The notes beneath the pieces were generated by a model. It did not search any database, was not told the origin of the DNA, and was given only the letters and a program-made list of their open reading frames with translations. Shown here piece by piece: positions 1 through 46,481 of a stretch of 46,481 nucleotides of DNA. The translations under genes and the position numbers were made by a program. The stretch is taken from assembly GCA_024226935.1 (NCBI GenBank), contig JAAELK010000552.1, positions 1-46,481 on the forward strand, written 5' to 3'. This DNA is from Desulfobacteraceae bacterium (GTDB taxonomy: Bacteria > Desulfobacterota > Desulfobacteria > Desulfobacterales > Desulfobacteraceae). How positions within the stretch are numbered: position 1 is the stretch's first letter; every line of letters begins with the position of its first letter.

Positions 1-83
1 AGTATTGATTCTCAAGGGTTGTAGCGGTAATTGTTGGTAAAAAGAAACATTCATACTTCTTTTAATATCAAATCATTTTACTC

Positions 84-425
84 GTGTCCCGAACTATTTT
101 TAAAAATTTGATAAAAACTTTACTAACCCGAATATTTACTGAACAGCAGGGGATTAAACCCTTGGGGCATGGTATTGGAATCCATTCCGGAGCCGTGCTT
201 GCCGGCAATATCGGCAGTCAGGAGAGAATGTCCTATGCTTTAGTTGGTGATACTGTAAATACGGCTTCCCGCATAGAAGGACTGACAAAAATATACAAAA
301 CTGACATTATTTTAAGCCAGACCACCTATAATCTTTTAACCGGGTCCTATATTACAAAACAGCTTGAGCCGGTTAAGGTAAAGGGTAAGGATGAAGATTT
401 GATCGTTTATAAGCTCCTGTCCTGA
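84..425 (+). pseudogene. C-terminal fragment of a class III adenylate/guanylate cyclase
   Basis: The fragment encodes the second half of a class III cyclase catalytic domain: GIGIHSGAVLAGNIGS, then VGDTVNTASRIEGL and the C-terminal KVKGKDEDLIVYKLL strand. The first half, with the two metal-binding Asp residues, is absent. The only possible start is a GTG at 84, and the frame is closed by a TAA at 63-65. Residues before FTEQQGI do not match the family well. It therefore looks like a decayed or rearranged remnant and should not be catalytically active. It ends 18 bp before the convergent transporter gene. The N-terminal half may lie left of the window in another frame. Confidence 0.7.
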
Positions 426-442
426 TGTCCCCTCCCCTGATT

Positions 443-3400
443 TTATTGGATTTGTCTTGGGATTTTGCCGTGGAGATCCCGGATATATTGGCTCAATACC
501 GCGCATATCTTGAGGGCAATTCTTGGAAATTCCATGGCGGTTTCTTTGAATTCCTGCTTGTGGAGGATAAGAAACTGGGAGGGCTCAATGGTCCGGATGG
601 TAGCAGATCTGGGGGCATTATCTATCAATGCCATTTCTCCAAAAGCCCCGCCGGACTCAATATGGTCCAGCATTATTTCCTTGTCGTTTTCTTGTTCCAT
701 GATTACTTCCACCCGGCCTTTGATGATGAGAAATACGGTTTCTCCTATATTATTCTGTTTAATGACCGTTCTTCCTTCCGGATAATCCAGTTCTTTTGTC
801 ACTGCGGCAATGGCGGCAAGTTCGGCAGCGCTTAATCCGGAAAAAATTTCAATTTCCTTTAAAAGAAGTATTTTTTTTCCCAGGGGTATTTCGGTGGAAT
901 GAATTCTTTGGGGATTTTTTGAAGATTCCTCAGGCTTATTGAGAATCATTTGAACTTCCTTTAAAATATGTTTATTGATTGAATTTTCCAACTCCTTTAA
1001 CATCTTGTTTGCTTCATAGATGACGGGGTTTTCATGGACCAAACTAAGCCCCATGATGACGTCTACCCAGTCTTCAGATTCTAAAAGGTTTGAAAGAGTT
1101 TTTTTCCCCTCTGGATCAAGTTGGACTATTTTTATCACTTTTTTTCCATCGGCCAGGGCTATTTGCGGAGTCGGGCTTTCAAGCAGGGGAAGCATTGCAT
1201 TAAAGGTTTTACGATCCAGAATATCGCTTAGTAATTCAATGGCATTGGCCCTTTGCCGGGTATCCTGGGAAAAAATTCCCCGCCAGGCGGTTTTCATTCT
1301 GCCTGTCTGGTCACGGATGGCAAGGACTCGAATGATATTTTCCAGCACTAAATCTTTTTTTTGGGATAGATGTTCAATGGCAAGATCCCGCATGTCACCC
1401 CGGGGAAGATGACTTAAATTTTCTTCCATGGCAAGATAGGTATAGCTTTTTTTCAGGTTTTCCTTGGTAAACATCAAAATTTCAAATTCTTTTATGTCCA
1501 GGGTTTCCAGGAGTTTAAACAATCCCCTGCGAATTCTTCCGCTGGGCATTCCCAGGGATTCAATCAAAACTCTATTATTTTGATAATTGGCTGTTCGTAT
1601 CTTTTCCATGGCAAATTCGTGGATGGAGTCGTTGTTGTCTCCCAGGAGAAGAATGGCTTTTTTCAGGAAGAAATCATCATTGATTTCCAGAGCATCCAGG
1701 GCTGCTATTCTGATATCCTGGTGGCCATAGGAAAGATAGGCGAAAATAATTGTATTCAATTGTTTGGCCTTTAATCGGGACAGGGCTCTGATAATATCGG
1801 GAATGATGGGATCAATATTTTTTTCCGATAATATGGTAAGCAGAGTAGTAATATATTGTCTGTCATTGCTTAACCCTGCGCCGATGATTCCCGATTGCCG
1901 GTGATCCATCTGTTTGGCTTTAAGCCAGGTTTCAATCAAGGAACGGTATCGTTGAGGGTTTCTTGAATAGAGGCAGGCTGCTGCAAATCCTCTGACAACC
2001 GGGTGATTATTTTCAATAAATGGTGTTAAATCCACTCCCCTTATGGCAGTTAAATCATTTTGGCGGACAAGCTTTAATATGGCAATGGTGACTTCCGGTT
2101 TTTCAGGATCTAAAAAGTGTATCAATTTTTTGGCTGCATCGGTACGGGATGGGGGAGAAATCATTTTGATCAGGCTCAGTTGAGTTTGCTGGTCCTGCTT
2201 TTCAAGATTATTGAGGATATGGGTATCCAATTGTCTTGCAGAAAAATTTTTTAATAATTTAGCATACCAGATCGCATCTTTTCCTTTGGCAGATAAAAAA
2301 GAGGTTTCCAGATCCGATAAAATTTTATCCTGGTTGAATATGCTTTTCAGCTCATCCTGGTCAAGGCTTTTTATGTCCAAAAGATTCTTTGAAATAAGAC
2401 CCTTGAGGATGGTGGAATATTTAAATTTCAAGATGATGGGTCCTGCCATCCAGGCCAGAACAAAGGGCAGGGCTACAAGGGTCAAATACCTGGGCGGGAA
2501 AAAAGAAGTTGAGATCAAAATCAGGGTGGAACCTGTGAATAGAGCCAGTCTTGCCACTGTTCCCCTTAAAAAAGGACGGATCATGTTCCGATAGGACTCG
2601 GGGAAGAGTCCGATTAAAATGGAGTTTGACGGTACATTGATGGTGGTTCTGATGATAGTGGTGGACATTCTTGCATATATGGCCGAGAATATATCAAAAC
2701 GGAAGAAAAATGCAAGAAATGCGATCATATAGTTAATGGGGTGGAACATGAGGGCCACCGGCAGTCCCCATCGCCCGTAGATCCTGCCCACAAAGAGCAG
2801 AATAATGAGGCTGACTGTATTCAGTATTCCCCTGAAATAACCAAGAAATTGAATCATGGCAGCTTCCGAGGCAAATTGGTTGTTGATGGCATAATTAAAC
2901 TGATAATTTATGATGGGAATGACCACATTGGGCATAAAGGTCAGGATCAAGACTATTTTAATGAGCATGGAATCTTTTATCAGAGGGAGTACATTTTTAA
3001 ATTCCTGGATCATGGATGATCTTTTCTCTTTGGGTAAATCTTGTTTTCCGGTAAAGATCGGGGTGGAATAATTCCGGCCCATGGCCTGGACAATGCAAGC
3101 TCCCATCAGTGTGGTGGCAAGATATAGATAGAGCATGTTATCCAGGTTAAAGGTTTTGGCAAAGTAAGGGGTGGTAAAACCGCCGATAATAAGACCTATC
3201 ACCCCACCGGCAGTCAGGAGGGGAAATAGGCGTTTGGATTGGCGCATATTGAAAAGATCATTGCATAAATTCCAGAACAATAGGGCCTGGAGCAGTTCAA
3301 ATTGGCTTTTGAGCATGAAAAGCAATGGATACAAAAGATCTGATCCAAAGGGGATAAGCAGCCGGATAATAGTTACGCTGATGCCTGAAATAATAAATAT

Positions 3401-3658
3401 CCAGGATAGCAATCTGGCACCGGATATCTTACCTATGAAGGTTGTTAAAAATCCCGTGATAAAAAAAGTAATTACGGCATTGAGCATATTGACAATGGGC
3501 AGGTATTCAACTCCATATCGTTTTAAAAAAGTAGTCTCTGCATAGTTATTCAATATCATTCCTGAACTGCGAATAATAAACAGTAGTGCTGTTGTCCACA
3601 GCAGGAGGCTGACTTCTTCTTTATATATTTTTAACAGGCTTAAGATTTTTGTACGCAT
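443..3658 (-). CDS. MFS-type transporter fused to HEAT repeats and a cyclic nucleotide-binding domain
   Basis: This 1071-residue protein has three parts. Residues 1 to about 420 are strongly hydrophobic with about 12 membrane segments, like MFS or ATP/ADP-translocase-type carriers. Residues about 430-900 are helical, HEAT-like repeats. Residues about 935-1060 form a cNMP-binding domain with a recognisable phosphate-binding cassette (GGAFGEMALIDNAPRSATI). The PRSAT arginine and GE pair needed for cyclic nucleotide binding are present. The ATG overlaps the TAA of the upstream SUMF1-like gene (TAATG), so translation is probably coupled. A nearby cyclase in the same run suggests cAMP or cGMP gates or regulates the carrier; this is inference. 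The transported substrate is unknown. Confidence 0.85.
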   Translation of the reverse strand: MRTKILSLLKIYKEEVSLLLWTTALLFIIRSSGMILNNYAETTFLKRYGVEYLPIVNMLNAVITFFITGFLTTFIGKISGARLLSWIFIISGISVTIIRLLIPFGSDLLYPLLFMLKSQFELLQALLFWNLCNDLFNMRQSKRLFPLLTAGGVIGLIIGGFTTPYFAKTFNLDNMLYLYLATTLMGACIVQAMGRNYSTPIFTGKQDLPKEKRSSMIQEFKNVLPLIKDSMLIKIVLILTFMPNVVIPIINYQFNYAINNQFASEAAMIQFLGYFRGILNTVSLIILLFVGRIYGRWGLPVALMFHPINYMIAFLAFFFRFDIFSAIYARMSTTIIRTTINVPSNSILIGLFPESYRNMIRPFLRGTVARLALFTGSTLILISTSFFPPRYLTLVALPFVLAWMAGPIILKFKYSTILKGLISKNLLDIKSLDQDELKSIFNQDKILSDLETSFLSAKGKDAIWYAKLLKNFSARQLDTHILNNLEKQDQQTQLSLIKMISPPSRTDAAKKLIHFLDPEKPEVTIAILKLVRQNDLTAIRGVDLTPFIENNHPVVRGFAAACLYSRNPQRYRSLIETWLKAKQMDHRQSGIIGAGLSNDRQYITTLLTILSEKNIDPIIPDIIRALSRLKAKQLNTIIFAYLSYGHQDIRIAALDALEINDDFFLKKAILLLGDNNDSIHEFAMEKIRTANYQNNRVLIESLGMPSGRIRRGLFKLLETLDIKEFEILMFTKENLKKSYTYLAMEENLSHLPRGDMRDLAIEHLSQKKDLVLENIIRVLAIRDQTGRMKTAWRGIFSQDTRQRANAIELLSDILDRKTFNAMLPLLESPTPQIALADGKKVIKIVQLDPEGKKTLSNLLESEDWVDVIMGLSLVHENPVIYEANKMLKELENSINKHILKEVQMILNKPEESSKNPQRIHSTEIPLGKKILLLKEIEIFSGLSAAELAAIAAVTKELDYPEGRTVIKQNNIGETVFLIIKGRVEVIMEQENDKEIMLDHIESGGAFGEMALIDNAPRSATIRTIEPSQFLILHKQEFKETAMEFPRIALKICAVLSQYIRDLHGKIPRQIQ

Positions 3659-4506
3659 TAATCTGTCTCACGGACGAGTCTGAATCCGGTTGTATGAAAC
3701 TTTGCTCCCGGGTGGGCATAGGTCCGGTTGGCGCTTCGAAGGTATTGTCCGCCTCGAAACCAGCTGCCCCCCCGCCTGACCCTGGATTCAGAATCCAGAG
3801 GGTTATAGGTTTCATCATAGGGATGGGATGGATGGGGGGTATATTTGTCGGCACACCATTCCCAGAGATTGCCGGACATATCATAAAGACCCCAGGGATT
3901 GGGGGCAAATGATTTGACCGGTGCCGGCCTGTCGACGGTAATGTTCAAGGACGTGAAAAAAATGGTGCATTCGCCATTTTTCCTCGCACAATTGCCATAC
4001 ATGGCCCTGGAACAGTCAATGGTATCTCCCCAATAGTATGCGGTTGTTGTTCCCGCCCTGCAAGCATATTCCCATTCCATTTCCGTGGGGAGGCGGTAGA
4101 CCCCCATTTTCTTTTGATTCAGTTTGTGGATAAATTTTAGACAATCATAATAGGAGACCAGGGTGACTGGCATATTCTCGGGTCCTTTCCGTCTAAAGAA
4201 CCATTTTTTCCCCATGATTGCCCACCATTGTTTCAGGGTTACTTCCGTGGTTTGCATATAATAGGGGGTTTTAATTTTTACCAACCTCTGATGTTCATCG
4301 GAATCGCGAAATGGTTCTGTTTTCGGGCTGCCCATCATAAAAGCTCCCGGTTCAACAAGAATAAAGGATATCCCAATGGGGTTGGTGATTTTTTTTTCCA
4401 GGGCTACGCCCGGCTGGGGGAAAAACATAAAAATGCTGAAAAATGCCAAAATTATCCATAAAATTTTACCTTGATACTTTAAATTAAAAAAAGATGAAAG
4501 ATGCAT
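3658..4506 (-). CDS. Exported SUMF1/formylglycine-generating-enzyme-like protein
   Basis: A 282-residue protein with an N-terminal hydrophobic export signal (about residues 12-36, ending near GVALE). A SUMF1-type fold follows: VEPGAFMMGS, TTEVTLKQWW, YRLPTEMEWEYACRAGT, DMSGNLWEWCADKY and RRGGSWFRGGQYLRSANR. In true formylglycine-generating oxidases the segment after RGGS carries the catalytic cysteines; here it has none. It is therefore more likely a binding or structural member of the family than a sulfatase activator. It sits between the cyclase and the cNMP-binding transporter and its stop codon overlaps the transporter start, so a periplasmic role linked to the transporter is possible. 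No sulfatase gene is visible nearby. Confidence 0.85.
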   Translation of the reverse strand: MHLSSFFNLKYQGKILWIILAFFSIFMFFPQPGVALEKKITNPIGISFILVEPGAFMMGSPKTEPFRDSDEHQRLVKIKTPYYMQTTEVTLKQWWAIMGKKWFFRRKGPENMPVTLVSYYDCLKFIHKLNQKKMGVYRLPTEMEWEYACRAGTTTAYYWGDTIDCSRAMYGNCARKNGECTIFFTSLNITVDRPAPVKSFAPNPWGLYDMSGNLWEWCADKYTPHPSHPYDETYNPLDSESRVRRGGSWFRGGQYLRSANRTYAHPGAKFHTTGFRLVRETD

Positions 4507-4626
4507 GATGATTTAAAATCCTTAAGATTGATCCTAGGTAAAGATTTATTGAAGCAAAAACATATAAAACATCCAATTACAATTTATCTTTCTTGTCAAG
4601 GAGAAAAGGGCAGACAAGCTCTCTTC

Positions 4627-6078
4627 CTAGGCAGATGCTTCTTCTATCCATTTTTTAATAATTTTTTGATCCTTTGCATCTATGGCGGTAATACTAAACC
4701 TTGTATACTCCTTGTCTTCTTCCATTCCAGTTGATGTAGCTTTAGCATAGATATCATCAAAACAATGGGCATCAATGCAGAAGTCAAATTTTAGTTTAAT
4801 GTCTGTAAACAGGGCAATGGGTATACTGGTTATAGCATAAATATTGCCCTCATCTATTGTGATTGTTTCTCCCAGAAAAGGGAGGGGGTTTACTTTTTTG
4901 TCCTGGATGGTCCAGCATTGAAAGCCAAGCTTTATGGCAAGTCGGGTATGGGGTTGGCTGGTAGCCGTCAGACAAATTTTATAATCGGCTGTTTTTATTG
5001 CTGTAACTGAATAAAAAACCAATGGTTTTTTCATGCCTTTCATCATAATGTGCTGGGCCGGCATGACTACTATTTGGGATTTGCTCTTGATCTGATTATA
5101 GGTGGATTCTCCCATGAGGATCTGGCCACCGATGCTATTGGATTCTATCCTTGATGCTCTATTTACCGCATCTCCTACTATTCCGTATTTCATTCTGACT
5201 TCCGAACCTATATTGCCTACAATGACATTACCGGTATTAATGCCGATACCCATTTCAAGGCAAGGGTATCCGGATTTAAGAATCTCTTTGTTTAATACCT
5301 CCAGGCAGTTTTGCATTTCAATGGCACAGGCAATTGCCCTTTCCGGATCATTTCCATGGCTTTTGGGGGCGCCAAATACCGCAAGGATAGCATCTCCTAT
5401 GATTTCATCAATTATCCCGTCGTATTTAAGAATTATTTTAGACATTTTTTCAAGGTAACTATTGAGCAATTGTACCATATCTTCCGGATCCCGGGTCTCC
5501 GAAAGGCCGGTAAATCCCCTCAGGTCTGATATCAGTACCGTTACTTGTTTTCGGGTTCCTCCGAGTTTGTGGCCACCGGGGGATGAAAGGATCTCTTCCA
5601 CCACTTTTTTGGAAAGATAACGTCCAAATGTTTCTTTTATAAAGTTGACTAGATGCAGTCGTTCTTCGGAAACTCTTATGATCTGTTGGAGCATGGCAGC
5701 CCTTGAGGTAATAATAGTTTTGATTTCATCCGGGGAATCAGGGGGCAGTTCTATCTTTTCGATTTTTGAGTAATCTTTCTGGATCTGTTTGTTGGCAGCG
5801 GCAAGGGATTCAAGGGGGATAATAATTTTGTCTGTGAGAAATTTTTTCAGGGAGATCATCATAAAAATAATTATAATTCCCACAAGAATGATAATTCGGA
5901 TGGCATACCAGAACAACTCATGGAAATCTGCATTTTCGGTGAACCACTTGTAAAAAAGGGAATAAATAAGCAAAACCGCTTCAATAAAAAGAATACGCCA
6001 GAAGACCCCCTTTAAAAGGATTTTTCTGACCCCATTTTTTTTATTTTTTCTTAACACCGGTTTAAATTTTATCCTCAT
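4627..6078 (-). CDS. Membrane-anchored class III adenylate/guanylate cyclase
   Basis: A 483-residue protein. It has two membrane segments (about 26-46 and 57-78), a HAMP-like linker and coiled region (about 79-150), then a class III cyclase domain (about 175-360). Metal-ligand aspartates are visible in VLISDLRGFTG (D185) and IIGDAILAVFGAP (D229). The loop IGSEVRMKYGIVGDAVNRAS follows. The base-selecting position that is Lys in many adenylate cyclases is Glu (E225), so ATP or GTP preference cannot be told. About 120 further residues form a C-terminal domain I do not recognise, possibly PilZ-like. It lies 52 bp downstream of the GAF gene and 120 bp upstream of the SUMF1-like gene, probably in one operon. 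Confidence 0.9.
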   Translation of the reverse strand: MRIKFKPVLRKNKKNGVRKILLKGVFWRILFIEAVLLIYSLFYKWFTENADFHELFWYAIRIIILVGIIIIFMMISLKKFLTDKIIIPLESLAAANKQIQKDYSKIEKIELPPDSPDEIKTIITSRAAMLQQIIRVSEERLHLVNFIKETFGRYLSKKVVEEILSSPGGHKLGGTRKQVTVLISDLRGFTGLSETRDPEDMVQLLNSYLEKMSKIILKYDGIIDEIIGDAILAVFGAPKSHGNDPERAIACAIEMQNCLEVLNKEILKSGYPCLEMGIGINTGNVIVGNIGSEVRMKYGIVGDAVNRASRIESNSIGGQILMGESTYNQIKSKSQIVVMPAQHIMMKGMKKPLVFYSVTAIKTADYKICLTATSQPHTRLAIKLGFQCWTIQDKKVNPLPFLGETITIDEGNIYAITSIPIALFTDIKLKFDFCIDAHCFDDIYAKATSTGMEEDKEYTRFSITAIDAKDQKIIKKWIEEASA

Positions 6079-6130
6079 CTTTTACCAGATTAGATAAATA
6101 CCAGGCTCAAGCCATATAGATTTGTTATTC

Positions 6131-8497
6131 TTATTTTGTTTTCATTTTAATGATATCATGGTTGTCCATTGATTTAAGATTTACTCCCACCCTGAGAGCT
6201 TTTAGTCCTCGAACATCCGGCAGGTCATCTAAGTCCATGATTTCAAGATCATTTTCAAGTTTGCCGATGCTCATGAGAAAATCTATATGCTGCCTGATTT
6301 CTTTGCCTTCTAAAGGATTGGAATAAACTACTGCTATCCTGCCGGGCTGGGTGAGTCTTTTGCCTGACCCCTTTATCAAGGCCTTGTCCAGCCTGGATTT
6401 TATGATTTCATGACGCACATCATAGGCACCATCCACATCAAATCGTTTTTCATCAAACCGGAATCGAATGGATAGCGGAGTGTGATTGATTAAAACCAGG
6501 TGGCAGGTGTCTAGGGGAACTTTTAGTTCCGGTTTTATTTTTTGAGTATGCTGGGCAAGGCCACAGGCAAGCATTAGTTGCCAAAGAGTCATGTCCTGGA
6601 TATGAAAACCTGCAAGTCTCTTCTTTTCAGCCATGGAAGCCCCGATATACATCATGTAATCCACACCGTCGGTCTGACGTTTTTCAAAATAATGGGGAAA
6701 ATCTTTTTGTATCAGGCTGTCTTCTTGTTCTAAATATCTGGAAAGGGTTTGGTTAAGTTGTGATACGCTCTCTTCATAATCTTTTCTTTTGTTGTAAATC
6801 ATGCCGGTGGAAGGATCCAGACAAGTGGTGTAATGGTTTATTTGTCGAGCGATATCCGGTCCAAGTCCCATAAGATCTTCAAAGGTGGGGGCGATCTCTT
6901 TATTTAGGAGGGAAAATACAGAATTTTCATCGTTGGAGGTAACTCCGGCAGCAATCTCTTGGATTTTGGCGTAAATTCTGTATTTATATTCTTGTAAAAT
7001 AGGCCAGGGTCTCAGCTTTGAAGCTGTTTCCATGACATCAAGGGCAAGCTTTAGCTGGTCTGTCAAGTCCTGTTGGATTCCCTTGTTCCGGGCCAGGGAG
7101 GAACCCCGGATATCGGATTGTCCGAAAAAGGGCACCACATTCTTGAAAATGATGGGTTCCATTTCAGAGGCGGTACTACCGTGGTGGAGACGTTCCATGT
7201 GACTGATGGCCGCCTTTTCAAAGCGCCATTCCACAGATGGGTGAACTGCGGTACATTTTTCCTTGATAATGGATTGAACCTGTTTGTTTAATTCATCCAT
7301 TCCCCTTTTCAAGGCTACTGAAAAAATGGGGGTAACCTGTTCCAACAGCATGGCATCAAGGGGGCCAAGATCATTGGGAGACTTGGTAAATATTTCTAAA
7401 ATGCCAATGATTTTTCCCTGGTAGGACAAGGGAGAAAGCAGCATTGAGCGGATGCCTGTAGCCACTGCCTGTTCTTCGGCCGGGATCAGGTTGGGTTTTT
7501 GGGAAAGATCTGCTACCCGTAAAATTGCGTTGTTTTCAACTGCCTGCATCCAGATCGATCCTTGTATCTCTTCCAGGTTGATATGATGGGAGTTGGAAAA
7601 AAGACAGCTGACATTGGAGCAGCAGTCATTTTTGATGATCATAACCTGATCTCCTTGTAAGGCACCGAGTCCTACAGCCATTTCGGGCCGTTGAAATAAT
7701 GTCTGGAGTCTGGATTCCAGGTGTCTGATCCCTTCGGCAGAAAAGATGGCTCGCTGGTCTATTAAATCTCGTTCAAGGGCGGAAATCACTTCGGATTGAG
7801 TTACATCCATGGCGCGTACAATGGTGAACCCTGTAAATTCGAATTGGCTTAGATTAATATACTTGGCCAGGACATGGATATCTGTAAGATTATTTGTGAT
7901 ATCATTCCTGTCCTTTTCAGATAATTTTTTCGGGGTATCCAGGGGAGTTATTTTGACAAACTGGAAGTCCGCTGTTACTCCGAAATAACTGGCCATTCCG
8001 GTTTTTTCATCGGGTATAATTTTAATGTCTACGCTTTCAAGTCTCTGGTAGCTGAACCCGTATATTCGCTCCAAAATAAGAAAATAGATTCTCAACAGAT
8101 TTTTTGAGCTTTCGGTTTCAATTTTTTTTCTTATGGTGGCTCTCAGAGATTTGTTATTATCGAGGAAAAGCCGCTGGAATTCAGGGGTTACAAAAAAAGG
8201 CTCAAAGGTGTAGGGAGTTAGAGCTCCCATAATTTCTTTATTAAAGGAGGCTGCTGGAAATACAGGAGTCATTAATGGCCTGATGATGTCATGGTATTTA
8301 TTTAAGAGGCTGATATCCTTTATGGAACCCTGGATTTCGGGAATATGGCTTATCTTTTGTGTTATCTCTTTGAACATGGATTTCATATGGGAGCATTGGG
8401 GTACAAGATTTTTTTCCCAGAAAGCAAGCAATGGATCAAGGCTGATAAATGATTTGACCGCTGTGTTGAGCGGTTGGGCTGTGACATTATTTTTCAT
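6131..8497 (-). CDS. Large GAF domain signalling protein
   Basis: A 788-residue soluble protein. A GAF domain spans about residues 245-400: VISALERDLIDQRAIF helix, GALQGDQVMIIK, then AVATGIRSMLLSPLSYQGK and IIGILEIFTKSPN. Residues 1-240 and 420-788 are conserved-looking but belong to no family I can name. No kinase, cyclase, GGDEF or HTH domain is seen, so its output is unknown. AAGGAG lies just upstream of the ATG, and a good sigma70-like promoter lies 28-56 bp before it. It is the first gene of the run leading to the cyclase and the cNMP-binding transporter and may control the cyclase; that is inferred from position only. Confidence 0.8.
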   Translation of the reverse strand: MKNNVTAQPLNTAVKSFISLDPLLAFWEKNLVPQCSHMKSMFKEITQKISHIPEIQGSIKDISLLNKYHDIIRPLMTPVFPAASFNKEIMGALTPYTFEPFFVTPEFQRLFLDNNKSLRATIRKKIETESSKNLLRIYFLILERIYGFSYQRLESVDIKIIPDEKTGMASYFGVTADFQFVKITPLDTPKKLSEKDRNDITNNLTDIHVLAKYINLSQFEFTGFTIVRAMDVTQSEVISALERDLIDQRAIFSAEGIRHLESRLQTLFQRPEMAVGLGALQGDQVMIIKNDCCSNVSCLFSNSHHINLEEIQGSIWMQAVENNAILRVADLSQKPNLIPAEEQAVATGIRSMLLSPLSYQGKIIGILEIFTKSPNDLGPLDAMLLEQVTPIFSVALKRGMDELNKQVQSIIKEKCTAVHPSVEWRFEKAAISHMERLHHGSTASEMEPIIFKNVVPFFGQSDIRGSSLARNKGIQQDLTDQLKLALDVMETASKLRPWPILQEYKYRIYAKIQEIAAGVTSNDENSVFSLLNKEIAPTFEDLMGLGPDIARQINHYTTCLDPSTGMIYNKRKDYEESVSQLNQTLSRYLEQEDSLIQKDFPHYFEKRQTDGVDYMMYIGASMAEKKRLAGFHIQDMTLWQLMLACGLAQHTQKIKPELKVPLDTCHLVLINHTPLSIRFRFDEKRFDVDGAYDVRHEIIKSRLDKALIKGSGKRLTQPGRIAVVYSNPLEGKEIRQHIDFLMSIGKLENDLEIMDLDDLPDVRGLKALRVGVNLKSMDNHDIIKMKTK

Positions 8498-8524
8498 GGT
8501 ACTTCTCCTTGGATGTATTAAAAT

Positions 8525-8553
8525 ACAATAACCATATTGAAAAATAATGTCAA
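8525..8553 (-). promoter_or_regulatory. Sigma70-like promoter of the GAF-cyclase-transporter run
   Basis: On the minus strand a perfect -35 TTGACA (8553-8548) is followed by a 17-bp spacer and a -10 TATTGT (8530-8525). Transcription would start near 8518, about 20 bases before the GAF-gene ATG with its AAGGAG. No start has been mapped. Confidence 0.6.
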
Positions 8554-8586
8554 CGCAGCCCAGGGTCCGCTTCAGTCAGGGTAATT

Positions 8587-10623
8587 TTATTTTAAAAATG
8601 GTAAAGTTAATGTCATCTGCTGATCAGGACTAAAATGCAACATTATATCATAATCGGTTTTGGAAACCCTTGAAAATAAAAGATCGCTGGTATCAATTCC
8701 AATTGCTATTTTGTGTCCTGCCTTGATTTTATGGGCGATTGCCGCCAATTCAAAAGAAATATTCATAAATTGATCAGGATTGTGTCCATGGGAACTAAAT
8801 GGGCCATGGGTTAATAAAGTACCAATCCCTAATTTGTCTACCTCATAGAGATAGGCCACTAACCCAAATTCAGATTTGGTTGGTTGTACCCATAGGTTTA
8901 ATTCCGGTATTCCGATAATTTTTTGATCTGAATTGAGGGTTTCAGATTCCCAGATTATTGATTTATTTCGGTTGGCTAATACAAGAGAAGTTAAGACCGG
9001 TAATTTGAAATGAGCATCAAGAAATTCCGATAGGACGGGAATTCCCGTTGTTAGCGGTGTGATGACAGCAGATCGAATGGAATTGGTTTCTTCTTTGTTT
9101 TGTGGGTTGTCTTTGAGTTTGCCCTGGGTACGCAATAGATTATTGAGCCAGTCATCCTTGCGGTGGGATAAATAGTAAACTTTAGATTCTATTTCTTCAC
9201 TTGGATAGGTAATAAAATTATGTCTTATACCGCCATCGGTACCAATTTCAACACCGTCTCCTTCTCCTTGCATCTGAAAACTTACTGCGGGTTTGTTCAT
9301 GATTTCGTTGTCGATTCCCTTCAACCAATAGTCAAACCAGTCATTGAGATTATTCCAGATGTAACTATCCAGCCCTGCTAATCCACCAATCTCAGCTGTG
9401 GCATGTACTCCTTGATTTAAATCCATTTTTTTTGGTCCCGTCAGCCTGGCATAAAAATCCATTACAGGATTGGGTACAAAAATTTCATCACCAAGATTTT
9501 GACTGATATAAATGGGAGTTTGACGCAAATTGTAATTTTCCAGATAATTGATTGCGGAACGTTGCCCAGCCCAGATTAAAGATTCTTCTATGTTTTCATA
9601 ATTTATTAAATTATCCAGCATCTCTTTGAGAATAGGATCTGTTCGCCCGGTCAAAGTTCCCGATGACAACAACGCATTGATTCCCATTATGGAGGGTGTT
9701 TCATTTCTCCACAGCGAATTTTGTATATCGGTCCATCCACTCATTGCCACGGCGGTTTTGATCCTTGTGTCATGGGCCATCCCCAATAGAGACATTCCTC
9801 CACCATAGGAAATACCGGCTGAACCAATATTATTTGCGTCAGCTGGCAGGTTCTCTATAATATAATCCACTACACTGCGATAGTCTTCCATATCTTTGGG
9901 GCCTGCAACATTAACAACACCTTGGGAGAGTCCCCATCCCCTGGCGCTGTAGCTGAAAACAAGATAGCCTTGTCTGGCAAGTTGGTAGGCTTGGACAAGG
10001 TATTCATGTTTTTCAACCGCCCAGCTGTTAATAAAAAGGATTGTGGGAAATTTTTGGTCTATATCTTCAGAGATCGGTTTAAAATAATTTGCAGCGATTT
10101 TGGTTCCGTCCTTGGAAGTAACCCATACAATTTCCTTATATTGTACCCCATATTCTTCCGAGTTTTGATCCCATGATGCCAGGTTGTTTGTTTGGGTGAG
10201 CTTATGATCCGAGAAAAGTCGAACCCCAATCATATCATTTGTAACTCCATTGACTGAATGGGTCGCAATGAGTTGATTACCTTTGATTCTCCCGTTGATA
10301 TCTACGCTATAGCCGTTGATAGAATTTCCAGAATAAGAAAAACTGCCGTCCAATCCTATTTCACCTGTTCCTTCATATCTTTCACCGTTCTTGGTACTTA
10401 TCTCTATAATTCCATTAGAGATTTGAATATAGAGGCTAAAATTTTCCGACCGATCGGAATTACGAAATACACTAATAAATTTTCCATCAATATTTTCCAT
10501 ACCAGTTTCAGAAGCGATTTGGTTCAGATCCGTTGAACTGTTTTCTTGCTGTCCGGCATTAACATTATTCAATGTTAAAATCACCAAAATGGAACCTAAT
10601 AAAAATTTAATAAAAGTTTTCAT
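8587..10623 (-). CDS. Exported S15-family (CocE/X-Pro dipeptidyl-peptidase-like) serine hydrolase
   Basis: The chosen ATG at 10623 has GGGGAG six bases upstream and opens a clear signal peptide (MKTFIKFLLGSILVILTL, cut near VNA/GQ). The upstream in-frame ATG at 10650 would spoil that signal. The mature protein has an extra beta-rich segment (about 40-140), then an alpha/beta-hydrolase core with the nucleophile elbow GISYGGG (Ser272). Likely Asp379 (NLGDEIFVP) and His407 (NQGVHATAE) complete the triad. The C-terminal part resembles the jelly-roll domain of S15/CocE enzymes. The substrate could be a peptide or an ester. It lies 89 bp upstream of the GAF-gene promoter region and is probably transcribed separately. 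Confidence 0.85.
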   Translation of the reverse strand: MKTFIKFLLGSILVILTLNNVNAGQQENSSTDLNQIASETGMENIDGKFISVFRNSDRSENFSLYIQISNGIIEISTKNGERYEGTGEIGLDGSFSYSGNSINGYSVDINGRIKGNQLIATHSVNGVTNDMIGVRLFSDHKLTQTNNLASWDQNSEEYGVQYKEIVWVTSKDGTKIAANYFKPISEDIDQKFPTILFINSWAVEKHEYLVQAYQLARQGYLVFSYSARGWGLSQGVVNVAGPKDMEDYRSVVDYIIENLPADANNIGSAGISYGGGMSLLGMAHDTRIKTAVAMSGWTDIQNSLWRNETPSIMGINALLSSGTLTGRTDPILKEMLDNLINYENIEESLIWAGQRSAINYLENYNLRQTPIYISQNLGDEIFVPNPVMDFYARLTGPKKMDLNQGVHATAEIGGLAGLDSYIWNNLNDWFDYWLKGIDNEIMNKPAVSFQMQGEGDGVEIGTDGGIRHNFITYPSEEIESKVYYLSHRKDDWLNNLLRTQGKLKDNPQNKEETNSIRSAVITPLTTGIPVLSEFLDAHFKLPVLTSLVLANRNKSIIWESETLNSDQKIIGIPELNLWVQPTKSEFGLVAYLYEVDKLGIGTLLTHGPFSSHGHNPDQFMNISFELAAIAHKIKAGHKIAIGIDTSDLLFSRVSKTDYDIMLHFSPDQQMTLTLPFLK

Positions 10624-11218
10624 TTTTCTCCCCTGGAAATAATAAAGCATTAAATGTTAAAGAACAAAAAATGGTTAATAAAAAACCTTACTTATATCGC
10701 AATAGTGATTTTATAAGGGTAAAACAACTTTGCGATGGATCTTGAGTGAACTTTTTATGGATTGCTTGCCCTGTAGAATAGAAGTAATCTACAGGTTTTC
10801 GTGAAACGGATTTAGTTGAATAATTTTAAAAAATCAACTAAATTTTAATCAAGTCGTAATGTGAATATTGAATTCATATCATCCCCTTTTTTTTTGAGAG
10901 TTTATACATAGGTCAATACTTGAAGATTTATAGTGGGTATTGCCTAAACGTAGTACCATCAACAAATTGGAGAAAAATTGTTTTGTTTGATTCTAAGGTT
11001 TTCTTGCTGTTTAATTCAGTATTATAGGGGTCAGGTCAGCAGGTTTTTAAAAAGTACGATACGCCATTGGTGCAGCTATGTCAATATAGTTTGTTCCAGG
11101 GCAGCACGCTTGGGTGATTTTGTATTGGTCGGATGTGAAAAACTTATATATTGGGAGGGGGAAAATTGATAGTTATATCCGGTTCTCCCCCCACCCATTT
11201 TTTAAAAAAATGCCTGAA
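10624..11218. other. Intergenic region without a supported gene
   Basis: About 595 bp, AT-rich. A 63-codon open frame at 10978-11169 has no ribosome binding site and no recognisable product. The stretch around 11026-11040 (ATAGGGGTCAGGTCAG) resembles sequence often found beside IS200/REP-type transposase genes, but no transposase is present. It should hold the promoter of the S15 hydrolase gene; I could not place one convincingly. Confidence 0.4.
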
Positions 11219-11872
11219 TTATTTTGATTGTAGTAAAGGATTTGGAGATTCTACTGTCTCCGTTGAAGCATTCGTATAAATATTGTCAACAACAGGATTC
11301 ATGTACGTTCTGAATAAATCAGCCGCAACGTAGGTGCCCATGCCCTTATATGCCGATAATGCGTCTCTGTAATATTGAATTACTTCCGGTTTCATTATGG
11401 CAATCACACTCGTATAAAAACCATTCTCTTGAATTTCTGTTCTCAAATAATATGGATTGTTTCTATAGGCAATATCCAGTAAAATTTTAGTTTTTTCATA
11501 GGCGTTCATATCATCTGAAAAACCAAGATCATTTTCTTGGTCAATGTCTGATTCTGTAATTGTGTTACGATTTTCATCAACAACCTTAATTCCAAGATAT
11601 CCAATTTGTGTCGGTATGATTTTAGTGAGAGCATAATGAAGAGCTTTACTGCCATCTTTTTGTGTATCAACAACAATATTGATTAACCAGGGACAAGCTT
11701 CATCCTGGGTTTCGATCGGCTCTTCAATTGTAACTCCCGGAGTCAGACCCAGGGTATGGGATAATCCAAAATCGATATCAATCCATGGTGGGACAAGAGC
11801 ACTGGCGGTAGATACTATAACGGCACAAAACATAATTGCAAACAGTGAAATTATCGAACTTTTTTTAAACAT
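11219..11872 (-). CDS. Secreted protein of unknown function
   Basis: A 217-residue protein with a typical signal peptide (FKKSSIISLFAIMFCAVIVS, cleavage near ASA/LVP) and GAGGAG eight bases before the ATG. I do not recognise the mature domain. It contains two cysteines at most, a mixed acidic segment (TESDIDQENDLGFSDD) and two Tyr-rich stretches. It stands alone between the hydrolase and the divergent nucleoside hydrolase, so context gives no clue to its role beyond a periplasmic or extracellular location. Confidence 0.7.
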   Translation of the reverse strand: MFKKSSIISLFAIMFCAVIVSTASALVPPWIDIDFGLSHTLGLTPGVTIEEPIETQDEACPWLINIVVDTQKDGSKALHYALTKIIPTQIGYLGIKVVDENRNTITESDIDQENDLGFSDDMNAYEKTKILLDIAYRNNPYYLRTEIQENGFYTSVIAIMKPEVIQYYRDALSAYKGMGTYVAADLFRTYMNPVVDNIYTNASTETVESPNPLLQSK

Positions 11873-12317
11873 GGTGTCTCCTCAAATTGATTGTTTTAAA
11901 ACACATAAATTTTTTTATGTGCGGTAATCAATTACTAGGTTGATCTCTTTCTGTCAATAGGATTTTTTAGTAATTTATTTTTGTTTTACATATCTCGTTT
12001 TGTCCGTCTACAATGGATACATTGTAGAATATATCCATATTGATTTTCCTTAAAATCTTATCTAACTTAAGATTTGTGATTTGAATTGGATAGTGGGTAG
12101 TGGATTCATAGGATTAAACTTTCTCTTTTAAAAATATTGATTTTATGTTTTAAGGGTTGTCATGAAAATTGAAGATTCTCTATCGGGTAAAAGTTTTTGG
12201 AATAAAATATCATTTGGTGTTTATCGATAGTGTTGGAGTTTTAGCATCTGAAAATAAAAAAAAAACTAATTTTAAAAGTGGGCTTTGTGATAAATCAAGC
12301 CTTGATAAGGAGATTTC
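11873..12317. other. Divergent intergenic region
   Basis: About 445 bp of AT-rich sequence between two divergently transcribed genes for exported proteins. It must contain both promoters, but no strong -35/-10 pair stands out. The small open frame at 12169-12357 overlaps the nucleoside hydrolase start in another frame and is not supported. Confidence 0.4.
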
Positions 12318-13460
12318 ATGTTTAAAAAAATATTTTGTTGTTCGCTTATTTTTGTAAGTTTTTTCTTTTTTGCCTGTACAAAGAGTAATGCACAGAGTTT
12401 AAGTCCAGTACCCATTATCGTAGATACAGATATGGGGCAAGATGATGTAGTTGCCCTGCTGTATCTTTTAAATAACTCCGATGTAGATATTAAGGCCATT
12501 ACCATTGTGGCTACCGGAGAGACCAGTGTTACTCAAGGCATGGATCATGCGGGAGTTTTGTGTGTTGTAACGGGACATCCTGAAATACCGATCTATGGTC
12601 CTAAAGATCGTTCCACTTTTGTGCCCTATCCTGTTTCCCACGATTTTCCAAAAGAGTGGACCGATTTTAATGATAACGGTTATGACACCCCGATTTTTTC
12701 TTCTGATCTGTATAAAAAAGCAAACATTCAAAGAACGATTCTTGCCAGTCAGGCCCTTATTAATACTTTGGATAACAGCAAAACTTCTTTGAGTATTGTG
12801 GCCTTAGGGCCTCTAACCAACCTGGCTCGTGCTTTTGTAAAAGATCCTGGTATCTCTCAAAAAATAAAACAGCTCTTTGTTATGGGGGGAGCTATTAAGG
12901 TTCCTGGAAATTTAGAAAATAAGGCTGATCCTCACTATAAGAATAACAAACGGGCTGAGTGGAACTTCTTTGCTGACCCCGGGGCTAACGAAATGGTTTT
13001 AAGTGTTCTTTCAAAAGCAAGTAAATCTGAAAAGACCCTACCTTTTTTAGTGCCTTTAGATACGACAAATCAATTGCCCTTGAGTGTAGCATATGTTGAA
13101 AAATTGGATCAATTGGCAAAGCAATATCCTAAAAACCGATCCCTTCAAATTTTTAAATCCATCATGCATTCAGATCCAATCCCCCGGGGTATTGCTCAAG
13201 GATGGTATTATTTGTGGGATCCCACTACTTGTGTTGTCGCAGTGCCCGCTTTAACCAATACCCTCGATGCTTTTCAAGTACAAGTAAACAAGGCTTTTAT
13301 TAATATCGATTATTCTAATGATCCAAAACTTTCCGGAGCTATTTCCGTAAGTAATCCTTCTGAAAATACCAGGGCATATCCTGTACAATATGCTTCCAAA
13401 GTAAATGCACAAAAAATAGAAAAGGATCTTTTGGACACCATAGCTAATATAAAATCATAG
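12318..13460 (+). CDS. Exported inosine-uridine-type nucleoside hydrolase
   Basis: A 380-residue protein with AAGGAG six bases before the ATG and an N-terminal export signal (KKIFCCSLIFVSFFFFACT). It is cut near SNA/QS, or possibly lipidated at the Cys, although the lipobox is poor. The nucleoside hydrolase signature is present: DTDMGQDDVVALLYLL binds calcium and ribose, followed by ALGPLTNLA, FVMGGAIKVPGN, EWNFFADPGAN and WDPTTCVVA. Family members split nucleosides into base and ribose. An exported form would salvage nucleosides in the periplasm. A strong terminator follows, so it is a single-gene unit. Confidence 0.9.
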   Translation: MFKKIFCCSLIFVSFFFFACTKSNAQSLSPVPIIVDTDMGQDDVVALLYLLNNSDVDIKAITIVATGETSVTQGMDHAGVLCVVTGHPEIPIYGPKDRSTFVPYPVSHDFPKEWTDFNDNGYDTPIFSSDLYKKANIQRTILASQALINTLDNSKTSLSIVALGPLTNLARAFVKDPGISQKIKQLFVMGGAIKVPGNLENKADPHYKNNKRAEWNFFADPGANEMVLSVLSKASKSEKTLPFLVPLDTTNQLPLSVAYVEKLDQLAKQYPKNRSLQIFKSIMHSDPIPRGIAQGWYYLWDPTTCVVAVPALTNTLDAFQVQVNKAFINIDYSNDPKLSGAISVSNPSENTRAYPVQYASKVNAQKIEKDLLDTIANIKS

Positions 13461-13471
13461 GTTTGATTTTT

Positions 13472-13510
13472 AAGCCATGGGAAATGTTATGTTTCCTGTG
13501 GCTTTTTTTT
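13472..13510 (+). terminator. Rho-independent terminator of the nucleoside hydrolase gene
   Basis: The stem AAGCCATGGGAAA (13472-13484) pairs with TTTCCTGTGGCTT (13492-13504) over 13 positions with two G-U pairs and a 7-base loop, then runs into eight T. It lies just after the stop codon and overlaps the end of the convergent radical SAM gene. Confidence 0.9.
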
Positions 13511-14777
13511 ATAGTTGTCCTTTTTTAAGGTTTTTATAACCCTCCAGTTTAATGTTTTTTACCTGGCACTTGGCTTTGATTATATCGGCGGCAGCCAGAT
13601 TCAATTGTTTTTGTTCATCGTTTACCATTACATTGAATCCGCAATTAAAGGGTCCTAGGCGAATGGTGTTTTGGATTCCTTCATAGGTTTCATAAATTTT
13701 GGTATAGGGATGGGCGAACAGCCAGCGAAGCTGGATGGTTGTGACAGTATTTTGTGATAGGTTGTCCATGAAATTTTCAAGATCGTATAAATCTTGTTCA
13801 ATAAGATTATTCCAGCCCAGGATCATATTAGCGTTGACCTTGAAACCGCTCTCCATGCAAATCTTGAGGGTTTCAATCACCTCGGTCATACGGGTTCCTT
13901 TGTTTAAATATTTCCACATACGATTTGAGGGAAACTCAATGCCAAATCCCAGGGTGGTGGCGGGAATATTTCCATCAAGCTGGTTTATCACCTGTTTTAA
14001 TGCTTTTGTTTCGGCCTTTGCCGCCCGCATGAAATATCGGTATTCAATTTTATTGTTTTGGGGAAGATTGGGTATGATTTTTTGGATATGCTCAGGAGTG
14101 ATGGAACCGGTATTGAGCCGGACTATTTTATGACCGGCAAAGGTCATGTCTTTGAATTCGAGGTTGAGTTGTTTTCTTATCCTGAAGTGTTCCATGCTAT
14201 GCTGGGCAATGGAGCAAAAGGGGCATTTTTTCCAATAACATAAATTTTCCAGGGTATAGGAAAAGTAAACCTTGCTGTCTTCTGGGATGGTCTCAGGAAT
14301 TGTAAGTTTCCAGGTTCCGGAAAACTCCGGCAGATCAAAAAGGTTTTCAATGCTCCGGCCGGTGATGGTCAGATTGGGGGGTAATTGGTCTTCTACCTTG
14401 AAATGGACAGATTGCCAGCCTTCCTTGTCGGAATATCTTTCCGCCGCCACAGGCCCTCCTACAATGAAGTTGATATCAGGATATTGTCCTGCCCAGAGAT
14501 AGGCCTGGAAGAGGTGATTGATATAACTTGCACTGATATAGACTTTGCCTTTTTGTATGGGCAAAAGCCTCGTCCCGTAAGTATTTTTGTCATACCATTT
14601 GTCATAGTCTTGTTCATGTTCCATCCAAAGAAAATCACCTTTGTTTTTACACAGGTCAAAGGTATCTGAAAAACCGTTGCAAAGGTCAAACCAGCCACTC
14701 TTAGTCTTGCCGTAAAATTGTATAAATAAGGTATCTTTCATGTTTTTTCCCATTATATGATTTAGGAAATTTTTCAT
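13509..14777 (-). CDS. Radical SAM protein with non-standard CX4CX2C cluster motif
   Basis: A 422-residue protein. The N-terminal part has a B12-binding-like strand-turn (DINFIVGGPVAAE, about 101-113). The radical SAM cluster motif is CYWKKCPFC (C180, C185, C188), giving CX4CX2C instead of the usual CX3CX2C. Later motifs fit the barrel: IVRLNTGSI, YFMRAAKAET, LGFGIEFPSNRMW and VNANMILGWNN. ATG codons at 14777, 14753 and 14741 are in frame; the last has GGGA six bases upstream and may be the true start. It is transcribed divergently from the ATP-grasp/ABC-transporter operon, sharing a 193-bp control region, so a common pathway is possible. The reaction cannot be predicted. Confidence 0.8.
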   Translation of the reverse strand: MKNFLNHIMGKNMKDTLFIQFYGKTKSGWFDLCNGFSDTFDLCKNKGDFLWMEHEQDYDKWYDKNTYGTRLLPIQKGKVYISASYINHLFQAYLWAGQYPDINFIVGGPVAAERYSDKEGWQSVHFKVEDQLPPNLTITGRSIENLFDLPEFSGTWKLTIPETIPEDSKVYFSYTLENLCYWKKCPFCSIAQHSMEHFRIRKQLNLEFKDMTFAGHKIVRLNTGSITPEHIQKIIPNLPQNNKIEYRYFMRAAKAETKALKQVINQLDGNIPATTLGFGIEFPSNRMWKYLNKGTRMTEVIETLKICMESGFKVNANMILGWNNLIEQDLYDLENFMDNLSQNTVTTIQLRWLFAHPYTKIYETYEGIQNTIRLGPFNCGFNVMVNDEQKQLNLAAADIIKAKCQVKNIKLEGYKNLKKGQL

Positions 14778-14846
14778 GCTTGGATTTTTAAAGGTACATT
14801 AATTGATATCTTTTGTCTTGGGGTTTATTAAAGATTGATTAAGGGT

Positions 14847-14875
14847 TTGACAATCTTTGTGGGTTGTCATAGAAA
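14847..14875 (+). promoter_or_regulatory. Sigma70-like promoter with built-in inverted repeat before the ATP-grasp/Opp operon
   Basis: A perfect TTGACA (14847-14852) is followed by 17 bp and TAGAAA (14870-14875). TGACAA (14848-14853) and TTGTCA (14864-14869) form an inverted repeat with a 10-bp gap, filling the space between the boxes, which is typical of an operator. Confidence 0.5.
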
Positions 14876-14970
14876 GAACAGATCTTCATGGTCGTATTTT
14901 ATCAGTGATTTTAGCTTGGGTTGGGGGCTTGGAATAACTTTTTTTTTAGTCGGGAGTTGCGGGCATATAT

Positions 14971-16008
14971 ATGATGGAAATCGGTTTTTTGATGGATGAT
15001 TTAAGGCAGATTGATCCGGTTTGGGAGACCACCGCCTTTATCATGTATGAATGTAATCAACGGGGTCATGCCGTATATTTTTTGGAGCCCCATGACATTT
15101 ATATCCGTAAGAATAAAGTGGTCGCAAGAATGCGTCAGATAACAGTTGAACAAAATCTTTCCATTACTCAATATTGGGATCAACTGATCCAGTGCCTGGA
15201 CAAAGAAGAATTGATTTTTGAAACCGTGACAGATCTGGATGTTCTTTTTTTACGTAAAAATCCCCCTCTTATTTATGATACGATGGAGTTTTTAGGCCCT
15301 GTTAGTGATAAAGTTTTCATGGTCAACAATACCATTGGTCAGATTAGTGGAAATTCCAAGGCCTATATCTTAAATTTTCCGGAGATTATTCCCCAGACCC
15401 ATGTGTCAAGGGATCCAAGAAGGTTGAGAAAAATCATAGATGATTTTGGTGGTGACATGGTGATAAAACCTTTGCATGGACACGGGGGACATGGGGTAAT
15501 CAAGGTCAGTAATCGAGAGCCTGAAAATCTTGACTCCTTGATAAACTATTATGTTCATTCGGCAAAGCCTTACCCGGAAAGGACTCCTATAATGGTTCAG
15601 GAGTATATAAAATCTGTGAAGGATAACGGGGATATAAGAATTTTGTTGCTCAATGGGGAAATTTTGGGTGCCATGGGTAGAAAATCGATTTCCAGTGATT
15701 TTAGAACCAATGTCCATGCTGGCGCCCGGGCCTTTAAACATGTGCTGACCGCCGCACAAATTAATATTTGTGAAAGAATTAAACCCAAATTAATTCAGGA
15801 TGGTCTGTATTTTGTGGGTATTGATGTGATAGGAGATAAACTGGTTGAGGTTAATTGTATCAGCCCCGGGGGAATTCCAAGGATTAATCTGTTCAATAAC
15901 GATAAACTTGAGTCCACCTTAGTAGATTTTATCGAGGAGAAAATAATTGAATCAAAACAGAGGAACAATGGGGACGTCCTTGAAGCTTCGGGTAAGATTT
16001 TGTTTTAA
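14971..16008 (+). CDS. ATP-grasp ligase resembling glutathione synthetase (GshB)
   Basis: A 345-residue protein matching GshB along its length. It has an N-terminal IGFLMDDLRQIDPVWETTAF segment, then VLFLRKNPPL, MVNNTIGQISGNSKAY, the ATP-grasp lysine/glycine loop VIKPLHGHGGHGVIKV, QEYIKSVKDNGDIRILL, and the metal-binding end VGIDVIGDKLVEVNCISPGG. GshB joins glycine to gamma-glutamylcysteine using ATP. No gshA or similar first enzyme is present, and the next five genes form a peptide-type ABC transporter. It may therefore ligate another amino acid or peptide. It overlaps the next gene by 41 bp, which implies a single operon. Confidence 0.85.
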   Translation: MMEIGFLMDDLRQIDPVWETTAFIMYECNQRGHAVYFLEPHDIYIRKNKVVARMRQITVEQNLSITQYWDQLIQCLDKEELIFETVTDLDVLFLRKNPPLIYDTMEFLGPVSDKVFMVNNTIGQISGNSKAYILNFPEIIPQTHVSRDPRRLRKIIDDFGGDMVIKPLHGHGGHGVIKVSNREPENLDSLINYYVHSAKPYPERTPIMVQEYIKSVKDNGDIRILLLNGEILGAMGRKSISSDFRTNVHAGARAFKHVLTAAQINICERIKPKLIQDGLYFVGIDVIGDKLVEVNCISPGGIPRINLFNNDKLESTLVDFIEEKIIESKQRNNGDVLEASGKILF

Positions 16009-17716
16009 TCTTTTGTTGCTGGTAATCATGCTGATTGCCGTTGCGGCGTTCCTTTCCTCCTGTCAAAAACCGAGAAACCCGGGTCTTTTAAATATCGGGC
16101 TTCCCGAAGAACCCCGTTCCTTGAATCTCTGGTTGGGAACCGATGCCAATTCCAGAAAAATTTTGTCCCAGATATATCAGCCTCTTTATCGGCGTCATCC
16201 CGAAACCCTTGAGATTATTCCCTGGCTTGCCAGGGAAAATCCGGTTTTTGATAAAAAAAATCTGACCTATACGGTGAAACTAAGGGATGTCAAATGGTCC
16301 GATGGATCTGATTTTACCAGTGAAGATGTTTTGTTTACCAAGCAAATGGTTTTTGATTTTAAAATTCCCAGATATTATAGCAAATGGAATATCATAAAAA
16401 AGATCGAGGCACCGGATGCCCACACAGTTGTCTTCCACTTGAAAAAACCGTCTGCAATTTTCATGTCCCGGGTTATGACGGTGCCCATGGTCTCTAAAAA
16501 AGAATGGGGGACAATAGCCAAAGAGGCTTTGACAAAGGCAAAACCCCTGCGCTCCCTCCAGGATTATGAAATTGAAAAGCCTCTTGGTACAGGTCCTTTT
16601 GTCTTGTCTGAATATAAAAAAGGGTCCTATATCCACATGAAAAAAAATCCTTATTTTTTCGGCAGGGGCCAAAAAATTGGTAATCATCTGCTGGGACCCT
16701 ATGTGGACAGCCTTTTGTTTCGGATTTACGGCACCTCCGATGTTGCCATTCTTGCTCTGGAAAAAGGGGATATCGATTATTATTGGGGAGATATCCAGCC
16801 AGGTTACCTTAAGGATCTTAAGGAACTGGATAGTATTGACCTGTATTTTAATAAAAAAAGTGCTCTTTATTTTCTGGGATTTAATTTAAGAAAACCACCC
16901 TTTAATGATAAGCTTCTTCGCCAGGCCGTTGCCATGGTTGTTAATAAAGAGTTTATCCTGACGCGGATTCTGCAAAATTTTGGTACCCCCATGCAGTCGG
17001 TTATTCCTTCGGGAAATCATTTCTGGTTTAATCCCAATGTCAGAAAATATGAGGATGGCAAGACCCGTGATGAACGGATCAAATCAGCCTATGGGCTCCT
17101 CAAGGCCGCAGGATATTCCTGGGACACCCCGCCTGTGTCTGAAGATGGTAAAATCGTCACCCCCTCGGATATTCGCCTGCCCTCGGGGGAGACAATGGAT
17201 GATATTGTAATTTTGACCCCACCCGCCGACTATGATCCTAAACGGGCCTTTACAGGTACCATGGTCCAGGAATGGTGCCGCCAGATCGGTCTGCCTGCTT
17301 TTTCCCGTCCCATGGCTTTTAACTCTTTGCTGGACACGGTCAAGGGGAAACATGAATTTGATGCTTTTATTCTGGGCTATGGAAAGCTGAATCTGGATCC
17401 TGATTATCTTCGGTCCTTTTTTGATTCCAAAAACGATAAGCCCCGGGGTTGGAATATGAGTGGATACCATAATCTCAAATTCGATAAGCTTGCCCGGATG
17501 CAAACCACCCTTATTGATGAAAAAAAACGTAAAGTTGTTATCTGGAAAATGCAGGAGATGATTCTGGAAGATCTTCCCTATCTTCCTTTATACAATCCCT
17601 ATGTTATTGAAGCTATTTTTAATGAGCGGTTTGACGGGTGGGTATCCAAGGTTGATGGCATCGGCAATATTTGGTCCATGTGTGTTGTAAAACCGGTAGA
17701 TTCATTGGAAGAATAA
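15968..17716 (+). CDS. Peptide ABC transporter substrate-binding lipoprotein (OppA/DppA-type)
   Basis: The ATG at 15968 is preferred because AGAGG precedes it and it gives a clean lipoprotein signal with lipobox AAFLSSC (Cys32); an ATG at 15947 is less likely. The roughly 582-residue protein is an extracellular solute-binding family 5 member: NIGLPEEPRSLNLWLG, VKLRDVKWSDGSDFTSEDV, ALEKGDIDYYW, GFNLRKPPFNDKLLRQAV and LPYLPLYNPYVIE. It would bind peptides or similar solutes in the periplasm and deliver them to the two permeases. Its coupling to an ATP-grasp gene is unusual for a plain nutrient importer. The stop codon directly abuts the next start. Confidence 0.9.
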   Translation: MGTSLKLRVRFCFNLLLLVIMLIAVAAFLSSCQKPRNPGLLNIGLPEEPRSLNLWLGTDANSRKILSQIYQPLYRRHPETLEIIPWLARENPVFDKKNLTYTVKLRDVKWSDGSDFTSEDVLFTKQMVFDFKIPRYYSKWNIIKKIEAPDAHTVVFHLKKPSAIFMSRVMTVPMVSKKEWGTIAKEALTKAKPLRSLQDYEIEKPLGTGPFVLSEYKKGSYIHMKKNPYFFGRGQKIGNHLLGPYVDSLLFRIYGTSDVAILALEKGDIDYYWGDIQPGYLKDLKELDSIDLYFNKKSALYFLGFNLRKPPFNDKLLRQAVAMVVNKEFILTRILQNFGTPMQSVIPSGNHFWFNPNVRKYEDGKTRDERIKSAYGLLKAAGYSWDTPPVSEDGKIVTPSDIRLPSGETMDDIVILTPPADYDPKRAFTGTMVQEWCRQIGLPAFSRPMAFNSLLDTVKGKHEFDAFILGYGKLNLDPDYLRSFFDSKNDKPRGWNMSGYHNLKFDKLARMQTTLIDEKKRKVVIWKMQEMILEDLPYLPLYNPYVIEAIFNERFDGWVSKVDGIGNIWSMCVVKPVDSLEE

Positions 17717-18691
17717 ATGAGAAACCAGATCTATATCCTGGGTAAATTAATGGAAATCGTCATTATTTTTTTTGTGATTATGACGGTATTGTTTTTTTTG
17801 TTTCGGCTCTCTCCGGGGGATCCTGTCTCCAAGGTGGTGGATCCCATGCTGACTCCTGAAGATACTCAGTATCTTATCGAGCAGATGGGATTGGATAAGC
17901 CTATCTGGGAACAATATATGGTTTATCTGAAAAATTGTTCCACTGGCAATTTGGGGGTTTCCTTTCACTATGGAGAGCCTGTTTTTAAAATTATCAAGGA
18001 ACGACTGGGGTGGACCATTTTATTGTTTACCTCTTCCACTGTTCTGGCTGCCCTGGTAGGGGTTTTTCTGGGGAAGATCTCAGCCTGGAACAAGGGAAGC
18101 CGGCTGGATAATATCCTATCCATATCAGCTCTTGTTTGTTATACCCTGTTTATCCCCTGGTTTGCTTTATTATTGCTCTGGATATTCGGGTTTAAGATAG
18201 GAATTTTTCCCCTTGGCGGTATTTTATCTCCTGAACTCTGGGTGACAAACAGTTCCTGGTTTGCACGGGGCCTGGATATTCTTCACCATATGATACTGCC
18301 ATTGATAACCCTTTTTATCATCAATCTTGGCTCTTATCTTTTGCTCATGCGTTCCTCCATGCTGGGGGTGCTAAGAGAAGATTATATCATTACTGCCCGG
18401 GCCAAAGGACTTAGCGAAAAGGTGATCAGAAATAAACATGCTGCAAAAAATGCCGCTTTGCCCGTGGTGACCAGTGTGGGGCTGAGTCTTGCTTTTTCCA
18501 TTAATGGAGGGGCATTGACCGAACAGATTTTTACCTGGCCCGGTATTGGACGGGAGTTGATTTTTGCTGTAAGTAATAATGATTATCCCCTGGCCCAGGC
18601 TTGCTTTCTTTTGATAGCCCTGGTGGTTCTGTTGGCCAATTTTATCGTGGATATGCTCTATGCCTATCTGGATCCGAGGATTACCCATTGA
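17717..18691 (+). CDS. Peptide ABC transporter permease (OppB/DppB-type)
   Basis: A 324-residue integral membrane protein with six or so membrane segments. Family marks include the N-terminal FLFRLSPGDPVSKVVDP, the periplasmic LGLDKPIWEQY-like stretch (MGLDKPIWEQYMVYL), and the EAA-type loop for ATPase contact, ITARAKGLSEKVIRNKHAAK. The conserved end TEQIFTWPGIGRELIFAV follows. Its ATG follows the stop of the binding-protein gene with no gap. Confidence 0.93.
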   Translation: MRNQIYILGKLMEIVIIFFVIMTVLFFLFRLSPGDPVSKVVDPMLTPEDTQYLIEQMGLDKPIWEQYMVYLKNCSTGNLGVSFHYGEPVFKIIKERLGWTILLFTSSTVLAALVGVFLGKISAWNKGSRLDNILSISALVCYTLFIPWFALLLLWIFGFKIGIFPLGGILSPELWVTNSSWFARGLDILHHMILPLITLFIINLGSYLLLMRSSMLGVLREDYIITARAKGLSEKVIRNKHAAKNAALPVVTSVGLSLAFSINGGALTEQIFTWPGIGRELIFAVSNNDYPLAQACFLLIALVVLLANFIVDMLYAYLDPRITH

Positions 18692-18719
18692 TGTCCGGGG
18701 GAGAACAAAAGGTGTATTT

Positions 18720-19613
18720 ATGCTGAAAAATCATTATGTTCAACGCTTTTTACAAAGTTGGAAAATTTTTATTGAAAATCCCCTGGGAAAAACCGGTGTA
18801 ATCATTTTGTTTGTGTTCATGGTCATGGCCCTGGCAAGTTTTGTCGTTCCCCATATAAATCCCATGTACGATCCCATGATCGGTATAGATCCCAATATAA
18901 GCATTTCCACCGGCCCAAGTCTCACCCATTGGCTGGGAACGGACAATGTGGGCCGTGATCTTTTTGCCCAGCTTTTAGAAGGGGCCAAGGTTGCCTTTAT
19001 CGTGGGATTGTCCAGCGCTTTTTTCAGTATAGTATTGGGGATGGTTATCGGTATGATATCCGGATATGCCGGGGGAACACTGGATACCTTTCTAATGCGA
19101 ACAGCTGATATCATTATGGTGCTGCCCTCTCTGGTTATTTTGCTTATCTTGTCATCCTTGTTCGGTCAATTTAATATATGGATTATTGTATTTATTATCG
19201 CCATCATGCGCTGGCCTGCTGTTTCCAGGGTGATCAGATCACAGACTCTATCATTGAAACATCGTCCCTTTATTGAAGCATCCAAGGTGGCAGGGGCCTC
19301 CCATCTGCGGATTATTTTCAGACATATCATGCCCAATGTGCTGCCCCTGGCCTTTTTATACATGACTTTCCGGGTCACCTCGGCCATCCTTGTGGAGGCA
19401 GCACTATCTTTTCTGGGTTTTGGTGATCCCAGTCAGGTCAGTTGGGGAATGATGCTTCAATGGGTCTGGAAATCGGGGAATATGTTCCATGCACCCTATT
19501 GGTTGCTTCCCCCCGGGATCAGTATTTCTTTGCTTACATTGGCTTTTTATCTGTTGGGCCGTGCCATGGATGAGGTTTTGGACCCCCGGCTTAGAAAGGA
19601 GGGCAGGGCCTAG
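18720..19613 (+). CDS. Peptide ABC transporter permease (OppC/DppC-type)
   Basis: An ATG at 18660 overlaps oppB by 32 bp and encodes an unlikely leader. The ATG at 18720 has AAAGGTG upstream and begins the expected cytoplasmic stretch (MLKNHYVQRFLQSWKIF). The 297-residue protein has a first membrane segment at about 20-45, then THWLGTDNVGRDLFAQLLEG, and the EAA loop IEASKVAGASHLRIIFRHIM. It ends with EAALSFLGFGDPSQVSWG and the conserved DEVLDPRLR. It pairs with the OppB-type permease to form the channel. Confidence 0.92.
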   Translation: MLKNHYVQRFLQSWKIFIENPLGKTGVIILFVFMVMALASFVVPHINPMYDPMIGIDPNISISTGPSLTHWLGTDNVGRDLFAQLLEGAKVAFIVGLSSAFFSIVLGMVIGMISGYAGGTLDTFLMRTADIIMVLPSLVILLILSSLFGQFNIWIIVFIIAIMRWPAVSRVIRSQTLSLKHRPFIEASKVAGASHLRIIFRHIMPNVLPLAFLYMTFRVTSAILVEAALSFLGFGDPSQVSWGMMLQWVWKSGNMFHAPYWLLPPGISISLLTLAFYLLGRAMDEVLDPRLRKEGRA

Positions 19614-19617
19614 GATC

Positions 19618-20592
19618 ATGGCATTAATTTCCATAAAAAATCTGAGCATAGGCTACCAGACAAAGGGCGGGCTGCTCAAAGCCGTGGATAATATTTCTTT
19701 TGAGATTGAACAGGGCAGACCCTTAGGTCTTGTGGGAGAATCCGGGTGCGGTAAGACCACCATCGGGATGACCCTGATGGGGCTTTTGCCGGATAATGCC
19801 CGCATCTTAAGCGGAAGTATCGATTTTCAAAATCATGATTTGACTCAATTGGGTGAGGATCAATGGCGAAAAATCCGGGGCAAGGATATTGCCATGATTT
19901 TCCAGGCAGCCATGAATGCTTTGAATCCTGTAATGCGGGTGGATGAACAGGTGATAGAAGCTATTGTTACCCACAAGCCTGGTATTTCCCCCGGTGACCT
20001 GGATAAACGGGTTAAAGAATTATTTGATCTGGTTGAAATCCCCCGGATCAGAATGAAAGATTATCCCCACGAATATAGCGGAGGCATGAAACAGCGGGTG
20101 ATAATTGCCATGGCTCTGGCCTGCAATCCCCAGCTTATCATTGCAGATGAACCCACCACGGCTCTCGACGTCATTGTCCAGGATCAGATACTCCAGGAGA
20201 TCAGATCCCTCCAGATGATAATGGATACGGGTTTGATTTTTATTTCCCATGATATTGCCGTGGTGGCTTCTGTGTGCAGGGATATCTGTGTGATGTATGG
20301 AGGACAGATTGTGGAGATGGGAACCCGGGAAGAGGTCTTCGGTACCCCTTGTCATCCCTATACAAAGACCTTGTTGGGATCCTATTTGAGTCTTAACAAT
20401 GAATGGAAGGTCATTATTCCTACCATGCGAAAAGCCCCGGATTTAACCCTTAAAAGCGGTTGTTGCAGGTTTGCCGTTAATTGTAAAATTTGTTCCAATG
20501 CCGGTACTTCCGGGATTCCCAGTTGGATCAACATATCAAAAACCCATAGGGCCCTTTGTTGTAGTGAAGGCATTATCAGGAAAAAAAAATGA
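19618..20592 (+). CDS. Peptide ABC transporter ATP-binding protein (OppD/DppD-type)
   Basis: The start at 19618 begins [15 protein letters not shown] right after the OppC-type stop; the longer open frame back to 19489 overlaps that gene in another frame. The 324-residue protein has Walker [13 protein letters not shown], signature YSGGMKQRV, Walker [13 protein letters not shown] and H-loop FISHDIAVV. The Q-loop reads [12 protein letters not shown], with Ala where the family usually has Asp-Pro. The C-terminal cysteine-containing tail ([17 protein letters not shown]) is typical of OppD/DppD proteins and can hold an iron-sulfur cluster in some. Its stop overlaps the next start (ATGA). Confidence 0.92.
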
Positions 20593-21410
20593 ATATGGTT
20601 AAAAATTCTTCTTTGATTCAAATGAAGGGGGTCACAAAAGAGTATATTCCCCGGAAATGGTTTTTTTCCAAAGATCAGTCCAGGGTGGTGGCCTTAAATG
20701 AAGTTGATCTTTCCATTAAAAAGGGTGAAATATTCGGGTTGGTTGGACAAAGCGGCAGTGGTAAGACCACCCTGGGCAGATTATTGGTACGCTTGGAAGA
20801 GCCGACATCCGGGAGTATTAGCTTAAAGGGCAGTTTAATTAACACCTTGAAGGGCCCTTCTTTGAAAGATTTCAGGTCAAAGGTTCAGATGATTTTTCAA
20901 GATCCATACCAGTCATTGAACCCCCATTTGTCCATTGCCCAGACGATTGGCGAGCCCCTGGTGGTGCAAGGTATTGGCAATACCCGTCAAAGAAGGTCTA
21001 AGGTGCTGCACACCCTTGAAATTGTGGGATTATCTCCGGGGCAAGATTTTTATGATCGGTATCCCCACCAGCTTTCAGGCGGGCAGCGACAAAGGGTTGC
21101 CATTGCCAGGGCCATTGTGCTGGAGCCGGAATTTATCGTGGCGGATGAGCCCACCTCCATGCTGGATGCCACCATTGCAATTCAATTATTTACATTATTG
21201 CTCCAAATCCGGGAAACCTTCAACATGACAATTTTATTTATTACCCACAATCTGGCAGCTGCCAATTATTTGTGTGATCGCATTGGCGTGATCCATGAAG
21301 GATGTATCGTTGAGGTGAATACCGCTAAAAAAATTATTGGGGATCCTGTGCATCCCTATACTAAAAAACTTATCCGGGTCCAGCCCTGTTTTGATTTTAA
21401 CCGGGGATGA
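20589..21410 (+). CDS. Peptide ABC transporter ATP-binding protein (OppF/DppF-type)
   Basis: A 273-residue ATPase with Walker [14 protein letters not shown]-loop [16 protein letters not shown], signature LSGGQRQRV, Walker [13 protein letters not shown] and H-loop FITHNLAAA. It is slightly short compared with family members near 310-330 residues, ending right after [14 protein letters not shown] without the usual C-terminal oligopeptide tail. It overlaps the preceding ATPase gene by four bases and the convergent radical SAM gene by 14 bases. The five genes make a complete importer. Confidence 0.92.
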
Positions 21411-23046
21411 AGCGATCAGCTCCTATATCATATCGTGATGGATGGGTGGTGATAAATTGCGTTATATTTTCTTTGTGGTGGTCCATGATAAGGCAGGTTG
21501 CATAAAATCGAAAGATTTCCCAAACATCGGCCCCCGCTGCACAAAATAGTGAAATGGCCTTTTTACGGGTCGCCATGGGACCATGTTTTTTTTCCAGGTT
21601 AAGGGACTCTTCTTTAAGCAGGAATGCAATAATCCTGACTTTTACCGGCTGTCGTTCCACAAAGGAGCTGATGGCTGCCAGAAAAAAGGATAGGGCGCAT
21701 AGCCTGGATTCTGCGACCACACTTTTTTTACAAAAGTCCAGGTGGTCCTTAAGTTTTTTTTGATATATCTGTTTTTGGGATGAAAATTTTTTTTCCAGGC
21801 GGGCAATCACCGATGGGGTATTTTTTTTTCTCTGGCGCCTGGGGATGTCATCAAATATGGAAAAATATTCCTTCAGACTTCTCATTCCGGGAGGGGTTAA
21901 CTCATCGGAACCATTATCGAGTAATATGGATTCCACCTGAACATCTAAAAGTGTCGATAGATGTATTGGTCTATTATCCTTGCCCACCCCTTCAAGGGGT
22001 TTGAAATAATCCACCAACAAGGCCCGGCGCCCAAGTTTTTTTATTGGAAAAAAAGTGGTTTTTTTTGTGATGGGCAGTTTTTTATGACCAAAGGGGTGAA
22101 GGGCGCTTGTGAAGGTGGGAATGATGATACAGGCCCCATCTGGGGTTATCTCCGTTCCATATCCGTCGGTTATGGAGGGCTTGATCGAAATAAAATTTTC
22201 ATCCAATCCGGCGGGAATCAACAGATCCTTTGAGGCATGTTGTTTGGCAATGGGTCTTTTTATCTGGGCTTCCAGCCCTTTAATCCTGGAACGGTTCCGG
22301 TCGGTGAGGCTGATGGAAAGGTTAATGTTCATTTTTAACAAGGATAGTAAGAGTTTTTCTTTTTGTTTTGGGACCTTGGTCAATAAGCTGAACTCTGGAA
22401 TAAAATTCAGATCTGATAAAATATTTTTAATATCTTTGGAGGAGTCCTCCCAGTCCAGGGGGTCAGAAGCTCCATATAAAGAAAGATCTGTATTTTTCGA
22501 AGCGATAAGCTTGTCCAGAATAGTTTTTACGGCATTGTGGGAAAAATGGGCCCGGATTTTCGGCAATGCCCATTCATTGCAACGCCTGCAATAATTGGAA
22601 CACCCGGAGGTCATCTGAAAGGTGATGGCATTGGTAAACACAAGGTCTTCTTGCCAGGGTAAAAGATTCATTTTGGTTTTCCAGGTGTTGTACTCCACAA
22701 TCCTGGGGTTTACCGATTGGTCCCTGGTAATTTTTTGGATCAAAGATTCCAGTTTTTGATATAAGTTTTGTATTTTTTGGGAGCTTTGGGAAAGCAGGAA
22801 GGGTTTGAATTGCTTGAATGCCACCTGGATCTGGCGAAGATATTTCTCATCTGTTTCGCAGATTCGAGACGCTTTTTTTTCGGCCTCTTGACAAATTAAT
22901 CCATAAATTGATTCCGCCCCTGGACCGTCATTATCATAAATGGCTCCAAGAAATGCATTCTTTTTTTCCTCAAAAAAGGGATCTGGACTATTAAAAAAAA
23001 TGGGCTGTATGGGTATGGATGAGCGTTCTATCTTATTTTGCGGCAT
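21397..23046 (-). CDS. Radical SAM protein of unknown function
   Basis: The roughly 549-residue protein has a canonical cluster motif CSNYCRRC (C149, C153, C156) after FTNAITFQMTSG, then LSLYGASDPLDWE, a barrel-like FSLLTKV and MNINLSISLT. About 100 residues of helical sequence precede the barrel, and a long C-terminal part rich in Lys and Phe follows (about 330-549). The open frame extends to 23121, but those codons lie in the dsr terminator hairpin, so the ATG at 23046 is chosen. It ends tail to tail with the OppF-type gene, overlapping by 14 bases. Substrate unknown; it may belong with the ATP-grasp/transporter genes or simply neighbour them. Confidence 0.8.
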   Translation of the reverse strand: MPQNKIERSSIPIQPIFFNSPDPFFEEKKNAFLGAIYDNDGPGAESIYGLICQEAEKKASRICETDEKYLRQIQVAFKQFKPFLLSQSSQKIQNLYQKLESLIQKITRDQSVNPRIVEYNTWKTKMNLLPWQEDLVFTNAITFQMTSGCSNYCRRCNEWALPKIRAHFSHNAVKTILDKLIASKNTDLSLYGASDPLDWEDSSKDIKNILSDLNFIPEFSLLTKVPKQKEKLLLSLLKMNINLSISLTDRNRSRIKGLEAQIKRPIAKQHASKDLLIPAGLDENFISIKPSITDGYGTEITPDGACIIIPTFTSALHPFGHKKLPITKKTTFFPIKKLGRRALLVDYFKPLEGVGKDNRPIHLSTLLDVQVESILLDNGSDELTPPGMRSLKEYFSIFDDIPRRQRKKNTPSVIARLEKKFSSQKQIYQKKLKDHLDFCKKSVVAESRLCALSFFLAAISSFVERQPVKVRIIAFLLKEESLNLEKKHGPMATRKKAISLFCAAGADVWEIFRFYATCLIMDHHKENITQFITTHPSRYDIGADRFIPG

Positions 23047-23078
23047 GATTTTTAAAATATCCACTTGGTGGTGGTTGT

Positions 23079-23115
23079 AAAAAAAACAGGGGAGTTTTTG
23101 AAAAAAACTCCCCTG
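23079..23115 (-). terminator. Rho-independent terminator of the dsrMKJOP operon
   Basis: On the minus strand the perfect 13-bp stem CAGGGGAGTTTTT / AAAAACTCCCCTG has a 3-base loop and is followed by eight T. It lies about 50 bp after the dsrP stop and removes the first 25 codons of the longest reading of the next radical SAM frame from consideration. Confidence 0.93.
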
Positions 23116-23168
23116 AATCATGGGTGGTGTCCATGGGATATGTCAGCCCATGATAATTGAACAAAAGG

Positions 23169-24326
23169 CTAGCCGCGGATCTCTTCTTTAACCGTTGTGG
23201 CAAGTTTGTATAAAATGGTTAAAACCAGAAAACCTGTGGCATAGACCCCCAGGGTGACCATGATTTCATTGCCCGTGGGGGCATATTCTGTCACATGGTG
23301 GAGAGGGGAGGGGACAAACCCTCCTGAAATCATGCCAAGTCCCTTGTCAATCCATGCGCCAATAAAAATCATGGCACAACTTACCGGTAACAGGGTGTAA
23401 TTGTTTCTTAATTTTGGGATTATTAAAAATATGGCTCCCAGGGTCATGAGGATAAATCCGGACCACATCCATGGTACCAGGGCATGGTATCCGTGGTAGC
23501 CAAAGAGCAGATACTGGAGATGGGCTGTGTGACTCGGAATACCCGAATAAAATACCACAAAACATTCACATAAGAAAAAGAACAGATTGGCAATAACAGC
23601 CCAGCATACAATTTTGGCAAGAGTCTGCATGGCTTCCCAGCCTGGATCAAATTTGGTAAATTTTTTGATGAAATAACACAGGATTATTAAAAATGCAGGT
23701 CCTGCCGCAAAGGCGGATGCAAGAAATCTTGGAGCTAAAATTGCCGTCAGCCAATATCCACGTCCCGGCAGGCCACAATACAGGTAGGCCGTTACCGTAT
23801 GGATGCCGATGGCAAATGGAATGGATAGGTAAGTTAAGGGTTTTGTCCACATGGGGGGTTTTACCTGGTTTCTTTCGGCTTCCAGCACCTTCCATCCAAT
23901 GACAATGTTCAAAAACAGATATCCGTTGAGAACCAGCATATCATAGAACAAAATTGACTTGGGAGAAGGGTATAATAATACGTTCAACACCCGGGTGGGC
24001 TGGCCTAAATCCACAATAATGAAAAGCAGACACATGACAAGGGCTGCCACGGCTAAAAATTCGCCCAGGATGGTAATCCTGTGGAACTTTTCATAGTCAT
24101 GGATATAGTAGGGAATCACCACCATGACCCCTCCTGCGGCAACACCCACAAGAAAAGTAAAGTTGGCAATGTAAAACCCCCAGGACACATCCCGGCTCAT
24201 TCCCGTTGTCATCAGACCATTTGTGAATTGGTTGATGTAAGCAATTGTTCCGGCTCCTATTACAGCGAGGAGAAGAACTATCCATAACCAATAATTTTTA
24301 CTTCCTTTAAAAGCTATCTCAAGCAT
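23169..24326 (-). CDS. dsrP: DsrP, membrane quinone-interacting subunit of the DsrMKJOP complex
   Basis: A 385-residue NrfD/PsrC-family membrane protein with about ten membrane segments. NrfD-type marks include SWGFYIANFTFLVGVAAGG, VDLGQPTRVLNVLLYPSPKS and GIWIDKGLG-like AWIDKGLGMISGGFVPSP. In this complex DsrP exchanges electrons with the quinone pool and the periplasmic DsrO/DsrJ. It is the last gene of the operon, 11 bp after dsrO, and is followed by the terminator. The order M-K-J-O-P is the standard one. Confidence 0.95.
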   Translation of the reverse strand: MLEIAFKGSKNYWLWIVLLLAVIGAGTIAYINQFTNGLMTTGMSRDVSWGFYIANFTFLVGVAAGGVMVVIPYYIHDYEKFHRITILGEFLAVAALVMCLLFIIVDLGQPTRVLNVLLYPSPKSILFYDMLVLNGYLFLNIVIGWKVLEAERNQVKPPMWTKPLTYLSIPFAIGIHTVTAYLYCGLPGRGYWLTAILAPRFLASAFAAGPAFLIILCYFIKKFTKFDPGWEAMQTLAKIVCWAVIANLFFFLCECFVVFYSGIPSHTAHLQYLLFGYHGYHALVPWMWSGFILMTLGAIFLIIPKLRNNYTLLPVSCAMIFIGAWIDKGLGMISGGFVPSPLHHVTEYAPTGNEIMVTLGVYATGFLVLTILYKLATTVKEEIRG

Positions 24327-24337
24327 ACTCGCCTCTC

Positions 24338-25159
24338 TTAAACGACATAGTAAACAGAGGGCTGGGTACCCAGGGACTGTTTACGTCGGATTGAATAGTT
24401 TTCATTAAGAAGAACACGAACCTCAGATTCAGGATCTTCAAGATCTCCGACAATAATGGCACCTTGACCGGCTTCTACGCAATAGGGCTGTTCTCCCCTG
24501 GCAAGGCGTTCGGCACAAAGGTCACATTTTTCAACCACCCCCTTGGTTCTGGTGGGGTACTCCGGGTTGATTTTCGGGATAAAGGGTCTTGGGTCTCTGA
24601 AATTAAAACTTCTTGATCCAAAGGGACAGGCTGCCATGCAAAACCTGCATCCGATACAGCGATGGTAATCCATCATCACGATACCGTCTTCGCGTTTAAA
24701 AGTTGCCTGGGTCGGGCATGCCTGGGTACAGGGGGCATTTTTACAATGGTTACAGGTAACCAGAAAATCAAGATTTTTAAATTTTTCAGCTAAAAACTCG
24801 TCTTCCTTGTCCGTGAAAGCATAGTTAAAATGTTCTTCCCAAATCCATTTAATTTCCTGTTTTTTATTGACGGGACGGGTGTCGGGATATTTTTCTTTGT
24901 CCACTTCATGGTTAAAATCTGGAATGTTGTGGGCATTATTGCAGGCTTTTACAATATCCTGGGCTATCTGTTCATCAAGTTTATTGGTATCGATTACCAT
25001 GCCCCAGCGCCGTGCCAAAAGAGCCTCGGGGTCTTTAGTCATCACAGCCTCGCCGGTCCCATGGGAATTAGATGCAGCAAAGTTTATTGCCGGAGCAGCA
25101 CCTAACCCAATGGCAGCAATACCCGCTACTTTAAGAAAGCTTCTTCTGCTCTTGATCAT
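24338..25159 (-). CDS. dsrO: DsrO, periplasmic iron-sulfur subunit of the DsrMKJOP complex
   Basis: The ATG at 25159 overlaps the dsrJ TAA by one base (TAATG) and has AAGGAG upstream; the longer frame to 25198 would lie inside dsrJ. The 273-residue protein opens with a Tat signal (SRRSFLKVAG). Cluster motifs are CNHCKNAPCTQACP, CIGCRFCMAACP and CDLCAERLARGEQPYCVEAG. The last motif ends in Gly where the common CX2CX11CX3C pattern has Cys, and the usual N-terminal fourth motif keeps one Cys only. It may therefore carry fewer clusters than its NrfC-like relatives, or this may be normal for DsrO. It passes electrons between DsrP and DsrJ. Confidence 0.95.
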   Translation of the reverse strand: MIKSRRSFLKVAGIAAIGLGAAPAINFAASNSHGTGEAVMTKDPEALLARRWGMVIDTNKLDEQIAQDIVKACNNAHNIPDFNHEVDKEKYPDTRPVNKKQEIKWIWEEHFNYAFTDKEDEFLAEKFKNLDFLVTCNHCKNAPCTQACPTQATFKREDGIVMMDYHRCIGCRFCMAACPFGSRSFNFRDPRPFIPKINPEYPTRTKGVVEKCDLCAERLARGEQPYCVEAGQGAIIVGDLEDPESEVRVLLNENYSIRRKQSLGTQPSVYYVV

Positions 25160-25554
25160 TATTGAATCTCCTTGGGGTTTGTGTGGCATTCCCAGCAATA
25201 GGGAGTTACCGATGCGTAAGTGTGACAGCTGTCACAAAATTTTGCTTTGTCTTCATGGCAGCCCAGACAGGAATTTTCTCCCGTGGAAAGACTCATATTA
25301 AATGAGTGGCCATTGGCCGCCGTGTACTTTCTATCTGAACTTCTTACAACGGAATCTCTCCATGTATCCAAAAGAGACATATGGTTGGCTCTCATATCAT
25401 ATTTGTCCAGTACGCATTTTTTTGTGGTCGCAGCTTTGCCCAATAGTTCAGGTTTTGGTGCTGCCATGGGAGTTGTCACCATATTAAACCAGAAGGGGGA
25501 GAGAACAATTATGACAAATATTGCAAGACCCGCGATAATATAATTTTTCTTCAT
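25159..25554 (-). CDS. dsrJ: DsrJ, triheme cytochrome c subunit of the DsrMKJOP complex
   Basis: A 131-residue protein with an N-terminal membrane anchor/signal (about residues 4-26) and three CXXCH sites: CLGCH (96-100), CDSCH (107-111) and CWECH (120-124). The segment KKCVLDKYDMRANHM carries Cys47, matching the region that supplies the unusual Cys heme ligand in studied DsrJ proteins. It faces the periplasm. It lies one base after dsrK and overlaps dsrO by one base. Confidence 0.95.
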   Translation of the reverse strand: MKKNYIIAGLAIFVIIVLSPFWFNMVTTPMAAPKPELLGKAATTKKCVLDKYDMRANHMSLLDTWRDSVVRSSDRKYTAANGHSFNMSLSTGENSCLGCHEDKAKFCDSCHTYASVTPYCWECHTNPKEIQ

Positions 25555-25555
25555 A

Positions 25556-27202
25556 TTATTCCTCCTCCATGCCCGGTAATGGTTCCATTCTCAGGTCTTG
25601 AGTTCTTTTTATTTCTCCTGGAAGAATCAATGCATTTCCCACCAGCTCATGGATTCCATATACTTCAACTTCCGGCACCCAGTATTCACAGAGGGTAGAA
25701 AGGGCAGCTCTATCAATGGCACAGACTGTTCCCAGAGTATTGACACCGAATTTTTCATGGACATATTTGACGGCATTGGCCCGGGGCAGGGCTCCCGCCA
25801 TTCTCAATTCCATGTTTTCACCGGCATTAAGTCCCGATCCTGATCCGCAGCAAAAGGTTTGTTCCCGGATGGTGTTGGAGGGCATCTCATAAAAATTATC
25901 GCATACATTGTTTATCACATACCGGGGTTCATCCAGCAGGCCCATACCCCGGGAGGTGTTACAGGAATCATGGTAGGTGATGACCCGATTTGAGTTTCGG
26001 CTCTTGTCCAGTTCCAGCTTATTGTGTTTGATCAAATCGGCGGTAAATTCGGTGATATGAACCATTTTGGTGGATCTGGCATTTTCAAACACAGTTCCTG
26101 TTATGGGGTTGACAGGGACTTCCAGAAAATCGGCAGGGCCGTTCATTGTATCCATATATTGGTGGATTACCCGCCACATATGGCCACATTCACCGCCCAG
26201 AATCCATTTGACACCAAGGCGTTTGGCCTCTGCATACATCTTTGCGTTGAGGCGTTTCATGGTTTCGTGGGAGGTGAAAAAACCAAAGTTACCGCCCTCG
26301 GAAGCATAGGTACTCCAGGTTACATCCAGGCCATATTTGTCTTTTAAGTATTTAAACAGCATTAAATAGCCCTGGCAGGTATAGGTGCCGGGATCGGCAA
26401 AAACATCCCCGGAAGGCGTAATAAAAAGAATATCTGCCCCTTTTTTCTGATACTCAGGGGTACAGTCCACCCCGGTGATCTCTTCAATATCTTCCACGAA
26501 AAAATCCAGCATATCCTTAAAGGCATGGGGTTGGATGCCCAGATGGTTACCGGTTTTAAAACAGTTGGAAACCGGGGTGGCGATCCAGTCGATGTTAAGA
26601 CCCACCAGATTAAAAAGTTCCCTTGCCATGATGGTGATTTCAGCTGTATCGATTCCATAGGGACAAAAGACTGAGCATCTACGGCATTCGGTACATTGGA
26701 AAAAATAGTACCAGAGTTCCTTGAGTACTTCCATGGTTAAAGGGCGTCCTCCGCCAAGGCGGCTGCCCCCCGGGATTTTGCTCAAAATCTTTCCGGCCGT
26801 CGTAAAATCATTTCTATATACGCTTCTTAAAAGCTCAGCTCTTAAGACCGGCATGTTTTTTGGGTCCCCTGTTCCCAGAAAAAAATGACACTTGTCAGCA
26901 CATGCGCCGCAGCGGACACAAACATCCATGAATATTTTGAAGGTTCGAAATTTTTCCAGTCTTTCCTTGATACCCTGGTGAAGAATTTCCTGCCAGTTTT
27001 CCGGCAGCTTCCAGTCTTCTTCCAGGGGATTCCAGGGTCTGGCATTGGGAAGTCCTAGGGTCTTAACGCTGTCTGCCTTTGCCGCATAACAATACATCCC
27101 GGGTTTGATCTGGACCGATGGGGTTGTATCCATCCAGTTGCCGCTTTTCGGGGTGAAATTGATTTTATCTAATGCTTCATCCGGTGTAAGTTCTTTAGAC
27201 AT
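25556..27202 (-). CDS. dsrK: DsrK, cytoplasmic iron-sulfur (HdrD-like) subunit of the DsrMKJOP complex
   Basis: A 548-residue protein with two ferredoxin-like motifs, CVRCGACADKC (95-105) and CTECRRCSVFCP (170-181). C-terminal cysteine-rich CCG-type motifs follow (HDSCNTSRG at 411, FCCGSGSGL at 450) and GGECGHM near 336. CCG motifs hold the noncubane cluster in heterodisulfide reductase subunits. DsrK is thought to act on the DsrC trisulfide or disulfide at the end of dissimilatory sulfite reduction, receiving electrons from DsrM. It is three bases downstream of dsrM. Confidence 0.96.
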   Translation of the reverse strand: MSKELTPDEALDKINFTPKSGNWMDTTPSVQIKPGMYCYAAKADSVKTLGLPNARPWNPLEEDWKLPENWQEILHQGIKERLEKFRTFKIFMDVCVRCGACADKCHFFLGTGDPKNMPVLRAELLRSVYRNDFTTAGKILSKIPGGSRLGGGRPLTMEVLKELWYYFFQCTECRRCSVFCPYGIDTAEITIMARELFNLVGLNIDWIATPVSNCFKTGNHLGIQPHAFKDMLDFFVEDIEEITGVDCTPEYQKKGADILFITPSGDVFADPGTYTCQGYLMLFKYLKDKYGLDVTWSTYASEGGNFGFFTSHETMKRLNAKMYAEAKRLGVKWILGGECGHMWRVIHQYMDTMNGPADFLEVPVNPITGTVFENARSTKMVHITEFTADLIKHNKLELDKSRNSNRVITYHDSCNTSRGMGLLDEPRYVINNVCDNFYEMPSNTIREQTFCCGSGSGLNAGENMELRMAGALPRANAVKYVHEKFGVNTLGTVCAIDRAALSTLCEYWVPEVEVYGIHELVGNALILPGEIKRTQDLRMEPLPGMEEE

Positions 27203-27205
27203 CTA

Positions 27206-28213
27206 TTACTCCTTCTTGTCCACCGGCAGGCCGGCTTCAATCATTTTATCTCTGAAGTGATCCTCATACTCTTCATAGGTATGGGTTTTCACATCATAGT
27301 TCCAGGGGTTCACATGTCTTTTGGCCCGGGTATTGTTGGCCATATTTCTTGTGGGGCTTAACATGACGCCGCCCATGTGCATGAGTTTACTCAAAGGAAA
27401 GTAGATGAAAAGAACACTTACCATGAATATATGGGCATAAAAAAGACCGCCCACTCCCTGGGGGATGACGGGGGAAAAGGTGACAAGACCCATGGTAAAG
27501 GTTTTGATACCAATGACGTCCACCTTGGTGAAATACCGCATGAAAATACCACTTGTTGCAATTGCGATGATCAAAAACAGCGGAAAATAATCGGCTGCCT
27601 GGGAAATATAGCTGACCTTGGTATCAAAAATTCTTCTGGCAAGCAAAAACAAAGTTGCCGCCAATAGCACTATGCCGGATATAAAAATGCCGGGCAGACC
27701 TAATTGAATAATACCGTCAAAGTATTCAAGCCATGTGAGACAAGCAGGAACCGGGGCCGTAAAAAATCTTAAATGTCTGAGTATGACTACCAGAAGAGAA
27801 TAATGGAAGGCAAGTGCTCCAAGCCATAGGAAAATTTCCCATGAATAGGCAAGTTTGTTGGATTCATTGCGGTTGAATGCGGCCTTTGTGTTTCTAAACA
27901 AAGATCTGAAAAGAAAAATTTCAAGGAGCATACGCAGAAAAACTTTGCCTGGGGTATCAGGATTGTCAATGCAGTTTTGTTTGATCCATGGTAAGGATTT
28001 TTGTTGGCCGCAGGTTGTTGGAATCCTGAACGGAACAGCAGAGGATGCCCACCCAAAGACTTTGTAAACAAAGCCGCCAAGAAAGGCAATAACCGCCAGG
28101 TAGGGAAATACTATCCCAAAGAACACCTGAAGTCCTGCTCCCTGAACCCCCGTATAGGCTATCAGAAAAAGCAGAAAAACAGTTGTAAGGGGGATCAAGT
28201 ACTTTTGATTCAT
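27206..28213 (-). CDS. dsrM: DsrM, membrane cytochrome b (NarI-like) subunit of the DsrMKJOP complex
   Basis: A 335-residue membrane protein with six or so hydrophobic segments and NarI-like histidines (FHYSLLVVILRHLRFF, YAHIFMVSVLFIYFPLSKLMH region). An N-terminal pair of segments (about 5-50) precedes the NarI-like part. It would bind heme b and oxidise menaquinol, passing electrons to DsrK. GAGGTGG lies upstream of the ATG. It follows the RsbRD-like gene by 52 bp. Confidence 0.95.
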   Translation of the reverse strand: MNQKYLIPLTTVFLLFLIAYTGVQGAGLQVFFGIVFPYLAVIAFLGGFVYKVFGWASSAVPFRIPTTCGQQKSLPWIKQNCIDNPDTPGKVFLRMLLEIFLFRSLFRNTKAAFNRNESNKLAYSWEIFLWLGALAFHYSLLVVILRHLRFFTAPVPACLTWLEYFDGIIQLGLPGIFISGIVLLAATLFLLARRIFDTKVSYISQAADYFPLFLIIAIATSGIFMRYFTKVDVIGIKTFTMGLVTFSPVIPQGVGGLFYAHIFMVSVLFIYFPLSKLMHMGGVMLSPTRNMANNTRAKRHVNPWNYDVKTHTYEEYEDHFRDKMIEAGLPVDKKE

Positions 28214-28265
28214 ATTGTAACCACCTCGTTATTATTGTATGACAAAACAAATTTTGCCATACAGG

Positions 28266-28781
28266 TTAAGATTTTTTAGAGCCAAGAAGGTCATTTTCTT
28301 TGAGCTCTGCTACTAAACCTGCCCTTTCAAAGGCCCTGTGAACACGTCTTTTGCTCTCAGTTGCCTTTAAAAGGAATATTTCTTCTTTACATTTCATAAA
28401 CTTATTGAACGAAGCTAGTGCAATTTGGTCCACCATGGGGTCAAATTGCCTCTGGTGTGAATCATCTAAAATACCCTGGCCTATTTTTTTTAGGGCAAAC
28501 ACAAAACTGACAGCCTCGGATGCATTGAACGCCTGGACCGCCCTGATTCTGATAATGGGATCCAGTGCCTTTTCAAGAGATTCTTCCGAATACTTATCTG
28601 TGATCAAATCGAGGATATTTTCAAGGCTTTCCCGGGTTATTGCCCCCACGGGATTATCGAATCGGTTGGCATCTTTTCCCAGAATTCTGGCACTGTCTTT
28701 AGGGTAGGTTTCAATGGTGGCCTGGAACCATTTTTTTAAAAAAAGGCTCTTATTTTCTTTGAGCGTCTGTTTTATGTTCAT
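28266..28781 (-). CDS. RsbRD N-terminal-like protein preceding dsrMKJOP
   Basis: The ATG at 28781 (MNIKQTLKENK) is preferred over an upstream TTG at 28790. The roughly 171-residue, all-helical protein resembles the N-terminal sensor domain of RsbR-type stressosome proteins: LFLKKWFQATIETYP, a central FDNPVGAITRESLENILDLI and DPIIRIRAVQAFNASEAVSF. No STAS domain follows, so it is a stand-alone sensor or scaffold domain. It is the first gene of the dsrMKJOP unit (52-bp gap, same strand), and such genes are commonly found there in sulfate reducers. A regulatory or assembly role for the complex is inference. Confidence 0.75.
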   Translation of the reverse strand: MNIKQTLKENKSLFLKKWFQATIETYPKDSARILGKDANRFDNPVGAITRESLENILDLITDKYSEESLEKALDPIIRIRAVQAFNASEAVSFVFALKKIGQGILDDSHQRQFDPMVDQIALASFNKFMKCKEEIFLLKATESKRRVHRAFERAGLVAELKENDLLGSKKS

Positions 28782-29052
28782 TCTTCTCAACTATATTTAG
28801 ATACAACTATTAATTTTTTAGTGAATTGCTTTTACCATTGTTAGGAGGATATAAACTTCCTTAAATTTTATGTCAAGGGTAAAGGCGCCGTGAATAGTAA
28901 TCGGAAAATGAATGCAAATTATGGAACTGCTTGATTTTTGCTGTATTTTATTCTTCTTAGTTTAGTATTGTTTTGGTATCTATTTAATTGCTATATTATG
29001 TTATTTCTTATACTAATTGCTAAACAAATCGATTTTAAGGGGATCTTAACCC

Positions 29053-30240
29053 ATGGATAGATATTATAAGGAACGATTTGAAGTTCAGCAGAGTCTGATC
29101 AAAATCATTGCTCCCCTGCTGGAGGTTAATGAGATCATAGAAAAGGTAAGAGAAGAGCTTCGGGTTCTGATTCCAAATGCCATGGAAGTTTGTATTCTTC
29201 TGCTGGATCTGGATGCCCCCAAATATACCAGTCCTTTACAATGCGCTCTCTATGAAAAGCCCGTGAGTTGCCAGGTCTGTAAACGGGATAGGCCCGCGGT
29301 TAAAAAAGCCATTGAAAATAAAAAAGCCGTGGTGGTTGCCAGAAGCCAGCCTGTGAAAAGACTTGATGATACCCTTGTGGCCGTGGGGCCGGAATATGCC
29401 CTGCCCGTGTTTGTGGAAGGGCGGGTCCTGGCTGTTGTAAGTGTGGTAATAAAGCCCTTGACCCGGTATACCAGGAGAGATTTTTTTCTGATAAGAGATT
29501 TTGCCGATATTCTGGGGACCATTATCTTGAATGCCAAACGTCAATGGGAGATGACCCAGGAAAAAATTCGTATCAGCCGGATGCTTACCAACTTGTCTCC
29601 CTTTGTTCCTGAATCGGTTCGGCAAATGGTTAAGAAAAATCCTGACCTTTTAACCCGGGAAAAAGAACAAAAGGATATCAGCGTTCTTTTCCTTGATCTG
29701 GAGGGTTATACAAGGCTTTCTATCAGTCGTCCCGAGGTTGAAGTTAATAGGATTATTGAAAAAATCTTTTCTAATTTTGTGGATCCTATTCACCGTTCCC
29801 ACGGGGATATTAACGAAACAGCCGGCGATGGCCTCATGATTATTTTCAAAAATCATGATGGAAAAACCAATGCAATCAATTCGGTAAAGGCGGCCCTGGA
29901 GATCGCCCAGCGCAATCGGGCCATGAACCTGTCTTTGCCAGGGGATATGGAACCCATTGATGTGAATATCGGTATTAATTCCGGCTTTGCCCTTGTGGGG
30001 ATGACTCGGTTTACAGGTTCTTTGGATACCCGCATGACCTATACAGCCAGCGGATCAGTCACAAATATTGCTTCACGGCTTTCCGATTACGCCAGGGGGG
30101 GAGATATTCTCATCGGTGAAAATACCCAGAAAATGATCCGGGGATTGTGGCCGGTCTACGATCTGGGGCCTGTGATTTTAAAAGGCCTGAAAGAGCCCCT
30201 GCAAATTTTTTCTCTTCTTAAAGCCCGGAATTTGATTTGA
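29053..30240 (+). CDS. Soluble GAF-linked class III adenylate/guanylate cyclase
   Basis: A 395-residue soluble protein. An N-terminal GAF-like domain (about 10-160) contains a possible metal or redox site CQVC (73-76). A class III cyclase domain follows (about 205-390): VLFLDLEGYTRL (D215), GDINETAGDGLMIIF (D259) and RMTYTASGSVTNIASRL. The position often Lys in adenylate cyclases is Glu255, and the usual GD of IGDxVN is GS, so substrate preference and activity are open. It is divergent from the dsr operon with a 271-bp gap and no relation to it is evident. Confidence 0.88.
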   Translation: MDRYYKERFEVQQSLIKIIAPLLEVNEIIEKVREELRVLIPNAMEVCILLLDLDAPKYTSPLQCALYEKPVSCQVCKRDRPAVKKAIENKKAVVVARSQPVKRLDDTLVAVGPEYALPVFVEGRVLAVVSVVIKPLTRYTRRDFFLIRDFADILGTIILNAKRQWEMTQEKIRISRMLTNLSPFVPESVRQMVKKNPDLLTREKEQKDISVLFLDLEGYTRLSISRPEVEVNRIIEKIFSNFVDPIHRSHGDINETAGDGLMIIFKNHDGKTNAINSVKAALEIAQRNRAMNLSLPGDMEPIDVNIGINSGFALVGMTRFTGSLDTRMTYTASGSVTNIASRLSDYARGGDILIGENTQKMIRGLWPVYDLGPVILKGLKEPLQIFSLLKARNLI

Positions 30241-30324
30241 TTTTGTTGTACTGAAAAATCGAGTCAGATTGGTTAATCGTGTAAAAAAAAATGACAGTCT
30301 TGATACCGATACTACTCAGAATGA

Positions 30325-30447
30325 GCAAGTAAAAATGATACTTCCACCAGGGGAGGTAATGAATCTGGTGGTACCTGTGGTGGTTCCTCTGGTGGTAATG
30401 CAGGCCATAGTGATGATAGAGGAGGCGGGTTTGATAGCGATAAATAA
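30325..30447 (+). pseudogene. Orphan Gly-rich C-terminal tail (copy A)
   Basis: An open frame with no start codon encodes a Gly/Ser/Asp-rich tail ending DDRGGGFDSDK and a TAA. A degenerate copy of the same end occurs at about 33500-33613. It looks like the 3' end of a lost gene. A 62-codon frame overlapping it in another phase is not supported. Confidence 0.5.
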
Positions 30448-30583
30448 TTGCTTTTAATTAAATATTTGATTTTGCGGAGTGTTCCTAAAAATTCTGCAGT
30501 TAAAAAAGATTTTCCATAACAGCGATAATAGTATAACTCTATTAATTTTATGTTAATTGCTAAATCAAATTTAAGGAAGAAAA

Positions 30584-31084
30584 GTGAATAAAAATTTGCC
30601 TAAATTTTGCTATGCTCAGCCATGGAAATTGTTTGCAGTATATTTGATTATTGTTTTGTGCGTAGGAACTTTGTATTGGTCAAAATCCAATGTGTCATTA
30701 CTGAATCACAAATTAAATTATATTAGTTATTTTTATATTCTATTATGGTTATCTTCTGTGGGGCATGAATTGAATAACGTTCTGTCAAGTAAGCAGAATA
30801 AACTAAAATGGTCTAAGATTATTTTGTGTGTAGCTTTTGTATCATTAGGGGTAATATTCTTTTTTCCTTATATCTCTAATATTAGGATTATTGTGATTAC
30901 ATTTTATGTAACTTATGCTTTTTCGGTTTATTTTGTAGCAAAGTCCTTAGTTCTAGCTGAATCTAAAACAAAGGGCGGAGGAGATAGTGTGATAGGAGTG
31001 TTTATTAATATCTGTTTGTTTCCTATCGGAGTATGGCTAGTTCAACCAAGGATTCTTAAAGTTCTTAGGTATGGGAACGGGTAA
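30584..31084 (+). CDS. Small integral membrane protein of unknown function
   Basis: A 166-residue protein starting at a GTG with AAGGAAG six bases upstream. Four or five hydrophobic segments are visible (about 16-32, 45-60, 78-97, 100-120, 138-155), with a C-terminal VWLVQPRILKVLRYG. I do not recognise the family; similar VQPRI ends occur in small unassigned membrane proteins. It is AT-rich and stands in an island of orphan genes and decayed gene ends, suggesting horizontal gain. Confidence 0.6.
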   Translation: MNKNLPKFCYAQPWKLFAVYLIIVLCVGTLYWSKSNVSLLNHKLNYISYFYILLWLSSVGHELNNVLSSKQNKLKWSKIILCVAFVSLGVIFFFPYISNIRIIVITFYVTYAFSVYFVAKSLVLAESKTKGGGDSVIGVFINICLFPIGVWLVQPRILKVLRYGNG

Positions 31085-31190
31085 TCCTGTTCAAAGATTG
31101 TATGCCTGAGTTGGTTGAGGATGTTGATAAAGATAGTTCAGATTCAGATGTTTAGTAAAGAATTCTGGCCCAAAGAAAAGGTGATTTTAA

Positions 31191-31610
31191 ATGAAAAACA
31201 AAACGGCATTATTGCTATGTTTTATTGGATATTTAATTGTTATATTTCTGATTTTAACTGAGCCACTACAATATGATCCTCTGATTGCATGTATCGTTGC
31301 ATTTGCTTTTTTTTCTATTTTGTTTTTATTTTTTACCAGTGCGTATAGTCCAATTGTTTATTATTTGAATAGGTTACTGTTAGAATTCAAAAACTTATTG
31401 CCAGAAAAATTAATACGTTATTGCAGAATGGCTTATAATTTTATGGATGCAATTTTCCCATATCTATTAATGTTGATAATCGGCTGGCTAAGTCATTCGA
31501 TTTGGAATAATTATGAAAGCAATAGAAAATTTATTATTTGGTTAATTTATTTTGTATTTTTAGCAGTCAATACTATACTAAAAAAAAATGTTCCCAAGAA
31601 AAGGATATAA
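31191..31610 (+). CDS. Small integral membrane protein of unknown function
   Basis: A 139-residue protein with four hydrophobic segments (about 5-22, 30-50, 86-105, 112-128), a Lys/Arg-rich end and no recognisable motif. AAAGGTG is found upstream of the ATG. Its last codons overlap a different open frame carrying the first copy of the 90-bp repeat described below. The intergenic stretch before it (31085-31190) holds a start-less acidic tail ending DKDSSDSDV, another apparent gene end. Confidence 0.55.
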   Translation: MKNKTALLLCFIGYLIVIFLILTEPLQYDPLIACIVAFAFFSILFLFFTSAYSPIVYYLNRLLLEFKNLLPEKLIRYCRMAYNFMDAIFPYLLMLIIGWLSHSIWNNYESNRKFIIWLIYFVFLAVNTILKKNVPKKRI

Positions 31611-31761
31611 CCAATATCAAAAGGTTATGGTGGCAGATTTATCGGAACTCCGGCAGGGAGATTGGATAAGGATTGAACCGGATTTAAACATTGCGGTTTG
31701 CATGGAGGCAAAAGGAGCAGTATTTACCTTAAGATCGGGACAGACCGTCCCGGGAGAATGA
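31588..31761 (+). pseudogene. Repeat copy A: 3' gene fragment reading YQKVMVADLSELRQGDW
   Basis: This 57-codon frame overlaps the end of the preceding gene and has no good ribosome binding site. Its core (31612-31702) is about 90 percent identical by eye to 32750-32840, and both are open in the same phase (QGDWIRIEPDLN against QEDWIRIEPDLN). Conservation in frame suggests both are ends of one former gene family. The family is not recognised. Confidence 0.5.
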
Positions 31762-31910
31762 GGTGATGTCCTGTCCTATTTTCTGATTGTGACCGCCCAA
31801 ATTCTGCTAGCAAGGAAATAGACGAACATGTTATGCCTGATGTTCGAGCATTGAATGATTCCTCTATAGGTCGTTTTTTTAAACATACATATAATGAGGG
31901 GTATTTCCAA

Positions 31911-32609
31911 TTGTTTTCAATTAATAGATTAATAGTAACCTTAGCCTTTACAGGGTTTTTGCTATTATTTCACTTTGATGCTCAAGCCGTTAAGTCTAAT
32001 GAAAATGAGATTGTTCACTCCAAGAAAATTCTAAAAAAAATAGAACAAGCATATAAAAATGTTGAAACTTACCACGACAGGGGTACTCTGATCACAGCAA
32101 CTGAGGCTTATGCCTTTGAGTCTATTTACAAAGCCCAAAAATTTTTCCAAATCACCTGGATAGGATCCGATTCCATTAAGGGTCGGCTTAAAAAATTTAG
32201 AATCACGAAAAGCCGCAAAGATATTATAGCTTATAGTACTTGGTTCAAAGATAAACAGCCCCAAGAATTTAACTCCTTAAAAGATGCCATTTTAAAGTTA
32301 TATCCAAGCTCTTTTGGATTACTTTTAAATATACCAGGCCAGTTATTTGAAAATTTAGGATTCACGCCATTAACCAATTTAACAGGTTATGAATTTATAG
32401 GCGAAGAGGTGCTAAATGACGAACTTTGTATTGTTTTCAAAATTCGAAAAAAGGTAAACAATAGAAATATTGAGTATCGCGTATGGACCTCAAAAAACTC
32501 CTATTTTATTAGAAAAGTTGAGCGTGTTGATTCAAAATTCACCTTCCTCTATGATTATAAATATCTTAAAATTAACGAACCTTTGAATGTTAAAGAGAGT
32601 GAGCTTTGA
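31911..32609 (+). CDS. Exported LolA-like / lipoprotein-sorting-type protein
   Basis: The open frame runs from before 31833, but a TTG at 31911 with GAGGGG nine bases upstream yields a proper signal peptide (FSINRLIVTLAFTGFLLLF, cut near AQA/VKS). The mature part resembles LolA/LppX-fold proteins: helical IEQAYKNVETYHDRGTL, strand KFFQITWIG, then FIGEEVLNDELCIVFKI and RVWTSKNSYFIRKVER. Such proteins bind lipid or lipoprotein chains in the periplasm. The upstream part of the frame from 31764 reads like another fused gene end. Start choice is uncertain. Confidence 0.6.
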   Translation: MFSINRLIVTLAFTGFLLLFHFDAQAVKSNENEIVHSKKILKKIEQAYKNVETYHDRGTLITATEAYAFESIYKAQKFFQITWIGSDSIKGRLKKFRITKSRKDIIAYSTWFKDKQPQEFNSLKDAILKLYPSSFGLLLNIPGQLFENLGFTPLTNLTGYEFIGEEVLNDELCIVFKIRKKVNNRNIEYRVWTSKNSYFIRKVERVDSKFTFLYDYKYLKINEPLNVKESEL

Positions 32610-32749
32610 AGGTATTATGGATCAAAATCTGAATTATTTTAATTTTTTACAGAGAACCGGGTTGCCCATTACTTTCGAAAAAATTGGAAAGTTTAGGTTT
32701 AAAAAGTATTTATAAAATTGAATAGAAAATTATCTGGATTTATAGCCAT

Positions 32750-32842
32750 CAATATCAAAAAGTTATGGCACCAGATTTGTCTGGACTCCGGCAGGAAGAT
32801 TGGATAAGGATTGAACCGGATTTAAACACTGCGGTTTGTATG
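32750..32842 (+). repeat. Repeat copy B of the 90-bp gene-end repeat
   Basis: Direct repeat of 31612-31702, with about ten differences in roughly 92 positions, mostly transitions. It lies immediately before the next membrane-protein gene, whose ATG (32865) is inside the continuing frame of the repeat. The two copies flank the LolA-like gene, so recombination between them could delete or duplicate it. Confidence 0.75.
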
Positions 32843-32864
32843 AATCCAATAGGGGAAATATATT

Positions 32865-33473
32865 ATGAATCTTTCGAACAAGGAACTGGGAGAGGTATTA
32901 AACAGTATTGATAGGGATCAATATCCAGAAAAATATAATATGGTTCTTCAAGCATATGAGGAAACAAAATCCCAAGCTCTTAATGGACCCAGCTTGCCTG
33001 AGAAGATGGATTCAATTGAAAAAGGTTCTCCTTCTCCTATAAAAGCGATAATAGTAGGAAGCCTAATCGATATATTGGGAGGAATTATAATAAAATTTTT
33101 TTTGCCTGTGATATGTTCTTCAATTTATACAATTATTCTATATAAGCAAGGCCTTGATTTTGAAAAGATTGAAGCCAAGATTACAGGACTGACTACTGCA
33201 CCATTTACTTATTTTATAACATTTGCTGCCATAATGATTGTGCCATTTATAGCGGGTTTGATTTGCGCTAAAATAGCAAAAGGCAATGCTGTTATGTGTG
33301 CATTGGTTGTTGGAGTATCCACATCAATTATTGGTATTTTAATCGGTATTAACACAAATATTGATGATGCACTGAGTAGGAGTCTTTTTTACAATATCAC
33401 ATCATTTGTTTTTATAATTTCCGGCAGCTTAACATACATGAAAATGAAATTTGGGTTTAAATCTGAAAATTAG
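32865..33473 (+). CDS. Integral membrane protein with short soluble N-terminal region
   Basis: A 202-residue protein. Residues 1-45 are soluble and helical (LSNKELGEVLNSIDRDQYP). Four membrane segments follow (about 58-85, 112-138, 143-165, 175-195). I do not recognise the family; the N-terminal stretch resembles short regions seen in front of diverse bacterial membrane proteins. The segment before it is repeat copy B. Confidence 0.55.
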   Translation: MNLSNKELGEVLNSIDRDQYPEKYNMVLQAYEETKSQALNGPSLPEKMDSIEKGSPSPIKAIIVGSLIDILGGIIIKFFLPVICSSIYTIILYKQGLDFEKIEAKITGLTTAPFTYFITFAAIMIVPFIAGLICAKIAKGNAVMCALVVGVSTSIIGILIGINTNIDDALSRSLFYNITSFVFIISGSLTYMKMKFGFKSEN

Positions 33474-33499
33474 ATTTAATAATTTAATTTTAATAGCGG

Positions 33500-33613
33500 A
33501 GCAGCAAATGAGATAGGCAGCGTGGACGGAGAGACCATGGTGGTGGGAGGTGTTTGGGTGGTGGGCTGCCTTGATGATAGAGAGGCGGGCTTGATAGCGA
33601 CAAATAATTCGTA
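33500..33613 (+). pseudogene. Degenerate copy B of the Gly-rich C-terminal tail
   Basis: The DNA resembles 30355-30447 (GATGATAGAG, then GGCGGGCTTGATAGCGACAAATAA), but a one-base deletion and in-frame stops break it. It is a decayed gene end in the otherwise gene-free 33474-33709 gap. Confidence 0.45.
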
Positions 33614-33709
33614 TCGAATTCTATCTTCAGATATCATCGGAAATAGATATTTATGTCAGGACTTTTGATAATTTTTTTATAACCAATCTATAGAAAAAAG
33701 GACAACGTA

Positions 33710-34183
33710 ATGTTTGTTGAAAAAAACACATTTAAAATTATGAATACATTTCAATCCTGGATTATTACTTTATCAATACTATTCTTCTCTTTATCCAGCA
33801 CAGCCATAGCTTTGGTGTGTATCTACGCACTTCCAAACAGGTCAATAAAGCCTTTTGAAGGAGCTTTGTTTTTTATCGGTGGGGCAATTGTTTTAGTTGG
33901 GCTGTTAATATTCCGGTGGAAAAAGGAGAAGCTGGTATTTACGAATACTCAAGTTTTAATAAAAGAGACTGTCTCAGATAAAATAATAAAGTGGGTAACC
34001 GTCTTTTTTTGTTTCGGGTACGCGTTTTGGGGATTTGCCCTTGCTCTTATCTGTATTTATGCTCTCCCGGACAAAATAATGCAACCAAAAATTGGGGCTA
34101 TTTATTTTTGTGCAAGTGCTGTTGTTGTAGCGAGTTTTATTTTTGTAGTCTGGAAAAACTGGGTGGTAAAAAAGCACACATAA
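33710..34183 (+). CDS. Membrane protein made of two tandem repeats
   Basis: A 157-residue protein with four hydrophobic segments in two similar halves. ALVCIYALPNRSIKPFEGAL in the first half matches ALICIYALPDKIMQPKIGAI in the second, each followed by a second membrane segment and a Lys-rich end. This indicates an internal duplication of a two-helix unit. AAAAGGAC lies upstream of the ATG. The family is unknown. It is the last gene before the tRNA-Ser end and the integrated element. Confidence 0.6.
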   Translation: MFVEKNTFKIMNTFQSWIITLSILFFSLSSTAIALVCIYALPNRSIKPFEGALFFIGGAIVLVGLLIFRWKKEKLVFTNTQVLIKETVSDKIIKWVTVFFCFGYAFWGFALALICIYALPDKIMQPKIGAIYFCASAVVVASFIFVVWKNWVVKKHT

Positions 34184-34216
34184 TCTCTTGATTTGAATTT
34201 GTCAATGAGATCAAAA

Positions 34217-34253
34217 CAAAAAAGGGAATTCAAAGCCAAGGCTTAAAATTCCC
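34217..34253 (-). terminator. Rho-independent terminator downstream of tRNA-Ser
   Basis: On the minus strand GGGAATT (34253-34247) pairs with AATTCCC (34230-34224), with an inner AAGCC/GGCTT stem, followed by six T. It lies 15 bases after the tRNA 3' end, as expected for the native tRNA unit, which marks the left side as the original chromosome. Confidence 0.75.
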
Positions 34254-34267
34254 GTAATCGTTTTGTA

Positions 34268-34332
34268 TGGCGGAGAAAGAGAGATTCGAACTCTCGATGG
34301 ACTATAAAACCCATACTCGCTTAGCAGGCGAA
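34268..34332 (-). tRNA. 3' part of tRNA-Ser(GCU), attachment site of the integrated element
   Basis: Read on the minus strand this is the anticodon arm TTCGCCTGCTAAGCGAG with anticodon GCT, a long variable arm, the T arm GAGAGTTCGAATCTCTC, the acceptor 3' strand TTTCTCCG and an encoded CCA (34270-34268). The 5' half (acceptor 5' strand and D arm) is missing. Sequence to the right changes to unrelated AT-rich DNA leading to the integrase. This is what remains at one end after integration into a tRNA gene with crossover in or near the anticodon arm. Confidence 0.85.
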
Positions 34333-34458
34333 GAAATTATGATTATCAAATTCTAAATCTTTCAAGAACCCCTTTATTATTAGATAGTTGGAAATCATAG
34401 AAAATCAGAAAACCACTAAAAAGCTACTATGTAAGCCAAAAAAAGCAGGCAAAATGGC

Positions 34459-35694
34459 TTACATGTTTTTGCCTTTAAACAATGGCACAATTTGGGATTG
34501 AATAGATGAACTATTCATGGATTTTTCAATGTCGTCTGTGATAGGAGCTGAAATACTTTCAATATTTAAGATTGATTTTATATAAATATCAGTTGTTGTT
34601 GCCCGTTTATGTCTTAAAAATACTTGAGTTTTTGCAAGTCCTTCTCTTAAAAAGATTTGCACAGCCATGTAATGTCGAATAGAATGCATGGTGAATTCTT
34701 TGAATTTGATATCTTTCACGCCTTGTTTTTTTAATTTTTTTATAACTCTCTTACATAGTCTGGGCATTAAATTATCCAAAGAGTCTTTCGGCATTTGCTC
34801 TCCTACAGAACTCGGGAAAATCCAAGGATAATTTTTCTTATTATTTTTAATCCGTCTGATGAAAATTTTTTTAAGTTCTTTGCCAACCTCCATAATATGG
34901 CTGACTTTTTTACTACCTTGGCGTTTTGTTGTCCATAATGTCAGCTTGTTTACAGTCTCGTTAAAATCTGTATATTGCATGTTTCGAATTTCTCCGGCTC
35001 GGGCACCGGTATGGATTAACGTCCGGATGAGATCAAGTTCATCCTGGGTGGAAACTTTCTTGATTGCTTCAATATCTTCTCCAGGAGGAACATATTTTTC
35101 AAATTCAATTTCATCAAAATCATTTACAGCATCAGCTGGATTGATTTGAATGACTTGATCATGCTTATAATAATTAAAAAAGGTGCGAAGCTCCCTTTTA
35201 TATCTATTGCAGCATTTACCAGGATCCACCGGAATTTTTTTATACTCTTTTTTGGGGGTAGCTCCCGGATCCTGTTCCAAGCGGCTTTGTTCTTTTTGCC
35301 ATTCCATTTGGTCATTCGCAAGGGTATCGTATTTATTATTGAGGAAGTGTCGAATATGAAAAGGCCTGATCTCTTTTAATAAAAGATCAGGCCCTACAAA
35401 CCAAATAAATTGAGTCAAAATATTGGCTTTGCTACTGATAGTATTTTTACTCATCTTACGGCGTCGGGTATCTTTAAGATACTCCAAACCCGCTTTTGAA
35501 ATTTTCGATAGGATCAGAGCTTGTTCCGGATTGAGAAGTCTTAAGCGTCTTTCTTGCTCCCATTGCTGTGCGGCTGCTTCGTTGGGAAAACCACTTTTTT
35601 GTCTTCTCTTGAATCCTTTTATTTTTGAATCTCCGATCCACTTGTTCTTGCCCTTGCTCCTTGGGTCTCGGCGTGCCATCTTCGCTCCATTCAT
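34459..35694 (-). CDS. Tyrosine recombinase integrase
   Basis: A 411-residue phage-type integrase. A basic N-terminal arm-binding region (KWIGDSKIKGFKRRQKSGF) is followed by a SAM-like core-binding domain (about 80-185) and the catalytic domain. Catalytic residues are visible: R232 (HTGARAGEIRNM), H337 and R340 (MHSIRH), H362 (LRHKRATT) and Y371 (TDIYIK). It ends 127 bp from the tRNA-Ser fragment, the normal place for a tRNA-targeting integrase. Its first 221 bases overlap the upstream HTH gene in another frame. Confidence 0.95.
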   Translation of the reverse strand: MNGAKMARRDPRSKGKNKWIGDSKIKGFKRRQKSGFPNEAAAQQWEQERRLRLLNPEQALILSKISKAGLEYLKDTRRRKMSKNTISSKANILTQFIWFVGPDLLLKEIRPFHIRHFLNNKYDTLANDQMEWQKEQSRLEQDPGATPKKEYKKIPVDPGKCCNRYKRELRTFFNYYKHDQVIQINPADAVNDFDEIEFEKYVPPGEDIEAIKKVSTQDELDLIRTLIHTGARAGEIRNMQYTDFNETVNKLTLWTTKRQGSKKVSHIMEVGKELKKIFIRRIKNNKKNYPWIFPSSVGEQMPKDSLDNLMPRLCKRVIKKLKKQGVKDIKFKEFTMHSIRHYMAVQIFLREGLAKTQVFLRHKRATTTDIYIKSILNIESISAPITDDIEKSMNSSSIQSQIVPLFKGKNM

Positions 35695-35878
35695 AATCTC
35701 TGTTTTTTAAAAAAAGCAACACATCATCCACATCAAACCTGGCTGATCTGGCGTCGGAACCAGTAGCTACGAAAAAATGTGGATAGATGCGCCAATTTTT
35801 TTTCACTGTATCCTCAGAAATTAAAAATAACTTGGCTAAACCGTGGATGTCAACAATATTTGGCAAAGGGGTAGTCAA
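35474..35878 (-). CDS. AlpA/excisionase-like helix-turn-helix protein overlapping the integrase
   Basis: A 134-residue frame. Residues 1-60 form a MerR/AlpA-type HTH (VDIHGLAKLFLISEDTVKKNW, DARSARFDVDDVLLFLKNR), as in excisionases and directionality factors. The remaining residues overlap the integrase start by 221 bases in another frame and look like ordinary polar sequence. The start is a TTG at 35878 without a good ribosome binding site; no ATG is available in front of the HTH. Weak initiation would suit an excision factor. A further start inside cannot be excluded. Confidence 0.65.
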   Translation of the reverse strand: MTTPLPNIVDIHGLAKLFLISEDTVKKNWRIYPHFFVATGSDARSARFDVDDVLLFLKNRDYEWSEDGTPRPKEQGQEQVDRRFKNKRIQEKTKKWFSQRSSRTAMGARKTLKTSQSGTSSDPIENFKSGFGVS

Positions 35879-36073
35879 ATTTGGTTCTGTTCAATTAATC
35901 TTTCTTTTCCGATATTGGAATAAATCACTGCTTGTTTAAGACGCATCCACCTGGGCATGATACTGATCCTCACAGAAATTTTTGCAGCTAATATTTCAAT
36001 ATCGGGATCGGTCATGTTTTTAATTATTTATCCCTCTAAATTTTCCATAGGGATTGCCCAGGGGGAATTTAAT

Positions 36074-36679
36074 TTATGCGGTTTCAAATTGTTTAATTAT
36101 TTTATCAGCCCTGGAAGGTTGAACTGGTGCAGGAGGTTTTTCTTTTGGAATAAATTTTTTTAGCATTGGATGCTTTGATAATAAAGTAGAAACTGTTCGA
36201 AATTTATTAACACTGGACATATAGGCATTCACCGTTTCATTGATTTCACACTTGATATGCTGATGTATTTTAAAAGCTGTGATGCATAACTCTTTTAGCT
36301 TTTTATTTTCTTTGATAATTTCGAAGAAGTATTTATTTTTGTTAGCGTATCGACAATATGGTGTTACAATAGGTGTTTCAAACAGGATACAAAGGGCGTT
36401 GTCTTTTTGACTATAGAGCGGATATATAAGATGATCCCCTTTAGAAATAATAAATTTAATTTTGTTGTCTGTTGTTGTTAATTCATATTTTTCTAAAATT
36501 TTCATTTCATCATGGGGAAATTTTATTCTTACATTTTTTTTAAGACTGTTTTTGACTTGCCGAATGATAACCTTGAGTTCTTTCCCCGGAAGAGATTTTT
36601 CCATTTTTGTTTTTACAAAAGTCCTAAGATTTTTTTCTATTTCATTTTTTAATTCAATATTCAAATATCTGGTTTTCAT
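36074..36679 (-). CDS. Element protein of unknown function
   Basis: A 201-residue, Lys-rich protein with AGGAGG before the ATG, so it is very likely expressed. It has no membrane segment or clear motif. An N-terminal helical stretch (IEKNLRTFVKTKMEKS) is followed by a central beta-rich part and a C-terminal proline-rich linker (KEKPPAPVQPSRADKII). The layout recalls phage proteins associated with nucleotide modification (Nmad5-like), but I cannot confirm that. It follows the primase by 43 bp, so it is probably co-transcribed. Confidence 0.6.
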   Translation of the reverse strand: MKTRYLNIELKNEIEKNLRTFVKTKMEKSLPGKELKVIIRQVKNSLKKNVRIKFPHDEMKILEKYELTTTDNKIKFIISKGDHLIYPLYSQKDNALCILFETPIVTPYCRYANKNKYFFEIIKENKKLKELCITAFKIHQHIKCEINETVNAYMSSVNKFRTVSTLLSKHPMLKKFIPKEKPPAPVQPSRADKIIKQFETA

Positions 36680-36722
36680 TTTTCCTCCTGTGAAAATATT
36701 TAAATTTGTTTATGTGTACTTT

Positions 36723-39380
36723 TTATTTTTTAAAAATCCAACATTTAGAAGATATCTTTTTTGTTTTGTGCCAGACCGTTCGGTTTTTTTGCACAAACTT
36801 ATATTTTTTACATGAGGGCAAAACTTTTTTTAATAGTGTAAGGTCTGGAAATTCTTGGCCGTGATCTTTGCAGGCTTCCCGGTAATGATTTAGATTGACG
36901 GCAATAAAGCGGTCATCTGTAGAAAAATTTATTCCATTTTCAATATTTTCTTTGGCGTTAATGTAATCAAAAGTTTCCCAGAATTTTTCCACCAGGGGGT
37001 GGTCAATTTTTATTCGCTCTTCACGATCCAGTGCTCGGCTTCCAAGATATGAAATAAAATCTTGAAGCATAGTTTCTGTAAAATTGGGAAAAATAACTTT
37101 TAAGGCGTGGGCAAAAGCTGCCAGTTGAGCATGGCACTTAATAATTCTTTGGTGGGTGACTCCCCCTTGTTCAAATATTTTTTCCATGGGGTCGAAAGCT
37201 TTGAAATAGATATCAAGGATTTGTTTTTCATTTTTAAGTGCTATTTCTAAAAATCCGCTTACATCTTCAACAGTTTGCCGTTCAAACCATCTGGCAATAT
37301 CTCTGGTGTCTGTAGTATGATGTTTCTTATCAGCATGACAGTGAATGATCCTGGATAATATAGATTCTTCGCCGTCAACTTGTGCATTTTGGCTGAACAC
37401 CATGGTACCCTTAAAACGTTGGGAATTTGTGTTATTATTTCGGGTAGCAACGCCCAGGGTTCCGGTAGTTCTACCATTGTATAGTTCTTTTAGGGTTTCA
37501 AAATCAAACATACCACTTTGTTTGTCATTTCCACCGCTACTATCTGACTCAATCAGAACAACAGGCAAGTTAGAGATCTGACTAAATTCTCTTCGTTTTC
37601 CGGCAGCACTGGCATTCATTACGTTGAACCCCTCGTGATCATTTCGGCCTAATAATTTCCAACAAAATTCCAGTACCGTGGACTTACCAGCACTGGCTTC
37701 TCCTGTGAATTCTAAAAAAGGAAAACTCTTGTGTTCCTTTCTGATTTGTTGGGCAAAAAGACTGCCTAACCAGAATGCTAATACTGCAAGTCCTTGGAAA
37801 TTGAATGCTTTAATAAAATTTGGTAGCCACCCTGGGTCAAATTTACCGTCTGTGTGAAGTTTAAATGAACCCATGTCTGGTTTGATCCCACTGACACCAG
37901 GTTGATTTAGTTGAAAATAGTCTTCATCATTTTTTTCGATCTTTTTTCCATTTTGGAAAGCATGATCATGGAAGATCCAGGCTTTGGCATTATCATCATA
38001 TCCGATAAAAGGAATTGACCGAACTATAGGGGCTCTGGGTGTAAACCATTTTCGTGTTAAACTATTAAAGTCTTTATTTCTTCCTGTGAACATTCCTGCG
38101 GAAGTATTATTCAATAAAGCTCTATGAAAGGTATCACTGCTACTTAGAGATGTACCTTCAATGGCGATAACTTCGCTTGGTGATCCATTTCTATATTGTA
38201 CTTTAAATACATAACGTCGATCCCCTACTAATTCATCTTTTTCAATATAAAGAAACTGGGGAGTTAAATTGCAAATTGAATCTGCCGTAAAATGCATATT
38301 AAATTTTTCAAAACCCTCTGGAGAATTTAGTTCAATTTCATCCTCCTGGAGTTCTGCAGAAAGTTTGGAATCTATCTCAGCTGAATATAAACCATTTTTA
38401 AATTCAATTACATGGGTTCGGCGTGTGGGATATCGACAAACTATAATCCAAACTTTTTCTGCAATACTGTTGGCGGTGAATAAAACCCCTTGGTAAAAAC
38501 ATTCCTCAAAAAAATCATCATTTAATAAGCCAGCTTGCCAAAGATCATCCCAGTCTTTATTTTCATCAGAAAGAAGACAAATTTCCACCTGTTCATCCAT
38601 GGATAATAATTTTATTCGGTGCTTGCGCATTGCCTTGCGTCCGGCCTTGTCTCCATCCATTGCTAACACCCAGATTATATTTTTACCTTTATGCTCTTCT
38701 ATTAAATGTGATGGGAAATTGGAACTTGAAAGCGCAGCTGCTACTTTACGCCCGGTGTGCTCCAGGGCGATAGCATGGAAAATCCCTTCTGTGATAAAAC
38801 ATCTATCCCCCTGTTTTAATTCCTGGCCTGGTGGTGTCCAGGCATCCCCGCGAAATAAAGACCCGTCTTTTTTTCTTCGTCCCCCCATATGGGCTTTTTG
38901 TCCATCGATCTTGGTTTTCCCGATCAACCGCTCCCAGTAACGGGTTCGTTCCAGATCCAGATAAAATCGAATGGTAGGAACATAGTCAGTACTATTTTTG
39001 AGTCTATGGCCCTCTTGGTCGTACCATTTCCGACATCGAGCAGACTTAAAGCCTCTATCCTCTCTTATATAAGCGTCCGCCGTGGCTTTGGGGTTTTCAC
39101 GGGTAGGGGGAAATCGTTTCATATAATTTTCAAATAAGTGGGGCAAAAGCTCTTTAGCCGTCCAGCTTGATCCACAGTTGTTTTCACGGCCACAAGCAAT
39201 CCGCCAGGGTTGGGATTTTCTCACATAAAGCTCTTTTTTTCCGCAAGCGGGACAGATTCCCTCCCGTAGGTATCCGCCCTTATCTTTAATTTGAAACCGA
39301 GAATCTTCCAGCAAGCCCCGGACTATTTCTTCTGCCCGGCTGGAATCCTGGTATTGAGAATAAGCTACATTATTAAGCAT
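36723..39380 (-). CDS. Primase-helicase of the integrated element
   Basis: An 885-residue protein with AAGGAG upstream of the ATG. The order is: a zinc-binding primase finger (C43, C46, C63, C69; CPACGKKEL, IACGRENNCG), a TOPRIM-like part (FITEGIFHAIAL near 195 and VLAMDGDKAGRKAMRKH near 235), then a helicase-type ATPase (DUF927/D5-like) with Walker A FTGEASAGKSTVLEF near 555 and a Walker B-like VVLIESDSSGG near 600. It should make primers and unwind DNA for autonomous replication of the element. This combination is common in phages and satellite elements. Confidence 0.88.
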   Translation of the reverse strand: MLNNVAYSQYQDSSRAEEIVRGLLEDSRFQIKDKGGYLREGICPACGKKELYVRKSQPWRIACGRENNCGSSWTAKELLPHLFENYMKRFPPTRENPKATADAYIREDRGFKSARCRKWYDQEGHRLKNSTDYVPTIRFYLDLERTRYWERLIGKTKIDGQKAHMGGRRKKDGSLFRGDAWTPPGQELKQGDRCFITEGIFHAIALEHTGRKVAAALSSSNFPSHLIEEHKGKNIIWVLAMDGDKAGRKAMRKHRIKLLSMDEQVEICLLSDENKDWDDLWQAGLLNDDFFEECFYQGVLFTANSIAEKVWIIVCRYPTRRTHVIEFKNGLYSAEIDSKLSAELQEDEIELNSPEGFEKFNMHFTADSICNLTPQFLYIEKDELVGDRRYVFKVQYRNGSPSEVIAIEGTSLSSSDTFHRALLNNTSAGMFTGRNKDFNSLTRKWFTPRAPIVRSIPFIGYDDNAKAWIFHDHAFQNGKKIEKNDEDYFQLNQPGVSGIKPDMGSFKLHTDGKFDPGWLPNFIKAFNFQGLAVLAFWLGSLFAQQIRKEHKSFPFLEFTGEASAGKSTVLEFCWKLLGRNDHEGFNVMNASAAGKRREFSQISNLPVVLIESDSSGGNDKQSGMFDFETLKELYNGRTTGTLGVATRNNNTNSQRFKGTMVFSQNAQVDGEESILSRIIHCHADKKHHTTDTRDIARWFERQTVEDVSGFLEIALKNEKQILDIYFKAFDPMEKIFEQGGVTHQRIIKCHAQLAAFAHALKVIFPNFTETMLQDFISYLGSRALDREERIKIDHPLVEKFWETFDYINAKENIENGINFSTDDRFIAVNLNHYREACKDHGQEFPDLTLLKKVLPSCKKYKFVQKNRTVWHKTKKISSKCWIFKK

Positions 39381-39406
39381 GGAAACTCCTTGATTTGAAA
39401 TTTGAT

Positions 39407-39443
39407 CCGGTATTTTGCGGCTCTCACCCCGACAAAATACCGG
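39407..39443 (-). promoter_or_regulatory. Stem-loop in the leader of the primase gene
   Basis: A perfect 11-bp inverted repeat (CCGGTATTTTG at 39407-39417 and CAAAATACCGG at 39433-39443) encloses a 15-base loop. It sits 27-63 bases before the primase ATG, with no T-run in either direction, so it is not an ordinary terminator. The loop and right arm recur at 42382-42406. Confidence 0.6.
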
Positions 39444-39454
39444 CCGGATTTAAT

Positions 39455-39928
39455 TTAACTATTTTGTGATCTACTTTTTTTGATCGCTTGATAAAGCCCG
39501 GCAAAGGCTTCCAGGGCTTCCAGGGTTTCTTTTTGACATCGTTCAAGCTCGTCCGGCTTCATTTCATTGTCTAAAATTGATTTTGCTAACTCTGCTACAG
39601 CTTCCCCAGATTCCTTTGCAATTGTTGCACAGCAATCCATCCAGCTTATATTATCCATTTTTTGATCCGGATCGGGAATGGGCAGGCTTATCCTGTTAAA
39701 TAAAAGGTTAACAGCATCAAGGCTTGTAAAATCCTGGGTTTCTTCCAAGGTGACCAACCAGTCCATCAAACCCAGTTTATTTGTGCGGCGACCGATACTT
39801 TTTGGATCAACATCTGCATAAAGAGTAGATGGTGTAATTTCCAGCCGGTCCGCCAACATCTTAACTCCATATTTTTTTACAGTAATTTGCACATCCGATA
39901 AAGCCTTGATTTGATCTTTGCTATACAT
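39455..39928 (-). CDS. Phage CII-like regulatory protein
   Basis: The ATG at 39928 has GGAG eight bases upstream; the longer frame to 39985 adds an unlikely leader. The roughly 157-residue protein has an N-terminal DNA-binding part (VKKYGVKMLADRLEITPSTLYADVDP) and a helical C-terminal part (WMDCCATIAKESGEAVAELA, LEALEAFAGLYQAIKK). This resembles phage regulatory CII-family proteins. It lies between the Ner-like gene and the primase on the same strand, where lysogeny/replication regulators usually sit. Confidence 0.7.
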   Translation of the reverse strand: MYSKDQIKALSDVQITVKKYGVKMLADRLEITPSTLYADVDPKSIGRRTNKLGLMDWLVTLEETQDFTSLDAVNLLFNRISLPIPDPDQKMDNISWMDCCATIAKESGEAVAELAKSILDNEMKPDELERCQKETLEALEAFAGLYQAIKKSRSQNS

Positions 39929-40083
39929 GATTTTTTCTCCTGATCTACTGTTAAATATTTGAAATAAATGAAGTAATCTCAACACTGTAGGAATAGCCTC
40001 TCACTTAAGAAAATTGAAAACTGACTTGATAAAAAATAGAAATTAGCTTAACTATGGTACTACAACGTGTAACTCCGACAAAG

Positions 40084-40314
40084 TTAAGCTCTACTGACCT
40101 TGTCGGTTTTGGATTTGGTTGCCCAGATTTTATCAACTGGGAGTTTGATTAATTTTGAAATATAAGATTGAACCCTTTGGCTTTTACCTGTGCTATGAAT
40201 GATTTGATGGATGAAAGGTTTGGATACTTTGAAGTGTAGAGCTAATTTGACTTGTGTCCATCCTGCTGTTTTGAGAGCTGCTTTAATTTGATCGGGTGTC
40301 ATGGGTGTTTGCAT
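40084..40314 (-). CDS. Small Ner/Cro-like HTH regulator
   Basis: A 76-residue protein with AAGGAG before the ATG. TPDQIKAALKTAGWTQVKLA and FKVSKPFIHQIIHS form a Ner/Nlp-type helix-turn-helix. It is transcribed divergently from the CI-like gene across a 95-bp region with two palindromes, like the early-gene repressor of a lysogeny switch. Confidence 0.8.
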   Translation of the reverse strand: MQTPMTPDQIKAALKTAGWTQVKLALHFKVSKPFIHQIIHSTGKSQRVQSYISKLIKLPVDKIWATKSKTDKVSRA

Positions 40315-40343
40315 TTGTGACTCCTTTTAAGAAAGATAAACAG

Positions 40344-40377
40344 AGTTAACTTAACTTGAGAGATAGACAAATTTGTC
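40344..40377. promoter_or_regulatory. Operator palindromes of the divergent repressor switch
   Basis: AGTTAA-C-TTAACT (40344-40356) and GACAAATTTGTC (40366-40377) are perfect palindromes between the divergent starts at 40314 and 40410. Related AGTTAA half sites occur at 40045-40053, 40082-40090 and 40902-40910. Confidence 0.6.
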
Positions 40378-40409
40378 ATGCAAGTCAAGAGAAAAGCGAC
40401 ATATTTTTC

Positions 40410-40883
40410 ATGAAAAAAATTGATACAATAGAAAAAAGACTTAAAGTCATCAGAAAGAAAGCTGGTTTTTCTCAAAAACAATTAGCTGATGTGCTTGGTA
40501 TTACTGCAAGAACCCTGCAAAGATATGAAAAAGATTCTTCAACTTTGCCTGCTAAGGCTGCATTGAAAATATCTCTCTTATGCAATGTAGACTTAAAATG
40601 GTTTCTTGTCGGAGAGGATTCCGAGAGTAATACAACAGATCCCAGCGTGTCAAAAATTGTTGATAAGTTTTTGGAAATCAAAAAATACAGCCCGGGCAGT
40701 TATGATAAGATAAAGCTTTATATAAACACTGTCCATGAAACCGTTAGCTCCATAAAAAAAGAAAAAAACGACTGGCAAGATAAATGGGATAGAATAGAGC
40801 ATCCCGAAAAATATCGACACGAACATAAACAAAATGCTGACATTGTTGAAATAAAAAAGTTTGGAACAACTGATAAGCAATAA
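40410..40883 (+). CDS. CI/XRE-type phage repressor
   Basis: The ATG at 40410 begins the domain directly (MKKIDTIEKRLKVIRKKAG); the longer frame from 40356 would run through the operators. The 157-residue protein has an XRE HTH (FSQKQLADVLGITARTLQRY) at about 20-75, then WFLVGED, and a helical C-terminal part with no protease motif. It is probably the lysogeny repressor of the element, opposed by the Ner/Cro-like gene. Confidence 0.8.
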   Translation: MKKIDTIEKRLKVIRKKAGFSQKQLADVLGITARTLQRYEKDSSTLPAKAALKISLLCNVDLKWFLVGEDSESNTTDPSVSKIVDKFLEIKKYSPGSYDKIKLYINTVHETVSSIKKEKNDWQDKWDRIEHPEKYRHEHKQNADIVEIKKFGTTDKQ

Positions 40884-40912
40884 AGGAGGATTTTTTAAAA
40901 AGTTAAGTTGTT

Positions 40913-41422
40913 ATGAAAAAAATTGATTTGCAATTGGATTTTGATGCTATTTGTAAAAGGATTGAGCATCATAAAAAACAACACAAACCCGGCGTTTGGG
41001 CTCAGATGACGGGTGTGTCAAAAAATGTTGTTGCAAACATCCATGGTAAGACAAAACAAAAACCATCCCTTGAGTATATAATTGCGGTGGCAAGGGCAAT
41101 CGGCAAACCTGTCGATTACCTGCTCTACGGGAAAGATTCCATTCAAACAGAATCCGGGGAAAAATTGTCGTCTACAGTCATTGAACATCAAAATCTTGTT
41201 AAAAAGTTTAAGGACCCGGAAAAAGGATTAAAAATAAATAAACGATTAATCAAGATAGAAGAATTAAGTAAAGCAATTTACGAAAAGGTCAGTATACAAA
41301 TAAAAGCGTCATACGATGTTGTTGTAGATCTCCAAGACAGTTTGCCTTGGAACGGTGTAGAGCGTAGAAAATCGGAAGACGAGGTGGAGGGGGAAAACGA
41401 AAGGAATGGTACGGATACATAG
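40913..41422 (+). CDS. Second CI-type HTH protein
   Basis: A 169-residue protein with a phage CI repressor HTH (FDAICKRIEHHKKQHKPGVW, GVSKNVVANIHGKTKQKPSL, IGKPVDYLLYGKD). A helical middle part (about 85-140) and PWNGVERRKSEDE linker follow. The only GGAGG is about 23 bases before the ATG, too far for normal use, with an AGTTAAGTT half site between. In the -1 frame right after its C-terminus lies a PAS-like sequence, so the intact protein may once have been, or still be, a longer HTH-PAS protein. Confidence 0.75.
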   Translation: MKKIDLQLDFDAICKRIEHHKKQHKPGVWAQMTGVSKNVVANIHGKTKQKPSLEYIIAVARAIGKPVDYLLYGKDSIQTESGEKLSSTVIEHQNLVKKFKDPEKGLKINKRLIKIEELSKAIYEKVSIQIKASYDVVVDLQDSLPWNGVERRKSEDEVEGENERNGTDT

Positions 41423-41733
41423 AACCTGTCAATATTTTAGACAGAAGTAAAGATATTGTAGTTAATACAGATAAAAAAGGTCGCATAACAAAAATAATAA
41501 ACAGTACCCATCCTGATCCCGCTTCTCTCACCGGTACTTATTTCCACAGCTTGTTTGTGGACAACTTTATGGAAAGATTTTATGAACTTCGCCGTGAAAT
41601 TTTAAAGGGAAGTTCCCCCAGGGACTTTGTCTGGCTTGCCAATTTTCGGGGTCGCCTGGAACTGCGCAGATGCAGAATAATAAAATCAAAAGAAGGGTTA
41701 TGGATAATCAATTATAAGATTGATCCTTTATGA
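41368..41733 (+). CDS. PAS-like domain without its own start, out of frame with the HTH gene
   Basis: From about 41413 the frame reads EWYGYIEPVNILDRSKDIVV, then NTDKKGRITKII, LTGTYFHSLFVDNF, FVWLANFRGRLELR and EGLWIINYKIDPL, a plausible compact PAS fold. There is no ATG, GTG or TTG until an ATG at 41551, which would drop half the domain. The frame is -1 relative to the upstream HTH gene. The overlap contains GGGGGAAAAC (41389-41398), where an indel or slippage could join the two. Confidence 0.5.
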   Translation, partial: KIGRRGGGGKRKEWYGYIEPVNILDRSKDIVVNTDKKGRITKIINSTHPDPASLTGTYFHSLFVDNFMERFYELRREILKGSSPRDFVWLANFRGRLELRRCRIIKSKEGLWIINYKIDPL

Positions 41734-41817
41734 ATAAAAAACCGGCTGTTACGGGAACGGCCGGATAAAACCATGGTGATTCAAGTTGATTTGATTTTTT
41801 AAAACTCGGAGGTAAAA

Positions 41818-42333
41818 ATGCACATGCGGAAAACTCTTGCTCTTGTTTTGTTGATTCTCTTTTTCTTACTATCTGGTTGCGGTGACAGTCCTGTCTCTCC
41901 TAAAAAAATACTAAATGTAAGCACTATAGAAAATTCAGATAATGGTGGAACCAAAACAGTTAGTATTTCTTTTGGTAATGATGACAGTCATTACATCGCT
42001 GTGTCTGTAAATTCTAAATATATTAAAGAAGGCACTGAGCTTAGGTCAAGTAATATTAGTTTATCACATGATTTATTCCCTTTTTCTGCTTGGGGGAAAT
42101 TTCACTATCTTGTTACATCACAGCATCCTACATTCGTCGATCTTAAAATAATTTCTATTGATATGGAAAAGAAAAAAGCGATAGTTCAAATTGCTGGCAA
42201 ACTTTTTAATTCTAACACAAAAAAATATATTGAATTTGAAAAAAAATCCTTTGAAATAACCGGGGAATTTTTTGATAAGTTCACACATTTTTTAGTAGCC
42301 AAGGAAGAAAAAGTAACAATGACTCTTAAGTGA
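41818..42333 (+). CDS. Lipoprotein of unknown function
   Basis: A 171-residue protein with CGGAGG before the ATG and a textbook lipoprotein signal (RKTLALVLLILFFLLSGCG; lipidated Cys21). The rest is beta-rich with repeated Ser/Lys and no recognised domain. It is carried within the integrated element as cargo, possibly a surface or exclusion protein, but this is speculation. Confidence 0.7.
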   Translation: MHMRKTLALVLLILFFLLSGCGDSPVSPKKILNVSTIENSDNGGTKTVSISFGNDDSHYIAVSVNSKYIKEGTELRSSNISLSHDLFPFSAWGKFHYLVTSQHPTFVDLKIISIDMEKKKAIVQIAGKLFNSNTKKYIEFEKKSFEITGEFFDKFTHFLVAKEEKVTMTLK

Positions 42334-42381
42334 TGAATGGCCACCCTTGACAATTCGTACACAGTCAGATACTTTTAATAT

Positions 42382-42432
42382 CTCTCACCCCGGCAAAACA
42401 TCGGCCCATATCCACTTTTGGATTGGGCCTTT
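42382..42432 (+). promoter_or_regulatory. Leader element with the conserved loop sequence and a hairpin
   Basis: CTCTCACCCC plus GGCAAAACATCGGCC (42382-42406) repeats the loop and arm found before the primase gene. It runs into a hairpin GGCCCA (42403-42408) / TGGGCC (42424-42429) with a weak three-T tail. It stands 33 bases before the small HTH gene. Confidence 0.5.
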
Positions 42433-42464
42433 GTCGCTCCTTCCAAAAGCCCACGGGAGGAACA

Positions 42465-42752
42465 ATGCAGATTCAAAAACAAAAACCAGGAAGAAAAAGC
42501 AATCTATCAGCTCAAAAAATTAAACGCATGATTGATAACGGCATGCGTCAAAAAGATATAGCGACTTTTTTCGGAGTATCTCAACCAACTATTTCCCGCC
42601 TTACTGTCCCCCTAAAATCATCAAAAAAAAATAAAAAAAATACTCGTCTTTGTACTTGTTGTAATCAGCGACCGATTGCAACCGGCAACCGCTTTCTTTG
42701 CTTAGAATGTTTTGACGGTCGAAACCTAAAAAACCGTATGTCCTGGGGCTGA
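42465..42752 (+). CDS. Small HTH protein with C-terminal zinc ribbon
   Basis: The ATG at 42465 has GGGAGGAAC upstream; the frame open from 42423 adds nothing conserved. The roughly 95-residue protein has a resolvase-like HTH (SAQKIKRMIDNGMRQKDIAT, FFGVSQPTISRL), then a Lys-rich linker and a CX2C-X(about 16)-CX2C ribbon (CTCCNQRP, FLCLEC). It is likely a DNA-binding regulator of the element. Confidence 0.7.
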   Translation: MQIQKQKPGRKSNLSAQKIKRMIDNGMRQKDIATFFGVSQPTISRLTVPLKSSKKNKKNTRLCTCCNQRPIATGNRFLCLECFDGRNLKNRMSWG

Positions 42753-43159
42753 CAGCGGGAGGTCATTATCTATTTTTTTTATCTTGCTAATGGTCATAAA
42801 TAGTCCAAGATGGTGGAGCCTGGAAAGAAAAAAACGATCAAGAAGCCTACCAATAAAGCCTTAACGCTTATTTTAGCTTACACCCCATAGAACGCCGAAT
42901 TTGCCATTTTCTGCAATACTTTGCAATCATTGCAATGCACCCTATTCGAGGAGCCCCCTACAGCTAAAGGGCATAGCATAGCGATTGCCACAACCCCTTA
43001 TTTGCAAAAAGCAGCCCGAAAAACGCCCAAGGTGAGGAGGGGAGGAGTGCTTTTTTTTCGGGGTCTGGAATTTTTTTTTGATGGTGGGTTTTTCAGTGGG
43101 AAATCTTTAAGATACCAATACAAATCAAAACAATTTTCCGTTATAAATTGAGGTCACCA

Positions 43160-43181
43160 TAATGCAAGTATTCGAAACTTT
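43160..43181 (+). repeat. 22-bp direct repeat, left copy
   Basis: TAATGCAAGTATTCGAAACT plus TT is repeated exactly at 45574-45595; both copies are followed shortly by a run of A and GC. The pair brackets the sensor gene. Confidence 0.8.
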
Positions 43182-43243
43182 TTGATTTGTAAAAAAAGCG
43201 ATTATTGGAAGCTCAAAATTCATGACCCAATAATGATGGTCTC

Positions 43244-43325
43244 GTAAAAAGTCGAAAATAGCAAAATTGCTATTAATAATTTCAGTATGTTACTGCTGAA
43301 AAAATGCCAAAATATGACTTTTTAC
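43244..43325. repeat. Palindromic intergenic element
   Basis: GTAAAAAGTC (43244-43253) and GACTTTTTAC (43316-43325) are perfect inverted repeats enclosing two smaller hairpins (TAGCAA..TTGCTA and CAGTA..TACTG). It resembles REP/MITE-like intergenic elements and could fold as one structured unit downstream of the sensor gene. Confidence 0.55.
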
Positions 43326-43415
43326 AAGTTCCTCAATAATGATATTGACATCATAAACTGTTGAGCCATAAACTATAGTTTATTTGTTAATAGACGAACG
43401 TGACTTCATATCTTG

Positions 43416-45014
43416 TTATTTTTTTGTCTTTTTCATTTCAATATACCAATCCTGATCACCGTAGAGGGCTTCTTGACATTCATGGCATATACTATGACTG
43501 AACAGGGCCTTAGAGTGTTCCTCAATATAGCTTTCTAAGTTATTCCAATATCCTTTGTCGTCTCTGATCTTTTTACAATTTGCACAAATAGGGACCAGCC
43601 CGGATAAAGTTTCCAGTTTAGAAAGCGCATCTTTCAATTCAGCAATCAATTTTTCTTTTTCTTGTTCTGCCAGCTTACGACTGGTAATATCCCTTATGGT
43701 TGTCACTCTTTTAGACTGGCCTTTGTATGGGATAATCTTCCCATGAACTTCAGCCACGAAGCTTGACCCATCTTTTTTTAATCCGAGTATCTCATAAGAT
43801 GATTTCCACCTCGATTTAACCTTATTTGTTATATCATCACGAGATTCCAGTGCCACTAACTCTAAAACATTCTTACCCAAAAGCTCATGCGGTACATATC
43901 CGTGCATTTTTGCGTATAATTCATTTGTTTCCAAGATTAATCCATCTTCGGTGATAACTATTCCCTCAAAAGAAGCCTCAGACAAACAACGAAAGCGTTG
44001 TTCACTTTCAAGGAGTGCCTCTTGGGCCTCTTCCCGCTTACACAAGTCCTGATTGGCTTTTTTGCAAAGAAATACTATAAGGGCTCCAGATAAAATTATC
44101 AAAATTACGATAAGACCGCATATGGCCTTGAACTGTGCATTATAAATCGCCTTCAATACATCCTGCATATTCTGCAAATAAATCAACTTCCAACCCGGCA
44201 AACTATCAATGCCTTCCTGATGGAGAAAAAAACTATTCCCCTCTGCATCAATAGCATATTCTTTGTCCTGTTGCACCATACCGGTCCATGCCCATGGCCC
44301 AAGACCGAATTGGTGATTTTGCTTTATTCTATTCAAAACAGCAGGCAATGGTTTCCATAGGACTTTGTACAACCAGTCTTGATGATTTGAGTCAAATATA
44401 ACTCCATCCTGGTCAATAAGAATGAGAATACTTTGTTCAACATCGGCATTCTCAATAGGCAGAAATTTGATTGATCTCTTAATAACTGCAACCCCGATAA
44501 CCGGCTTTTTGTTGTTCTCGTAAACCGGTTGGCTACAATAAATTCCTCTTTTCTTAGAGGTAGTGCCAAGTGCAAGAGACACAAAGGAATGCTCTTGAAT
44601 CGCCTCTTTAAAATATTGCCGAAATCCATAATTATTCCCAACAAAATTTTCAGCAGTATTGCGATTTGAGGATGCAATAGTGTTCCCATGCAGATCTATC
44701 AAATAACAGACATCCGCCTCCAGAGCCCTTTTGAAATAATCCAGGGTAGTGTTGGCGGAGAATAATGCTTTTGAATCATTGACAACAAAAGCTCCCTGAA
44801 TCATTTTATGGTCGGCGAGTAGTTTGACTTCCTTTTGAAAACCATCAACACTAATAGGAAAAGTAGATTTTAAGACCTTGATATACTCTCTTGCCTTATC
44901 ATGTTCTATGTAAATTGCCTGTTTCAGGATAGCCGAAAAATAGAAGTAGCCGCCAAGTAAAGTTAAGAGCGAAGCTAAAAAGGAAAAGAAGAAAATTGCT
45001 TTCCGTATATTCAT
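43416..45014 (-). CDS. dCache-PAS membrane sensor with a four-cysteine output module
   Basis: A 532-residue protein. A membrane segment (about 6-28), an extracytoplasmic dCache-type domain (about 30-290; YLIDLHGNTIASSN, FRQYFKEAIQ, YCSQPVYENNKKPVIGVAVI) and a second membrane segment (about 297-318) are followed by a PAS domain (about 340-455) ending VTTIRDITSRKLAEQ. A short coiled coil and LSGLVPICANCKKIRDDKGY follow, with CHEC further on. No histidine kinase, GGDEF or methyl-accepting domain is present. The paired CX2C motifs suggest metal binding. This C-terminal module is common in desulfobacterial sensors; its output is not known to me. Confidence 0.85.
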   Translation of the reverse strand: MNIRKAIFFFSFLASLLTLLGGYFYFSAILKQAIYIEHDKAREYIKVLKSTFPISVDGFQKEVKLLADHKMIQGAFVVNDSKALFSANTTLDYFKRALEADVCYLIDLHGNTIASSNRNTAENFVGNNYGFRQYFKEAIQEHSFVSLALGTTSKKRGIYCSQPVYENNKKPVIGVAVIKRSIKFLPIENADVEQSILILIDQDGVIFDSNHQDWLYKVLWKPLPAVLNRIKQNHQFGLGPWAWTGMVQQDKEYAIDAEGNSFFLHQEGIDSLPGWKLIYLQNMQDVLKAIYNAQFKAICGLIVILIILSGALIVFLCKKANQDLCKREEAQEALLESEQRFRCLSEASFEGIVITEDGLILETNELYAKMHGYVPHELLGKNVLELVALESRDDITNKVKSRWKSSYEILGLKKDGSSFVAEVHGKIIPYKGQSKRVTTIRDITSRKLAEQEKEKLIAELKDALSKLETLSGLVPICANCKKIRDDKGYWNNLESYIEEHSKALFSHSICHECQEALYGDQDWYIEMKKTKK

Positions 45015-45841
45015 AATAGAAACGGTCCATACTGAATTGTTATATGAAATTAACTATCTGCTACTAATACTCACCAAACAATTTGTAATATTTCTTTATT
45101 ATCTAATAAAACATATCAGATCTTATCAAATTGCTTACACAGCCATCGAAATCATTCTGTCTCCAAAACAAATAATTATGTGGTCGTCCGTATATCCTAT
45201 ATCAAAAGAATATTTGATTGGTTATTTCTGAACCATATTTGGTATTCTAACAGCATATCATTCATGCTTAGGAATGTAATGCATAGAGGATATCATGATA
45301 AAAATTTTATCTCAAGAATTTATACCAAGCTTGATGTTCGAGTAATCGAAAAATGGTATCTGAACAAGGAACAAAATCAATGTGCCTTTATGGTATATAA
45401 GCTCAGAATCGCCTGTTAATTTTCAGTAATGATTGGCAGATCAATTAATCGCTAATTTTTGAATACTGAAACTCAAACTTAATTATCCTTGTCAAAACTA
45501 TCCCAGGGGGCCAAAATACTCCAGGATACAAAAAATATACTCAACCAATTCCCCGGCAAAAAATTATTTTAACTAATGCAAGTATTCGAAACTTTCAATC
45601 TTTTAAAAAAGCAGATCTGGGTGTTTTAGGTTTTTGGATTTTCTTATATCATGCACAAGAAAGAGTGTAACGTCGCGTTTTTTGGCGCTCCGATACAAAA
45701 GCCTTGTTTAGCTTGTTTTTTCCCGAAGGATATTTTCAAAGTTCCGTTTTGGTTGATAATTGGGTGTAATTAAACATTTGGATGAAAATCCCCATAGTAT
45801 TTTACAAAGAAGCCTGTGTTTCTTATGTTTTGTCTGTTTTT
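45015..45841. other. Intergenic region without a supported gene
   Basis: About 830 bp. Small open frames at 45037-45231 and 45180-45419 overlap one another and lack ribosome binding sites and recognisable products. The right copy of the 22-bp direct repeat is at 45574-45595. The region should hold the promoter of the sensor gene. Confidence 0.5.
45574..45595 (+). repeat. 22-bp direct repeat, right copy
   Basis: Exact copy of 43160-43181 in the same orientation, about 2.4 kb away. Confidence 0.8.
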
Positions 45842-46481
45842 TCATCTCCCGATATTCATCCATTTGTTTACCACTTTTTCGGAAAGTTGATTTCGGTTCG
45901 ATTGAGCGAGGAGGTAAGTGATGACAATGGAAACAGATGTTACATTGAAATCCATGGGTATTATATTAATTTTTTTTTCTTTACGTATCTCTTGCGGGGT
46001 TTTTCCTGTCCAGAGATGAAAGGCACGTACAAAAGAATTAGGATCATCAAAACCGATCAAAAACGAAACCTCCGCGCTGGACATGTTCAAATCTATTAAA
46101 TAATGACGGGCCAATATTTCACGGAGTTGATTAAGCTCTTTTTGGAAAGTAGTAGATTCTTCACTTAAACGACGTTGGAGGGTCCGTTTACTGACTCCAA
46201 GTTTTTTTGCAATATTTTCAATGGAAATTAGTCTGCCTGGCAATAATTTTAATAATGCACTGCGAACCCGATTGACGTAGCTTGCGTCCACATCAAAATC
46301 CACCAGTCTTTGCTGCAAATCAGATTCAAAAAATTTCAACATAGGCGCATTCTCTGTGAGAAAAGGACGTTGGGCATCCGCTTTTGAAAAAGAGATCCTG
46401 TTTGTTTTCCCTTTTCCGGGAATCACTCCAAAAAAATCGATATAAGCTTTGTCGGTCAGTTGAGTTTGAGTCGTCACTGAA
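45842..46481 (-). CDS. AraC-family transcriptional regulator, N-terminus beyond the window
   Basis: The frame stays open through a GTG at 46477 to the window edge, so the gene is cut. The visible 211 or so residues carry the end of an N-terminal effector domain of the arabinose-binding or OruR type, then an AraC HTH pair: ISIENIAKKLGVSKRTLQRR and SAEVSFLIGFDDPNSFVRAF, ending with WTGKTPQEIRK. Intact family members are about 330 residues, so about 120 residues lie outside. After the HTH a 35-residue tail is unusually long. The target genes are not visible. Confidence 0.88.
   Translation of the reverse strand, partial: SVTTQTQLTDKAYIDFFGVIPGKGKTNRISFSKADAQRPFLTENAPMLKFFESDLQQRLVDFDVDASYVNRVRSALLKLLPGRLISIENIAKKLGVSKRTLQRRLSEESTTFQKELNQLREILARHYLIDLNMSSAEVSFLIGFDDPNSFVRAFHLWTGKTPQEIRKEKKINIIPMDFNVTSVSIVITYLLAQSNRNQLSEKVVNKWMNIGR

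Follow-up and report, generated by a model that had tools for sequence, protein, structure and literature searches.

A recurring repressor/PAS gene layout suggests frame slipping in regulators of temperate elements of Desulfobacteraceae

Introduction

Recoding is known for transposases and polymerase subunits, for virion proteins of phages and, among conjugative elements, for at least one activator. FseA of ICEMlSym(R7A), a transcriptional activator, is produced via +1 ribosomal frameshifting (PMC5009743). Transcriptional slippage yields two products per gene from mxiE in Shigella and dnaX in Thermus (PMC5009743, PMC1088944). Within the IS1 and IS3 families, 72% of the heptamers are A_AAA_AAG or A_AAA_AAA (PMC4066793). 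The cro gene of Lactobacillus phage A2 undergoes −1 frameshifting in E. coli, which is apparently irrelevant in L. casei (PMC5009743), and VqmA of vibriophage VP882 is a temperate element's regulator with a PAS and a DNA-binding domain (PMC8284805).

Here we describe a Desulfobacteraceae locus, contained in a 46,481-nt stretch of DNA that was analysed as a whole (the window), where the gene of a phage-type repressor overlaps a PAS-like reading frame in −1. Compared by mechanism only, it resembles FseA in that the master regulator of a mobile element would be a fusion of two ORFs with recoding near the end of the first. FseA, however, is a +1 product and an activator of excision, whereas the shift here would be −1, the second part is a predicted PAS sensor and the first part alone resembles a complete repressor. 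As in dnaX, where a run of nine A is used, and in mxiE, where an extended regulator results, slippage would give two products of one gene, but neither of these is a phage repressor, and the slipped product of dnaX is the shorter one; to our knowledge, slippage adds a sensor domain in neither case. The junctions of relatives of our locus contain the same A-rich class of in-frame heptamers as IS1 and IS3 elements. In the latter the fusion is a transposase and often aided by RNA structure, whereas the HTH–PAS junctions share no consistent structure. Like A2 cro, the gene would combine −1 frameshifting with a lysogeny switch, but the shifted A2 product is 12 residues shorter and gains no domain. 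As in VP882, a temperate element has a regulator with PAS and DNA-binding domains; in VqmA the PAS domain is N-terminal, the HTH is LuxR-like and the protein is an activator, and we know of no recoding in its synthesis. Among the matches listed in our literature search, mostly titles and beginnings of abstracts, none described a phage-type repressor to which recoding adds a PAS or other sensor domain, and the words 'PAS' and 'HTH' are absent from the main text of the GeneTack paper (PMC3711429).

Methods

After removal of duplicates, 19 loci with an HTH gene followed by a PAS-like frame were kept. The PAS frame is in −1 in 17 of them (the window, L002, L003, L004, L008, L009, L011, L012, L014, L018, L019, L037, L038, L048 and the viral contigs L068, L072 and L081) and in +1 in L051 and L071. 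Duplicates left out were L075–L078 (as L008, L009, L012 and L014), L067 and L079 (as L071), L080 (as L072), L001, L005, L007, L039, L041, L042, L043–L047, L049, L050, L052, L057–L059, L061, L063 and L082, plus refetched HTH genes; duplicates on the PAS side were matched by coordinates. Also left out were fragments or PAS frames lacking an HTH neighbour (L053, L060, L064, L083 and L062, a short match beside L037), PAS parts of 420–816 aa frames (L054–L056, L065, L066) and a weak 32-residue hit (L006). L018 was put into profile A1 by judgement, ahead of the profile search.

Coding selection was assessed in five close pairs from the 17 −1 loci upstream of the A-run and in the overlap, and in four of those five after the HTH stop, against a null in which the observed substitutions were relocated at random. 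PAS-less controls comprised three pairs in this null and four in a count of third-position changes (L073/L074 gave no tail codons). The 14 close PAS-less homologues used as controls were our choice; L026 and L096 are the same place and were counted once, and L010 was counted as PAS-less despite its 36 PAS-like −1 codons.

Results and discussion

The HTH gene of the window (Table 1) had been called CI-type in a preliminary description of the sequence. This putative assignment rests on sub-threshold Pfam matches to HTH_3 (17.7 bits, E=0.0037; cut-off 23) and Phage_CI_repr (16.4 bits, E=0.012; cut-off 22) and on a match to the transcriptional regulator family phrog_8 (E=1.3e-6). In the model of the protein (pLDDT 69.2, pTM 0.40), the HTH domain occupies the N-terminus and is followed by a linker of poor prediction quality, a long helix (residues 102–143) and a low-confidence tail ending in NERNGTDT. 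An appended PAS domain would thus come after a helix that could relay a signal.

Table 1. Features at the HTH/PAS junction and in its surroundings (positions in the window)
Feature	Position	Strand	Remarks
Tyrosine integrase	34459..35694	−	
DNA primase	36723..39380	−	phrog_1139
CII-like regulator	39455..39985	−	Phage_CP76
Divergent small HTH gene (Ner/Cro position)	40084..40314	−	phrog_769 repressor; weak HTH_35
Second CI-like HTH gene, directly upstream	40410..40883	+	ATG 40410; ORF listed from TTG 40356
HTH (Xre/CI-like) repressor ORF, frame 0	40913..41422	+	169 aa, ATG start
HTH/−1 overlap	41368..41422	+	bounded by −1 stop TAG 41365–41367 and frame-0 stop TAG 41420–41422
Startless open −1 frame with predicted PAS-fold domain	41368..41733	+	core about 41450–41730; stop 41731–41733
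A_AAA, second in-frame candidate tetramer	41368..41371	+	start of permitted interval
GGGGGAAAAC, candidate shift site	41389..41398	+	in-frame tetramers G_GGG 41389–41392 and A_AAC 41395–41398
Putative lipoprotein, downstream	41818..42333	+	phrog_25845; lipobox by eye

The −1 frame opens directly behind a stop codon of its own frame and has no usual start near this point: its earliest ATG, GTG or TTG is a TTG at 41551, within the PAS domain. It had been proposed that the PAS sequence lacks a start codon and begins exactly where the HTH gene ends. The former holds, while the latter needs correction, as the frame is open from 52 nt before the HTH stop; the PAS core begins about 30 nt past that stop. 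Since the overlap is bounded by the −1 stop and the HTH stop, any shift from frame 0 to −1 falls between 41368 and 41420.

An AlphaFold2 model of 41395–41730 (pLDDT 71.8, pTM 0.64) has the order of strands and helices by which we defined the PAS fold, namely two strands, helices and three strands. Foldseek found nothing at E<=1e-3 with this model (best E 2.7e-3); its top matches were photoactive yellow protein and other PAS domains, and nearly all of the best 50 rows carried titles of PAS proteins, an exception being PilB (rank 49). VIA-align gave its best Z of 8.9 (rmsd 2.7 over 83 residues) with the PAS domain of SrrB and a Z of 8.6 with the solved Vibrio cholerae structure of VqmA, and the rows listed were PAS proteins, judged by title as far as recognisable. 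By sequence, the −1 ORF of the window matched no Pfam family at E<=1 and no PHROG. The 13 −1 ORF members of the profile matched no PAS family in Pfam at E<=10, only two unrelated weak families, and their profile found no PAS chain among PDB sequences, only one unrelated chain at E 0.59. There was no match of the window's PAS sequence in plasmids or of that of L004 in phages. The PAS identity is thus predicted from structure comparison, and the sequence searches reach no known relative. The HTH protein of L003, searched against phages, matched 45 records, the best 20 listed of which align with the N-terminal HTH only.

Within the PAS domain, a near-invariant cysteine occupies a late strand (41671–41673 in the window; residue 102 of L003 in the A1 column) and is a possible redox, heme or metal ligand. 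At least 90% of the 13 PAS rows retain one cysteine.

The layout of an HTH gene followed by a −1 PAS frame recurs. Besides the window, it was found in three paralogous loci of the same genome (L002, L003 and L004), ten loci in relatives of one family and three viral contigs. No frame-0 fusion occurs in any of the 19 HTH–PAS loci, so that the uninterrupted homologues that the preliminary description suggested looking for did not turn up. In all −1 loci but one (16 of 17), the first ATG, GTG or TTG comes 32–158 nt after the HTH stop, counted from its first base; L002 is the exception, with a GTG at +5. Separate genes with own starts, named in the preliminary description as the refuting observation, exist in two of the 19 loci (L051 and L071). 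This case is thus realised in part: the ATG of the PAS gene lies in the end of the HTH gene, 26 and 11 nt ahead of its stop, but there the PAS gene is in +1, not −1.

Searching the family with the profile of −1 ORFs gave matches in 14 of its 86 genomes. Three of these (G015, G027 and G039) had matches only inside frames of 743–749 aa and one (G014, locus L053) lacked an HTH neighbour, which leaves ten. Across the order 13 of 389 genomes were matched, and the two matches outside the family lie within longer frames, of 816 aa in G096 and 420 aa in G162. When viral sequences were scanned, neither the window/L037 PAS pair nor the A5 PAS set turned up a relative. Searched for across the class, the window's own subtype came up in 3 of 389 genomes, those of the window, of the L037 place and of the fragment L083.

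Two further types of locus were seen in passing. L010 (reverse strand; same order, other family) has 36 codons resembling a PAS start in −1 after the HTH stop, as judged by eye, and then a stop; it is possibly a decayed HTH–PAS copy. L064 (1408–1794, forward strand) and L060 (1402–1791, reverse strand) contain stand-alone, weakly related PAS-like ORFs with their own ATG (E 1.7e-5 and 5.8e-5), with no HTH neighbour of the family, and the conserved cysteine is missing by eye.

Substitution patterns indicate that the coding frame changes at the junction. Upstream of the A-run, frame 0 was protected (97 amino acid changes compared with 120.6 under the null, P<2e-4; five close pairs) and −1 was not (P=0.996; same pairs). 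In the first 60 codons past the HTH stop, only −1 was protected (77 versus 102.6, P<2e-4; four pairs). In the overlap of the A-run loci, conservation of −1 was weak (P=0.09; frame 0, P=0.18), and in the tails of the three PAS-less control pairs neither frame was protected (P=0.46 for −1 and P=0.93 for frame 0). L003/L004 alone had 3 changes in −1 (6.6 expected) and 7 in frame 0 (7.1 expected). The window and its nearest relative, L037, show 45, 30 and 71 differences at codon positions 1, 2 and 3 over 104 codons of the PAS frame, with 45 residues identical. The open −1 frame of the window exceeds what chance would provide, since coding selection acts on this frame in relatives. Under synonymous recoding, the joint probability of −1 openness over the overlap is about exp(−24), assuming 17 independent loci; the loci are, however, related by descent, so that tests across them are not independent, and the junctions of the window and L037 were set by hand. 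We also considered suppression of third-position changes in the overlap as a sign of dual coding (21/90 versus 210/381), but PAS-less tails suppress them too (6/67 versus 94/351), and this unspecific signal was set aside.

A feature of the junction in most relatives is a homopolymer. Fifteen of the 17 −1 loci carry a run of A8 (seven loci), A9 (six) or A10 (two) that starts 26–80 nt ahead of the HTH stop, and all 15 contain an in-frame A_AAA_AA(A/G), which is missing from the window and L037. Within the final 120 nt of the HTH gene, a run of at least eight A was present in 17 of 19 HTH–PAS loci and in 0 of 14 close PAS-less homologues (Fisher 1.5e-7, for loci that are not independent); among all distinct PAS-less HTH matches it occurred in 2 of 33 (L022 and L040, both A8). 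Lysine-rich tails account for part of this enrichment: with 80% AAA for lysine, synonymous recoding predicts A8 or longer in 9.6 of the 19 HTH–PAS loci and in 1.25 PAS-less loci. The two +1 loci also keep their runs (A10 and A8). In L004, L009, L014 and L018 the run begins inside a −1 stop codon, so that any shift would have to lie within the run or beyond it. A search for a downstream RNA stimulator revealed none that was consistent (z −1.99 to 1.5; 17 loci, home-made shuffle covering structures other than pseudoknots).

We propose, with a probability of about 0.62, that these loci represent a conserved recoded regulator gene that encodes a short repressor and, by slippage, an HTH–PAS fusion. 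Reading in frame 0 would produce the short repressor, consisting of the HTH domain, the long helix and a short tail. Some products would slip to −1 near the end of the HTH gene and so gain a C-terminal PAS sensor. In most relatives, the slip would occur at A8–A10, caused either by transcriptional slippage or by the ribosome slipping to −1 on A_AAA_AA(A/G). One gene would thereby supply sensorless and sensor-bearing repressors, which may form mixed oligomers at the lysogeny switch of the element, and through its PAS-bearing share the repressor could become responsive to a small molecule or to the redox state. For the family, the recurring layout thus suggests two versions of the repressor, with and without sensor. 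That slippage gives two products, as was proposed for the window, is therefore supported at the family level by comparison, but not for GGGGGAAAAC as the site in the window. Frame-0 HTH tails often end in a basic stretch followed by NG or NGT (NGTDG, NGK, NGD), and since this ending is shared by homologues that have PAS and by others that lack it, the short form is probably complete in itself.

Run lengths near nine, the lack of a consistent stimulator and the persistence of the run in the +1 loci favour transcriptional slippage, and the in-frame heptamer keeps ribosomal slippage in play; by judgement, we lean slightly to the former within the slippage reading. Selection against slippage is evident at nine nucleotides in many genomes (PMC1088944). 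A more specific version, in which RNA polymerase slippage at the A-run puts the PAS domain on a fixed share of the repressors of temperate elements in Desulfobacteraceae as a stochastic sensor, is a tentative extension. RNA polymerase slippage that reaches −1 or +1 would explain the run in the two +1 loci, and the switch of each cell would be tuned by its mix of blind and sensing subunits. In these anaerobes, a redox or metal signal would be in keeping with the near-invariant cysteine.

The principal competing explanation, which we consider improbable but worth weighing, is translational coupling: a separate PAS protein would be made by termination and reinitiation at a non-standard start behind purine-rich sequence, in the window for example at an AUA that overlaps the HTH stop codon. 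In its favour, PAS has its own, overlapping ATG in L051 and L071, L060 and L064 contain stand-alone PAS-like ORFs with ATG, and in the window GGAGG (41386–41390) and AAGGA (41401–41405) lie upstream. Constructs with a G-run are suspected, in section 16 of PMC4066793, to have acted as Shine–Dalgarno sequences for low-level initiation in E. coli at an AUA 7 nt behind. In the window, however, 13 nt separate the overlapping ATA from AAGGA and 25 nt separate it from the G-run, far compared with the usual spacing. Also against coupling, 16 of 17 −1 loci have no usual start near the junction, no start position is common to the loci, and four loci have a −1 stop at the A-run. By eye, the overlap of the window and L037 has kept the frame-0 NGT but not the −1 sequence before the HTH stop, which speaks for coupling; thus PAS could be reached in this subtype via another site or by reinitiation.

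For the frameshifted fusion, the window is the atypical member. Over the final 120 nt of its HTH gene, the longest A run is 4 (6 in L037), compared with a run of about nine or more A/T expected for transcriptional slippage. No X_XXZ_ZZN heptamer is in frame between 41368 and 41419, only the tetramers A_AAA, G_GGG and A_AAC. GGGGGAAAAC does lie in the overlap and within the permitted interval, as first described. As a shift site it is not borne out: most relatives carry A8–A10 near its place, and G_GGG and A_AAC are absent from the six effective E. coli tetramers in section 16 of PMC4066793, of which A_AAA was the weakest (measured with the IS3 pseudoknot). We judge a frameshifted fusion in the window itself to be an even bet and rate it higher for the family.

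A recent indel or an assembly error, by which a continuous HTH–PAS gene was broken in the window only, would fit its lack of the relatives' A-run, its G5 homopolymer and its origin from a 590-contig assembly. We regard this as quite unlikely, as the −1 relation is found in 16 further loci and frame 0 in none, and the window's PAS frame is intact and has diverged from L037 in a coding pattern. The earlier suggestion of a broken HTH–PAS regulator is likewise disfavoured by the 17 of 19 loci that are in −1 despite runs of A8–A10 (15 loci), A6 and A4, with none in frame 0. Homopolymers of eight to ten A, as seen at the junction, are prone to length change, but phase variation, in which replication slippage would genetically toggle the fusion, is very improbable, because the 15 A-run −1 loci keep one frame relation with runs of 8, 9 and 10 and the in-frame loci to be expected were not found.

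If recoding is correct, the repressors are designed to occur in two forms, the sensor half escapes gene callers, and freezing the run in either frame makes the elements' lysogeny decision directly testable.

The HTH and PAS genes of the window sit inside an integrated virus-like element (Table 1). The position is that of an immunity region, with a divergent phrog_769 gene (the second HTH gene lying between), a CII-like gene, a primase and an integrase. The paralogous locus L003 also has a divergent HTH_35 (Ner-type) gene (E=4.2e-10). CI-like HTH genes are in tandem in the window, and only one is present in the L003 and L004 stretches. A putative lipoprotein gene lies 3′ of HTH/PAS in all three (L003 2202–2858, L004 2206–2874); the window's lipoprotein is unlike those of L003 and L004. 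The genome of the window and G003 are placed in one genus, and the junction sequences of L008 (G003) and L075 (Desulfobacula sp. isolate S2_67) are identical.
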